From Olivibacter sitiensis DSM 17696 (lineage in GTDB: Bacteria > Bacteroidota > Bacteroidia > Sphingobacteriales > Sphingobacteriaceae): 50,695 nt of DNA. The stretch covers positions 1 through 50,695 of the forward strand of contig NZ_ATZA01000043.1 of assembly GCF_000427965.1 (NCBI RefSeq), given 5' to 3'. Position 1 is the stretch's first letter, and every line of letters begins with the position of its first letter. Position numbers and translations under genes: made by a program. The notes beneath the pieces were generated by a model. That model made no database searches and had not been told where the DNA came from. It worked only from the letters and a program-made list of their open reading frames with translations. Shown piece by piece: positions 1 to 50,695 of the stretch.

Positions 1-219
1 ATCTACACCACCAATACGATCGAGGGGTTCCATCGCCAAGTCCGTAAGGTCACAAAAACTAAAGGTGCCTTCACCTCAGATATGGCGTTATTGAAACTGA
101 TCTATTTAGCACATAAAAACATTAAGAAGAAATGGACGATGCCACTGGCCAATTGGGGAACAACGGCACAGAAATTAGCGATTTGGTTTCCGGGAAGAAT
201 GGTCTTAGATTTGCAATAA
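1..219 (+). CDS. IS256-family transposase, C-terminal 72 residues (5' end outside window)
   Basis: The frame is open from base 1 and stops at 217-219. The residues include IEGFHRQVRKVTKTKGAF, which is typical of the last catalytic block of IS256/Mutator-type DDE transposases, where the final acidic residue (here E in NTIEGF) completes the triad. These enzymes move their insertion sequence by cut-and-paste or copy-paste. The gene is followed by a perfect palindrome and a terminal inverted repeat, so this is the intact right end of an element. Only the end of the protein is visible, so I cannot tell whether the whole gene is active. Confidence 0.88.
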   Translation: MYTTNTIEGFHRQVRKVTKTKGAFTSDMALLKLIYLAHKNIKKKWTMPLANWGTTAQKLAIWFPGRMVLDLQ

Positions 220-224
220 GAAAA

Positions 225-264
225 ATGGCTCAATTACCGCCCCGCGGGGCGGTAATTGAGCCAT
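225..264. terminator. 40-bp perfect palindrome after the transposase stop
   Basis: Bases 225-244 are the exact reverse complement of 245-264. The GC-rich centre and position 6 bp past the stop codon fit a terminator or a hairpin that shields the element from read-through. There is no strong T run on either side. Confidence 0.6.
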
Positions 265-289
265 TGACACAGTTTGTTTTACACTCCCC
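265..289. repeat. Right terminal inverted repeat of the IS256-family element
   Basis: The word TGACACAGTTTGTTTTACAC begins at 265. It closely resembles IS256-family ends (the GACACAGTTTATTTTACAC type) and sits directly beyond the palindrome. The left end and the target duplication lie outside the window. Confidence 0.65.
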
Positions 290-329
290 AGGATAAAGGA
301 GACGACCACCATCAGTCTCTTCAATTTTT

Positions 330-869
330 TTATCTTTTTGATTTGATGTACATGTTATTTCTTCCTTTTTTAGTCGACACCTCTAAAGAATTCCCGACCA
401 TACCCAATAGAACAGAGGATACTTTGGAACTCAAATCATCGTCTTTCTTTGATATTAGGCCTTTCTCTTCGAGTCTTTCTATAACCTTACTAGTTCCTTT
501 TTCCGTGCGAAAAAAATCTTCTTCTAAATGCAGTTCCCTAATGCTTTTTGTCAATTGCAATCGATCCTGTCTTTCAGGAGGCAAAGGGAAAAGAGGTCCA
601 ATTCCAATGGATATGTTAAATAAATCAGGAAGGGGATAATCGAGTGTTTTTGCGTATTCTAGGTAATAGTTGATATCGGTGCTCTTAACTTGCTCCATAT
701 CAATAATTGTTGATTTTGAAAAACCTGTCATTGACTCCACGTCGTTAGTCGACAGCTGTAATTCTTCCCGACGCTCTTGCAAACGCTTTCCTAACTCTTC
801 CGTTGCACCAGGAATTCTATGCCTCTTTTTCTTTGGTTTATTTTCGGATGATTCTTCTTGCATCGTCAA
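330..869 (-). CDS. XRE-type helix-turn-helix protein
   Basis: 179 residues (or 177 from the second Met). After a basic N-terminus, residues about 25-75 contain LGKRLQERREELQLSTNDVESMTGFSKSTIIDME, which reads as a Cro/C1-type HTH: helix, turn, recognition helix and the conserved E. The remainder (about 80-179) is a charged helical tail of unknown function. It resembles in style the other HTH protein at 6642-7193. It is probably a DNA-binding regulator of an accessory element. It lies between the IS256 end and an old transposase remnant, with no operon partner. Confidence 0.75.
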   Translation of the reverse strand: MTMQEESSENKPKKKRHRIPGATEELGKRLQERREELQLSTNDVESMTGFSKSTIIDMEQVKSTDINYYLEYAKTLDYPLPDLFNISIGIGPLFPLPPERQDRLQLTKSIRELHLEEDFFRTEKGTSKVIERLEEKGLISKKDDDLSSKVSSVLLGMVGNSLEVSTKKGRNNMYIKSKR

Positions 870-995
870 ACAAACACAATTCCTATATTTAATAAGGGTG
901 TTAACTAACTACCTTGATTTGGATATATGGATTAAAATATTTACTTTAGCATCACTAAATAGAGAAATGAATTAAACCCAAATTATTCATTAGAA

Positions 996-1275
996 TCATC
1001 CTGGCCTTAACCGATATTGATCCAATCTTGTCCACAAAGAGGCAATCCAGCCTCTTCGGTTCATTTGCAGTGCCATATTGAAGATAAGTTTATTTCCATC
1101 TTCTTTAAAGTACGTTGGTATAGCCAGCATTTTATGCCTTAATGTGGAAAGCCGCCGTTTGATTTTCTCATTGATAATCACTTTCTTGAAGAGGCTAAGT
1201 ATGTTATGGGCGATCATTATGAAGTGCAACGATGCTTCCGTGGTACAGCCTCCATACCTCTGCTGCCGGTAGGGT
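996..1275 (-). pseudogene. Transposase remnant, C-terminal end (IS4/IS1380-like)
   Basis: Reading leftward, the frame gives TTEASLHFIMIAHNILSLFKK then RRLSTLRHKMLAIPTYF and a tail NMALQMNRRGWIASLW. This matches the C-terminal region of DDE transposases of the IS4/IS1380 group (an AHNLLSLF-like helix followed by a TLR.K..A segment). The catalytic domain is missing, and the frame begins abruptly just upstream of the next gene. I read it as the left-over tail of a deleted insertion sequence. Confidence 0.6.
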
Positions 1276-1325
1276 TGAATCGGTTATATAACATAGGCAG
1301 TATAGGCATAATCGGCTGGAATGGT

Positions 1326-1333
1326 TATCTTTG
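1326..1333 (+). promoter_or_regulatory. TAnnTTTG -7 box of the Rpn-like gene
   Basis: TATCTTTG matches the Bacteroidota -7 consensus TAnnTTTG and lies 25 bp before the ATG at 1358. No clear TTTG -33 box is present at the usual distance. Confidence 0.45.
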
Positions 1334-1357
1334 TGCTATACCAAACCGATAATTATA

Positions 1358-2287
1358 ATGGCCGCGCCAAAACGGGACGACGCACTTTGGAAATCCATAT
1401 TGGAAACCGTCTTCAGGGAGTTCCTCCTGTTCTTTTACCCCAATGCAGGGGAAATCTTCGACTTTTCCAAGGGATTTGTATATCTGGACAAGGAGTTTGA
1501 TACCCTGTTCCCGCCCGAGGAGGGCAACAACAAGGGCGTGCGCTTCGTGGACAAGCTTGTAAAGGTATACCTAAGGGACGGCACGGAGCAGTTCATATTG
1601 GCGCACATCGAGGTACAGTCGCAAAAGGGAAAGAATGACCTGGAGGAACGCATGTTCCGGTATTACTACCTGGTGAGGGACAAGTACAAGGTGCCCATCA
1701 CCGCCATAGCCATACTGGCCGATGGCAACCGCAGCTACCATCCCACGGAGCACGTGGAGGGCTTTCTCAATACGCAGCTAATATACAGGTTCGATACCTA
1801 CAAGATTATCGGGCAGGACGAGGCCGCCCTACGTGCCAACCCCAACCCCTTTGCCGTATGCGTGCTTACGGCCCTGCTGGCATTGAAGCGCAGGGGCGCG
1901 GACGACAACGAGCTAAAGGCCATGAAGCACGACCTGTACGACCAGATGATGCGCAGGAAGATGGACAGGGAGAAGAGACATGCCCTATACGCCTTTCTAA
2001 CTTATTTCGTGCGTTTTGAAAAAAAGGAAATGTTCGCTATCTTTGAAACTGAAATTAAGGAAAAACTAGGAAAGGAGGATCCAATGGGAATCACGGAATA
2101 TTTATTGGACAGGGCCAAGAAAGAGGGCTCGGAAAAAGAACGTGCCAAGGCCGAGGCCGAGAAACGCAATATAGTAGCCAATCTAATCCAGCAATTGGGC
2201 TTGGATGACGAGGCAGCCGCCGGCATTGCCGAAGTCTCCATTGACTTCGTCCAAAAAGTCCGCTCCGACTTGGACAAAAAGAAATAG
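1358..2287 (+). CDS. Rpn-family PD-(D/E)XK nuclease-like protein
   Basis: 309 residues from the ATG at 1358; the longer upstream frame adds only unconvincing residues. The region around residues 65-87 has D65 and then E85-V-Q87 in a beta-strand context (AHIEVQSQ). This is the D...ExQ pattern of the PD-(D/E)XK fold in the recombination-promoting nuclease (Rpn) / transposase-like family. The C-terminal third is basic and coiled (KERAKAEAEKR) and ends in a short helical module common in this family. Family members cut DNA and raise recombination, or are reported as phage-defence nucleases; the role here is inferred. It shares its 3' flank with the gene at 3284-4177, showing that the two loci recombined or duplicated downstream of the nuclease. 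Confidence 0.8.
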   Translation: MAAPKRDDALWKSILETVFREFLLFFYPNAGEIFDFSKGFVYLDKEFDTLFPPEEGNNKGVRFVDKLVKVYLRDGTEQFILAHIEVQSQKGKNDLEERMFRYYYLVRDKYKVPITAIAILADGNRSYHPTEHVEGFLNTQLIYRFDTYKIIGQDEAALRANPNPFAVCVLTALLALKRRGADDNELKAMKHDLYDQMMRRKMDREKRHALYAFLTYFVRFEKKEMFAIFETEIKEKLGKEDPMGITEYLLDRAKKEGSEKERAKAEAEKRNIVANLIQQLGLDDEAAAGIAEVSIDFVQKVRSDLDKKK

Positions 2288-2548
2288 CCCACCACAACAT
2301 ATTTTTATAGGAACGCCTTTTCGTGGATAGCGAAAAGGCGTTCCTATTTGTATTAACGTTAAGGGTAGCTTGGATTGCTCCTGTTAATAATCTCCATCAC
2401 TTTCCCTTTTTCAACCCCACTACCCTTAAAAAGCACCTTAAACAATTCCCCAGATTCTTTATCCGCTGCCATTTCAATGAGCGCAAGCTCATAGGTTTCG
2501 ATTTTGTCAATGCCCAATTTTGTCAAGCGATAGAGCCTATCCCTTTTT
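2282..2548. repeat. Direct repeat, copy 1 (pairs with 4172-4438)
   Basis: About 267 bp from the last codons of the first nuclease gene, through the hairpin, into the convergent small gene. It is nearly identical to 4172-4438, with only a few substitutions and one single-base deletion in copy 2. Confidence 0.9.
2307..2347. terminator. Bidirectional terminator hairpin
   Basis: A perfect 17-bp stem (2307-2323 with 2331-2347) and a 7-nt loop lie between convergent genes. A T run (2302-2306) serves the leftward gene and a short T tract follows on the right. An identical hairpin lies at 4197-4237. Confidence 0.85.
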
Positions 2549-2691
2549 ATTCCGGTTCGGTATGAAAGAATGTCAAGATTGAAACCCTCTAGCGAGGATA
2601 CGAGCTTTCCAGTTTCGGAAGTGTCTTCCCTGATGTTTTTCGAAAGCGATTTTTCGGTGTATGCATGAAGTGATTTTTGTTTCTGATTCAC
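2359..2691 (-). CDS. Small protein, possible HTH, convergent with the nuclease gene
   Basis: 110 residues with a GTG start at 2691; no in-frame ATG lies before an upstream stop. Residues about 38-72 (LDILSYRTGIKRDRLYRLTKLGIDKIETYELALIEMAA) have the spacing of a Cro-like helix-turn-helix, but I do not recognise a named family. It is encoded 53 bp after the 56-residue gene at 2744-2914 on the same strand, so the two are probably one transcript. A decayed second copy of its 3' half lies at 4249-4438, always tail-to-tail with an Rpn-like nuclease. It may be a regulator or antidote for the nuclease; that is inference from gene pairing only. Confidence 0.55.
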   Translation of the reverse strand: MNQKQKSLHAYTEKSLSKNIREDTSETGKLVSSLEGFNLDILSYRTGIKRDRLYRLTKLGIDKIETYELALIEMAADKESGELFKVLFKGSGVEKGKVMEIINRSNPSYP

Positions 2692-2743
2692 TACGATATC
2701 TGTAGTAAATCCCTATTATGTTTCCAACATAATACGCAACAGG

Positions 2744-2914
2744 TTAAATGCCCAAACGGCTTTTGCGTTCTTTCAACAGTTCTTTTGGAAAGCCATGTTT
2801 GTCCAAAAAAGCCTTGGACTGGCGAGCCTTGTTTATGAAATAGGGGTCGTTGCCATGGTCCCTCATGTCGGCCACGATGATGTCTTTTTCCTGTTTTTCT
2901 TTTTTGTGGCTCAT
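2744..2914 (-). CDS. 56-residue protein with strong ribosome binding site
   Basis: The ATG at 2914 is preceded by GAAGGAGGTTTT, a near-perfect Shine-Dalgarno sequence, which is unusual in this window and is the main reason to call this short gene. The product begins MSHKKEKQEKDIIVADMRD and ends in a basic helix (FPKELLKERKSRLGI). It is highly charged, with no membrane segment and no motif I recognise. It lies upstream of the possible HTH gene at 2359-2691 on the same strand. The product is probably a small DNA- or RNA-binding or antitoxin-like protein, but that is a guess. Confidence 0.6.
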   Translation of the reverse strand: MSHKKEKQEKDIIVADMRDHGNDPYFINKARQSKAFLDKHGFPKELLKERKSRLGI

Positions 2915-3251
2915 AAAACCTCCTTCAAAATAAAAGTAATCAATTATTTACGCATCACAATAAACGCTTCAAAGTTTATGTTCTTCTCAAATCTTTTCCA
3001 TTCACCTTTATGGAAGCCATAAACGTTCACGATTTCAGCTACCTCATCCAAGTGCGTAGTGATGCCCATTTGATATAGGCGTGTACGCGCAGGCGTACTG
3101 CCCTTTCCGTCACTATTGCTTGGGGGTGCTGCTCTATGAAATCCACCACGGTTTTTGCCACCATGGCCAAAACCTTTTTTTGTCTTGATATTACTTATCG
3201 ACAATTCCTGAATTTTATCTAAAAATATTAGTATTATCGTCTCGAAACATG
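2915..3251. other. Intergenic stretch with a weak leftward frame
   Basis: No convincing gene. A leftward frame ends at 2944 (last residues GEWKRFEKNINFEAFIVMRK). It looks like a plausible protein C-terminus, but it has no ribosome site and its 5' part overlaps the start of the nuclease gene. It may be the tail of a deleted gene. Confidence 0.35.
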
Positions 3252-3259
3252 TATATTTG
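3252..3259 (+). promoter_or_regulatory. TAnnTTTG -7 box of the second nuclease gene
   Basis: TATATTTG matches the Bacteroidota -7 consensus and lies 25 bp before the ATG at 3284, the same spacing as the box of the first nuclease gene. Confidence 0.5.
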
Positions 3260-3283
3260 GCTGACAATCTAATCATTGACCGT

Positions 3284-4177
3284 ATGGCAAAGCAAGCTAC
3301 CAAGAGCAGATATATCGACTTGACCACCGACTTCGGATTTAAAAGGGTGTTCGGCACGGAGCCCAATCGGAAATTACTTATAGCTTTCCTTAACGCGATT
3401 TTCCGTGGCCGTAAAGAGATAGTCAAGTTGACCTACAACAAAAACGAGCACGTGGGCGATACCGAGGAAATCGGCGGCGTCATATTCGACCTTACCTGCA
3501 CGGCGAGCAATGGCGAAAAGTTCATTATAGAAGTGCAGCGCAGCGCACAGGTCAACTTCATCAAGCGGACGCTCTACTACGGTAGCAAGCTCATAACAGA
3601 CCAAGCACCCAAGGGCAGGCGCAGGGAATGGGGCTACGGTATCAGCGAGGTATACGTCATCGTGCTGATGGACGGCTTCCCCATGCCAGATGACGATAGC
3701 GAGGGACGGTACCTGCACGATATCTGCCTATGCAACAGGGATACCGGAAAAGTTTTTTACTATGACCTTGGTTTTATTTATCTGGAATTGGTTAACTTTG
3801 TAAAGGAGGAATCCGAGTTGGAGTCTTATCTGGACGGCTGGCTCTTCGTATTGAAGAACATGGGCAAGCTGGACAGGATACCGCTCTATCTACGGAAGCC
3901 CATATTCGAGAAATTGTTTGACATAGCTGAATACAGCAAACTGACAAAGGAGGAAAAAGACATGTACGATACCAGTTTAAAACAGAAATGGGATAACAAG
4001 GCCGTGTTGGACTATGCAGTTAGCGAGGCTGTTAAGGAAGAACGTGCCAGGGCAGAAGCTGAAATTTTGACCGAGAAACGCAAGATAGCCTTGGAGTTCA
4101 AGAACCTTGGAGTGGCTATTGCCGATATTGCCAAGGCCACGGGTTTGACCATTGAGGAAGTGGAAAAACTCAAATAG
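3284..4177 (+). CDS. PD-(D/E)XK nuclease family transposase (PF12784-like)
   Basis: 297 residues from the ATG at 3284 (MAKQATKSRYIDLTTDFGFK). The opening DLTTDFGFKRVFG, then D69 and E83-V-Q85 (FIIEVQR), and YGSKLITDQ are hallmarks of the Rpn-related PF12784 family. Its members keep the PD-(D/E)XK nuclease core and are often labelled transposases, though they act as DNA endonucleases. The C-terminus is charged and helical, with a closing IADIAKATGLTIEEVEKLK that reads like a small HTH or tail module. The protein core is not closely similar to the nuclease gene at 1358, yet the 3' flank is nearly identical, so the shared element is the tail region. Confidence 0.85.
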   Translation: MAKQATKSRYIDLTTDFGFKRVFGTEPNRKLLIAFLNAIFRGRKEIVKLTYNKNEHVGDTEEIGGVIFDLTCTASNGEKFIIEVQRSAQVNFIKRTLYYGSKLITDQAPKGRRREWGYGISEVYVIVLMDGFPMPDDDSEGRYLHDICLCNRDTGKVFYYDLGFIYLELVNFVKEESELESYLDGWLFVLKNMGKLDRIPLYLRKPIFEKLFDIAEYSKLTKEEKDMYDTSLKQKWDNKAVLDYAVSEAVKEERARAEAEILTEKRKIALEFKNLGVAIADIAKATGLTIEEVEKLK

Positions 4178-4196
4178 CCCACCACAACATATTTTT

Positions 4197-4237
4197 ATAG
4201 GAACGCCTTTTCGTGGATAGCGAAAAGGCGTTCCTAT
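4197..4237. terminator. Bidirectional terminator hairpin, copy 2
   Basis: The same perfect 17-bp stem and 7-nt loop as at 2307-2347, directly after the second nuclease gene. Confidence 0.85.
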
Positions 4238-4248
4238 TTGTACTAACG

Positions 4249-4438
4249 TCAAGGGTAGCTTGGATTGCTCCTGTTAATAATCTCCATCACTTTCCCTTTT
4301 TCAACCCCACTACCCTTAAAAACACCTTAAACAACTCCCCAGATTCTTTATCCGCTGCCATTTCAATGAGCGCAAGCTCATAGGTTTCGATTTTGTCAAT
4401 GCCCAATTTTGTCAAGCGATAGAGCCCATCCCTGTTTT
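4249..4438 (-). pseudogene. Decayed 3' half of a copy of the small possible-HTH gene
   Basis: The sequence corresponds to the gene at 2359-2691 from its middle to its stop. One base is missing near 4321 and the 5' half is replaced at about 4438 by unrelated sequence. It cannot encode the full protein. Confidence 0.8.
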
Positions 4439-4536
4439 ACCTATTCCAATAATAACTCACATCCCCAACCTTCTTCAACAATTCCCGCCCCTTTTCTGTC
4501 AAACGGTACATCTGCTTGCTGCTGTTTTGCGGCACA
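4437..4536 (-). pseudogene. Tail of a winged-helix regulator, fused to the repeat
   Basis: Reading leftward from about 4530, the frame gives DVPQNSSKQMYRLTEKGREL followed by LKKVGDVSYYWNR and a stop near 4437. This looks like the wing and last helix of a winged-helix domain, as found at the C-terminus of Fic-type or MarR/PadR-like proteins. The rest is missing. Its junction with the repeat copy marks a recombination point. Confidence 0.45.
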
Positions 4537-4547
4537 TCTATTACACA

Positions 4548-5174
4548 TTACGGCACAAAAAAATTGTCTTCCTGCCATTTCAATGGGTTGTCCACGATGT
4601 ATTGGGCGATGCGGTGGTAGGATGATTGGCTGCGTATGATGTGTTCGAAATAATTGCGTTGCCACAGGTGGTATATGTCCGTGTTTTGGCGCACCCATTT
4701 GGTTACCCCGATTTTGAATCCCCGTATCACCGACCCGATGGTGTTGGCCGGCGACCGTAGGGGCGAATCAACATTTGCCCCAAAATCATCGTCCGCCACA
4801 TAATCACCATTGGACGTATCCGTTGGACGTATGGAATCAATTGATTTCATATTTTCGGGCGAAAAATATTTGGGCGAAAAATATTTCGCCCCTACGGGTC
4901 CGGTCAATTCGATGATTCCATGCAGGTGATTCGGCATGATGACGTATTCGTGCAACACCACGTTTGGGAAATGTTCGGGGATTTCCGCCCAACATCCGTG
5001 TGCCACATTTCCCGCATCGTTCAATACCATTTCCCCATCCACCACATCGCCAAACAGACACCGCCTATTCTGTACGCATATAGTGACAAAATACAATCCC
5101 GCCTGGGAATAATCATATCCTTTCAACCGGATGCTGCGCCTGTTCAGTTTGCGTTTCATCTTTGTTTGTTTCAC
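4548..5174 (-). CDS. REP-associated tyrosine transposase (Y1/HUH family)
   Basis: 208 residues. The HUH motif is present as PNHLHG (H83, H85), after the strand GLYFVTICVQNR, with a tyrosine-bearing helix near the end (SYHRIAQYIVDNPLKW, Y186 and Y192). This is the TnpA_REP/RayT layout: single-strand nicking at REP hairpins, usually one copy per genome and domesticated. Residues 97-106 are a tandem KYFSP-KYFSP, encoded by a 15-bp duplication that also forms a REP-like hairpin inside the gene. The start at 5174 lies 4 bp from the stop of the XRE gene upstream, so the two are co-transcribed and the XRE protein may control it. Confidence 0.85.
   Translation of the reverse strand: MKQTKMKRKLNRRSIRLKGYDYSQAGLYFVTICVQNRRCLFGDVVDGEMVLNDAGNVAHGCWAEIPEHFPNVVLHEYVIMPNHLHGIIELTGPVGAKYFSPKYFSPENMKSIDSIRPTDTSNGDYVADDDFGANVDSPLRSPANTIGSVIRGFKIGVTKWVRQNTDIYHLWQRNYFEHIIRSQSSYHRIAQYIVDNPLKWQEDNFFVP
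4857..4891. repeat. 15-bp tandem duplication with REP-like hairpin inside the transposase gene
   Basis: GGGCGAAAAATATTT occurs at 4857-4871 and again at 4872-4886. The second copy continues into a palindrome, 4872-4891, with an 8-bp stem and a 4-nt loop. Related GGGGCGAA words also occur near 4759. Confidence 0.75.
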
Positions 5175-5178
5175 ACCA

Positions 5179-5394
5179 CTACACCACCTCCTCTAGGTCT
5201 TTCCCTAGCGCCTTGCACACTTCCAACAGGGAAGATAGCATGTAGTCTACACGGGCGTTTTCCATCTTGCTTATTTTGGCGGCATTAACGGAACACCTGT
5301 TGGCCACATCTTCTTGACTCCACTCCCTTTCTTCGCGAAATTTCCTGATGTTTTTACCTATCGTGATGTATTGTTTGGCAAATTCTTCTTTCAT
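5179..5394 (-). CDS. XRE-family HTH regulator, 71 residues
   Basis: The start MKEEFAKQY at 5394 is chosen; the longer frame would run through the operator palindrome. A Cro/C1-type HTH fills residues about 10-65 (IGKNIRKFREEREWSQEDVANRCSVNAAKISKMENAR). The protein is little more than the DNA-binding domain. A 28-bp perfect palindrome lies 30 bp upstream and overlaps the -33 region of an outward promoter, fitting autoregulation. The REP-type transposase follows after 4 bp, so the regulator probably limits transposase expression or a divergent transcript. Confidence 0.85.
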   Translation of the reverse strand: MKEEFAKQYITIGKNIRKFREEREWSQEDVANRCSVNAAKISKMENARVDYMLSSLLEVCKALGKDLEEVV

Positions 5395-5423
5395 GAGAAG
5401 AAATGTCGCAGCTTTTATTAAAA

Positions 5424-5451
5424 TATTTATTGTCAATATTGACAATAAATA
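5424..5451. promoter_or_regulatory. 28-bp perfect palindrome, probable operator of the XRE gene
   Basis: Bases 5424-5437 are the exact reverse complement of 5438-5451, centred on CAATATTG. It lies between the XRE start (5394) and the rightward -7 box at 5462, so a bound dimer could block both directions. Confidence 0.75.
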
Positions 5452-5469
5452 AAATAATCTCTATATTTG
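5439..5469 (+). promoter_or_regulatory. Rightward promoter diverging from the XRE gene
   Basis: TTGA at 5439, 19 nt, then TATATTTG at 5462, a good match to the Bacteroidota pattern TTTG-N19-TAnnTTTG. No clear gene follows; the transcript would enter the structured-RNA candidate at 5611. Confidence 0.5.
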
Positions 5470-5610
5470 CTTCAATGCTAAACGAAATGCATATGAAACA
5501 GTAAATTTCAGTAAGTAATAAGTTAGAAATTAAAGAGTCTCGACCCAAGTCTGACAATTATTTTGAACTCGAGACGGTGGTAATATATGCCCATATCTAG
5601 GGTAAAGTGC

Positions 5611-5746
5611 TATCTTTGTGCTTTGCTATAGGTATTGGGCTCTGCCGTGATCCATCGTTCAAACGTCAGACACTTGGGGATGGGGAGTGGAGCCCTTGTC
5701 TATAGCAGAGCACATTTCCTTTCCTGAGGCTCGCCAATAAGCGAGC
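5611..5746 (+). ncRNA. Structured RNA candidate A
   Basis: A TATCTTTG -7 box (5611-5618) is followed by a long closing stem: 5618-5631 pairs with 5700-5713 over 14 bp with one G-U. Inside, GGGCTC (5637-5642) can pair with GAGCCC (5690-5695). A small GCTCGC/GCGAGC hairpin follows (5729-5746). The core TGGGCTCTGCCGTG is shared with candidate B at 7370-7490, which differs in the outer stem. No open frame occupies it. I do not recognise the family; it may be a leader or small RNA tied to the TlpA-like gene that follows each copy. Confidence 0.45.
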
Positions 5747-5838
5747 AAATGAACAACCAAACCAAAAAACAATTCTTACGCAACCTTATTTCCGCCCCCG
5801 AGTAGGAGGAAAGCCAAAAGCTGGTATATATGGTGCTA

Positions 5839-5882
5839 TTTGAGATTTCTCGACTGCACTTTGTTTCGCTCGAAATGACGAG
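5839..5882. repeat. REP-like interspersed repeat
   Basis: The stretch GAGATTTCTCGACTGCAC ... GCTCGAAATGACGAG is a partly palindromic element of a kind widely scattered in Bacteroidota genomes. It lies within the decayed module before the TlpA pseudogene. Confidence 0.5.
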
Positions 5883-6140
5883 CTATTAGCTTTTGGCCTT
5901 ATCCATCCTTCAGCAAATGGGGCCCCGACAGCTGAACGATTTTTCCTAGTAATTCAATTTTTAAATGAATAATCTAAATCGTTACAGAAATGAAGCTTTT
6001 TACAAGCGTCAGGGGACAACTATTTGCCTTATTTCAGACGCTATATATATGGGCAATCTGCCAAAGGCGGACGGCCCAACAACAATTGGCTATTGGCCTT
6101 TTGCTCCATTTAAACCGTGCCTTGCAATGTACAGACGTAA

Positions 6141-6160
6141 GATCTTACGTCTCTACGCAC
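6141..6160. repeat. 20-bp perfect palindrome (REP-like)
   Basis: AGACGTAAGATCTTACGTCT is its own reverse complement. Similar GAGACGCAAT-type palindromes occur near 7770, so it belongs to a dispersed REP-like family. Confidence 0.6.
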
Positions 6161-6270
6161 AACGTAAAACTCACCCCGTTCCTCACGGCCTTCGCTCATA
6201 GGTCTACTGGAGGGTCTGTCTTGATACTAGCATCTTATGTCTTGATACTAACAACCTTGTTTGTGTGTCC

Positions 6271-6316
6271 GGCCGCGGCGCAGACTCCCGAGAACTCGGG
6301 AGTCTGCGCCGCGGCC
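6271..6316. repeat. 46-nt perfect hairpin inside the TlpA pseudogene
   Basis: A 22-bp perfect, very GC-rich stem (6271-6292 with 6295-6316) with a 2-nt AA centre. The intact paralogue has no counterpart, so it was inserted. Confidence 0.85.
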
Positions 6317-6603
6317 AAGAATTGTCAAGCAAAGAACAAACAACCAACAACTAAAAATAGGCGATGCCATACCCGAAATTCTGTGGAACCTGCCATTACA
6401 GGTGGTGAACCATCCGCCAACTGGCGGAAAGGATACCATTACCTTGAAGACTACCGGGGCAAGCTGATCATTTTGGATTTTGATATAGTGACGAAAGGTA
6501 CAAGCGACATGCGCACGCCAGTTGGGGAGGAGCTGAAATACAAGTCAAGCGCTAGAATTAACTCATCCCTATGCCATTTTCGGATTTCTAATTTGCTTTA
6601 CTT

Positions 6604-6630
6604 TTTGATATCACAAATTGTGATATCAAA
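6604..6630. promoter_or_regulatory. 27-bp near-perfect palindrome after the HTH gene
   Basis: TTTGATATCACAA, one A, then its reverse complement (6618-6630). It sits 12 bp beyond the stop of the leftward gene at 6642-7193, so it may act as its terminator hairpin or as a protein-binding site. Confidence 0.55.
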
Positions 6631-6641
6631 TTTGTAAGGAT

Positions 6642-7193
6642 TTATTTTGGTTTACGTCTTTCGTTACTCTTCGCATTTTCAACCCGTTTCTCCGTTAGTA
6701 ATCTTTCGTAAGTGTTTTTACTATTCAATTCAAGATTCTTAAAGCGAATATCACATAAAGTACCTACTTCCTCTCCGAAAGCCAATTCCAAAGTTGTCAT
6801 TTCATCTATATGTATTGCACTGTCTTGCGTTTCTACTACATAATCTATTCTGCTTGATTTTATTTTACTTGCTTGAACTAGCTCTTTTTTAGGCATTACT
6901 TCAAATTTGTATCTTTTTTTTAGAATCTCTCCTAACTGAGTAAGATGAGGCTTGTATTCAATTTTTTTGATGTTGTCGAAGTATCTTTTTCCGAATATTT
7001 TTTCTAAAAGTTCTTTATGGTTCTTGTTTAATAATAGCTTAAGCAACAAGAACTGTTCGCAGGTTAGATGTTTGTGCTTTTCGTTCCTCATGTTGCTTAA
7101 CGCTGTTACCGAGATATTAGTCCAGGCATAAATTTCGATATCCGAGTAGCCGCTATCAGTTAAAGTTTGTGCTAAGTTCTTTTGCCAGTTCAT
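6642..7193 (-). CDS. Probable DNA-binding protein with HTH-like domain
   Basis: 183 residues. The N-terminal part (residues about 5-60, LAQTLTDSGYSDIEIYAWTNISVTALSNMRNEK) has the helix-turn-helix spacing of XRE/Cro-like proteins. A second region (about 85-145) includes a helical segment with KKELVQASKIKSSRIDYVVE that could be another HTH. The C-terminus is basic. It is low in GC compared with its neighbours. Directly upstream is a promoter of textbook Bacteroidota type that fires in the opposite direction, toward RNA candidate B and the TlpA-SusC-SusD operon. Regulation of that operon or of the RNA is plausible but inferred. Confidence 0.6.
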   Translation of the reverse strand: MNWQKNLAQTLTDSGYSDIEIYAWTNISVTALSNMRNEKHKHLTCEQFLLLKLLLNKNHKELLEKIFGKRYFDNIKKIEYKPHLTQLGEILKKRYKFEVMPKKELVQASKIKSSRIDYVVETQDSAIHIDEMTTLELAFGEEVGTLCDIRFKNLELNSKNTYERLLTEKRVENAKSNERRKPK

Positions 7194-7220
7194 CTAACGA
7201 TACACTTTTTATATTTTTGT

Positions 7221-7251
7221 TTTGTTAATTTGAAAAGTGTTTATATATTTG
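7221..7251 (+). promoter_or_regulatory. Strong rightward promoter
   Basis: TTTG (7221-7224), exactly 19 nt, then TATATTTG (7244-7251): a full match to TTTG-N19-TAnnTTTG. It diverges from the HTH gene and points at RNA candidate B. Confidence 0.65.
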
Positions 7252-7369
7252 CTTTATGTTAATTATGAGATAATTATTCTCGATTTGTAACTAACGAGTT
7301 CCGTCAACGAAAACGGCTAATTTTCAAATGACGCGGAACCGTAGGGAAATTGCTTCCCCGGAATTTTTG

Positions 7370-7482
7370 TATCTTTGCAAGAATACGGGGTAGCCCCCTA
7401 CTGGAAGCTGCGTCTGGGCTCTTAGCCGTGCCTCGTTGACAGTGGAAGGTAGGGGGCTACCCTAAAATATAGAGTACCGTAT
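7370..7482 (+). ncRNA. Structured RNA candidate B
   Basis: A TATCTTTG -7 box (7370-7377) leads into a 15-bp GC-rich stem (7387-7401 with 7449-7463, one G-U). The loop contains TGGGCTCTTAGCCGTG, CTCGTT and GACA, words shared with candidate A. An outer ATACGG/CCGTAT pairing (7383-7388, 7477-7482) may extend it. A CTCGTTTTCA/TGAAAACGAG hairpin lies downstream at about 7502-7534. No open frame covers it. It precedes the TlpA-SusC-SusD operon by about 350 bp. I do not recognise the family. Confidence 0.5.
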
Positions 7483-7584
7483 ACCTGAACCCCATTCAAG
7501 GACTCGTTTTCAAACTGAATTGCAATGAAAACGAGATTATTCAACCCCAAGCCCAAAACGACACCACACGCCCAAAAGGGACGT

Positions 7585-7625
7585 CAGGATAGTCTATTGC
7601 CTGCGAGAGGCAATAGACTATCCTG
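7585..7625. repeat. Perfect 18-bp inverted repeat with 5-nt loop
   Basis: 7585-7602 pairs fully with 7608-7625; the loop is GCGAG. It lies in the gene-free stretch before the TlpA-like gene and may be a REP-type insertion or an attenuating hairpin. Confidence 0.7.
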
Positions 7626-7679
7626 TCAAGACCCGATTATCCGAATCATCACCGCCCCGGAATAACGCCATACCAGTAC

Positions 7680-7792
7680 ATGTGCGTAGACGCATTGATA
7701 TGCGTCTTTCGGATGCCGTAAACGGCATCGAATGCACGTAATTCCACCGCTACGCGGTACGAGACGCAATGTATTGCGTCTCTACACAGGTG
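7680..7792. repeat. Cluster of REP-like palindromes
   Basis: Several short inverted repeats in a row: AGACGCATTGATATGCGTCT, GATGCCGTAAACGGCATC, and GAGACGCAATGTATTGCGTC followed by TC. They resemble the palindrome at 6141-6160. The remaining bases of 7252-7833 hold no gene. Confidence 0.6.
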
Positions 7793-7833
7793 GCCTATTC
7801 ATCATTTAATCATCAATCCATTAACCCAAAAAA

Positions 7834-9201
7834 ATGAAGGTTTTATACCTATTGGCATTCCTATGCCCCAAATATACGTTTTACAAGGCCAAAATACCAA
7901 CATTGTTGGTGTGGTTTTTTACCATGCTGTGCCTAGCCAATGGGACGGTTTTCGCCCAATCTGCCCAACTACCAACCAACATCCAACAACTAAAAATAGG
8001 CGATGCCATACCCGAGGCTCTATGGCACCTACCATTACAGGTGGTAAACCATCCCGATGGCAAGGATACCATCACGCTCAACGACTACAGGGGCAAGCTG
8101 GTCATCTTGGATTTTTGGGCTACGTGGTGTGTGCCTTGTATCAGGAATTTCGCAAAACTCCATGCTTTGCAAAACGAGTTTGGCGACAAGGTAAAAGTAC
8201 TTGCCGTAACACCAGAGGACACCGACAAAATAACCAAGTTCTTTAAAACAGGCGTGGGGAAAGAACATACCTACGTGAACTCGGTGATTAACGACCGTGT
8301 TCTCACTGCATATTTCCCGCACAAAACCCTACCGCATATTGTATGGATAGATCCAAGAGGCAAAGTGCTTAATACCACGCAAGGAGAAGATGTTAGCCAA
8401 GCAAATGTTCAGGCTATTTTGGATGGCCAAATGCCCCGCTTCGTTGCAAAAGTGGATATTGACCGCGATAGGCCCTTGTTTATCTCTGACCATTTTGGTG
8501 AGGGCTTGGTATTGAAATCCTATTCCATTTTCGCTAAGGGATATTATCCGGGACTTCCATCAGGAGGTGGCTTTAAAAAGACTCAAGATGGAAAAATACA
8601 AGGCAGGCAAGTGACCAATCTACCTATGATGGACATTTATTACCCCGTACTGTATGATTTGTTTGGCAGGAACGGGGAAAAGTTCAACTTAAAACATACT
8701 ATCATAGAAGTAAAGGAGCCCACTTTGCTCAACTTGATACACAAGCCTGACGGCACATTTGAAAAATATAACCTGTACAACTACGAATTGATTGTACCCG
8801 AAGACAAAGTAGACAGCCTATACTATTATATGTTGGAAGACCTTAACCGCTATTCGGACTACATAGGTACTATTGAAAAACGTATGGTAGATTGCCTTGT
8901 CCTCATAAGAACTTCTACCAAAGACAAAATCAAGAGCAAGGGTGGAAAAATAAAAAATACTTTCCCGCAAACACCCTCTATTCTTAGCAATTGTCCGATA
9001 GGTTATATGCTTATTAGGCTTAATGACGATACACCTATTGAGTTACCGATTATTGACGAAACAGGTTACTCCGGCAATGTTGATATTGAAATATCGGGGT
9101 TTACAGATTTGGCAAGCCTGAAAAAAGAACTGAACAGGTACGACCTTGACCTAATACCCGTCAAAAGAAACCTCTTCATGTTCGTCTTAACCGACAAATA
9201 A
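7834..9201 (+). CDS. TlpA-like thioredoxin-fold protein with C-terminal extension
   Basis: 455 residues. A long N-terminal segment ends in a signal-peptide-like hydrophobic run and FAQ (to about residue 42). The thioredoxin fold follows (about 50-200): DYRGKLVILDFWATWCVPC with the redox pair C99-V-P-C102, and the cis-proline-type segment LPHIVWIDPRG. Residues 200-455 form a second region resembling the DUF3738/soil-associated module often fused to TlpA domains in Sphingobacteria. The protein probably acts as a periplasmic thiol-disulfide oxidoreductase. It is followed after 35 bp by SusC and SusD genes, a frequent linkage in this group whose purpose is not known. A wrecked paralogue lies at 5990-6530. 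Confidence 0.85.
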   Translation: MKVLYLLAFLCPKYTFYKAKIPTLLVWFFTMLCLANGTVFAQSAQLPTNIQQLKIGDAIPEALWHLPLQVVNHPDGKDTITLNDYRGKLVILDFWATWCVPCIRNFAKLHALQNEFGDKVKVLAVTPEDTDKITKFFKTGVGKEHTYVNSVINDRVLTAYFPHKTLPHIVWIDPRGKVLNTTQGEDVSQANVQAILDGQMPRFVAKVDIDRDRPLFISDHFGEGLVLKSYSIFAKGYYPGLPSGGGFKKTQDGKIQGRQVTNLPMMDIYYPVLYDLFGRNGEKFNLKHTIIEVKEPTLLNLIHKPDGTFEKYNLYNYELIVPEDKVDSLYYYMLEDLNRYSDYIGTIEKRMVDCLVLIRTSTKDKIKSKGGKIKNTFPQTPSILSNCPIGYMLIRLNDDTPIELPIIDETGYSGNVDIEISGFTDLASLKKELNRYDLDLIPVKRNLFMFVLTDK

Positions 9202-9236
9202 TTCCTTCCATTTTTTACTATCCAACTAATGAATGC

Positions 9237-12200
9237 ATGAAAACTATTATACTTCTAATTGCTTCCTTTACCATTTCCAGTTGTTTATATGCGCAGCAGC
9301 ATATCGTAGGCAAGATACTATCCTTTGGTGACAACTTGCCCATTGAGGGAGCCAGTGTCTCCCTGCAAGGAATAAACACAACCGTAATTACCAATGGCAA
9401 GGGAGAGTTTACCATCCAAACCACGGCAAATACGACTGTGTTGATTGTTAACCATGTAGGTTATGAATCAACTTCGATAACGGTTCAGCTTCCGCAAACT
9501 GACGCCTTAAATATTGTTCTCAACGCATCATCCCGATTGCTCGAAGAAGTACAAGTCGTATCCACAGGGTATCAAACAATACCCGCAGAGCGGGCAACAG
9601 GTTCATTTTCTACGGTAAGCAATGAACTGTTTAACCAACAGGTGGGTACGGACATCCTTTCCAGATTGCCAGCTATTGCAAATAGTATGGTCATGGACAA
9701 TGGTCGGGCGGGCGCTCCACAAATGATGGTACGTGGATTAAGTACAATAAGCGGCCCAAAAGACCCATTGATTGTGGTAGATAATTTTCCGTATGACGGT
9801 GATATTACCAATATAAACCCCAACATTGTAGAGAACATTACCATCCTCAAAGACGCATCCGCCTCCAGCATTTGGGGAGCAAGAGCGGCAAATGGGGTTA
9901 TCGTAATTACGACCAAAACGGGACGTTTTAATCAGCCGATTACGTTGGATTTTAACTCCAATGTTTCCATTGGAGCCAAACCCGACCTCGGCTATATTCG
10001 TCAAATGCCGTCAAGTGATTTTATTGATGTTGAACAGGAATTGTTTAACCGCAATTTTTACAACAGTCAAATCAATTCTGCAAACCGTCCGGTACTTAGT
10101 CCGGTGGTTGACCTTTTAAATAAGGTTCGCAATGGTGAATTAACCCAAGAGCAGGCACAGCAACAGATTAACCAATGGAGAACGGTGGATGCGAGAGACC
10201 AATTCAACCAATATATGTACACGCCATCGGTCAATCAACAGTATTTTATAAATGCGCAAGGCGGGGTAGAAAAGTTCTCATGGACATCTGCGTTGGGATA
10301 TGACCACAACAAAGATAATTTGGGCGCCACTTACCAACGGATTAATCTTCGTTTTCAGAACGCATACCATCCCAATAAACAGCTTTCCCTTACTACGAGC
10401 CTGTATTATACCCAAAGCCAAAATCAGTCAGGACGCTATGGGTATAACAACGTATTCATGAAAGGGTCAGGCATTTTTGTGCCTTATATGCAGATGGCGG
10501 ATGCCAACGGGAATGCCCTGCCCGTAGCAAGGGATTATAACCAAAGTTATATTGAAACGGCAGGTGATGGAATGTTACTCGATTGGAATTATTACCCCCT
10601 TACGGATTGGCAGCACCAAATATCAAATAGTAATGTTTCCGATATATTGGCAACCGCAGTCCTCGATTATCAAATCATAAAAGGCTTAAGTGCAACCGTA
10701 AATTATCAATACGAAAGACAATTGGGAACAAATACAGGTTTGGCAGACGAGAATAGTTACGTGGCAAGGGACTATATCAATCGTTTCTCTCAAATCGTAG
10801 ACGGGAATGTAGAGTTCATTGTTCCAAGAGGTGGCATATTGGATAAGTCCAACAATACACTGAATGCCAATAACCTGAGGGGACAATTGAATTTTGACCA
10901 TACTTATGATAAGCATAACATAACGGCCATAGCTGGAGCAGAAATGCGTTCCACTAATTCAAGCGGGCATCAGGAACGCTTCTACGGTTACAACCCGAAC
11001 AACCTGACTACCGGAAGCGTAGATTATACAAGGACTTACCTAAATTTCATTAGTGGGAGTGCCTTTATACAACGCAATCAATCTTTAAGCGAAACCGCGA
11101 CACGGTTTCTTTCCCAATTCGCCAACGCTGCCTATACCTTTGATAACAGGTATGTACTTTCGGCAAGCGCCCGCCGTGATGCCAGTAATCTTTTCGGCTT
11201 GAATACCAACGACCAATGGAACCCATTTTGGTCAGCAGGCTTTGCTTGGAAAGTATCAAACGAACAATTCTACGATGTTAATTTTCTACCATATCTCAAT
11301 CTTCGGGCAACTTATGGTTTCAGTGGCAATATAGACCCTGCTATGGTAGCCGTTAACACCATCTCTTATTATTCAAGCCCTTCTTTTTTAACAGGGAATA
11401 TGGTGGCGGGAATTAACAATTATTATAATCCAAGCCTAAAATGGGAAACCTCAAAGATGTTGAACCTAGCAATTGATTTTCGCACACAAAACGGCCGCAT
11501 TTCCGGCTCGATAGAATATTATCAAAAAAAGGGTGAAAACCTGTTTGGCGTGGCTCCAATTGACTACACAACCGGAGTAGATCCCGAAATATTAAGAAAT
11601 GTAGCGAGCATGAAAGGCAATGGTATGGATATAGAATTGAAAAGCCTGAACATAGAACGTACCATCAAATGGCAAACGATATTAAATTTTAGCTTTTACA
11701 AAGACCAGGTATTGGAATACCTAATTGGACGAACACTTGCAAGCCAATACATTGCCATAAATGACGTACCTATATCGGGTATCAAGGGCAGACCCGTCTA
11801 TGCTATCTACGCTTACAAATGGGCCGGATTAGACCCTAATACTGGAGAAGCACAGGGTTATCTGGATAGAGAAGTAAGCAAGGCCTATACCACGATAACG
11901 GGTGTCGGCACTCAAGTAGAAGACTTGGAGTATTTTGGCTCTGCTATCCCGACTCAATTTGGTTCGCTTATCAATGCAATATCTTACAAAAACATCAGTC
12001 TTCAGGTTGGTATTTCATTTAAGTTCGGCTATTGGTTCAGGCGCAGTTCCATTAACTATACCAACCTGTTTAACGGTTGGGTCGACCACTCGGATTACGC
12101 ACTTCGTTGGCAACAACCTGGAGACGAAACACATACCGATGTTCCGGTAAATCCATATACGACCAACTCACAGCGGGATGCCTTTTACAATGGTTCAAGC

Positions 12201-12437
12201 GTTTTGGTGGAAAAAGGCAACCATATCCGGCTTCAATATGTCAATCTCGCCTATGACCTGAATATGCCTAAAAGTTTTAAGGGAGGCATCAAAGGATTAC
12301 AGATATATTTCAATGCAAGTAACCTTGGTTTATTGTGGAGAGCTAATAAGCAAGATATTGACCCCGATTTCAATTTAGGCACTTACAATATCGTCACCCC
12401 AACGAATTATGCAATAGGTTTTAGAACAACATTTTAA
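9237..12437 (+). CDS. SusC/RagA-family TonB-linked outer membrane protein
   Basis: 1066 residues. A signal peptide (to about residue 20, LYAQ) is followed by a carboxypeptidase-regulatory-like beta domain (about 22-100, VGKILSFGDNLPIEGASVSL). Next come the plug domain (about 110-230, with ERATGSFSTV, GAPQMMVRGLSTISG and DASASSIWGARAANGVIVITTK) and a long beta-barrel ending in aromatic FRTTF, as outer membrane proteins do. It imports a ligand, usually a glycan or peptide, with energy from TonB/ExbBD. The SusD lipoprotein gene follows after 14 bp. The ERATGSF subtype is common beside TlpA-like genes in Sphingobacteria; no catabolic enzymes are nearby, so the substrate is unknown. Confidence 0.95.
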   Translation: MKTIILLIASFTISSCLYAQQHIVGKILSFGDNLPIEGASVSLQGINTTVITNGKGEFTIQTTANTTVLIVNHVGYESTSITVQLPQTDALNIVLNASSRLLEEVQVVSTGYQTIPAERATGSFSTVSNELFNQQVGTDILSRLPAIANSMVMDNGRAGAPQMMVRGLSTISGPKDPLIVVDNFPYDGDITNINPNIVENITILKDASASSIWGARAANGVIVITTKTGRFNQPITLDFNSNVSIGAKPDLGYIRQMPSSDFIDVEQELFNRNFYNSQINSANRPVLSPVVDLLNKVRNGELTQEQAQQQINQWRTVDARDQFNQYMYTPSVNQQYFINAQGGVEKFSWTSALGYDHNKDNLGATYQRINLRFQNAYHPNKQLSLTTSLYYTQSQNQSGRYGYNNVFMKGSGIFVPYMQMADANGNALPVARDYNQSYIETAGDGMLLDWNYYPLTDWQHQISNSNVSDILATAVLDYQIIKGLSATVNYQYERQLGTNTGLADENSYVARDYINRFSQIVDGNVEFIVPRGGILDKSNNTLNANNLRGQLNFDHTYDKHNITAIAGAEMRSTNSSGHQERFYGYNPNNLTTGSVDYTRTYLNFISGSAFIQRNQSLSETATRFLSQFANAAYTFDNRYVLSASARRDASNLFGLNTNDQWNPFWSAGFAWKVSNEQFYDVNFLPYLNLRATYGFSGNIDPAMVAVNTISYYSSPSFLTGNMVAGINNYYNPSLKWETSKMLNLAIDFRTQNGRISGSIEYYQKKGENLFGVAPIDYTTGVDPEILRNVASMKGNGMDIELKSLNIERTIKWQTILNFSFYKDQVLEYLIGRTLASQYIAINDVPISGIKGRPVYAIYAYKWAGLDPNTGEAQGYLDREVSKAYTTITGVGTQVEDLEYFGSAIPTQFGSLINAISYKNISLQVGISFKFGYWFRRSSINYTNLFNGWVDHSDYALRWQQPGDETHTDVPVNPYTTNSQRDAFYNGSSVLVEKGNHIRLQYVNLAYDLNMPKSFKGGIKGLQIYFNASNLGLLWRANKQDIDPDFNLGTYNIVTPTNYAIGFRTTF

Positions 12438-12451
12438 AAGACATAACAACA

Positions 12452-13825
12452 ATGAAAAGAAATATTCAAATAACAACCCTGTTGGTATTACTCTTAGTCC
12501 TGTTTTCAGGATGTGAAAAATTTCTCGAAGAAAAATCCGACAAAAGTCTTTCTGTTCCCACTACAGTTGAAGATTTCCAGTCCATGCTCTATAATTACGC
12601 ATACCTTAGTAATGATTTTGTTTCAGCCGGAGAGGTAAGTTCTGACGATTATTATCTTATGGATGCTGATTTTAACTCCTTAACCTATGAAAGTGACAGG
12701 AGACTGTACACATGGCAACCGGACTATGTAACGCGCCCATATTCTTCTGCTGGTGATGAATGGTATAATTGCTATCGAGCTATAAACACTTGTAACTCCA
12801 TTCTAAAAGGGCTTGAAGACAACAACCTGACCGGAGCCAAAGCGGATAATATAAAAGGACAGGCATTGGTCTTTAGAGCCGCCCGCTTTATGGATGGCGT
12901 ACAGGTATGGGCACCTGCTTATAATAGACAAACTGCCGATGCCGACTTAGGTATGGTATTGCGTTTAGACCCCGATATGAACATTCCGTCTATAAGGTCG
13001 TCTGTACAGCAGACCTATGATTTGATTATCAATGACTTAACACAAGCTATCCCACTTTTACCCAATGAACCATCGAACAAAGCGCTTCCCACAATAGCAG
13101 CAGCCCATGGATTATTGGCAAGAACTTATTTATACATGGGGGAGTATGGGAAAGCATCGCAGAATGCGCAGGATGCACTTCGATTTACCAATGCACAGGT
13201 AATAGACTTTAATGAATTAGAGCCAAATACTGATTTTCCAATACCTGCAACCAATTATGCTAGTGAGGAAATAATTTTATGGTCAACCTTATTGACTGCA
13301 CATCCTTTACGGCAGGCTATCGCGAGAATTGAACCAACGCTCTACAACCTGTATGCAGAAGGGGATTTGAGAAAAGTAATTTATTTTAGGCAAAATGCGG
13401 ACGATAGTTATTCTTTTAAAGGCACCCATGTCGGATATTTTGCCCTGATGAACAGCTTAACCCCTGCAGAAATGCTTTTGACAATTGCGGAATGTGATGC
13501 CCGCTTAGGAAATCTTTCTAATGCTTCCAAGGCGTTAAATCAGCTTATGATAAAACGACTGAAAATAAATGACTATACTCCCTATTCTTTTACTGATAAC
13601 CAGGAGGCATTGCAAATAATATTAGGAGAGCGTAGGAAAGAATTGGTCATGCGAGGATTGCGTTGGCCTGATATTAAACGCTTGAACAGGGATGGCCATG
13701 ATATTCCTCTTTCAAGAATGGTAAATGGCCAAACCATTACATTACCCCCAAATGATTTGCGATATGCCATTGCCATTTCGGAAAACGTAATCGAAATAGG
13801 TAGAATACAGCAAAATTCAAGATAA
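12452..13825 (+). CDS. SusD/RagB-family nutrient-binding lipoprotein
   Basis: 457 residues. The lipobox LFSGC puts the lipidated cysteine at 21. The helical SusD fold is suggested by WYNCYRAINTCNSIL, KGQALVFRAARFMDGVQVWAPAYN, a TPR-like middle (AAAHGLLARTYLYMGEYGKASQNAQDAL) and the C-terminal ILGERRKELVMRGLRWPDIKRLNRDG. The last is the classic closing motif of SusD proteins. It lies on the cell surface as the lid of the SusC transporter encoded just upstream. Together they form one transport complex. A terminator follows the stop. Confidence 0.95.
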   Translation: MKRNIQITTLLVLLLVLFSGCEKFLEEKSDKSLSVPTTVEDFQSMLYNYAYLSNDFVSAGEVSSDDYYLMDADFNSLTYESDRRLYTWQPDYVTRPYSSAGDEWYNCYRAINTCNSILKGLEDNNLTGAKADNIKGQALVFRAARFMDGVQVWAPAYNRQTADADLGMVLRLDPDMNIPSIRSSVQQTYDLIINDLTQAIPLLPNEPSNKALPTIAAAHGLLARTYLYMGEYGKASQNAQDALRFTNAQVIDFNELEPNTDFPIPATNYASEEIILWSTLLTAHPLRQAIARIEPTLYNLYAEGDLRKVIYFRQNADDSYSFKGTHVGYFALMNSLTPAEMLLTIAECDARLGNLSNASKALNQLMIKRLKINDYTPYSFTDNQEALQIILGERRKELVMRGLRWPDIKRLNRDGHDIPLSRMVNGQTITLPPNDLRYAIAISENVIEIGRIQQNSR

Positions 13826-13843
13826 GGGTCAAATTAAAAAAAC

Positions 13844-13870
13844 AAAGGCTAACCAGAGCTGTTAGCCTTT
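13844..13870 (+). terminator. Terminator of the TlpA-SusC-SusD operon
   Basis: A perfect 10-bp stem (13844-13853 with 13861-13870) and a 7-nt loop lie 18 bp after the susD stop, with a T-rich stretch downstream. It is likely bidirectional, since the next gene converges. Confidence 0.8.
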
Positions 13871-13893
13871 GCTCGCCTTTATTTTTATTCCTA

Positions 13894-14229
13894 TTAATCC
13901 CTCCTTGAATTGGGATTAATATTTAAAATTTGAGAGTTACTCATTCCCGATAAGTAAGTAGTAAGTTGGCTTTCATCGGTGGCATTAACAGTAATTTCGC
14001 AGGGCAAGTCCCCCGTTGGCCCGCACGTTGCTGAACCGCCTCCGAGTGCCCAATTAGTCGCATCGGAAAATACTCCAGGATTGGCATCACCTACATAATG
14101 CCATAGTGTGGCCACCTTAGCTTCTGTTTTCACTTCCTGTTTTTCTTTGTTCACTAATGTAAACGACATTACTATTCCCCCTATCAATAAGAGGACGAGT
14201 ACCAGTAATTTTGATTTGATTGTCTTCAT
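13894..14229 (-). CDS. Small secreted protein, DUF6520-like
   Basis: 111 residues. A signal peptide spans about 1-25 (MKTIKSKLLVLVLLLIGGIV). The mature part has aromatic WHYVGDA and FSDATNW and two cysteines in SATCGPTGDLPCEI. This arrangement resembles the small Bacteroidota DUF6520 proteins, which have a helical leader and a Cys-rich tail. Function is unknown; related genes come in small clusters and are sometimes paired with redox or export genes. It converges on the susD gene and has no operon partner. Confidence 0.6.
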   Translation of the reverse strand: MKTIKSKLLVLVLLLIGGIVMSFTLVNKEKQEVKTEAKVATLWHYVGDANPGVFSDATNWALGGGSATCGPTGDLPCEITVNATDESQLTTYLSGMSNSQILNINPNSRRD

Positions 14230-14581
14230 CTTTTCAATTTTTGTATGTTAAAGAATATTTTATAGTTAGTCTTTTGGCCGACCTGCCATTGGCAGAGCAG
14301 GCTCCTTTAGCGGCACACAGGAATAGCACCCGCGCACCGCTTGGGCGAAAAGGGTGCAAACTTGCGCCTGCCCAAAATCCTTGCCCTGTCCAGCAAAGGA
14401 GCAAACCAGCGCAAGCCCTTCAGGCCTCCGGCAGTAGGGACAAACGGACGATATATGGTGCGGACTTCCATACCACAAAGGAGGGAAAGAAAAAGCACCC
14501 GTACCTGTGCCATATGGCGCAAGTTTCAATTACTTTAAACGACTGATTCAATAAAAGAAAAGTAGGGGGGTAATTGAGTGC
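14230..14581. other. Gene-free stretch, possible interspersed repeat
   Basis: Several open frames cross it in more than one register, but none has a start signal or a recognisable domain. The segment 14275-14535 has the look of a dispersed repeat, with short frames in both directions. I see no RNA structure. Confidence 0.4.
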
Positions 14582-15523
14582 CTAGAAAAATCTGACCAGG
14601 TAGGGCGTGCAAAAAAATACCAGCCAGATGGCCACGGTGGGCGGGAAAAACTGAAAATAAGCGTTCGCGCCAAAAATGAGTGCACAGAACAGCACCGCTA
14701 TCAGGGCCTGTCGCACCTCTATCTGCGCCCTGTCATACCGCGCAATGTGATCCTGGCGCAGCTGGTGGATACGTCTTTTATAGTTGCGCCCTTCGTTTTT
14801 GGCAGGCAAAAAGCCAAGGACCATATAGGCGTTCTGTGCCAGCTGCAGGGCAGATACCCCCAGCAGGAAATACTGCAGGCCCACGAACAGGACATCCCCC
14901 CAGCCGCCCTGCAGATCGATATCGCCATAAGCACGGACGCGCAGCACATAATCGATGGCAAAGCACAACATGATGAGCGAACTGCCCAGGCTAAGCAGAA
15001 AGCGGGATGATGGTGTATGCGCACGATAGCTGAAGCCATGGTACAGCGCATAGCAGGCAAAACAAAGGGCCAATATGGCCAAGCCGCCTACAAATGCGTT
15101 TCCCCTCCAAGTGGCCCCGTGCGCCGTAAGCCAGTAGAGGATGGCCATGGACTGCAATAGGGTGATGCCCTCGCCCAGCCGCACGGTATACAGCTTGCTG
15201 TAGCGCGCCAAGGTAACGATCACCAGCATCAAGCAGAAAAAAAAGGGCCAAAGCTTGAGATGGGGCTCCAGGTTGTACTGATACTCGCGCTTGCCTGGTG
15301 CAAAGACCAGCATGCTGAACAGGAGGGCCAGTAGCGCATTGAGGGCTATCTCTTTCCACTGCCTGATGACAATGCCTTTCTGCACCAGCATGCCCAGCAG
15401 TACCGCAAACATGTAATAGGGGAATACCTTGCCATGAAATTGTACCGTTAGATACCATAGCACAAGAAGCGCAGGGACAGCGGCCACGGCCAAAACCCAC
15501 AGCGCCAGGTTTTTTAAATCCAT
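14582..15523 (-). CDS. Multi-pass membrane protein of unknown function
   Basis: 313 residues from MDLKNLALW at 15523 (a Met 8 codons earlier, 15547, is also possible). About eight to ten hydrophobic segments alternate with short loops; one longer basic loop (KNEGRNYKRRIHQLRQDHIARYDRAQIEVRQ, about 230-270) precedes the last two helices. No catalytic or transport motif is recognisable. It follows the Crp-like gene by 82 bp on the same strand and belongs to the GC-rich block that diverges from the peptide gene. It could be a peptide exporter or sensor partner, but nothing in the sequence proves this. Confidence 0.7.
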   Translation of the reverse strand: MDLKNLALWVLAVAAVPALLVLWYLTVQFHGKVFPYYMFAVLLGMLVQKGIVIRQWKEIALNALLALLFSMLVFAPGKREYQYNLEPHLKLWPFFFCLMLVIVTLARYSKLYTVRLGEGITLLQSMAILYWLTAHGATWRGNAFVGGLAILALCFACYALYHGFSYRAHTPSSRFLLSLGSSLIMLCFAIDYVLRVRAYGDIDLQGGWGDVLFVGLQYFLLGVSALQLAQNAYMVLGFLPAKNEGRNYKRRIHQLRQDHIARYDRAQIEVRQALIAVLFCALIFGANAYFQFFPPTVAIWLVFFCTPYLVRFF

Positions 15524-15605
15524 CTCTTTTTTACTTCGTGTGGCCATCGGGGCTAATCGCATCAGATTGATGCCGCAATATAGGGATTTTCTTTTTTTAT
15601 GTACT

Positions 15606-16202
15606 TTAAAACCTCTTGATGGCCCTAGCGATAGTACGGCGCGAGAGGTTGAGGTAGTCGGCATGCTCCTGCTGGGAGGTGAGCTGCCGCAGCTCTTTCA
15701 TGTATTCGTTCCGCAGAAAGGCTTTGTAGCGCTCCTCCCCATCGGCCAATAGGAACAAGGCCTCCTTGTGGCGGTACTGCTTCAGCCTTTTGTTTTCCAG
15801 CACGTGCACCAGCGTGCTGGCCTCCAGGCTGTGCTCCTTCAGCGCCCGCAGGGCGGGGACGGGCAGCGCCACCACGGTGCTGCGCCGCAGGGCCACTACC
15901 TCGCCATGCAACTGCCCGCGGGCATAGAGGTTGGGCCGCGTGGCCACATTGTGCCGGGGCGGCAGCAACAGCTCGATGCGGCGCCGTGCCTGCTCGTCCC
16001 ACCACTGCACGGCCAGCAGGCCCCGGCACACAAAGTAGAGCAGGTCCCGCTTGTCGCCGGGCTCAAAGAGTACCTTGCCCCGTCTCACCTCCAGCACCCG
16101 TGCCTGTTGCCCTAGCCACTGCACATGCCGTGCGCCCAGCCCGGGGCAGTACTGCCGCCAGTAGGAGAGGACTTGCTGTATGGGGCTTGTTTTTCGGGGC
16201 AT
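15606..16202 (-). CDS. Crp/Fnr-family transcriptional regulator
   Basis: 198 residues from MPRKTSPIQQ at 16202. The beta-roll cyclic-nucleotide-binding fold is visible (VLEVRRGKVLFEPGDKRDLLYFVCRGLLAV, about 35-65), then the dimer helix and a short C-terminal HTH (LTSQQEHADYLNLSRRTIARAIKRF). The phosphate-binding RxS signature of true cAMP receptors is not evident, so the ligand is unknown. Bacteroidota carry many such divergent Crp proteins. It is divergent from the peptide gene at 16523 across a 320-bp region with direct repeats, and may control it. Confidence 0.85.
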   Translation of the reverse strand: MPRKTSPIQQVLSYWRQYCPGLGARHVQWLGQQARVLEVRRGKVLFEPGDKRDLLYFVCRGLLAVQWWDEQARRRIELLLPPRHNVATRPNLYARGQLHGEVVALRRSTVVALPVPALRALKEHSLEASTLVHVLENKRLKQYRHKEALFLLADGEERYKAFLRNEYMKELRQLTSQQEHADYLNLSRRTIARAIKRF

Positions 16203-16522
16203 GGCCGATAGTAGTAAGTGAAACCGATCCTGGCCAAAAGAATGCGATAGCATCAAGGCTGTCAAGTGACAGGGGTGACATACCCGAAGCACCCACCGCA
16301 AAGCCCTTGCGGAAAAACGCGCTGGCAGGGGTACGGGCCAGGCTATGGGGGGGTGACATGCGGCATACGGAAATACAAAAATCCCGGAGACCGCCATTCA
16401 TATCACGGAGGCTGCCGTTTGTTCTTTTTTTTTCTTGCAAATGGCGGGCAGCTGCTAGATTTGGGACAAGATCTTCATTTTTTGGGTACCCAATTTTTGT
16501 TTTACTTAAATCTCTTAAAAAA
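16203..16522. promoter_or_regulatory. Divergent control region of the peptide locus
   Basis: Gene-free. It contains a 6-bp inverted repeat CTGTCA-AG-TGACAG (16259-16272), two direct copies of GGGTGACAT (about 16274 and 16350, 76 bp apart), and TAGATTTG (16456-16463), a TAnnTTTG -7 box about 60 bp before the peptide ATG. The repeats may be binding sites for the Crp-like or LytTR regulator. Confidence 0.45.
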
Positions 16523-16687
16523 ATGGAAAAGTTGACAAAAGCCCAAAAGGGCAAAAAAGAAATCAGCCAAATCATCAAAAAGGCCTCTCGTGGCACGGCC
16601 TATTCATTCGTACAGGTAGCATGGACCCTGGGCACCAAGCTGGCGCTCATTGGCAACTGCGACATCATACTGCCCGGTATTGGATAG
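16523..16687 (+). CDS. 54-residue peptide, possible signal or modified-peptide precursor
   Basis: ATG at 16523. The N-terminal half is charged (MEKLTKAQKGKKEISQIIKK), like a leader, and the C-terminal half is hydrophobic with one cysteine (C46 in LIGNCDIILPGIG) and a glycine/proline end. The gene has its own -7 box and is followed after 32 bp by an acyltransferase-fold gene, then a LytS-type kinase and a LytTR regulator. That order resembles peptide pheromone systems. Leader-plus-core design, a lone Cys and a possible lipid-transfer enzyme next door suggest a secreted, perhaps acylated peptide. No known precursor family is recognised. No transporter or peptidase for it is evident, unless the membrane protein at 14582 serves. 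Confidence 0.6.
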   Translation: MEKLTKAQKGKKEISQIIKKASRGTAYSFVQVAWTLGTKLALIGNCDIILPGIG

Positions 16688-16719
16688 CGCTTTTTTGCAA
16701 GGACCTAAAACGCAACAGC

Positions 16720-17757
16720 ATGACAGGACTGGATAGCTACAAAAAGCAGTACGAACAGCTGGCCCGGCACATGGAGGCGGGCCGGCCGCTACAGGAGGAA
16801 CAATGGCTCAACAGCTTCACCTTCTTCAGTGCCAATATACACCATTTTCTGCCGCTGCTTCCCTATGCGCAGCACTTGCCCATGTACGGTCGCCTCCGTT
16901 TTCACCAGTGGCTCAACGGGCTGGATGCCCAGTTCTTTGCAGATACCTACCCATTGGAGATAAAAGGATGGGAACCCTATGAGCGGCGCATAAGGCAGGA
17001 GCCCGGCATCATATGTACCTACCACTTCGGTGCCTACCAGCTCATAAACTACCTGCTGGTGAAGGCGCGCATACCCTACGTGCTGCTGGTGGGCGGCGAG
17101 GTGACGGCCCAGTGGCAACACCTGTACCCCACCCTGCAGGAGCAGCTGCGGGAGGCCGAGCGGGCCGGTCGCTTCCTGCTGCTGAACGCCAGCGAAAACA
17201 GGTCCCTGCGCCGGGTGAAGCAGCTGACGGAAGAGGGCTATCACCTGCTGCTCTACGTAGACGGCATGGAGGGGCTGGAAGGGCAAGGCTCCCTGGAGCA
17301 GCTGCCTTTTCTGGGCCAGCACATAGCCGTGCCACGCGGCGCCGCTCATCTGTCGCACTGGCTGCAGCGGCCGCTTTACCCCTTCGTGGCCCTGCGCCGG
17401 GGCTGGGCCGTGGAGCTCCTCGCCGCACCCGCCATCTGTCCGCCCCCCGGCATGGACAGGAGAGCCTACACCGGCGCTGCCATGGGCAAGCTGTACGACC
17501 TGCTGGTACCCTACCTGCTGCACTGGCCCGAGCAGTGGACAAACTGGCCCCAGCTGCACCGGCTGATGCGGGACGGCCCCCTCATCGGGGGCGAGCGCTG
17601 GTACAGCGCCACTGCAGAGGGCCTCACCGATGCCGCCACGCACGGCATATACCGCGTACGGGATGCCTGCTTTTTGCTGCGCAAGGCAGACTATCGCTCT
17701 TTCCGCCTTAGCAGGGCCGATTTTGACGCTCTTTACCAGGCCTGGTACACCTCGTGA
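16720..17757 (+). CDS. Acyltransferase-fold protein (LpxL/HtrB-like), atypical catalytic motif
   Basis: 345 residues from the ATG at 16720; AAGGA lies 16 bp upstream. The stretch GIICTYHFGAYQLINYLLVK (96-115) matches the first motif of lysophospholipid-type acyltransferases such as LpxL (HFGNWE, H-x4-E/D). Here it reads H102-F-G-A-Y-Q107, so the acidic partner is glutamine. Later segments RVKQLTEEGYHLLLYVDGMEG and PFLGQHIAVPRGAAHLSHWL correspond to the substrate region (D followed by a short loop, then P-G/R-G) of that family. No N-terminal membrane anchor is seen. LpxL enzymes add fatty acids to lipid A; its place directly after a 54-residue peptide gene suggests a peptide substrate instead. 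Low-activity or non-catalytic binding is also possible. Confidence 0.65.
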   Translation: MTGLDSYKKQYEQLARHMEAGRPLQEEQWLNSFTFFSANIHHFLPLLPYAQHLPMYGRLRFHQWLNGLDAQFFADTYPLEIKGWEPYERRIRQEPGIICTYHFGAYQLINYLLVKARIPYVLLVGGEVTAQWQHLYPTLQEQLREAERAGRFLLLNASENRSLRRVKQLTEEGYHLLLYVDGMEGLEGQGSLEQLPFLGQHIAVPRGAAHLSHWLQRPLYPFVALRRGWAVELLAAPAICPPPGMDRRAYTGAAMGKLYDLLVPYLLHWPEQWTNWPQLHRLMRDGPLIGGERWYSATAEGLTDAATHGIYRVRDACFLLRKADYRSFRLSRADFDALYQAWYTS

Positions 17758-17783
17758 GGGCATCATTGGGCATATTTTCGTAA

Positions 17784-17808
17784 CTTGGGGTTCATTAAGA
17801 ACCCCAAG
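17784..17808 (+). promoter_or_regulatory. 10-bp hairpin directly before the kinase start
   Basis: CTTGGGGTTC and its reverse complement flank a 5-nt loop and end 3 bp before the ATG at 17812. It could terminate the peptide-acyltransferase transcript or shield the kinase start. Confidence 0.5.
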
Positions 17809-17811
17809 CTT

Positions 17812-18861
17812 ATGCCTAAACGATTTTTTATCAGGGAAACCCTGAAGATACAGGCTGCCTTATGGCTATGTTTTCTCTTACTCATGACCTGGATGAACTA
17901 CCATCACTACCCACAGACAAGGCTATCGGCCCAGTTGCTGGTCTTGCTGCTGCTCATAGGGGCCTTCAACCTGTGCACGGTACCCATGTACCTGTTTTTC
18001 CTGAGCGCGCGTCCCTGGCTGGCACCACCGCTCGTGGGCATGCTCTTCTGGCCACTGGCACAGCTGGTCTTTGCCTGGATCTATAGGTGGATGCCCCGCA
18101 TGGGCCTATCCTTGGCAAGAAGCCCGCTGGACGTGCCCGACGCCGATTTCTACTGGCGCATGGCAAACCCCTACCTGATGGTACTGCTAGCTGCCGCGGC
18201 ACTGGTACTGCGCGTCAAATCCAAGATGAACGCCCTGCTGAAGGCGAAGGAAGAAAAGCTGAAACACGAACAGACATTGCTGGCCCGCGAGAGCGAGCTG
18301 GCCTTTCTGGCGGCACAGATAAATCCGCACTTCCTGTACAACGTGCTCACCAGCATACAACAGCAATGCCGCACGAAAATGCCGTCCGTAGCCTACATGC
18401 TGGAACGCCTGGCCGGGCTGCTGCGCTATAACGTATACCACGCAAGCAACCGCGTACGCAAGGTAGTGGTAGAAAAAGAGATAGACGCCCTGAAAAGGTA
18501 CCTGGAGCTGGAGAGTGCCCGTTTTGAGGCCTGCTACGCCAACCTTGCGATAAAGGGCGAGGCCTGCGGGCAGAAGCTCCCTCCGGGCCTGTTTATCACC
18601 TTGGTAGAGAACGCCTTCAAGTACGGCATCAGCCGAAATCCAGAAAAGCCCATAGACATTTGCCTGTACCTGTACGATGAGAAAATAGTGTTTCGGTGCA
18701 GCAACTGGATAGACCACGGCAGGCAAAGCACCTCATCCACCGGACTGGGGCTCAAAAACACGGCCTACCGCCTCGAAATGGTTTTTCCGGACAGGTATGA
18801 GCTGCAAGTGCACGACGGTCACCCAGATATATATCGCGTCTCGGTGACCATTTATCAATGA
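17812..18861 (+). CDS. LytS/YehU-type sensor histidine kinase
   Basis: 349 residues from MPKRFFIRET. Four predicted membrane helices (about 12-30, 38-66, 72-95, 118-135) are followed by a coiled linker. Then comes the His_kinase (PF06580) domain: AAQINPHFLYN with the phospho-acceptor H173, the N-box VENAFKYG (about 257-264) and the G-box STGLGLKN. It phosphorylates the adjacent LytTR regulator in answer to a membrane or periplasmic signal. Its lack of a large extracellular domain fits sensing a small hydrophobic ligand within the membrane, as AgrC-like receptors do. The response regulator gene follows after 40 bp. Confidence 0.92.
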   Translation: MPKRFFIRETLKIQAALWLCFLLLMTWMNYHHYPQTRLSAQLLVLLLLIGAFNLCTVPMYLFFLSARPWLAPPLVGMLFWPLAQLVFAWIYRWMPRMGLSLARSPLDVPDADFYWRMANPYLMVLLAAAALVLRVKSKMNALLKAKEEKLKHEQTLLARESELAFLAAQINPHFLYNVLTSIQQQCRTKMPSVAYMLERLAGLLRYNVYHASNRVRKVVVEKEIDALKRYLELESARFEACYANLAIKGEACGQKLPPGLFITLVENAFKYGISRNPEKPIDICLYLYDEKIVFRCSNWIDHGRQSTSSTGLGLKNTAYRLEMVFPDRYELQVHDGHPDIYRVSVTIYQ

Positions 18862-18901
18862 GTTATACAATCGATTTATTCTTTTAAGACCGAACAATAT
18901 T

Positions 18902-19696
18902 ATGGAAACAAGACACACACCCATCCCGCCGCTCAAATGCCTCGTGGTAGACGACGAGCAGCGCCCCATAGACCTGTTGTGCCACTACATAAGCCAACGG
19001 GCAGAGCTGTCGCTGGTAAACACCACCACAGACCCGCGCAAGGTACCCGCCATGGTGGAAGAATATGGCGTCACGCTGCTCTTTGCCGACCTGCAGATGG
19101 CGGGCTTGCACGGCATAGACCTCATCAGGTTGCTGGACAGCAAGGTACAGGTGATATGCTGCACGGCCTACGACCACTATGGCCCACAGCTCTATGAACT
19201 GGAGGTAGCCTACTACCTGCAAAAGCCCATAGCGCAGCAGGCATTTGACCGGGCGGTAGACCGGGCACTCACCCTGCGCGGCTATAGGCACTGGCGAGAG
19301 GGCCATTTCTCCCCGCTAGACGTAAACGAGGAGTGCAGCCTCCGCCTGCCCGGCAAAAAGAAATGGATAAGCCTGAAGCTGGTGGATATCGAATACGTGG
19401 AGGCAAAGGAGAAAATAGCACAGGTATGCTATACGGACGGCAAGGAGCTGGTAGACTACCCCATAGGCCAGCTGGAGCGCCTGCTGCCGGCCGCACACTT
19501 CGTGCGCGTGCACAAAAGCTTTATCGTATCCAAAAACCGCATCAAAAAGTACAACGTGGACAGCGGCATCACCCTGCGCGGCACCGCGGACAAGCCCCCG
19601 GTGGTGCCCGTGGGCAGGACCTATCACCACCAGGTGCAGGAGCTAATGGCGCAACGGGAACTAGAACGACTGAAACATGAAAAGGCAAACCATTAA
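18902..19696 (+). CDS. LytTR-family response regulator
   Basis: 264 residues. The receiver domain (about 11-130) has VVDDE at the acidic pocket and FADLQM with phospho-acceptor D63, then CCTAYDHYG and the conserved K in LQKPI. The LytTR DNA-binding domain (about 155-255) shows ISLKLVDIEYVEAKEKIAQVCYTDGKEL and FVRVHKSFIVSKNRIKKYN. It is the partner of the LytS-type kinase encoded just upstream and probably binds paired direct repeats. Its 3' end overlaps the next gene by 20 bp. The direct repeats before the peptide gene are possible targets. Confidence 0.93.
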   Translation: METRHTPIPPLKCLVVDDEQRPIDLLCHYISQRAELSLVNTTTDPRKVPAMVEEYGVTLLFADLQMAGLHGIDLIRLLDSKVQVICCTAYDHYGPQLYELEVAYYLQKPIAQQAFDRAVDRALTLRGYRHWREGHFSPLDVNEECSLRLPGKKKWISLKLVDIEYVEAKEKIAQVCYTDGKELVDYPIGQLERLLPAAHFVRVHKSFIVSKNRIKKYNVDSGITLRGTADKPPVVPVGRTYHHQVQELMAQRELERLKHEKANH

Positions 19697-20264
19697 CCAA
19701 TGCCTGCACCAGCTGTGGCAGATATGGCAGAAAGCCGAAAGCAGCGGAACCACCCCCGCAAGCTGCGCGCAGCTGCTAGATAGCCTGAACACCGATGCCT
19801 ACCGCCTCCTGGAGCGCCTGGATGCGCTGCGCCAACAGCAACTGCACGAGCTGCAGGGGCGTGCGCGCCTGCAACGGGCCATGGACGGATTGCCTCTGGA
19901 CGAGGAGGTATTTGCCCTCTTCTGCAAAGATCAGGTATCCTTCTACGGCCGGTGGCTAGCCCGGTTTGACAGCGAGTTCAGCGCGCAGGGAGCGCATTGT
20001 GCCTTGCAGCTATCTGCCCGCGAAATACTCCTCGTGCTGCGACTGGCAAAGGACCTGCAGCTGCTGGGCGACAGACCGTTGAAGCCCCTGCTGCAGTTTG
20101 TGAGCCTGCACCTGCGCACGCATAGGCAAGAGCCCCTCTCCTATGAGAGCTTGCGCAAGAAATATAGCCAGCTGGATGCCGAGACCTTAAGGCAGGTAAA
20201 GCAGTTGCTCATCAAAATGAACCAAAGGATAAATCACTATTTTGTTTTACTGTCCAATAAATGA
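19677..20264 (+). CDS. Unknown protein co-transcribed with the two-component system
   Basis: 195 residues. It starts inside the last codons of the LytTR gene (20-bp overlap), so translation is coupled. The protein is helical, rich in Leu, Gln and Arg, with no membrane segment or signal peptide. The middle (EEVFALFCKDQVSFYGRWLARFDSEF) and the end (LSYESLRKKYSQLDAETLRQVKQLLIKMNQRINHYF) recall the layout of RteC-like regulators from Bacteroidota mobile elements, but the likeness is weak. Context suggests an accessory part of the signalling locus. Confidence 0.65.
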   Translation: MKRQTINQCLHQLWQIWQKAESSGTTPASCAQLLDSLNTDAYRLLERLDALRQQQLHELQGRARLQRAMDGLPLDEEVFALFCKDQVSFYGRWLARFDSEFSAQGAHCALQLSAREILLVLRLAKDLQLLGDRPLKPLLQFVSLHLRTHRQEPLSYESLRKKYSQLDAETLRQVKQLLIKMNQRINHYFVLLSNK

Positions 20265-20473
20265 AGGAGGAAATGTTCGCTTAAATACTCGGTTAGTTCA
20301 CTGAACCAGGGCAGGTCGATATCAGGATCGGCCAGCAGCCTTTCACGCCCTTTGTCAACGATATCCTGCAAGTGCCGGTAATGGCGCTTTCGGCACTGCT
20401 TTACGAAGCCTTGGCTAAAGCCCAGTGTCTCTATAGGGGCATGCAATTGCGCATAGATGGATGATGTGGCCAT
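20237..20473 (-). CDS. Small protein resembling the RNA polymerase alpha C-terminal domain
   Basis: 78 residues. The segment PIETLGFSQGFVKQCRKRHYRHLQDIVDKGRERLLADPDIDLPWFSELTEYLSEHFLLHLL has the helix-hairpin-helix rhythm of alpha-CTD-like domains. A first helix starts the 'LGFS..F...C' unit and a 'W/F.EL...L..HFLLHLL' closing helix follows. Small stand-alone proteins of this type are common in Bacteroidota and of unknown role, perhaps DNA or RNA binding. It converges on the preceding gene with a 28-bp overlap and diverges from the XRE gene at 20614. Confidence 0.65.
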   Translation of the reverse strand: MATSSIYAQLHAPIETLGFSQGFVKQCRKRHYRHLQDIVDKGRERLLADPDIDLPWFSELTEYLSEHFLLHLLDSKTK

Positions 20474-20613
20474 TTCTGTGTGTACAATAGTCGGTATGAT
20501 GACCTAAAGATAGCAAAATATACTTTAAAGTAGACATTATTAAAGAAGTCTATTCTAAAACTGTCTATTCAAAAGGGGTGTTACTTATTCTTATTATCCC
20601 TTTATTTTGCTAT
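20474..20613. promoter_or_regulatory. Divergent control region with repeated TAGAC/GTCTA words
   Basis: It contains TACTTTAAAGTA (perfect 12-bp palindrome, about 20520), then TAGAC-N12-GTCTA (about 20531-20552) and a further GTCTATTC. These are likely operators for the XRE protein encoded to the right. Confidence 0.5.
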
Positions 20614-20892
20614 ATGTCTAAAAGAAAAAACCGGGATGTTGTTTATGCGAAGTTATTAGACTTAATTGGCAAGCGGATCAGGCAGGTACGGAAGGAGAGA
20701 GGATATACCAATTTCGAGACCATTGCCAATATAGCCGATATAGCCCGGCCGCAATGGGGACGCTACGAATCGGGAGACGATATGCTCCTCAGTACGCTGC
20801 TGCACGTCCTGGTAAGCCTGAACATCGACTTTAAGGATTTTTTTACGGAAGAGCTCAACCAGGCCCTAAAGGAATTTACCAACGAGCCGTAG
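20614..20892 (+). CDS. XRE-family HTH regulator
   Basis: 92 residues from MSKRKNRDVV at 20614; the longer frame adds a hydrophobic run that is probably untranslated. The HTH covers about 12-75 (LIGKRIRQVRKERGYTNFETIANIADIARPQWGRYESG), with the usual E in the closing helix. It would bind the TAGAC-type repeats upstream and control itself and the divergent alpha-CTD-like gene. GC content and codon use are like the preceding block. Confidence 0.85.
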   Translation: MSKRKNRDVVYAKLLDLIGKRIRQVRKERGYTNFETIANIADIARPQWGRYESGDDMLLSTLLHVLVSLNIDFKDFFTEELNQALKEFTNEP

Positions 20893-20974
20893 GCGAGCCC
20901 ACCAACGCCTATTGCCAGGCCTATGCTGTAGCCGCACACCTTCTTTTACACGGACCCACCCAACCTGACATACC

Positions 20975-21136
20975 ATGATACCCAATCTACGTACAAGCCC
21001 TCAGGCTGCGTGCCCCCAGTGTACACACTGGTTTCGCGTGCTGTACCACGAGGTGAAGGGGCTGAAGGCCGACATGCACCACATATGCCATTTTATCAAG
21101 CAAAAAGAAGAAGAACGAACTATATACCATGGATAG
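20975..21136 (+). CDS. 53-residue N-terminal part of a small HTH protein, probably frame-split
   Basis: The frame MIPNLRTSPQAACPQCTHWF ... KGLKADMHHICHFIKQKEEER ends at a TAG that overlaps the next ATG. In related Bacteroidota excisionase-like proteins, a short helical N-terminus of this sort precedes the HTH in one chain. Here the HTH is encoded in the next frame at 21129, so one frameshift separates two halves. Independent translation is also possible. Confidence 0.45.
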   Translation: MIPNLRTSPQAACPQCTHWFRVLYHEVKGLKADMHHICHFIKQKEEERTIYHG

Positions 21137-21281
21137 GGTAGGCATTAGCGAAAGTACACTCCTGCGCTGCCAGCGCAAGGGCCTCATACGGGTGGCCAAG
21201 ATGGAGAACGGGAAAAAACTCTTTCGCAATGAGGACGTGGAAAATCTGAGAAAGGTATACCGCAACCTCGACGGCCAATGA
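21129..21281 (+). CDS. HTH_17/MerR-like (excisionase-type) domain, 50 residues
   Basis: The frame MDRVGISESTLLRCQRKGLI then RVAKMENGKKLFRNEDVENL is the helix-turn-helix plus wing of the HTH_17 family, used by excisionases and small regulators of Bacteroidota integrative elements. It overlaps the preceding frame by 8 bp. It lacks the usual first 'W(L/M)' helix part in the same frame, which supports a frameshift between the two halves. Confidence 0.6.
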   Translation: MDRVGISESTLLRCQRKGLIRVAKMENGKKLFRNEDVENLRKVYRNLDGQ

Positions 21282-21529
21282 CCTAGCAACAAGGGGACGA
21301 GTGGCTCTCGCTAGCCGTTTTTCTGCGTCGCTATAACGGCCGCTGTCTTACTCCTTCCCGATATGTTGCCGATGGTGCGCCGATAAAGCCCCGATACACG
21401 CTGCTCCTTCTGGCAAACTTGCTGGGCCTTTGTCCATGCCCCGTCAGCCTCCCGTCAATATGCCGATAGTGCCCCGTCACCTTCCCGTCAACCCGCTCAC
21501 GAGCCTAGGAATGCCCTTTTTTGCCCGCT

Positions 21530-21750
21530 ATGTTTGTATCGTCACGCATGATGATGCGCTTTTTGCTGCCTATCACCGCCTTTGTCCGCATCGGTTTCGG
21601 GCAGAAGCGCACCGAGAGCGCCACCGCCATGAACATGGCTTTCAAGGACAACATGGCCCGCGCGCTCATAGGCACCTACCCTGATTTTACGCTCGACTAT
21701 GCGCTGGTACGCATAAGCGACGGCATTTTCGTGGGAGGAGGTTCTGAGGC
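21530..21750 (+). pseudogene. Fragment of a DUF6266-family gene
   Basis: The frame gives RFLLPITAFVRIGFGQKRTE, then MNMAFKDNMARALIGTYPDF and LDYALVRISDG. This matches the middle of DUF6266 proteins (F.....V..GF, N....N...A..G.YP...LDY......S.G), which are abundant in Bacteroidota. The N-terminal third and the C-terminal part are missing. DUF6266 has no known function. Confidence 0.6.
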
Positions 21751-21855
21751 CGTTAGCACTGTGGCCAAGCAGGACAAGGAAGAAGATTTCCTCCCCTAAG
21801 GAGGGAAGATATCTAGGAGGTTCGTGTTGCCGGACGGGCACACGAATCTCCTTTA

Positions 21856-21900
21856 TCACTCATCTATGCCTTCCATGGCAAAGAGAAAGGCGTAATTGAG
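21856..21900 (-). pseudogene. Last 14 codons of an S9 peptidase paralogue
   Basis: Reading leftward: LNYAFLFAMEGIDE then stop, against LNYAFLFALEGIDE at the end of the peptidase gene at 22711. The flanking CTCCTTTATCACTCATCTAT is also shared. It is the remnant of a deleted tandem copy. Confidence 0.75.
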
Positions 21901-21923
21901 ACCTAATTGCTGGGGGGATAACG

Positions 21924-22328
21924 TCAGGTCAACATGTCCAAAAACTTATCAATGTTATAGACCCGCACCTTAGGAAAGCTTACGGCTCAGAGCACTTTAA
22001 AGTGGGCGTCATTAGATACTATGCAGTCCACGCCTCCAGTGACAGCTGCGTCTACGTATTTATTGTCATCCTCATCACCTTCAATGAGACGCCATTCAAA
22101 ATATACATCTACTTTGTGCAGGTTCTTTAGGCTCAGTAGCATTTCGGCTATATTGGAGGCTACAATAGGATTTGCTCTTTGCCCAATAATTTCCACATAT
22201 TCTGACAGGATTTCATTACTGATAACAAGCTCGAACCTACCTTCCAACAAGGCATCAAAAATAGGACGGTAGATTGACTTTCGGGCTATAGACACGAGCA
22301 ACACGTTGGTGTCAAGTACAACCCGCAT
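21924..22328 (-). pseudogene. PIN-domain toxin with in-frame early stop
   Basis: The first 113 residues (21987-22328) form a PIN ribonuclease of the COG1569/TIGR00305 type: MRVVLDTNVLLVSI with the first acidic D, E in LSEYVE, and EDDNKYVDAAVTGGVDCIVSND with the last acidic cluster. A TGA follows FKVL. The frame then continues AVSFPKVRVYNIDKFLDMLT to a stop at 21924, exactly the tail expected of this family. So a single stop codon cuts off the last strand and helix. All four acidic positions remain, so the shortened protein could still act. Its antitoxin gene lies 3 bp upstream. Confidence 0.8.
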
Positions 22329-22331
22329 ACC

Positions 22332-22550
22332 TTAGCTTTTTTTTCGCATATGCTCTCCTGCCCACTCTTCCATCGTCTCATTGCTCCACCCATTCTCTTC
22401 CCACAGCCTATCCATCTCGTCACTGGCTGTATCGGCAAAATATTTGGCCAATATGTTTTTTATCTCCACCAACTGTTTCTCGGGAAGCTCGTATTTAAAC
22501 AGCTTTAATAGCTCCATCTGGGCATTTGTCAACTTTCCTACCTGCGCCAT
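22332..22550 (-). CDS. Antitoxin of the PIN-domain toxin
   Basis: 72 residues from MAQVGKLTNAQ. The pattern LTNAQMELLKLFKYELPEKQLVEIKNILAKYFADTASDEMDRLWEENGW is the familiar Bacteroidota antitoxin that precedes TIGR00305-type PIN proteins. The N-terminal part would bind DNA and the C-terminal helices the toxin. It ends 3 bp before the toxin start, so the two are one operon. It would neutralise the RNase and repress the promoter, by analogy with other TA systems. Confidence 0.8.
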   Translation of the reverse strand: MAQVGKLTNAQMELLKLFKYELPEKQLVEIKNILAKYFADTASDEMDRLWEENGWSNETMEEWAGEHMRKKS

Positions 22551-22710
22551 ATGCAAAATATTATAAACAAATATAGCAAAAGCCAATGAAACCTGCAACC
22601 CCTCAAAACCTATTGATAGTCATAACGATAGTACTTTATCTTTTTCTACGCCAGAGCATATGCTTAGCCTTTAGGCCACGCTCCTTCAGCCCCCGTAGGG
22701 CACTCCTTTA

Positions 22711-24867
22711 TCACTCATCTATTCCTTCCAAGGCAAAGAGGAAAGCATAGTTGAGGGCGATATCCTTCAGGTAATCGAACCTGCCCGAAGCGCCTCCGTG
22801 CCCATAGTCCATATCCGTTTTCAGGAGCAGCACATTATTGTCCGTTTTCATGGCGCGAAGCTTGGCCACCCATTTGGCCGGCTCGAAATACTGCACCTGG
22901 CTATCGTGCAGGCCCGTGGTGACCAAGATATTCGGATAGTCCTTGGCCTCCACGTTCTCATAAGGCGAATAGCTCTTCATGTACTCATAGGCAGCCTTGT
23001 CGTTGGGATTGCCCCATTCATCGTATTCATTGGTAGTGAGTGGGATGCTTTCGTCCAGCATGGTATTGACCACGTCCACAAAGGGTACCTGCGCGATCAC
23101 ACCATGCCAGAGGCTCGGCTCCATATTGACCACGGCGCCCATCAAGAGGCCGCCCGCACTGCCGCCCTGGGCGTATAGGTGCCCTTGGGCCGCATATTTT
23201 TCCGCTATAAGGTACTTGCCGCAGTCGATAAAGTCCTGAAAGGTGTTCTTTTTCTTCATCAGCTTGCCATCCTCGTACCATTGCCTGCCCATCTCCTGCC
23301 CGCCACGTATGTGGGCTATAGCATACACAAAGCCCCTGTTGAGCAAGCTGAGGCGCGTGCTGCTGAAAGCGGCATCCATAGACGCGCCATAAGAACCATA
23401 GCCGTATAGCAACAGCGGCGCTGAGCCGTCCTTCTTGAACCCCTTCTTCTTATAGACCAAAGATATGGGCACCTTGGTGCCGTCCGTGGCCGTAGCATAC
23501 AGCCGTTCGGTCACATAGTCCGTAGGCTCGTAACCGCCCAATACCTCCTGTTGCTTCTTCAGCTCCTTTTTATGGGTAGACATATCATAGTCGTAGGTAG
23601 AAGACGGCGTGGTAAGCGAAGTGTAGTTGTAACGCAGGGTTTTGGTATCATACTCCGGATTGGCGCTGGCATAGGCATCGTAGGCAGGCTCGCCAAACTC
23701 GAGGTAATGCGCCTCGCCCGATTGGAGGTTTCGCACGTTGAGCTGGGTGAGGCCATTCTTACGTTCGGACACCACTAAGAAATCCCTAAATTCCTCCACG
23801 CCCTCCAGAAGCACGTCTTGCCTATGGGGGATCACTTCCTTCCAGTGTGCCAGCTCCGTTTTGTCCAGAGGGCACTCCATCAATTTGAAATTGAGTGCAT
23901 CCTTGTTGGTGACGATCAAAAACTTATCGTCCAGGGCCGTTACATCGTACAGCACATCCTTCATCCGTGGTTGAAACACCACAAATTCGCCATCGGGACG
24001 ATCGGCGTCCAGGAATCGGGCCTCGGAAGAGGTCGTAGCTCCCGAATAGATGAAGATAAACCTGCCCGACTTGGAACGTCCCACGCCAATGTAATTGGTG
24101 TTGTCCTTTTCTACATAGACCTCCCTGTCGCTGCCACTGCCATCGCCCAGTTGGTGCTTCATGATCTTTTCGGTAAGCAGGGTCTCTGCGTTGTTCTTGG
24201 TATAGAAAAAGGTCTTGTTGTCATTGGCCCAGGCTACGCCGCCCGTGGTGCCGGGAATGGTTTCGCTAAGCAGCTCGCCCGTCTCCAGGTTTTTTATATG
24301 GATGGTGTATTGCCTGCGCGACACGGTATCTACGCCGTAGCTCATCCATTTGTTGTCCGGACTGATGCTGAAGCCCGTAGCCGCATAGTAGGGGTGGCCT
24401 TCCGCCAACTGATCTACGTCCAGCAGGATTTCCTCAGCCGCTTCGAGGCTGCCTTTCTTCCTGCAGAACTTGTAGTACTGCTTGCCATCTTCCGTACGCG
24501 AATAATAGTAATAGCCATTCTTGAAATAGGGCACGGACTCGTCCTGCTCCTTGATCCTCGCCTTGAGCTCGGAAAACAAGCTTTCCTGAAAAGGCTTTGT
24601 AGCGGCCATCATGGTATCCAGGTAGGCATTTTCGGCATTCAGGTAGGCCACTACCCGGTCGCTATTGGGTCCTTTCTTGAAATAGTCTATCATCCAATAG
24701 TAGGGGTCTGCCACCGTATCGCCGTGTATGGTACGCTCATGGGATAGCTGTTCTGCCTTTGGCGCTTCCACCTGGGGCCAAACATAGGGCTTGGTCTCTT
24801 TTTTGGAATCCTGGCCGCAGCCTGCCAGCAAAGGGAGTATGATCATGATTGGGGCTGTTTTGTTCAT
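22711..24867 (-). CDS. S9-family prolyl oligopeptidase (oligopeptidase B-like) lipoprotein
   Basis: 718 residues. The start MNKTAPIMIILPLLAGCGQD gives a lipobox (LLAGC, Cys 17), so it is probably anchored in the periplasm or outer membrane. Residues 40-420 are the beta-propeller and the last 280 the alpha/beta-hydrolase domain, with S570 in GGSAGG, D655 in GLHDSQV and H690 in YGHGG. It cleaves short peptides after Pro or basic residues; the substrate preference (Pro versus Arg/Lys) is not certain, but the N-terminal layout fits oligopeptidase B-like enzymes. A 14-codon remnant of a second copy lies at 21856. Single gene, no operon partner. Confidence 0.93.
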   Translation of the reverse strand: MNKTAPIMIILPLLAGCGQDSKKETKPYVWPQVEAPKAEQLSHERTIHGDTVADPYYWMIDYFKKGPNSDRVVAYLNAENAYLDTMMAATKPFQESLFSELKARIKEQDESVPYFKNGYYYYSRTEDGKQYYKFCRKKGSLEAAEEILLDVDQLAEGHPYYAATGFSISPDNKWMSYGVDTVSRRQYTIHIKNLETGELLSETIPGTTGGVAWANDNKTFFYTKNNAETLLTEKIMKHQLGDGSGSDREVYVEKDNTNYIGVGRSKSGRFIFIYSGATTSSEARFLDADRPDGEFVVFQPRMKDVLYDVTALDDKFLIVTNKDALNFKLMECPLDKTELAHWKEVIPHRQDVLLEGVEEFRDFLVVSERKNGLTQLNVRNLQSGEAHYLEFGEPAYDAYASANPEYDTKTLRYNYTSLTTPSSTYDYDMSTHKKELKKQQEVLGGYEPTDYVTERLYATATDGTKVPISLVYKKKGFKKDGSAPLLLYGYGSYGASMDAAFSSTRLSLLNRGFVYAIAHIRGGQEMGRQWYEDGKLMKKKNTFQDFIDCGKYLIAEKYAAQGHLYAQGGSAGGLLMGAVVNMEPSLWHGVIAQVPFVDVVNTMLDESIPLTTNEYDEWGNPNDKAAYEYMKSYSPYENVEAKDYPNILVTTGLHDSQVQYFEPAKWVAKLRAMKTDNNVLLLKTDMDYGHGGASGRFDYLKDIALNYAFLFALEGIDE

Positions 24868-24925
24868 GCTAAAAAACTGAAACCCAAAAATAGCAATTTA
24901 AATGGATATAATTGCCATGAGGTAG

Positions 24926-25093
24926 ACTGGCGCAAGCTTAGGGGAAGGCCACCTGCGGATAGGCTAGCTTGTGCCACTAAATATTGGCAAGCTTGAAGCT
25001 TGCCTTGTCTGGGAAGCTTCAAGCTTCTTCTTATCTTTAGGCCCAAGTTAGGCCATTGCCGTTCCCCTCGCTCAAACTTGGGCCAGTATCCAG
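24926..25093. repeat. MITE-like element, copy 1
   Basis: About 167 bp with imperfect terminal inverted repeats (ACTGGCnCAAGnTT) and internal palindromes GGCAAGCTT-G-AAGCTTGCC. It matches 26052-26218 and 26762-26925 closely and carries no open frame. Confidence 0.85.
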
Positions 25094-25155
25094 TAATTTG
25101 CATATAAAAAGCAATTTACCTAAGTTTGTAATGTGCTGGTTAACAAACTGAAAAT

Positions 25156-25398
25156 ATGACTACAATAACAGCCACTATATCGAATCAAAAGGACGTAAAG
25201 ATACTTGAGGAAATCTTGGATCGCTTTGGCATCGATTATATTATTGAAGATTCTGTGCCCGTCTCTCATCAGCTAACACCGTCCGGACAAAGTGAACATA
25301 ATGGCCCTTTGGCTACCCTATCGAAGCAAGAGCTAGACATAAGGTTGCGACCCGCTTTTGAAGAAATAAAGACCAGAAGGTCTAACACTGCTGACTAA
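25156..25398 (+). CDS. Putative antitoxin partner of the zeta-type toxin
   Basis: 80 residues, ATG at 25156. The N-terminal strand-helix MTTITATISNQKDVKILEEI is followed by a charged, flexible C-terminus (ELDIRLRPAFEEIKTRRSNTAD). No named antitoxin family is recognised. It ends 2 bp before the zeta-type kinase gene, the position of an antitoxin. Small N-terminal HTH or ribbon-helix-helix features are not clear, so this is inferred from position. Confidence 0.6.
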   Translation: MTTITATISNQKDVKILEEILDRFGIDYIIEDSVPVSHQLTPSGQSEHNGPLATLSKQELDIRLRPAFEEIKTRRSNTAD

Positions 25399-25400
25399 TT

Positions 25401-26006
25401 TTGAAACCGAAGAACTTTACGCTTGTCGCAGGTCCAAATGGGGCAGGGAAAAGCAGCTTATCTAATTATCTTTCCCGTCCTAACGCCATTATCTTTGATC
25501 CAGATAAAGAATTCAAGAAATTGGAAGAGCAAATGCCCGATCTTCCTGATGAAAATCTGTATCATGCTTTGGATTATACCTTAGATAATTTCATAAACAA
25601 AGCTTTGGGAGAGCGCTTAGATTTTACTATCGAAAGCAATTTAAGAGACAATAAAATTCTTGAAACGGTAAACAAATTCAAGGAACATGAGTACGTCACT
25701 TCCCTCATCTTTATTGCTCTTGGCAGTATAGAAGAATCTCAAAAACGTGTAACCCAACGCATAAAGGAGCAGGGACATGCCGTAGATAGCTTTAGTATTG
25801 CATATAACTTTGAGTATAGTAAAAAAACTCTTTTCTCCATCATTGATCAGTTTGATTTTGTGTTGGTTCTAGAGTCAATTCAAGATGCCGTCAATCCCCT
25901 TCTTCGTTTACTGAACAAAAAGATAGTATTGGAAAGACCGGCTACAAAATGGGGCAAGATATTACAACAGGAGCTTAAGGCCTCTCTTCTAAAGCGAGAT
26001 AGTTAG
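25401..26006 (+). CDS. Zeta-toxin-like P-loop kinase
   Basis: 201 residues with a probable TTG start at 25401, since no ATG precedes the P-loop. Walker A is GPNGAGKSS (11-19). IIFDPDKE and FTIESNL are the zeta/NTP-binding segments typical of PF06414-like toxins (D and E for base and sugar contacts), and IEESQKRVTQRIKEQGHAV is the lid/R region. Zeta toxins phosphorylate UDP-GlcNAc and block cell-wall synthesis; for this branch the substrate is not established. The 80-residue gene just upstream is the likely antidote. The pair lies between two MITE-like elements. Confidence 0.8.
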   Translation: MKPKNFTLVAGPNGAGKSSLSNYLSRPNAIIFDPDKEFKKLEEQMPDLPDENLYHALDYTLDNFINKALGERLDFTIESNLRDNKILETVNKFKEHEYVTSLIFIALGSIEESQKRVTQRIKEQGHAVDSFSIAYNFEYSKKTLFSIIDQFDFVLVLESIQDAVNPLLRLLNKKIVLERPATKWGKILQQELKASLLKRDS

Positions 26007-26051
26007 CGTATTTCCGGGCATGGTAAGTTTTCGATGTCATGTATCCACGGA

Positions 26052-26218
26052 ACTGGCGCAAGCTTAGAGGAACGCCACGCGCGGATAGGCTAGCTTGTAC
26101 CACTAAATATTGGCAAGCTTGCAGCTTGCCTATCTGGGAAGCTTCAAGCTTCTTCTTATCTTTAGGCCCAAGTTAGGCCTTCGCAGTTCCCCTCGCTCAA
26201 ACTTGAGCCAGTATCCAG
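26052..26218. repeat. MITE-like element, copy 2
   Basis: The same 167-bp unit as at 24926-25093, with terminal words ACTGGCGCAAGCTT and AAACTTGAGCCAGT. It follows the zeta-toxin gene within 50 bp. Confidence 0.85.
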
Positions 26219-26242
26219 AACAACTCGGTGCGCTCACGCCTT

Positions 26243-26611
26243 TTAATCCTTAATAAAAACGCCCGTGGCCTGTCCACCGTCAGAAAGAGTCAACCGGTTT
26301 CCAGAGATGGTACCTGTCAAATTGCTGGGTATGCCCGCTATCGTACCGGATATGTACACGGTAGCACCCTCTACCCGATAAGTTGCCTCAAAATCTATCG
26401 GAATGTTACTCAACACCATCTCTATTACTACATTGTTATTGTCCACAAAGCGGTACCTTTCATAGTCTGTAGTGTTGATGGTACGCGTCCAACTGGTGCC
26501 AACCAAGGAGATCGTGCCCGTTTCTTCCTCGGATGATTTTTTACATGCGGCAAAGCTTACCGTCATCCATACCAATACGACCAGGCTTTTGCTAATCAAT
26601 GAATTTTTCAT
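26243..26611 (-). CDS. Small lipoprotein of unknown function
   Basis: 122 residues from MKNSLISKSL at 26611. A signal peptide with lipobox SFAAC (Cys about 23) is followed by a beta-rich domain (SWTRTINTTDYERYRFVDNNNVVIEM, ATYRVEGATVYISGTI, NRLTLSDGG). This resembles small lipocalin-like or DUF4488-type proteins that fold as a beta-barrel in Bacteroidota lipoproteins, but I cannot name the family. It stands alone between two MITE-like elements. Confidence 0.7.
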   Translation of the reverse strand: MKNSLISKSLVVLVWMTVSFAACKKSSEEETGTISLVGTSWTRTINTTDYERYRFVDNNNVVIEMVLSNIPIDFEATYRVEGATVYISGTIAGIPSNLTGTISGNRLTLSDGGQATGVFIKD

Positions 26612-26761
26612 GCTGTTATAATTTGAGATTACTACCATTAGAACGTTAATGGACTAAAGATACGCTTGTATTGCTACCGCTTTTGAAAGAATGAGTGAAA
26701 GGCAAGTTTAGATGAGTGAAGGGCAATAGTTTTTGTATATAGGACCTCCCCCTCACCTGGA

Positions 26762-26925
26762 ACTGGCGCAAGCTTAGGGGAAGGCCACGTGCAGATAGGC
26801 TAGCTTGTGCCACTAAATATTGGCAAGCTTGCTGCTTGCCTTATCTGGGAAGCTTCAAGCTTCTTCTTATCTTTAGGCCCAAGTTAGGCCTTCGCAGTTC
26901 CCCTCGCTCAAACTTGAGCCAGTAT
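26762..26925. repeat. MITE-like element, copy 3
   Basis: The third copy of the 167-bp unit, with the same terminal inverted repeats; it lies at the left edge of the 156-bp tandem array. Confidence 0.85.
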
Positions 26926-26989
26926 TGAGACGGTATGGCGTGCTATATAGACTATCCCTAGTCTGCGGAATCGGATGGAGACTTGTTAC

Positions 26990-27647
26990 GACCTCCCCTC
27001 CCAGCGCTCAGTCCCAACACGCCCCCCTCGAAGAGGGGGATAGGTATGGCGTACTACCTTTGCAGGTCGCTATCCCCCTCTGGAGGGGGTAGGGGGAGGA
27101 ATTGAAGCATAAAAAAAATAATCAATAATCCTTGTTGCGTTTACTGCCTCCCCCTCCCAATGCTCTTATTCCATCGCACCCCCCTTGAAGAGGGGGACAG
27201 CATGGCGTGCTACCTTTGCAGGTCGCTATCCCCCTCTGGAGGGGGTAGGGGGAGGAATTGAAGCATAAAAAAAATAATCAATAATCCTTGTTGCGTTTAC
27301 TGCCTCCCCCTGCCTTTGCTCTTATTCCACCGCGCCCCCCTCGAAGAGGGGGACAGTATGGCGCACTACCTTTGCAGGTCTCTATCCCCTCTGGAGGGGG
27401 TAGGGGGAGGAATTGAAGCATAAAAAAACTAATAAATAATCCTTGTTGCGTTTACTGCCTCCCCCTCCCAATGCTCTTATTCCATCGCACCCCCCTTGAA
27501 GAGGGGGACAGCATGGCGTGCTACCTATCTACTGGCAATTCTTACTTGATATTTATGATTACTGCCTCCCCCTGCCAACGCTCGATCCACCGCGCCCCTC
27601 CCGTTTTGACGGGACAGGCTCTCCAGAGGGGGACAGTAAGCGTACTA
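26990..27647. repeat. Tandem array, unit about 156 bp, roughly 4.2 copies
   Basis: Units begin near 26990, 27146, 27302 and 27457 (a shortened unit), with a partial unit at 27564-27647. Each has a CCTCCCCCT edge, a CCCCCTCTGGAGGGGG palindrome and an A-rich end with AATCCTTGTTGCGTTTACTG. Several bases differ between units. It fills the gap after the 3' end of the TonB receptor gene. No gene lies inside. Confidence 0.9.
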
Positions 27648-30152
27648 CTAAAACTTGAGGTTCAGCCCCAGCAAGAAGTTGGTCCCGGCCTGCGGATAGT
27701 AGAAGTTGGACGTGTACACCGTGGGGTCGCCCTCAAATACGGAACTGTAAGTATAGCCATTGGGCTCATACTTCTCGTTGAAGAGGTTGTTGATCAGCAA
27801 ATTGATGCCAATGTTTTTCACTCCTCTGACCGAAAAGGCATAGCCCAAGCGCAGGTTGTTCACGAAGAAAGCGTCCAAGCTCCTGTCCTTGTCGGATGTA
27901 TTGTCCAGGTACTGGCGCGATACGTATTTGGAGATAAAGGCCACCTCGGCCTTTCCAAAAGGCCTATAGGCCAGCTCACTGCTCCCGACAAAACTAGGCG
28001 AGAGCGCAATGTTGGTGTTTTCAAAGTGGTTCTCCACCTGCCCCACTGGATCCCAATTCTCGTCATAGACGGTAATGTACTCATAGAAGTCTTTCACCTT
28101 GTTGCGGCTCCAGGCACCCGTCACCGCCCAGGAGAATTGGGCTATCGGCTGCCATTTGGCATCGGCCTCCAGTCCCACGCGGTAGCTATCGGGCACGTTC
28201 ATGCGCGTTTGTGCGCCCACATCGTTTACCTGCCCGGTGAGTATGAGCTGGTCGCGGTAGAACATGCCATAAGCATTGATGCCGGCATTGAATTGCCTTC
28301 TGCCCAGGCGGTAGCCCAGCTCTATATTTTGCAGGTGCTCTGCCTTGGGCCTGCTATCGGGTGTAGAGTTCTCGAAGTCATTGCGCACGGGCTCCTTATT
28401 GCCTATGGCATAGGAAGCATAGAGTTGCCCGGCATTTTCCAATTGATAGCTCACGCCAAATTTGGGATTGAAGAAGCTCATGTTGGCATCCTGCTGCACA
28501 TTGTTCAGGTTGCGATCATAGCCCAAAAAGGAATAGCCCACCCGGCGATACTGCAGGTCGGCAAAGAAAGATGCCGCGCCCATCCGCCATTCCCCTTTTC
28601 CAAAGACATTGAAATCCGTTTTCTTGGCATCGTTGAAATAATAGCGGTGCTTGGTGTCGAAGGAGCCGTCGGCATCAAAATCGTAGTGTTCGCCTTGGGC
28701 AAAAAGCGGATTGCGCGACCAAACGATATCGCCGTAGTGATCGCCCAGGTATTCGTTGTAGGCCCCGCCCAAGGTGAGGTTCAGCGCATCGGTAGCGCGG
28801 TACTCGGCCGAATAGGTGAGGCCATAGAAATGATTGTCCAGCCAGCGCTGCCGCACCAGGTCCGTCCTCGTAAAGGTGGTGTCGGGCAGTACCACATTGT
28901 CTAAATCATAAGATCCATAGGATTCCCCTGGTCTGTACTCCTCATAATAGCCACGCCCGCGCGTATAGTGCAAGGCCGCATTCAGCACCAACCTGTCTAC
29001 GCTGTTATTGGAGAATAGCAATTGATAATGGTCTTGTTGGTAGTTGTCGTTCTGGTCCTTGTACAGGAAAGAGTTGTAGGTACGCGGATTGGCGTTACGT
29101 ATATTGTCGGCATCGCGCCCTTCGAGCCAGTTGTCCGCGATATAACCTTCCACATCTTGGGCCGTGCCAAAGAGCTTTTCCTCTGGAATGCCGTTCCATG
29201 CCTGGTAGGTTTTTTCCTTGCCCGAGAAGACGTTGGCACGCAGCAAGCTGTTCTTGCCATACCATGCACCACTGAGGTAAAAGGACTTGAGGTCGGATGC
29301 TCCCCGATCTATAAAGCCATCCGAGCTGATGCGGGAGAGACGACCATCGAAGGTAAATTTATCGTTGATGAGCCCCGTACCGATGCGCACGGTATTCTTC
29401 CAGGTGTTGAAAGAGCCAAAGGTATTGTCCAGCTCGGCATAAGCCGTATCGATGCGGCTATTGGTCTGCACATTGATACTGGCGCCAAAGGCTCCTGCTC
29501 CATTGGTAGAGGTGCCCACACCGCGCTGTATCTGTATATTGTCTACCGAGGAAGCAAAGTCGGGCATATTCACCCAAAAGGTTCCCATGCTCTCCGAGTC
29601 ATTGTAGGGAATGCCGTTGATGGTAACGTTGACCCGCGTGGGATCGCTACCACGTATGCGGATGCCCGTATAGCCTACTCCTGCCCCTGCATCCGAGTAG
29701 GTCACCACGGCGGGGGTCTGGTCTAGGAGGTAGGGCAGGTCTTGCCCCAGGTTGTTCTTGGCCAGGTCCTCTTTATTGAGGTTCTTAAACGTAGTGGCCG
29801 AGTTTTGATTGGCCCGGGTGGCGCTTACGACCACCTCATCGGCCAGAAAGGGCCTGCGCTTCAGCGCAATCAATACCTCCTTGTTGGCGTCGATGGTCAA
29901 CTCTTGCTGCACGGCCTGATAGCCCACATAGCTTACCCTGAGCAAATAGCTTCCTCCCTTCAATTGCCGAAAGGTGGCTTGCCCTTGCCTATCTGCCTGC
30001 ACGCCCGACGCGGCAGCGCCCAGGTATACGGAGGCCCCGGAGAGGGCTACCTTGGTTTCTTCATCCACCACTTTCACGGTGAGCGCATGTTGCGCCCATA
30101 GGACAAATGGGCAAAACAATACCCAAATGCTCAAAACGATTTTCCTGTTCAC
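27648..30152 (-). CDS. TonB-dependent receptor under TPP riboswitch control
   Basis: 834 residues, GTG start at 30152. A signal peptide ends in LWAQ (about residue 20). A carboxypeptidase-regulatory-like domain (about 23-105, LTVKVVDEETKVALSGASVYL) precedes the plug (about 115-235, FLADEVVVSATR, TGIRIRGSDPTRVNVTINGIPYND) and a 22-strand-type barrel that ends in an aromatic residue (LGLNLKF). The mRNA leader holds a TPP riboswitch, so the cargo is probably thiamine or a precursor, which passes the outer membrane with TonB energy. No other thiamine gene is in the window. Confidence 0.95.
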   Translation of the reverse strand: MNRKIVLSIWVLFCPFVLWAQHALTVKVVDEETKVALSGASVYLGAAASGVQADRQGQATFRQLKGGSYLLRVSYVGYQAVQQELTIDANKEVLIALKRRPFLADEVVVSATRANQNSATTFKNLNKEDLAKNNLGQDLPYLLDQTPAVVTYSDAGAGVGYTGIRIRGSDPTRVNVTINGIPYNDSESMGTFWVNMPDFASSVDNIQIQRGVGTSTNGAGAFGASINVQTNSRIDTAYAELDNTFGSFNTWKNTVRIGTGLINDKFTFDGRLSRISSDGFIDRGASDLKSFYLSGAWYGKNSLLRANVFSGKEKTYQAWNGIPEEKLFGTAQDVEGYIADNWLEGRDADNIRNANPRTYNSFLYKDQNDNYQQDHYQLLFSNNSVDRLVLNAALHYTRGRGYYEEYRPGESYGSYDLDNVVLPDTTFTRTDLVRQRWLDNHFYGLTYSAEYRATDALNLTLGGAYNEYLGDHYGDIVWSRNPLFAQGEHYDFDADGSFDTKHRYYFNDAKKTDFNVFGKGEWRMGAASFFADLQYRRVGYSFLGYDRNLNNVQQDANMSFFNPKFGVSYQLENAGQLYASYAIGNKEPVRNDFENSTPDSRPKAEHLQNIELGYRLGRRQFNAGINAYGMFYRDQLILTGQVNDVGAQTRMNVPDSYRVGLEADAKWQPIAQFSWAVTGAWSRNKVKDFYEYITVYDENWDPVGQVENHFENTNIALSPSFVGSSELAYRPFGKAEVAFISKYVSRQYLDNTSDKDRSLDAFFVNNLRLGYAFSVRGVKNIGINLLINNLFNEKYEPNGYTYSSVFEGDPTVYTSNFYYPQAGTNFLLGLNLKF

Positions 30153-30239
30153 AATACCTTTGTTTTTACACGTTAAACAAAGACGATTGCAGGGGTAGCA
30201 AAAGCCAAATTAACTTACTGTTTACTGTATTTTTTTGTC

Positions 30240-30378
30240 CGCTAGTGCGGCACTCCCTCCCTACGCCGGCATTACCCGGATCAGGTGTTCGAAAGCGAAA
30301 TCATCCGCTCTCGATGGGTATAATCTCAGCCTTGATTTGTGTCGATCCATTGCTGGACAAACAAGGCACCCCTATTGC
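30240..30378 (-). promoter_or_regulatory. TPP (THI-box) riboswitch
   Basis: On the minus strand GGGGTGCC (30365-30372) is followed by P2/P3 pairing GCCTTG with CAAGGC and TTTGT with ACAAA. Then come CTGAGA (30324-30329), ACCC, and the signature CCTGATCCGGGTAATGCCGG with CGTAGGGA (about 30258-30287). These are the conserved TPP-binding elements. A CCGC/GCGG hairpin follows. TPP binding should switch off the receptor gene. Confidence 0.93.
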
Positions 30379-30387
30379 GATGTGCGG

Positions 30388-30395
30388 CAAATGTA
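30388..30395 (-). promoter_or_regulatory. TAnnTTTG -7 box of the riboswitch-receptor transcript
   Basis: TACATTTG on the minus strand, about 15 bp before the start of the riboswitch. Confidence 0.5.
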
Positions 30396-30486
30396 ACAAC
30401 AATTTGCCTATTAACCTAATGGTTCTTTCCCGTTGGGTGGGCAATAATTCACTCTTGCTCGCGAATGGTAAGCCTTTGCATCTTAA

Positions 30487-30555
30487 AAAATGGCACGCAA
30501 AGACGCAGAGACGCAAAGTACCTTTCTCTGCGCCTCCGCGGCTTTGCGAGAAATA
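30487..30555. repeat. CGCAAAGACGCAGAG-type interspersed repeat
   Basis: Tandem GCAAAGACGCAGAGACGCAA followed by an inverted counterpart CTCTGCGCCTCCGCGGCTTT. Such words are scattered in many Bacteroidota genomes. Confidence 0.55.
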
Positions 30556-30603
30556 AAAAAAATGGGAATATGTTGTACACCCCTTCCCATTGGGTGCAAA
30601 CAG

Positions 30604-31906
30604 TTACCTTACCAAAGCCCTTCTATAAACCGCAAGGCAACGCTCGCGCGATTCCTTGAGGTCCACTATGGGTCCTAGATATGCCGAAGTGCCGTACTCG
30701 GGCAACCCACTTGCGGATATATATTTCGTCGGGATCGAACTTCTTTGCCTGTGCCAGCGGATTGAAAATACGGAAATAGGGCGCGGCATCACAACCGCAA
30801 CCCGCGGCCCATTGCCAACCTCCATTATTGGAGGCAAAATCATAGTCCAGCAGCTTCTCGGCAAACCAGCCCTCGCCCCATCGCCAGTCTATCAAAAGGT
30901 TCTTGGTCAAGAAGGAAGCCGTGATCATCCGCACACGATTGTGCATAAAGCCCGTCTCGGCCAATTCGCGCATGCCGGCATCTACCAGGGGGAAGCCCGT
31001 TTTACCCGCCTTCCAACATGCAAACTCCGATTCCTTGTTGCGCCAAGCTATGGCATCGTACTCCTCCTTGAATGACCTGTTTTCCCCTACCTGAGCGAAG
31101 CATTGCAAGATCATCTGATAAAATTCGCGCCATACCAGCTCTTTGAGGTACACCGCACTGTGCTGCTGTGCATAGCTTGCCAGGCGTCGGATGCTAATGG
31201 TGCCAAAGCGCAAGTGGACGCCCAGTCGCGAGGTACCCTGTTCCAAAAAAGGGAAATCACGGTTTTTTTCATATTCCCGAACGGTTTTTGCGGGAATGGC
31301 ATAGGGAGGCAGGGCAAGGGTGGTCTCTCGGAAGCCAATATCGTTCAGAGCGGGTAGGGTCGCTTCCCATTGCAACAACTGCTTGGCATAGCGCTCGTTT
31401 GGATAGGCCTGCAGGTAAAAAGGACTTAAACTGGCCATCCATTTACGGTAATAGGGGGTGAACACGGTGTAGCAACTGCCATCATCCTTATGCACCTCCT
31501 CCCCATCAAAGATCACTTGATCCTTGAAAGCATGAAAGCCGATGCCTTGCCGACGGGCCATATGGGCAATTTTCTCGTCCCTTTTCAAGGCATAGGGCTC
31601 ATAGTCGCGATTGGTGAAGATATGCTTGACCTCGTATGCCTGCATCAAGGTTTCAAAGACCTCTTCGGGCTTTCCCCTCTTTACCAGAAGGCTGCTGCCG
31701 AAAGACCGAAGCTCCGCCTGCAGCCTAGCCAATGCCTTGTAGATAAAGGACACACGGGCATCGCTTTTGTCGTGCAGCTCATCTAGGATGTAAGTATCGA
31801 AAACAAAAACAGGCAGTACGGGCAGTCCAGCACGCAGGGCATGGTACAGTCCAGCATTGTCGCTGAACCGGAGATCCCGGCGAAACCAAAAGATAGTCAG
31901 CGGCAT
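30604..31906 (-). pseudogene. phrB: Deoxyribodipyrimidine photolyase, frameshifted near the 3' end
   Basis: From MPLTIFWFRRDLRFSDN at 31906 (an ATG 6 bp earlier also fits) the protein has the photolyase N-terminal alpha/beta domain, then the FAD domain: TSRLGVHLRFGTIS, KELVWREFYQMIL, GFPLVDAGMRELAETGFMHNRVRM and FASNNGGWQWAAGCGCDAAPYFRIFNP. Such enzymes repair UV-induced pyrimidine dimers using blue light. The sequence then reads KWVARVRHFG instead of the family's KWVPEYGTSAY. Removing one T (at 30704-30705) restores PEYGTSAYLGPIVDLKESRE to a stop at 30604. As written the protein ends at 30623 with about 27 wrong residues. All FAD contacts precede the shift, so the enzyme may still work; an assembly error is possible. 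Confidence 0.88.
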
Positions 31907-31913
31907 GGTCATG

Positions 31914-32612
31914 TTAGTGATCTTCGTCGCGCTCATGTACACGGATATTGAATTTTGCCATCAACTCCGGCAAGCCCAACTTCTTCTCGTGCTCAAAGAC
32001 CTCGCGATGGGGCTTGTCCAGCTTTTGCAGCAGCTCCAAAAGCTGGAGCTGCTCTTGTCGGTTCAAGGGCGACATCACCATATCGTTTACCGCATTGATG
32101 CGAGAGAGGGTCTTGTAAAAAGCTGCCCTGCCCATATCGGTCACGGAAAGCTTCTTGCTGCGCTTGTCATCTTGCGAAACCTCCTGAACGATCAGGTTCT
32201 TGCGCAACAAACGGCGGATGATCTCCATGCCCGTCGGTTTCAGTTGCACATGTTTTTCTATCAATTGGGATTGGGTATAGGAGCCCGCAAAAACCAGGCT
32301 GAGTACAAAGGCAAATTCATCATAGGTATCGAAGGGCGTTCCTTCAAGCGCCATGCGCACATAGTTCATCTTATAGCGTCCCAGATGGGTCAGTAAAGAG
32401 GATGCGGTATAGTGGGGCTGCCCCCCACGGTTCTTGCCATTCCATTGCAGCCTGTCTGCCAATTGCGCTGTGGTACTGGCGTTTTGTGCATGACGCTCCA
32501 TAAGCCAACGCGAGAAAGAAGGCATGTCAACTGCCCCCCCGCCGTACTCGGACTCAAAAGATTCCAACTCCAAAATCAAGCTTTTCAAAAATGCATAGCC
32601 GTACATATACAC
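31914..32612 (-). CDS. MarR-family transcriptional regulator
   Basis: 232 residues, ATG at 32612 (Met 3 also possible). The C-terminal half shows the winged helix: SYTQSQLIEKHVQLKPTGMEIIRRLLRKNLIVQEVSQDDKRSKKLSVTDMGRAAF, with the D-x-R-S/K wing typical of MarR. The N-terminal 110 residues are a helical extension longer than in most MarR proteins. The gene is divergent from crtI and runs into the photolyase gene 8 bp on, so the regulator and photolyase are one transcript. It probably controls the carotenoid operon in response to light or oxidative stress. Confidence 0.88.
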   Translation of the reverse strand: MYMYGYAFLKSLILELESFESEYGGGAVDMPSFSRWLMERHAQNASTTAQLADRLQWNGKNRGGQPHYTASSLLTHLGRYKMNYVRMALEGTPFDTYDEFAFVLSLVFAGSYTQSQLIEKHVQLKPTGMEIIRRLLRKNLIVQEVSQDDKRSKKLSVTDMGRAAFYKTLSRINAVNDMVMSPLNRQEQLQLLELLQKLDKPHREVFEHEKKLGLPELMAKFNIRVHERDEDH

Positions 32613-32649
32613 GTATTTAAAATGGGAATATGCAAAGTTACCAAATAAT

Positions 32650-32667
32650 TAGTATTAAAAAATACCA
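32650..32667. promoter_or_regulatory. Candidate MarR operator
   Basis: TAGTATT-AAAA-AATACCA, a 7-bp inverted repeat with one mismatch, lies in the crtI/marR divergent region, 32-50 bp upstream of the crt -7 box. Confidence 0.45.
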
Positions 32668-32697
32668 ATATTGTTATTGAAACATACTAAAATAATC

Positions 32698-32705
32698 TAT
32701 ATTTG
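32698..32705 (+). promoter_or_regulatory. TAnnTTTG -7 box of the carotenoid operon
   Basis: TATATTTG, 18 bp after a TTG (32677), and 17 bp before the crtI ATG, so the leader would be short. Confidence 0.6.
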
Positions 32706-32722
32706 TACAAAAACATATTAAT

Positions 32723-34264
32723 ATGCATTCACATGTTACCATAATTGGCGCTGGATTAGCTGGATTGGTTGCCTCCTGCTATTTACGAAAATGTGGGTTT
32801 GAGGTAAGTGTAGTGGAAAAAAATGCGACTCCTGGGGGCAGAGCAAGGCAATTTAGCGAAAAAGGCTTTGTGTTCGATATGGGTCCGAGTTGGTACTGGA
32901 TGCCCGATGTTTTCGAAAGCTTCTTTGCCGATTTTGGCAAAAAGACTTCCGACTATTACAAGCTAGTCAGGCTAAGCCCGTCTTACACGGTGTTTTTCGA
33001 AAACGAAGAATGGGACATTCCGTCCAGTATGGAAGAACTGGGGCGTTTATTTGAAACATTGGAGACCGGAAGCCGTGAAAGGTTGCAGGCCTATATGCAC
33101 GATGCCGCTGCAAAATACGCCGTAGGCATGCATCGATTTGCCAGTAAGCCCGCCTTGCATCTGTCGGAGTTTATGTCTGGCGACATCCTTTCGCTATTGC
33201 ACAAGCTGCAGCCCTTCCGCAACATGGAGCAACATGTGAACCGGTATTTCAGCCATCCCCTCATAAGAAAGATCATGCAGTTTCCCGTCATTTTCCTGGG
33301 CGCAATGCCCCACCGTATACCAGCCATGTACAGCCTGATGAACTATGCCGATACGAGGCTAGGAACCTGGTATCCACTGGGGGGCATGCACGAAATCGTA
33401 AAGGCGGTCTATAAGCTGGCGAAGGCCCTGGGAGTCAAGTTCCGTTTCGGTGCAGACGTAGCGGGCATTGATATGGAAGACAAAAAGGCCAGGGCAGTAC
33501 GATTCAACAACGAAAGGCTGGCAACGGATATCGTTATCGGTGCGGGCGACTACCATGGCATCGAATCGCTATTGCCAGAAGATTACCGCCAATACGACAA
33601 TCGCTATTGGGAAAGCAGGGAGATGGCTCCATCTTGCTTACTGTATTTCTTAGGTATTGATAAACGCTTGCCCTTGCAGCACCATTCGCTCTTTTTCGAC
33701 ACTTCCTTTGAAGGGCACGGCAAGGCCCTATATCAAGATCCTGAGTGGCCGAAAAATCCGCTCTTTTATGTCTGTGCCCCATCGGTTACCGATCCCAGCG
33801 TGGCTCCCGAAGGCTGTGAGAATCTCTTTGTGCTGATACCAGTTGCCGCGGGATTGGACGGAGACACTGCTGCCATGAGGCGAGAGTACCTAGACATGGT
33901 ATTGAAGAGGCTGGAAGAGCGAACGAAAACAGACATCAAAAACCACATCGTTTTCCAAAAAGATTATGCCATCAGTGATTTTCAGCAAGATTATCATGCT
34001 TTCAAAGGCAATGCCTACGGGCTGGCCAATACGCTCATGCAAACAGCCTTTGGCAAACCTAGGATGCATAGCCGCAAGGTGGAAAACCTATTTTTCTGTG
34101 GGCAGCTGACCGTTCCGGGGCCTGGGCTACCGCCTGCATTCCTGTCTGGCAAGATGGTAGCCGAACAAGTGCTCAAATATGCACAACAGAAACTCGATTT
34201 TTCCACTCATTCAACCAAAGAAAAACATGAATACCCTTTTTCTGTTCAGCCAAGCGAGCTTTAG
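32723..34264 (+). CDS. crtI: Phytoene desaturase (CrtI type)
   Basis: 513 residues. The FAD dinucleotide motif is at the N-terminus (TIIGAGLAGLVASCYLRKCG, about 6-25), followed by EKNATPGGRARQF and FDMGPSWYWMPDV. The C-terminal signature FFCGQLTVPGPGLPPAFLSGKMVAEQV is diagnostic for bacterial CrtI. It introduces double bonds into phytoene to make lycopene. First gene of the operon; crtB overlaps its end by 38 bp. Expression probably starts at the promoter at 32698 under the divergent MarR regulator. Confidence 0.96.
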   Translation: MHSHVTIIGAGLAGLVASCYLRKCGFEVSVVEKNATPGGRARQFSEKGFVFDMGPSWYWMPDVFESFFADFGKKTSDYYKLVRLSPSYTVFFENEEWDIPSSMEELGRLFETLETGSRERLQAYMHDAAAKYAVGMHRFASKPALHLSEFMSGDILSLLHKLQPFRNMEQHVNRYFSHPLIRKIMQFPVIFLGAMPHRIPAMYSLMNYADTRLGTWYPLGGMHEIVKAVYKLAKALGVKFRFGADVAGIDMEDKKARAVRFNNERLATDIVIGAGDYHGIESLLPEDYRQYDNRYWESREMAPSCLLYFLGIDKRLPLQHHSLFFDTSFEGHGKALYQDPEWPKNPLFYVCAPSVTDPSVAPEGCENLFVLIPVAAGLDGDTAAMRREYLDMVLKRLEERTKTDIKNHIVFQKDYAISDFQQDYHAFKGNAYGLANTLMQTAFGKPRMHSRKVENLFFCGQLTVPGPGLPPAFLSGKMVAEQVLKYAQQKLDFSTHSTKEKHEYPFSVQPSEL

Positions 34265-35072
34265 CTGCAGCCATAGCGTCACGAGAAAATACAGCACTTC
34301 CTTTTCGTCTGCCATCCAATTGCTGCATCCCGATCTGCGCGATCCCATAATGGGCATCTATGGTTTTGTGCGACTGGCAGACGAGATTGTGGACACTTTT
34401 CACGACTTCGACAAGCGAGCGCTGCTGGAAAAATTTGAAGAGGATACGTTCACGGCCATCGCACAGGGCATCAGCCTGAATCCCATTCTCCAAAGCTTCC
34501 AACTGGTGGTATGTCAATACCGCATCCAAAAAGCCTTGATCAGTGCTTTTTTCAGAAGCATGTTTACCGATCTGGAAAAAAAGGAATGGAAAAATGAACA
34601 GGAGCTGAAAGACTACATCTATGGCTCGGCAGAGGTAGTAGGCCTGATGTGCCTACAGGTATTTTGCGAGGGCAACGAGGCTTTGGTCAAACAGCTGGCA
34701 CCTGCGGCTACGGCCTTGGGGTCGGCTTTTCAGAAAGTGAACTTTTTGCGCGACATTCGGGACGATATGGAAAGCCTAGACAGGCAGTATTTCCCAAACG
34801 TAGATTTTAACCGCTTTAGTGCTGCGGACAAAAAATCCATCGAAGACGATATCTTACGGGATTTCAAGGCGGCCTTAAGGGGTATCGAGGGCCTGCCACC
34901 CAAGGCGCGCTTTGGCGTCTATGTGGCCTACCGCTATTACCTCTGCCTCTTTCAAAAGATAAGAAGCTTGCCGCCCGAGGTGGTGATGAAAAGGAGGGTG
35001 CGCGTACCCAATATGCAAAAGCTGCTGCTGGTGTTGCGACTCACCATCATGCGCAAACTTCATTTTACCTAA
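34227..35072 (+). CDS. crtB: Phytoene synthase
   Basis: 281 residues from MNTLFLFSQASFS at 34227, starting inside crtI (38-bp overlap, coupled translation). Trans-isoprenyl-diphosphate-synthase-type motifs are present: the first Asp-rich segment as DEIVDTFHD and the second as LRDIRDDMESLDR, with YIYGSAEVVGLM and CLQVFC typical of CrtB. It condenses two GGPP into phytoene. No GGPP synthase gene is in the window, so that precursor must come from elsewhere. Confidence 0.94.
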   Translation: MNTLFLFSQASFSCSHSVTRKYSTSFSSAIQLLHPDLRDPIMGIYGFVRLADEIVDTFHDFDKRALLEKFEEDTFTAIAQGISLNPILQSFQLVVCQYRIQKALISAFFRSMFTDLEKKEWKNEQELKDYIYGSAEVVGLMCLQVFCEGNEALVKQLAPAATALGSAFQKVNFLRDIRDDMESLDRQYFPNVDFNRFSAADKKSIEDDILRDFKAALRGIEGLPPKARFGVYVAYRYYLCLFQKIRSLPPEVVMKRRVRVPNMQKLLLVLRLTIMRKLHFT

Positions 35073-35085
35073 ATTGGTTTACATT

Positions 35086-35574
35086 ATGACATATATCGCT
35101 TATGTCTTGGTTGTAATAGCTGTGTTCTTTGCCATGGAATGGGTGGCCTGGGCTACACATCGCTACATCATGCACGGATTGCTATGGTTTTTGCACCGCG
35201 ACCACCACCAGCCACACGAGGGCAAACTGGAAAAGAACGATTGGTTTGCCATCATATTCTCCATTCCCAGTATAGGCAGCTTCCTACTCGGCAAGCTCTG
35301 GTCCAATCCTTGGCTCTATTGCATCGGGCTAGGCATCCTATTGTACGGCATTGCCTACTTCTTCGTACACGACATCATCGTGCACCAACGCGTCAGGTGG
35401 TTTACGCGTACGCGAAGCAGGTATGTAAAGCAGCTGCGCTGGGCGCACAAGATGCATCACAAGCATTTGGGAAAGGAAAACGGTGAATCTTTTGGCTTCT
35501 TATTTGTCGAAAAGAAATACCGCGACAAAATTGAAAGAGATGAACAGCTGCAACAAAAAAATACAGGCAAATGA
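35086..35574 (+). CDS. crtZ: Beta-carotene hydroxylase (CrtZ type)
   Basis: 162 residues from MTYIAYVLVVIAVFFAMEWV. Histidine clusters HRYIMH, HRDHHQPH, HDIIVHQR and HKMHHKH give the di-iron non-haem membrane hydroxylase signature of the CrtZ/fatty-acid hydroxylase group. Two to four membrane helices surround them. It adds 3-hydroxyl groups to beta-ionone rings, giving zeaxanthin. It is followed by crtY with a 35-bp overlap; crtB ends 13 bp before its start. Confidence 0.93.
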   Translation: MTYIAYVLVVIAVFFAMEWVAWATHRYIMHGLLWFLHRDHHQPHEGKLEKNDWFAIIFSIPSIGSFLLGKLWSNPWLYCIGLGILLYGIAYFFVHDIIVHQRVRWFTRTRSRYVKQLRWAHKMHHKHLGKENGESFGFLFVEKKYRDKIERDEQLQQKNTGK

Positions 35575-36751
35575 GCCTTTTGATTTTGCCATAATCGGTA
35601 CCGGCCTTGCCGGATTGATGCTGGCTGTCGCCCTACTGGAGAACAAGCCTACTGCCCAAAAAAAGATCCTCTTGCTAGATAGTTCCTTTGATGGATATGC
35701 CCCGCGCACTTGGTGTTTCTGGCAAGCCGGCACTTCAAAATGGGATCATTTGGCGGAGAAAAGCTGGACCAACGTGGCTTTTGCCCTTGGAGACAAAACA
35801 CTGAAAAAGAACTTGCTGCCCTACAGCTATAACCTGATCTCGTCCAATAGGTTTCGCGAATACGCCTGGTCCATCATTCGGAAGCATGGCCATGTGCATG
35901 CCGAAGAGGCAAGCGTATGCAGCATCACCACCATTGGCAATGAGCAAGTGATCAAAACGGCAGACAGCACCTTCCGTGCCCATAGCGTTTTCGATAGCCG
36001 CTTCGAGCCACAAGCACTACAGCACCGTGCGGGGCATACGCTATATCAACAATTCGTAGGTCATTTCGTGCAAGCGAAACAAGCCATTTTTGACCCGAGT
36101 ACCGCCCTTTTGATGGATTTTACCGTGCCGCAGTCGCAAGCGGTAGCCTTCTGCTATTTATTGCCTACTTCTGCCCACACCGCCTTGGTGGAATATACGC
36201 TCTTTACGCCAAGCATCCTTCCCGAGCACCAATTGGAACAGGCGCTGGAGCGCTATATCCAGGAAAAGTTTCCCGAGGCGGAAATGACCGCAATTGCAAG
36301 GGAAAAAGGCATCATCCCTATGACGGACTATCAATTTACCCAGCCACATCGGGGCATTGTCCCCATTGGTACCGCAGGTGGCTGTAGCAAGCCCTCCACG
36401 GGCTATACCTTTTCATTTGTTTGCCGACATACGGAAAAAATAATCCAAGATATCAATGCAGGCAAAATGCCCAGAGCCTACAAGGAGGAGGTACCCACAA
36501 GATTCGACTTTTACGATCGCATCATGCTAGCCATCATGGAAAAGTACCCCGAGAAAGGTGCGGGGCTGCTCTTCCGTTTGTTCCAAAACAACAAAGTGCA
36601 AGATGTACTGCGTTTCCTCGACAACCAGTCGACCATAGGCACCGAGTTATCCATTTTCAAGAGCCTGCCCATCGGGTTGTTTTCTAAACAGGCCATCCAG
36701 GAACTCCTAAAAAGCCCTTGCAAGCTATCTAAGCGAAATGTGGATCGGTGA
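35540..36751 (+). CDS. crtY: Lycopene cyclase (CrtY/CrtL type)
   Basis: 403 residues from MNSCNKKIQANEPF at 35540, inside the end of crtZ. The FAD/NAD-binding motif is FAIIGTGLAGLMLAVAL (about 16-32), then DGYAPRTWCFW and, later, GIVPIGTAGGCSKPSTGYTF, which are characteristic of CrtY. It closes both ends of lycopene to beta-carotene. The gene order crtI-crtB-crtZ-crtY therefore gives a zeaxanthin pathway from GGPP. Its 3' end overlaps the convergent DUF2141 gene by 27 bp. Confidence 0.93.
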   Translation: MNSCNKKIQANEPFDFAIIGTGLAGLMLAVALLENKPTAQKKILLLDSSFDGYAPRTWCFWQAGTSKWDHLAEKSWTNVAFALGDKTLKKNLLPYSYNLISSNRFREYAWSIIRKHGHVHAEEASVCSITTIGNEQVIKTADSTFRAHSVFDSRFEPQALQHRAGHTLYQQFVGHFVQAKQAIFDPSTALLMDFTVPQSQAVAFCYLLPTSAHTALVEYTLFTPSILPEHQLEQALERYIQEKFPEAEMTAIAREKGIIPMTDYQFTQPHRGIVPIGTAGGCSKPSTGYTFSFVCRHTEKIIQDINAGKMPRAYKEEVPTRFDFYDRIMLAIMEKYPEKGAGLLFRLFQNNKVQDVLRFLDNQSTIGTELSIFKSLPIGLFSKQAIQELLKSPCKLSKRNVDR

Positions 36752-37144
36752 GGCCACTTCCTCTACGTATACCGATGCCTCCTCAAAGCTGGGAGCCCGC
36801 ATCAAAGGTCGCTTATCGCCCGAAAAGCCATATTTTTCCTTCGGTATACCCCACATGTTCTTATCCAGCACACCATTGCCATTTTCGTCTAGGAATAAAA
36901 GTATGGCATATCGACCACTAGGTATACTTTCTACGGCTATCGTCGTTTCCGAAAGCCCAGATACCGCCACTATTTTTTTCCGAAAGGCTTTTTCGGGCTT
37001 CATATAGTCCTGCTCACTATCGTACAACGCCAGGTATATATTCCCTTTCCGCTGGTCTATATTACTCACCGACACCTTCACCTGGGCTTGTACCACGCAG
37101 TTGCAAAAAGGGATAGAGGCCAGTATTATCAATACGTATTTCAT
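36725..37144 (-). CDS. DUF2141-family secreted protein
   Basis: 139 residues from MKYVLIILASIPFCNCVVQA at 37144. A signal peptide (about 21 residues) precedes a beta-sandwich domain with KVSVSNIDQRKGNIYLALYDSE, IPSGRYAILLFLDENGNGVLDKN and MWGIPKEKYGFSGD. The D-x-N-x-N-G-x-L-D loop and the GIPxExYGFS segment are the DUF2141 signature. These exported proteins of unknown role are often found beside carotenoid genes in Bacteroidota and Alphaproteobacteria. It converges on crtY and overlaps it by 27 bp. Confidence 0.88.
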   Translation of the reverse strand: MKYVLIILASIPFCNCVVQAQVKVSVSNIDQRKGNIYLALYDSEQDYMKPEKAFRKKIVAVSGLSETTIAVESIPSGRYAILLFLDENGNGVLDKNMWGIPKEKYGFSGDKRPLMRAPSFEEASVYVEEVASPIHISLR

Positions 37145-37352
37145 CAGAAAAGAATTTGTTCTCAATGGCGGGTTTTCTCTGTCTATGAGGCTTTTTTATC
37201 CTTGAGATAAGAACACATCCAAAGCTGTCATCAGCCAAAACTATAGAATTCTCATCAAAGCAGACCCATTTTTCTCAATAAAATAAACGGGTTCTATACC
37301 CAAAACGCTCAATTTATCCGACCTTTGCCGTCCTACTATCTATTGATTGTTC

Positions 37353-39467
37353 ATGAAAGTTTGCATTGCCGAAAAGCCAAGTGTTGCCAAAGACATCGCC
37401 GATATTATCGGAGCAAAACAACGCAAAAACGGCTATTACGAGGGCAACGGCTATCAGGTTACCTGGACCTTCGGGCATTTCTGCACCTTGAAAGAACCGC
37501 ATGACTATTCCGAGCAATGGAAATACTGGCGGTTGGAAAACCTGCCCATGATCCCGCCTAGCTTCGGAATCAAACTGATAGACAATGCTGGTGTGCTGAG
37601 GCAGTTCAAAGTCATCGAAGAGCTGGTGCAGCAGTCCGAAGAGGTCATCAACTGTGGGGACGCCGGCCAGGAAGGGGAGTTGATACAACGCTGGGTATTG
37701 CTGAAGGCAAAATGCACGGTGCCCGTAAAAAGGCTTTGGATCTCCTCCCTCACCGAACAGGCCATCAGGGAAGGGTTCCAGAAACTGAAAGAGGCCCATC
37801 AATATGACAATCTCTATGCCGCTGGCAGTGCCCGAGCCATCGGCGACTGGCTGCTGGGGATGAACGCGACACGCTTGTTTACCAAAAAATTTGCCCAGGG
37901 AAAGACCGTCCTGTCCATCGGAAGGGTACAGACGCCCACCCTGGCCATGATCGTACAAAGGCAGAAAGAAATCAACGCCTTTGTGGTCGAGGAATACTGG
38001 GAGCTGAAAACCCTTTACCGCGAAACGGAATTTACTTCCACTATAGATCGAATCAAGGTACTGGAAAGGGCAGAGAAGGGCCTGGCCTATTTGCAGGAGC
38101 ACCCCTTTGAGATTACCGCTTTCGAGCGCAAGGAAGGCAAAGAAGGTAATCCCCGCCTATTCGATCTTACGGCCCTGCAGGTAGAGGCCAATAAAAAATA
38201 TGCTTTCTCTGCCGATGATACCCTAAAATATATCCAAAATCTCTATGAGAAAAAATTGGTAACCTACCCAAGGGTAGACACCACCTACCTCTCGGAAGAC
38301 CTCCATCCCAAGGTGGCCGATATCCTTCGGGATATGGAGCCTTATAAAGAGCTCATCGCTCCAGTATTGGCAAAGCCCATTCCCAAGCTGAAGGCGGTCT
38401 TTGACGACAAAAAAGTGACAGACCACCACGCCATCATCCCCACAGGCATGTATCCCGGAGGCATTTCCCTGCAGGAGAAACGCATCTATGACCTTGTAGC
38501 AAGGCGGTTCATTGCCGTTTTCTACCCCGAGTGTAAAATAGCCAACACCACCGTGCTGGGTAAGGTGGGACAAGTAGGCTTCAAAGCCACGGGCAAGCAG
38601 ATCCTAGAGCCCGGGTGGAAAGAAGTATATGCCCAGGACGCGGTGGCCAGGAAGGAGGGAGAGGAAGAGGAAAAGATCTTGCCCCATTTCACGGTAGGGG
38701 AAAATGGCCCCCATACGCCCCGAATACACCACGGCAAAACGACCCCGCCCAAGCCTTATACCGAAGCAAGCTTGCTAAGGGCCATGGAAACAGCCGGAAA
38801 GCAGGTAGATGATGAAGAGATGCGGGAGTTGTTGAAAGATAATGGCATAGGCAGGCCTTCCACCAGGGCAAATATCATTGAGACGCTGTTTCGCCGAAAG
38901 TACATTGAAAAGCGTAAGAAGAACATCCACGCCACCCAAACCGGTATCGACCTGATAGATACCATACAAACGCAACTATTGAAAAGCCCCGAGCTGACGG
39001 GCATATGGGAACGCAAACTGCGGCTCATCGAAAAGGGCGAATATGCCTTGGATACCTTCAAACAGGAACTGATACAAATGGTGGTTGACCTTACCCACGA
39101 AGTGAAAACCGCCAATTACAAGGTGATTGCCGTTGTGGAGGAATCGTCTTCTCCAAAAGCAGAGAAGACTAACACCCCAACGACACCCAAGCAATCCATC
39201 AGCATAGAAGAACTACCTTGTCCCAAATGCAAGAAGCAGCTCATGAAAAAAGGGAATGCCGCATATGGATGTGCCAACTTCAAGGTATGCGGCTTCAAAG
39301 TGCCGTTTGAACTGTTTGGCAAAAAGCTGACGGAAAAACAAGTGGCGGATCTACTGACCAAGGGCAAGACCACTAAGCTAAAGGGACTACAGGTGCCTGG
39401 CAAGGAGCATATCACCGCAGGCAAACTGATCATCAATGAGCGGTTCGACATTGATATAGCGCCTTAA
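37353..39467 (+). CDS. topB: DNA topoisomerase III
   Basis: 704 residues from MKVCIAEKPSVAKDIADIIG. The Toprim domain carries the E of EKPS and the D-x-D-like cluster NCGDAGQEGEL. The catalytic tyrosine lies in KLVTYPRVDTTYLSEDL. LKDNGIGRPSTRANIIETL matches the type IA core, and a C-terminal zinc-finger unit (LPCPKCKKQL ... YGCANFKVCGFKVPF) ends the protein. It relaxes and decatenates negatively supercoiled DNA by passing single strands. Copies occur on conjugative elements too, but no transfer gene is near. It stands alone. Confidence 0.94.
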   Translation: MKVCIAEKPSVAKDIADIIGAKQRKNGYYEGNGYQVTWTFGHFCTLKEPHDYSEQWKYWRLENLPMIPPSFGIKLIDNAGVLRQFKVIEELVQQSEEVINCGDAGQEGELIQRWVLLKAKCTVPVKRLWISSLTEQAIREGFQKLKEAHQYDNLYAAGSARAIGDWLLGMNATRLFTKKFAQGKTVLSIGRVQTPTLAMIVQRQKEINAFVVEEYWELKTLYRETEFTSTIDRIKVLERAEKGLAYLQEHPFEITAFERKEGKEGNPRLFDLTALQVEANKKYAFSADDTLKYIQNLYEKKLVTYPRVDTTYLSEDLHPKVADILRDMEPYKELIAPVLAKPIPKLKAVFDDKKVTDHHAIIPTGMYPGGISLQEKRIYDLVARRFIAVFYPECKIANTTVLGKVGQVGFKATGKQILEPGWKEVYAQDAVARKEGEEEEKILPHFTVGENGPHTPRIHHGKTTPPKPYTEASLLRAMETAGKQVDDEEMRELLKDNGIGRPSTRANIIETLFRRKYIEKRKKNIHATQTGIDLIDTIQTQLLKSPELTGIWERKLRLIEKGEYALDTFKQELIQMVVDLTHEVKTANYKVIAVVEESSSPKAEKTNTPTTPKQSISIEELPCPKCKKQLMKKGNAAYGCANFKVCGFKVPFELFGKKLTEKQVADLLTKGKTTKLKGLQVPGKEHITAGKLIINERFDIDIAP

Positions 39468-39573
39468 CGGACAAGTTTCCCACCTTCGCTGATGGCAGAA
39501 ACAAAGCCCAGAGTATGCCTCTGCAGCAGGATTGGATAGCACAAGAATTTCTCCTTTATCTGCTTATTGCTTT

Positions 39574-40413
39574 TTAGTCAATGCTTTTCATCAGGTCAAA
39601 ACAAAGCTTGTCGATATTGGCCATATCAGGGTGGAATGCCTATACATTGGAAAGAATGACGATTCCGGTGCTGTTTATAGTATCCATCGCCATGGAAGAG
39701 GAGTATCCGCCCGTGCCTCCGTTGTGCCAATAAATGTCCTTTCCCCATTCTGCCTTAAGGATATGCCAACCTAGGCCCAGGTTCGAGGGCAATCTGGGAA
39801 GGCCAGAGGCGTGGTTGGCCAAGCCTACGAAGGAGATAGCTATATCATCTTTAAAAGGGAAATCATAAAAGGTATTGATGTTGTCATCCAGTTTTATTTT
39901 TTGCTCGAGCACGGCATCGGCCAGCAGCGTAGCGGTAAACACCTTGGTAATGGAGCCGATCTCAAAAACGCTGTCCTTATTGTCGATGGTCTTGAGGCTA
40001 TCGTTTTCCTTGATGATGCCATAGTACTTTACGGCTCCATTTTCAATGACCGCTATGGAAAGCTGCGTTTTGTCGGAAAAGGTGCCTGTGCGGTCAAAAA
40101 TAAGTTGCGCCTGCTCTTGTGGTATATTTCCCAATGCGTTTACGGTATTTCCCGCTGCATTACGCTTTTCTTCAAATGGTTTGAGAAAAAGTCCGTTGAT
40201 TTGATTTTGGTCATCGAGCGAAAGGTTTAGGATAAGTACCGCCCTTTCAAACGTCGTTTTGTACGAAGCGTACGTCCCCTGTTGGAAGGCCACAAACTCC
40301 TCCTGGGTAATGTTGCCTACTTGCTTTTTCAGTCCGGACAAGAATTCGTTTGTCTTATCGAGCGGTATTGTATCCTGACAGAATCCAAAAAATTTCTTTT
40401 TTTTGCCAATCAT
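39574..40413 (-). pseudogene. Serine hydrolase (class C beta-lactamase-like), internally deleted
   Basis: From MIGKKKKFFGFCQDTIPLDK at 40413 the frame has an N-terminal domain of the DUF3887-like kind, then the hydrolase: FEIGSITKVFTATLLADAVL, with S-x-x-K as SITK, and FVGLANHASGLPRLPSNL. The text then jumps to LGWHILKAEWGKDIYWHNGG, so about 100 residues including the usual Y-x-N region are missing. A TAG follows ILSNV and the frame continues AFHPDMANIDKLCFDLMKSID to a stop at 39574. The hydrophobic signal peptide core is also missing before FGFCQ. The gene is almost surely dead. Confidence 0.85.
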
Positions 40414-40446
40414 CCTTATCTTGCACAGTAATAAACACATTCTACC

Positions 40447-40833
40447 ATGGTCTCCAAGATAACAGAAGGCGTTAAGATAGCCGTAGAAGCGATATACCAA
40501 CCCGAATATTCGCAACCGGACAACGATCATTTCATGTTTGCCTACAAGATTACCATAGAAAACAATAATGATTATAGCGTGCAGTTGTTGAGGAGGCATT
40601 GGTTCATTTTTGATTCGAACAGTACCCATCGCGAGGTGGAAGGCGATGGAGTGGTAGGTGTGCAGCCCATCATTGCACCAGGGGATACGTATTCCTACGT
40701 ATCGGGCTGCAACCTCAAGACCGATATGGGCAGCATGCAGGGTTACTATGAAATGCTGCGCGAAATAGACGGTGTCATCATTACCGTAGAGATACCAAAA
40801 TTCAGCCTAATGGCAGACCATAAACTTAACTAA
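40447..40833 (+). CDS. apaG: ApaG-family protein
   Basis: 128 residues. The beta-sandwich motifs HFMFAYKITIENNNDYSVQLLRRHWFIFDSN, VVGVQPIIAPGDTYSYVSGCNLKTDMGSMQGYYEM and VEIPKFSL are diagnostic for ApaG, a small FnIII-like domain protein linked to magnesium/cobalt tolerance and, in enterobacteria, encoded beside apaH. Its biochemical role is uncertain. It is divergent from the dead hydrolase (33 bp between starts) and monocistronic here. Confidence 0.93.
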   Translation: MVSKITEGVKIAVEAIYQPEYSQPDNDHFMFAYKITIENNNDYSVQLLRRHWFIFDSNSTHREVEGDGVVGVQPIIAPGDTYSYVSGCNLKTDMGSMQGYYEMLREIDGVIITVEIPKFSLMADHKLN

Positions 40834-40973
40834 ATCAGTAAGTTATAAGTATCAGGTTATAAGTTTAAAATTCTTTATAAATTTCATATTCGGTATATTT
40901 ATAACTGAAAACTTAAGACAGACTACTGACACTCTCGATCCTCCATACCTATACTTCGATACTAGATAATTGT

Positions 40974-40981
40974 GTACCTTT
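40974..40981 (+). promoter_or_regulatory. TAnnTTTG -7 box, probable promoter of the 41124 operon
   Basis: TACCTTTG in the 290-bp gene-free stretch 40834-41123, about 140 bp before the next start. The stretch holds nothing else I recognise. Confidence 0.4.
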
Positions 40982-41123
40982 GCAAATTAAATAATTGAAC
41001 TATTAGTGCTTTGCCAATAGCCAATTATTTTTGTTTTGGACTTTTTAATTTTTACTGGGTGGCCTTTGGCACAAAGAATGCTGCAATACCTTTATTTATC
41101 CAAAATTCTATAACTACTTGAAC

Positions 41124-41774
41124 ATGAAAGCAATCATTTTAGGAGCAAGCGGATTGGTAGGCAGTCATCTTTTACCTTTGCTGCTAGCCAGCGACAGTTA
41201 CGATAAAGTCATAGCCATAGTGAGAAAAGACCTCGATACAAAGCACGAAAAGTTGCAACAGGTGCATGCCACGGTCGATACACTGAAGGAAGTAGCGGAC
41301 GCGCTCGTAGGCGATGTGGTTTTTTCCTGTATAGGCACTACCAAGAGTAAGACACCCGATCTGGAGGAATACTATAGGATAGACCATGACTATCCCCTGC
41401 AGCTGGCTGCCATCGCCTTGGAAAACGGGGCACAATATTTTCACTTGGTATCTGCCATGGGAGCAGATGCCCATTCGCGAATTTTCTACAGCAGGATGAA
41501 AGGCGAACTGGAACGCGATATATTGGGCCTTCCTTTCAACGGAATCCACATCTACCGACCATCGCTCATTACGGGAGACAGAAACGAAAAACGATCGCTA
41601 GAAGATGTATCCTCTACGGTAATGGATTTTATCAATCCCGTACTCGTGGGACCGCTGAAAAAATACCAGAGCATCGAGGCCGAAATCATTGCCAAAGCCA
41701 TGTATAACAAATCCGTCCAAAAGATAGACGGAAACCATATCTATTTATCAGATCAAATAAAAGAATTAGCGTGA
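41124..41774 (+). CDS. NAD(P)H-binding protein, TIP30/HTATIP2-like
   Basis: 216 residues from MKAIILGASGLVGSHLLPLLL. The Rossmann GxxGxxG motif is at 7-13, followed by VVFSCIGTTKSKTPDLEEYYRIDHDYPLQLAAIALENGAQYFHLVSAMGADAHSRIFYSRMKGELERDI. That layout (SAxGA and YxxxKGELE) is typical of the atypical short-chain dehydrogenase group that includes TIP30. The substrate is unknown. Its TGA overlaps the GTG start of the ABC-F gene by 4 bp. Confidence 0.87.
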   Translation: MKAIILGASGLVGSHLLPLLLASDSYDKVIAIVRKDLDTKHEKLQQVHATVDTLKEVADALVGDVVFSCIGTTKSKTPDLEEYYRIDHDYPLQLAAIALENGAQYFHLVSAMGADAHSRIFYSRMKGELERDILGLPFNGIHIYRPSLITGDRNEKRSLEDVSSTVMDFINPVLVGPLKKYQSIEAEIIAKAMYNKSVQKIDGNHIYLSDQIKELA

Positions 41775-43636
41775 GCATATTATCGACAGAGAATCTTGGC
41801 CATTCGTTCAACGACCGTTGGCTTTTCAAAAACCTCTTCTTTGGCATACAAAGGGGAGAGCGAATAGCCTTGGTAGGTATAAACGGTACTGGAAAATCTA
41901 CCCTCCTGAAAATACTTGCAGGAAAGTTTTTGCCTACGGAAGGCATAGTGGTGCAGGAAAGGGACCTAAAGGTAGGTTATCTGGAACAAGATCCCGTTTT
42001 TGATGCCGATAGCAACATAGAAGATTTTATATACTCCATAGACAATGAGCAGCAGCAACTTATCCGGTCTTATGAGAAGCTGCTCACGGAGGAACATCCC
42101 GATGAGGATCTTTTACAGGACCTGATAGAGAAGATCAGCAATAACGATGCCTGGGAGTATGAAGATCAAATAAAGACCATTCTTTCCAGACTGGGCATAT
42201 TCGATCTCAATCAGAAGATAGGAAGCCTTTCCGGCGGCCAAAAGAAACGGCTGTCTCTGGCAAAACTACTGATAGACGATCCAGATATCTATATTCTGGA
42301 CGAACCCACCAACCACTTGGACATAGAAACCATAGAATGGTTGGAGAAACTGCTTACCACAGGCCAGAAAACTGTATTGCTGGTGACACACGACCGCTAT
42401 TTTCTTGACAATGTGTGCAATGGCATTAAAGAACTCGACAAGGGAAAGCTTTTCAATTACAGCGGCAATTACAGCTACTACTTGGAAAAGAAGGCCGAAA
42501 GGGAAGGGGCCGACGCGCTGGCATTGGAAAAGAACAAAAACCTGTTGCGCAAGGAACTGGAATGGATGAGAAGGCAACCACAAGCAAGGGGAACCAAATC
42601 AAAAGCGAGAATAGATGCATTCTATGACCTAGAGGACAAAACCAAAAATACGGGAAGCAAAGAGCAGGTGGAGTTGAGCATGAAAGTGTCGAGGCAAGGC
42701 AATAAAATCCTTGAAATAGATCATGTATCCAAATCTTTCGGAAATAAGCCCATCATCGAAGATTTTAGCTATGTATTCAAAAAAGGGGATAGGATTGGCC
42801 TAGCAGGTAGGAACGGAACGGGAAAATCTACCTTTCTCAATCTGATTACCCAAGAGATACCGCCAGATGAAGGCACCATAACCGTAGGCGAGACTACTGT
42901 ATATGGTTATTACAAGCAAGGTGGGTTGGAGATAAATCCAAACGATAGGGTGATAGACATCGTAAAAAACGTGGCAGAATACATACAGATGGCGGGAGGG
43001 GAGACCATTACCGCTTCACAATTGCTCACGCATTTTCTCTTCCCACCTGAAAAACAGTATGGTTTAGTACACAAGTTGAGCGGAGGAGAGCGAAAAAGAT
43101 TGCAGCTCATGCGCATATTGATGAAAAACCCCAATTTCCTCATTCTGGATGAGCCAACGAACGATTTGGACATCGATACTTTGAATGTATTGGAAACATT
43201 TTTGGACAAGTTTAATGGTGTTTTGTTATTGGTATCGCACGATAGGTACCTATTGGACAAGCTAACGGAACAACTTTTTATCATGGAAGGTAATGGAAGT
43301 ATCCGTATATACAATGGCAATTACGCCGATTACAAGAATGAAGAACAAGAAAGGGCAAAGGAAGCAAAAATCGGTGCAAAAGGAAAGGTTGAGGTAAAAC
43401 AAACGCCGATAGAGAATAAAAAGAAAATCAGTTTTAAGGAAAAACAGGAATTAGATAATTTACCTATAGAAATAGCCGATTTGGAAAATAACATCAAGGA
43501 AACCGAAGGCAACATCATAGAACATACGGATCCGGATAAGATAATTGAACTGGCACTAAAAATAGAAGAATTGAAATCAAAGTTGGATATAAAAACCGAA
43601 AGGTGGTTGGAACTAGAAGAACTTTCAAATAGCTAA
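41771..43636 (+). CDS. ABC-F family ATPase (Uup-like)
   Basis: 621 residues with a GTG start. Two ABC domains: Walker A GINGTGKS (about 35-42) and GRNGTGKS (about 345-352); signatures LSGGQKKRLSLAKLL and LSGGERKRLQLMRIL; Walker B IYILDEPTNHLDIETIEW and FLILDEPTNDLDIDTLNV. The linker between them is basic (RKELEWMRRQPQARGTKSKARIDAF), as in ABC-F proteins, and the C-terminus is a coiled coil, as in Uup. No membrane helices. ABC-F proteins act on the ribosome or, for Uup, on transposon excision and branched DNA. Coupled to the preceding gene. Confidence 0.93.
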   Translation: MSILSTENLGHSFNDRWLFKNLFFGIQRGERIALVGINGTGKSTLLKILAGKFLPTEGIVVQERDLKVGYLEQDPVFDADSNIEDFIYSIDNEQQQLIRSYEKLLTEEHPDEDLLQDLIEKISNNDAWEYEDQIKTILSRLGIFDLNQKIGSLSGGQKKRLSLAKLLIDDPDIYILDEPTNHLDIETIEWLEKLLTTGQKTVLLVTHDRYFLDNVCNGIKELDKGKLFNYSGNYSYYLEKKAEREGADALALEKNKNLLRKELEWMRRQPQARGTKSKARIDAFYDLEDKTKNTGSKEQVELSMKVSRQGNKILEIDHVSKSFGNKPIIEDFSYVFKKGDRIGLAGRNGTGKSTFLNLITQEIPPDEGTITVGETTVYGYYKQGGLEINPNDRVIDIVKNVAEYIQMAGGETITASQLLTHFLFPPEKQYGLVHKLSGGERKRLQLMRILMKNPNFLILDEPTNDLDIDTLNVLETFLDKFNGVLLLVSHDRYLLDKLTEQLFIMEGNGSIRIYNGNYADYKNEEQERAKEAKIGAKGKVEVKQTPIENKKKISFKEKQELDNLPIEIADLENNIKETEGNIIEHTDPDKIIELALKIEELKSKLDIKTERWLELEELSNS

Positions 43637-43639
43637 TTT

Positions 43640-43655
43640 TGTTCCACGTGAAACA
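43640..43655. promoter_or_regulatory. parS-like site 1
   Basis: TGTTCCACGTGAAACA: the CACGTG core with near-symmetric flanks matches the ParB binding site consensus TGTTnCACGTGnAACA. Confidence 0.85.
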
Positions 43656-43698
43656 TCTATTGTTGTTCGCCATCCGTATTAGAATTTTCGACAAGTAA

Positions 43699-44273
43699 AT
43701 GATCATAAAAGTAGACGAAAATATAAGATTGGAATTAACATCATCGGTACATACCAAGGCCTTATATAAGGCAGTTAATAACAATAGAGCTCATCTTGCC
43801 GAATTTCTGCCTTAGGTAGAGGATATGCAGTCTATTGACGATTTTCGGGATTATGTTCGAATAAGTAAATTACTTTATCAACAAGAAAAGGAAATAAGCT
43901 TTGTCATCATTTTAAACGAAATTACAGTTGGCAGAATAGGACTCCACCATTTAAATTCCAAGAATAAAAGCGCCTCCATAGGATATTGGCTTGCAAAGGA
44001 TGCGGAGGGAAAGGGAATCGTTACTAAATCTTGTAAATTAATTATCGCTTTTGGTTTTCAGCAGTTAGACCTAGAGAGAATAGAGGTCAAAGTAGCAGTA
44101 AACAATCTAAAGAGCGAGGCTATACCTAGGAGATTAAATTTCAAGCTAGAAGGAATATTAAGAAGAGCCGAACTAGTAACAATAAATTCATCGATCTAAC
44201 GCTATATTCCATATCAAGAGATGTGTGGAAAGAAGATATCGAGATAAAGTTTCACGTGGAACATCATTCATAA
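43699..44273 (+). pseudogene. GNAT-family N-acetyltransferase (RimJ/RimL type), broken
   Basis: The frame from the ATG at 43699 reads RLELTSSVHTKALYKAVNNN ... HLAEFLP, TAG, VEDMQSIDDFRDYV, where relatives have a tryptophan (TGG to TAG). It continues NEITVGRIGLHHLNSKNKSA and SIGYWLAKDAEGKGIVTKSC (acetyl-CoA loop), then EAIPRRLNFKLEGILRRAEL. One missing A near 44176 shifts the frame; the expected tail NNKFIDLTLYSISRDVW is found in the next frame. So there is one nonsense and one frameshift. The restored tail ends inside the second parS-like site. RimL-type enzymes acetylate protein N-termini or small molecules. Confidence 0.85.
44248..44263. promoter_or_regulatory. parS-like site 2
   Basis: AGTTTCACGTGGAACA: the same CACGTG core, 608 bp from site 1. 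Confidence 0.82.
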
Positions 44274-44347
44274 AATGATCCTAAACGTAATAATTCTTAA
44301 TGATCAATAGTGTACTAACAAATCAAAATAAATAATATAAAACAACA

Positions 44348-44363
44348 CGTTTCACGTGGAACA
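44348..44363. promoter_or_regulatory. parS-like site 3
   Basis: CGTTTCACGTGGAACA, exactly 100 bp after site 2 and 8 bp before the mnmG start. Confidence 0.82.
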
Positions 44364-44371
44364 TACAAGAT

Positions 44372-46231
44372 ATGTTTGAAAAATATAACGTTATAGTAGT
44401 AGGGGCCGGTCATGCCGGATGTGAGGCAGCAGCAGCAGCAGCCAATCTAGGTTCAAAGGTGTTATTGATTACCATGAACATGGGTACCATTGCCCAAATG
44501 AGTTGCAATCCGGCAGTGGGTGGTGTAGCAAAGGGGCAAATCGTGCGCGAAATAGATGCCATGGGCGGTTACACGGGAATCATTGCCGATAAGACCACTA
44601 TACAGTTTAGAATGCTCAATCTTTCAAAAGGCCCTGCCATGTGGAGCCCCCGCACTCAAAACGACCGCATGCGCTTTGCAGAAGAATGGCGGCTGCAACT
44701 GGAAAGTATGCCGAACATCGATTTCTGGCAAGATACGGTGAAAGAAATTATAGTGGAAAACGGAAAAGCAGCGGGAGTAGTCACTTCCTTGGGATTGAAC
44801 ATCAAAGCAGATGCGGTGGTACTCACCAATGGCACTTTTCTCAATGGTACCATCCATGTGGGAGAGAAACGCTTCGGTGGCGGCCGCACTGGCGAAAAAG
44901 CAGCCACTGGCCTCACCGAGCAATTGGTGTCATTGGGCTTTGAATCGGGCCGCATGAAGACGGGTACCCCCCCACGTGTAGATGGAAGAAGTCTTGATTA
45001 TTCTGTCATGGAAGAGCAGTGGGGAGATCAAAAAAGAGGAAAATTTTCCTACACAGACGTACAACAACCTACAGAGCAACGATGCTGTTGGATTACCTAT
45101 ACCAACACCGAAGTACACGATGCCTTGCGCGAAGGCTTTGAAAAATCACCCATGTTCACCGGACGTATCAAAGGCCTGGGCCCACGTTACTGCCCTTCCA
45201 TAGAAGATAAGATAAACCGTTTCGCTGAAAGAGATAGGCACCAGATATTCGTAGAACCGGAAGGTTTTCACACTTGCGAGATATATGTGAATGGCTTTTC
45301 CACCTCACTACCAGAAGATGTGCAGCTCAAGGCACTGCATCGCATACCGGGCTTTGAAAAAGCCAAGATGTTCAGACCGGGATATGCCATAGAATATGAT
45401 TATTTTCCACCGATGCAACTCGATCTTACGCTGGAAACCAAGCTCGTAAAACACCTATTCTTTGCCGGGCAGATCAACGGTACCACCGGTTATGAAGAGG
45501 CCGCCAGCCAAGGTTTCCTTGCTGGAATAAATGCGCATCAGCGCATAAACGACCTGCATGAACTGGTACTGAAACGATCCGAGTCCTACATAGGCGTATT
45601 GGTAGACGATCTGGTAACCAAGGGAACGGAAGAGCCTTACCGCATGTTCACCTCGCGGGCAGAGCACCGCTTGCTACTGCGCCAAGATAATGCAGACGAA
45701 CGGCTTACGCCCATGGCCTATGAACTTGGTTTGGTAGGGGAGGAACGATTGACCAAAGTAAAACAAAAGATAGCAGATACCGATACCATTATCCAGTTCC
45801 TGAAAACCGTTTCTATCAAGAGCGAAGAAATGAATCCCATACTGCAATCACTAGACTCCAGCCCTTTGTCACAAAGCGTGAAAATGGTAAGCGTTCTTAG
45901 CAGACCGCAAATCAGTATAAACGACATGGCAAAAGCGAGTAGGTCGCTGAACGACTTGCTCGCCCATTATGATGAGGAAACAGTAGTGCAAGCAGAAATC
46001 AAGGTGAAGTACGAAAGCTACTTTGAAAAGGAACTGGAGATAGTGGACAAAATGCAGAAAATGGAAAATAAGGAAATCAATACCACCTTTGACTATAATA
46101 CGCTCGTGTCTCTGTCCAAAGAGGCCAGGGAAAAACTAAATAAGGTGAAACCGCGCACTTTGGGACAAGCGTCACGCATTTCGGGCGTTTCTCCTGCAGA
46201 CATAAGCGTATTAATGGTACATTTAGGTTAA
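44372..46231 (+). CDS. mnmG: tRNA uridine-5-carboxymethylaminomethyl modification enzyme MnmG
   Basis: 619 residues, full length for the family. The FAD motif [17 protein letters not shown] (about 8-24) is followed by [46 protein letters not shown] and [12 protein letters not shown]. The C-terminus ends in [19 protein letters not shown], typical of GidA. With MnmE it modifies U34 of tRNAs reading two-fold codon boxes. In many bacteria mnmG lies beside the replication origin and parAB. The promoter must lie among the parS-like sites or upstream, so ParB binding could affect transcription. Confidence 0.97.
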
Positions 46232-46311
46232 AATATTGATAATCAGTATTTTAATTAATTAAAAAAGACACCTATTTTCATAAGCTACAAACGCATAAAA
46301 AATATTTTTTG

Positions 46312-47997
46312 ATGCCCAGTTCCAAAAAACAAAAAAATAGCTCAAATAGCCTAAAAACAGCCTTAAATCTAAAATGGCTGTTTTTAGGTGCTGTTATATT
46401 CTCTATTTTCCTAGATACCCGCTGTGCCAGCATACAACAGCCTACCGGCGGGCCAAAAGATAGTATTCCACCAAGCGTGGTAAACGAAAGACCAAAAAAT
46501 CTCACTCGCAATTTCAAGGAAAAGGAAATAGTGATTACCTTCGATGAATTTGTGAAATTGCAAAATGATTACAAGGAAATCAGTATCAGCCCCGATATGG
46601 ACAAACGTCCCATCTTCAAGGTGAGGAAAAGAAATCTTCACATCACCCTGCCCGATAGCATCGAGGAAAATACGACCTATACCATCAATTTTGGAAAAGG
46701 ACTCGTGGATTATAACGAAAGCAATCCCATACTTAACTATAGTTATGTATTTGCCACTGGAAACGAAATAGATTCGCTCAACATATCGGGCACGGTAACC
46801 GACGCCAATACCTTGGAAAAATTGAAAGAAGTCACCGTGATGCTCATCCCAAAATCGCAAGACTCCATATTTGGCAAAAAGAAAGCAAACATATTTACCT
46901 TAACAGATACAGTAGGTAGATTTCAGCTCAAGAACCTAAAAGAACAGGAATACAACATCTACGCGCTCAAAGAAGAGAACAGCGACAGGATATATAATGG
47001 TCCTAATGAAGAAATAGGTTTTTTAGATACCACCATTTATCTCAACAAAGACACTTCGGGTATAGCACTCTTTATATCAAAGGGCATCCCCAAAAAACTC
47101 AGGGTGATGGATAGAAAAATAGAGAAAAATGGAAAAATACTATATGCCCTGAACAAAAGCCTTCAGAATCCAACTATTCGCATCCTCGTACCAGAAGAGC
47201 TGAACGAAGACAAAATAGTCAATTTCAACAGACAGCGCGACACTGCCAGTATGTGGTTGTCCCGCATGGATTTCGACAGCCTCAAAGTAGTCATCGAAGA
47301 AAATGGTAAAGCACTGGATACCAATATTATCAGGAGAAGCAAAAACGATAAATATGAAAGGGACCTGATCCTTACCAATAACCTCAATTCAAGAAAGGTA
47401 GATCGTATAAACCAAATTACCATAGAAGCTTCCGCTCCAATAAATACCGTAGACAACAATGCCATCGTCCTCACAGAAGATTCCATTGCCAGACCCAATT
47501 TTCAGATAACGAAAGACGGTACGAACAACCGAAAAATAAAACTCACTTACCGCTGGAGAGCTAAGAGAAACTATGTGCTGGAAATAAAGGAAGGAGCCAT
47601 CCAAGGTTTCTTCGATGAAAAGAACAAAGAAACAAAAGCCGATTTTACACTGGATGAAACGGAAAACTTTGGCGACATCATTCTCAATATCACCGTTCCC
47701 GACAGTAGCAGTACCCAATACCTGGTGCAACTCATGAACGACAAGAAAGAACGCATCATAGCAAGCGATACCCTTACCGCAAATAGAAAAATAAATTACC
47801 GGCAATACCCAGGTGGAAAATATATCGTGCGAATAGTACAGGACAGGAACCGTAATGGCCAATGGGATCCCGGAGACGTATATGATAAGGTGCAGCCGGA
47901 AAAAGTATGGTTCATGGACAAAACCATCACCATCAGGCCAAACTGGGAACAAGAAGAAGCCGTAGCCATTCCAAAGACATTGTCGCTAGATAATTAG
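46312..47997 (+). CDS. Ig-like (Big_5/SbsA) domain lipoprotein
   Basis: 561 residues from the ATG at 46312. A hydrophobic segment with lipobox-like DTRC (about residues 25-42) is followed by QPTGGPKDSIPPSVVNERPKNLTRNFKEKEIVITFDEFVKL, the signature of the Bacteroidota 'Ig-like domain-containing protein' family (Big_5). A carboxypeptidase-regulatory-like segment follows (ISGTVTDANTLEKLKEVTVMLI) and beta-rich repeats to the end (RNRNGQWDPGDVYDKVQPEKV). It is probably anchored in the outer membrane. Function is not established; related genes are near-universal in the phylum and often sit near cell-envelope or tRNA genes. Confidence 0.85.
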   Translation: MPSSKKQKNSSNSLKTALNLKWLFLGAVIFSIFLDTRCASIQQPTGGPKDSIPPSVVNERPKNLTRNFKEKEIVITFDEFVKLQNDYKEISISPDMDKRPIFKVRKRNLHITLPDSIEENTTYTINFGKGLVDYNESNPILNYSYVFATGNEIDSLNISGTVTDANTLEKLKEVTVMLIPKSQDSIFGKKKANIFTLTDTVGRFQLKNLKEQEYNIYALKEENSDRIYNGPNEEIGFLDTTIYLNKDTSGIALFISKGIPKKLRVMDRKIEKNGKILYALNKSLQNPTIRILVPEELNEDKIVNFNRQRDTASMWLSRMDFDSLKVVIEENGKALDTNIIRRSKNDKYERDLILTNNLNSRKVDRINQITIEASAPINTVDNNAIVLTEDSIARPNFQITKDGTNNRKIKLTYRWRAKRNYVLEIKEGAIQGFFDEKNKETKADFTLDETENFGDIILNITVPDSSSTQYLVQLMNDKKERIIASDTLTANRKINYRQYPGGKYIVRIVQDRNRNGQWDPGDVYDKVQPEKVWFMDKTITIRPNWEQEEAVAIPKTLSLDN

Positions 47998-48001
47998 CTA
48001 T

Positions 48002-48517
48002 TTACTTATCTTCAAACCAGCTAGCATACATGACATAATTATGCGGCAGCTGGTCTAGCATTTTGCGTTGTTCATCCGTAATAGGTTTGATCTTGCGAGC
48101 CGGTATACCCGCATATAGATAGCCCGATTCGCAGATTGTTCCTTCCAGCACCACGGAACCAGCACCTACAATAACATAAGGCTGTACGGCCGCTCTATCC
48201 ATCACAATGGCTCCCATACCGATCAGTACATGATCGTGCACCATACATCCATGTACGATAGCGTTGTGTCCCACATTCACATAACTACCTATATGAGTAG
48301 AAGTTTTTTCATAAGTGGCATGTATGCACACATTGTCCTGTATATTACTGAAATCGCCTATCCTGATGGAATTGACATCTCCACGTACCACTGCATTGAA
48401 CCAAATGGAACAATTATTTCCTATCTCCACATCCCCCACAAGTGTAGCATTTTCGGCTATGAAAACCCCGTCTCCCCATTGGGGATAAAAGCCTCTTACT
48501 TTTTTAATCAGCGCCAT
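48002..48517 (-). CDS. Gamma-class carbonic anhydrase-like hexapeptide protein (YrdA/CaiE type)
   Basis: 171 residues. Repeats of the left-handed beta-helix type run through it (AENATLVGDVEIGNNCSIWFNAVVRGDVNSIRIGDFSNIQDNVCIH, then HIGSYVNVGHNAIVHGCMVHDHVLIGMGAIVMDRAAVQPYVIVGAG). The three metal-ligand histidines of the family are seen in VCIH, VGHN and HGCMVHDH. It is a trimeric zinc or iron hydrolase-like protein; carbonic anhydrase activity varies in this branch. It converges on the Ig-like lipoprotein gene, with 4 bp between stops. Confidence 0.92.
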   Translation of the reverse strand: MALIKKVRGFYPQWGDGVFIAENATLVGDVEIGNNCSIWFNAVVRGDVNSIRIGDFSNIQDNVCIHATYEKTSTHIGSYVNVGHNAIVHGCMVHDHVLIGMGAIVMDRAAVQPYVIVGAGSVVLEGTICESGYLYAGIPARKIKPITDEQRKMLDQLPHNYVMYASWFEDK

Positions 48518-48635
48518 ATTATATTACTATCCATTAATATTCTCCAAGTTCTTGGTTCTAAGTAGTAAGTTTCAAATCATCCTATGACATAGTCAGTTCC
48601 CATTTTATAAATTAAAATAGACAGCTCATAACTCT

Positions 48636-50222
48636 TTAGAAAATAGTGTCCACCTTATTATCGTAATGATAGGGATAATCCGTTGTATAATGCAAGCCTC
48701 TACTCTCTTGTCTATGCATTGCAGATTTGATGACTATATAAGCCACCTGTATCACATTACGTAACTCGCATAAGGGAACAGACAATTTGGTGTTCTTATA
48801 GAATGCCTCTGTCTCTTCATGCAAGAGACCCAAGCGTCTAAAAGCCCTATCCAACCGGAAGTCTGAACGTACTATGCCCACATAATCGGACATGATTTTC
48901 TGCGTCTCCCTTAAGTTGTGCGTTACCAAAATATCCTCGTTGAGCAAAGCCGTGTTCGTATCGTCCCAATCTGGAATGTCATCAGGAACCATCAGCGAGT
49001 CAAAAACCCTTACTGCATCTTCATAAATACGATGCGCAAATACCAGTGCTTCCAATAAAGAATTGGAAGCCAAACGATTGGCACCGTGCAATCCAGTAGA
49101 AGAACATTCGCCACAGGCATATAGCCTATTGATGCTACTTCGACCCATATCGTCTACAAGTATACCGCCACAAAGGTAATGCGCGGCAGGAGTTACTGGT
49201 ATATAATCATGCGTAAGATCTATGCCTATAGATAGACACTTTGCATATATATTCGGAAAATGTGAAAGCAATTCATCTTTTTTCCTGTGAGTAATATCTA
49301 AATAAACAAAGTCATCACCCGATTTCTTCATTTCATTATCAATGGCCCTGGCCACAATATCTCGTGGAGCAAGCGATCCCCGCTCGTCATACTCATACAT
49401 AAACTCTTCTCCATTGCGCCTACGCAACACGGCACCGAAACCACGCAAAGCCTCTGATATGAGGAAGGAAGGATACTCACCTGGATTGTGCAAAGAGGTA
49501 GGATGAAATTGTATAAATTCCATATTCCTCACCTTACCCTTAGCGCGATACACCATGGCTATGCCATCACCAGTAGCGATAGTGGGATTGGTCGTAGAAG
49601 AATAAATATGTCCTGCGCCACCAGAGGCCATTACCGTTACCTTACTCAAAAATTTCTCAATTTTATTTGTATTGGTATTAAAGGCATAAATACCATAACA
49701 TTCTATATTACTACTATGCTTATCCACATACACACCCAAATGATGTTGGGTAATGAGATCTACCGCAAAATAATGCGTCAATATAGTAATATTAGGTTCA
49801 TGGTGGATACGCTCCAAAAGCGAGCGTTCTATCTCATACCCCGTCACATCTTTATAGTGCAAGATACGATGCGCAGAATGCCCACCTTCCTTGGCCAGAT
49901 CATAGCCCCCACTTTTATCCACGTCAAAGTGGGTTCCATATCCGATGATTTCCCTTATCCGATCGGGACCTTCCTTCACTACGATTTCCACAATGTTTTC
50001 ATCGCATAGCCCGTCGCCAGCTATCAGAGTATCAGCTATATGCTGTTCAAAGCTGTCTGACTTATCCACAACTGCAGCAACGCCTCCCTGCGCATATTTG
50101 GTATTGGACTCATCTTCATTGGCTTTGGTAACTATCAGAACTTTACCGTGTTTAGCAGCTTTTAGCGCAAAACTAAGTCCCGCAATACCCGAACCTACCA
50201 CCAAGAAATCCACATGATGCAT
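48636..50222 (-). CDS. nadB: L-aspartate oxidase
   Basis: 528 residues. The FAD motif is at the N-terminus (DFLVVGSGIAGLSFALKAAKHGKVL), then SNTKYAQGGVAAVVD, GGHSAHRILHYKDVTG, EFIQFHPTSL, RGSLAPRDIVARAIDNEM, VTPAAHYLCGGI and ACGECSSTGLHGANRLASNSLLEALVF, all diagnostic for NadB. It oxidises L-aspartate to iminoaspartate for NAD synthesis. No nadA or nadC follows. Its coding sequence contains three TTATCCAC words (on the + strand near 49719, 49914 and 50063). Confidence 0.96.
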   Translation of the reverse strand: MHHVDFLVVGSGIAGLSFALKAAKHGKVLIVTKANEDESNTKYAQGGVAAVVDKSDSFEQHIADTLIAGDGLCDENIVEIVVKEGPDRIREIIGYGTHFDVDKSGGYDLAKEGGHSAHRILHYKDVTGYEIERSLLERIHHEPNITILTHYFAVDLITQHHLGVYVDKHSSNIECYGIYAFNTNTNKIEKFLSKVTVMASGGAGHIYSSTTNPTIATGDGIAMVYRAKGKVRNMEFIQFHPTSLHNPGEYPSFLISEALRGFGAVLRRRNGEEFMYEYDERGSLAPRDIVARAIDNEMKKSGDDFVYLDITHRKKDELLSHFPNIYAKCLSIGIDLTHDYIPVTPAAHYLCGGILVDDMGRSSINRLYACGECSSTGLHGANRLASNSLLEALVFAHRIYEDAVRVFDSLMVPDDIPDWDDTNTALLNEDILVTHNLRETQKIMSDYVGIVRSDFRLDRAFRRLGLLHEETEAFYKNTKLSVPLCELRNVIQVAYIVIKSAMHRQESRGLHYTTDYPYHYDNKVDTIF

Positions 50223-50695
50223 ATTGAAAAATAAATTATGTAAAACTAACCACGAAAGTGGTGGAAAACCGTGCTAAATATGTGGATTTTTTTGAGAATA
50301 AAGGTGGAATAAAAAGCATAAATAAGTCAAAAAGGTGCAAAAACCAATTTTACAACCAATTCATAACTCATTATGAACCGATTTGAAATACCTTATCAAC
50401 CTTTCTCTCATAACAAATACTTAACATTAATATATTTAAAAACACTACCAAACGGATAAACTTAAAAACAGGCAATAAACTCACTTAACTTACTGATTAT
50501 CAGTAAATATTTTCATTAGATAAAAAAGCCACCCCCCCTGTTTTTTAGAACAGTTCTACCTGTATACAAGGTGGTTTATTTCGTTTTTTCTGTTTGCTGT
50601 AAGTTCTCCTGCTGTTCTGCACCATCCAATATATCTCAAGATTACTGATTAAATGGATTCTTATCAGTGCAGCAATGGTGGAAAACGCCTTTTTG
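50223..50695. other. AT-rich gene-free end of the window
   Basis: Very AT-rich (about 50225-50520) with words resembling DnaA boxes (TGTGGATTT near 50280, TTATCAACC near 50393, TTATCAGTG near 50661). A GCCACC...GGTGG inverted repeat spans about 50529-50575, perhaps a terminator or control element for a gene beyond the window. No open frame is supported. Confidence 0.4.

Follow-up and report, generated by a model that had tools for sequence, protein, structure and literature searches.

A short open reading frame (ORF) with a single Cys, placed directly before an acyltransferase gene and a two-component pair, raises the question whether Olivibacter sitiensis DSM 17696 encodes a ribosomal peptide signal that is modified by a lipid-transfer enzyme. 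The locus was analysed in a stretch of 50,695 nt of contig NZ_ATZA01000043.1, called here the window. A sequence-only reading had proposed a run of a peptide ORF, an LpxL-like acyltransferase (AT), a four-helix LytS-type kinase, a LytTR regulator, and an overlapping ORF, and this layout was confirmed in that order, with all five ORFs intact (Table 1). An alternative start of the kinase is possible at an upstream TTG (17785), and the true start of the divergent Crp/cNMP-type regulator probably lies further in than that of its longest ORF. Upstream of the locus, the window also carries SusC/SusD-like genes (9237-13825, plus strand) and a gene for a small protein with two Cys and a weak match to DUF6520 (13894-14229, minus strand; E 3.9e-4, below the cut-off).

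Table 1. Features of the peptide-AT locus in the window
Feature	Position	Strand	Evidence
Divergent Crp/cNMP-type regulator, longest ORF	15606..16397	-	PF00027 (1.4e-6)
Direct repeat, first half, candidate LytTR operator	16381..16398		14/18 identical to 16402-16419, lag 21
Direct repeat, second half	16402..16419		
Promoter-like box TTG-N18-TAGATTTG	16435..16463	+	Pattern match
54-aa Cys peptide, candidate signal precursor, core NCDIILPGIG	16523..16687	+	ORF; place and Cys core kept in relatives
LpxL-fold acyltransferase-like protein (AT), 345 aa	16720..17757	+	
LytS-type histidine kinase, 4 predicted membrane segments	17812..18861	+	PF06580 (2.3e-21)
LytTR response regulator	18902..19696	+	PF04397 (3.8e-15), PF00072 (1.5e-11)
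195-aa protein, predicted all-helical, overlapping ORF	19677..20264	+	Relatives downstream in 10 other loci

Searching 100 genomes, the own genome included, for the AT gave 22 matches in 10 genomes. Within the family, matches were found in 36 of 201 genomes and four of 25 genera, and within the phylum in 21 of 395 genomes, where most of the weak ones resemble ordinary LpxL-type proteins. A plasmid search gave no match. Thirty-three named loci, found with the pattern T-[FYM]-H-[TSV]-G-S-[YF]-R-[LM], come from Olivibacter, Parapedobacter, Sphingobacterium, Ferruginibacter, Terrimonas, bacterium A37T11, other Chitinophagaceae, and single MAGs labelled Bacteroidales, Flavobacteriaceae, and Bacteroidota. 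After merging, there were 56 distinct ATs, these being the loci with sequence available out of 68 matches of the family search. Downstream on the AT strand, a kinase is present in 52 of the 56 loci and a LytTR regulator in 49. The kinase of L052 is 3.4 kb from the AT, L061 and L079 are short contigs, and L111 is truncated. An insertion element seems to have disrupted some AT loci, because a gene pair that we take to be IS3-type transposase genes immediately precedes the truncated AT of L045 and another directly follows the kinase of L041, in which no regulator was found. Among the 37 loci with at least 5 kb of sequence before the peptide-AT set, 16 have SusD there on the same strand; a divergent Crp-type gene, in the window too, accompanies 22 of the 56 loci, many of which have little flank; the recurrent core is therefore peptide, AT, kinase, and regulator.

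The expectation that a Cys-core peptide would be found beside the same AT in relatives was borne out in dozens of loci as regards position, Cys core, codon pattern, and the order of the genes, but not for sequence homology of the window peptide itself: matches at E≤1 were obtained in seven of 59 other genomes, the best at 0.15 and none convincing. Two loci with truncated AT starts were dropped from the motif counts, leaving 54 with an intact AT start. Of these, 50 encode a peptide that has a Cys close to its end, directly before the AT in 49 and before an intervening protease-like gene in one (L070). The 49 peptide ORFs are 27-63 aa long; they and their start codons were chosen by eye from the ORFs in the gap, and the L070 peptide was added from further upstream. 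Lys or Arg precedes the Cys in 35 of the 49 peptides and exactly five or six residues follow it in 39, as in the cores KCDFVIL, KCDIEIL, KCPFEIF, and KCNIVFPF. A related form, [SC]-C with 9-15 further residues, was seen in Chitinophagaceae and one Bacteroidota MAG. The charged front and hydrophobic back noticed earlier in the window peptide did not prove to be a family trait; what the peptides share is the C-terminal Cys core after a variable stretch. No convincing peptide was recognized at the AT loci L099 and L105, and the peptides of L074 and L079 are longer Cys peptides in loci without LytS/LytTR in the available sequence. In Olivibacter jilunii, five such loci encode four different cores.

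The strict C-terminal motif, which was defined after inspection of the data with later-fetched loci used as a test, occurs at 35 of 54 AT loci versus three of 513 control upstream regions, a mean of 0.58 of 54 loci after shuffling, and none of 54 reverse strands. A looser motif was found at 40 of 54 loci, in 33 of 513 controls, and on six of 54 reverse strands. The neutral form of the motif was present at 15 of 20 loci of the discovery genomes, in 40 of 3939 tiles of the same loci, and at 19 of 34 later-fetched loci, these 19 hits not being independent, as they include seven close Sphingobacterium relatives and orthologues of earlier loci. A kinase adjoins 47 of the peptide loci; grouped at 50% AT identity, these form 32 clusters, 23 of which have the [KR]C+5/6 form.

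A noncoding substitution pattern, which would speak against the peptide, was not the rule in relatives. Synonymous codon changes outnumber nonsynonymous ones in 10 of 13 equal-length peptide pairs (L083/L078 15:4, L081/L075 9:2, L073/L080 11:2, and L047/L101 12:7, among others), so the frame is taken as coding in relatives, but three pairs have a nonsynonymous excess (synonymous to nonsynonymous 8:17 in L062/L061, 8:14 in L041/L069, and 11:12 in L066/L069). The pair L041/L067 was left out of this count due to unequal lengths. For the window peptide, the coding assignment rests on its place, its Cys, and its intact frame. Its Cys is preceded by Asn and followed by eight residues (DIILPGIG), where the common form is [KR]C+5/6, and it is an atypical member of the family; the nearest AT relative of the window, L053 from Parapedobacter luteus, has the core CDIFII, close to CDIIL of the window.

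The LpxL/LpxM fold, that of lipid A and mannoside acyltransferases, was confirmed for the AT, and the fold named in the sequence-only reading was thus correct. The model PF03279 (Lip_A_acyltrans) matches 27 of 32 AT members at E≤0.1 (best 1.7e-7), and the window AT had no match at E≤1. Invariant in the 32 aligned ATs are T100, H102, G104, A157, Y179, D181, G182, G185, G207, W273, and W276, the conservation of the His block being partly built in because the search pattern demands it. Arg is found at position +5 from the His in 31 of 32 aligned ATs, again partly due to the pattern. Among 20 ATs spanning the block and chosen without the pattern, this position is non-acidic, with Gln in the window. 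The form H[FY]G[NS]WE was read in nine of 13 phylum hits with a readable frame, no AT frame being obtained by script for seven of the 20 phylum-hit loci; L147 and L148 were examined further. The HX4E acid of LpxL homologues is not at that place in the AT, so its activity is not assured; the invariant Asp181 may substitute for the Glu. With its outlier motif HFGAYQ, the window AT is a divergent family member. Both outlying motifs, HFGAYQ and the Cys with eight residues, would also be expected if the window copy had decayed to a degenerate peptide and AT while its relatives are functional, but five intact ORFs and an operator-like repeat make such decay quite improbable.

More distant AT relatives are found in clusters of RiPP type. 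In L167, the AT accompanies a radical-SAM/SPASM protein, a Cys precursor of 47 aa, and a protein whose match to the daptide M50 protease model falls below the cut-off. L168 encodes a radical-SAM/SPASM protein, three tandem Cys-Cys precursors, the AT, and an M50-like protein similar to that of L167. L170 encodes two identical 50-aa Cys-Cys peptides and the AT, along with a divergent LytTR-domain protein whose N-terminal part is hydrophobic and a response regulator of LuxR type. In both L169 and L170, the Cys peptide and AT adjoin a divergent LytTR-domain protein and a LuxR-type regulator in place of LytS/LytTR, possibly as a second sensing arrangement; for L169, this was judged by likeness only. 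Within the kinase-linked group, L070 has the run peptide, protease-like gene (M50 model match below the cut-off), AT, LytS, and LytTR. By their gene context, the AT relatives outside the kinase-linked group point to peptides as substrates. A precursor gene beside a modifier-type enzyme, a RiPP-like arrangement, is present, and we infer that the peptide is modified.

Upstream of the peptides, direct-repeat matches (at least eight of nine bases) peak at lags of 20 and 21, with nine and 16 of 49 loci, respectively, whereas any other lag between 12 and 44 gives zero to four loci. All lags were inspected first and the test was then repeated on non-redundant loci, where 19 of 40 upstream regions have repeats at lag 20/21 (average 1.9 and maximum 8 in 300 shuffles) and the other lag pairs listed occur in five or fewer of 40. 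The window repeat is placed just upstream of the promoter-like box, and it was matched or beaten at lag 20/21 by two of 2000 shuffles. Since the repeats bound by LytTR proteins are spaced by about 21 bp, the simple interpretation is autoregulation. The promoter of its own that had been ascribed to the peptide is borne out in the window as a pattern match to the Bacteroidota promoter consensus, but it is no family feature, since the pattern is present in one of 49 leaders.

Scanning the window locus against Rfam gave only matches below every gathering score; no match at E≤0.5 was found in 14 other loci, and one of seven further loci matched DUF805b. This RNA (RF02914) is located just upstream of the peptides in the loci L067 (9673-9707), L050, L041, L066, and L069, and also upstream of other small-peptide genes (L121, L126, and L139), some of which we take to code for peptides with double-glycine leaders. 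The literature search found no papers on DUF805b. A pseudoknot in the leaders was unconvincing, as 28% of shuffles reach the real median. A known cis-regulatory RNA family matching before some peptide ORFs, together with the lipid A and mannoside acyltransferase fold of the AT, would fit an enzyme that acts on lipid and a small ORF that serves as a regulatory leader, of which the translation matters and not the product. This is highly improbable against the recurrent Cys core, the synonymous substitution pattern, the tandem precursor copies beside AT relatives, and the missing lipid-type HX4E acid.

The assignments of a LytS-type kinase and a LytTR regulator hold with the Pfam matches of Table 1. 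The phospho-acceptor His is present in all 47 aligned kinases. The pair has the make-up of a LytS/LytTR two-component system, with this His in the kinase and receiver and LytTR domains in the regulator, and the kinase is without an outside domain. For the overlapping ORF, the predicted all-helical model has a low pTM of 0.47 and no Pfam family was found above its cut-off. Its relatives at the same place in the ten other loci have about 190-210 or 390-405 aa, and the shorter ones share a stretch S[YF]ES[LI][RK]K[KR]Y near the end.

Pairwise similarity of the cores correlates better with the membrane half of the kinase (0.377) than with the kinase half (0.245). After correction for the latter, the partial correlation of core and sensor half is 0.352 (p 0.001), and the reverse is -0.20. 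The correlation vanishes when AT similarity is removed (0.047, p 0.28, not significant), because AT and sensor vary together; core and AT similarity given the sensor are weakly correlated (0.154, p 0.014). Core, enzyme, and sensor vary together, as cognate sets are expected to and as shared descent likewise produces.

The same modified peptide could be an acylated, bacteriocin-like antimicrobial, whose production or self-protection is regulated by the two-component pair and which is itself sensed secondarily, as with nisin. Such a role agrees with the distant ATs in clusters of RiPP type, one of which has three precursor copies, and with DUF805b preceding both some AT-locus peptides and small peptides that resemble double-glycine-leader peptides. 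It is nevertheless unlikely, as no other modelled partner is as constant as the kinase and regulator, the core tracks the sensor half, and no recurring exporter gene was seen in an informal look at the neighbourhoods listed. Similarly doubtful is a peptide kept in the envelope of its producer as a cis-acting cue, for example of acyl supply or membrane state, with no cell-to-cell signal. The kinase without an outside domain and the own genome without a C39 peptidase match fit such a cue, and lipidation would favour membrane retention, but several different cores per genome and the core-sensor tracking better fit specificity between strains.

The preferred reading remains a self-made and self-sensed peptide with an LpxL-like peptide acyltransferase, and this full autoinduction model is given a probability of about 0.5; greater confidence is placed in the narrower statement that the AT acts on a ribosomal Cys peptide. 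In the autoinduction model, the 54-aa precursor would be translated together with the LpxL-fold AT and probably altered by it, the likeliest change being a fatty acyl group added to the Cys core or close to it. The four-helix kinase would sense the lipophilic product within or at the membrane and phosphorylate the LytTR regulator, as LytS-type kinases do. The regulator would then bind the 21-bp-spaced repeats upstream of the peptide promoter and raise its own operon, and possibly also the neighbouring SusC/SusD and Crp genes. Such working would resemble the autoinduction of Agr or ComQXPA, but the place of AgrB or ComQ would be taken by an acyltransferase fold of lipid-A type. Acylation, secretion, and sensing are what we infer from this arrangement. 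The signalling or modified-peptide role first proposed is partly supported, by peptide place, Cys core, codon pattern, gene order, and AT fold, but not by homology of the window peptide. Counted against the autoinduction model are the displaced HX4E acid, the loci without a convincing peptide, the longer Cys peptides of L074 and L079, the nonsynonymous-rich pairs, the loss of the core-sensor correlation when AT similarity is removed, the non-independence of the later loci, and the atypical window peptide. Maturation and export are not accounted for by it, because the own genome has no match at E≤0.001 to AgrB (PF04647), the C39 peptidase, or the daptide-type M50 model; AgrB was also not found among the neighbouring proteins scanned.

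Like Agr (AgrBDCA), the locus has a small Cys peptide, a membrane kinase, and a LytTR regulator in one run, and several AT-locus cores (CDF/CDI) look to us like AIP cores. In AgrD, the Cys core is followed by a charged C-terminal tail, whereas most AT-locus peptides have none, 39 of 49 ending five or six residues past the Cys. Also unlike Agr, the window genome gave no AgrB match, and the modifier has an LpxL fold, which would offer no evident means of thiolactone formation. ComQXPA likewise consists of a lipid-adding enzyme, a precursor, a membrane kinase, and a regulator, but the AT-locus modifier is of LpxL fold and no prenyltransferase, the regulator is of LytTR type, and the shared core residue is Cys, not the Trp of ComQXPA. 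From LpxL, LpxM, and PatA acyltransferases, the AT differs in the HX4E acid not in place and in its neighbour, a peptide gene. Selidamides and nostolysamides are ribosomal peptides with fatty acyl groups, added to Lys or (hydroxy)ornithine by acyltransferases of GNAT type (PMC13060382, PMC9505594). DAG-RiPPs of Bacteroidota are lipidated ribosomal Cys peptides that receive the lipid via the lipoprotein pathway (PMC12636315). In the open-licence literature, screened by titles and abstract starts, no account was found of a peptide autoinducer system built in this way in Bacteroidota.

These loci probably represent a type of bacterial peptide signal that had not been recognised before. That they form an undescribed and widespread class of Gram-negative pheromones, with short Cys-core peptides acylated by a new peptide-specific LpxL branch, LytS/LytTR sensing, autoinduction through 21-bp repeats, and up to five parallel channels per cell, is a tentative claim that we place somewhat below even odds. 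If true, Bacteroidota would gain a peptide signalling system, an LpxL-type enzyme would join the known routes of ribosomal peptide lipidation, and about 50 natural variants with defined cores would make its specificity directly testable.
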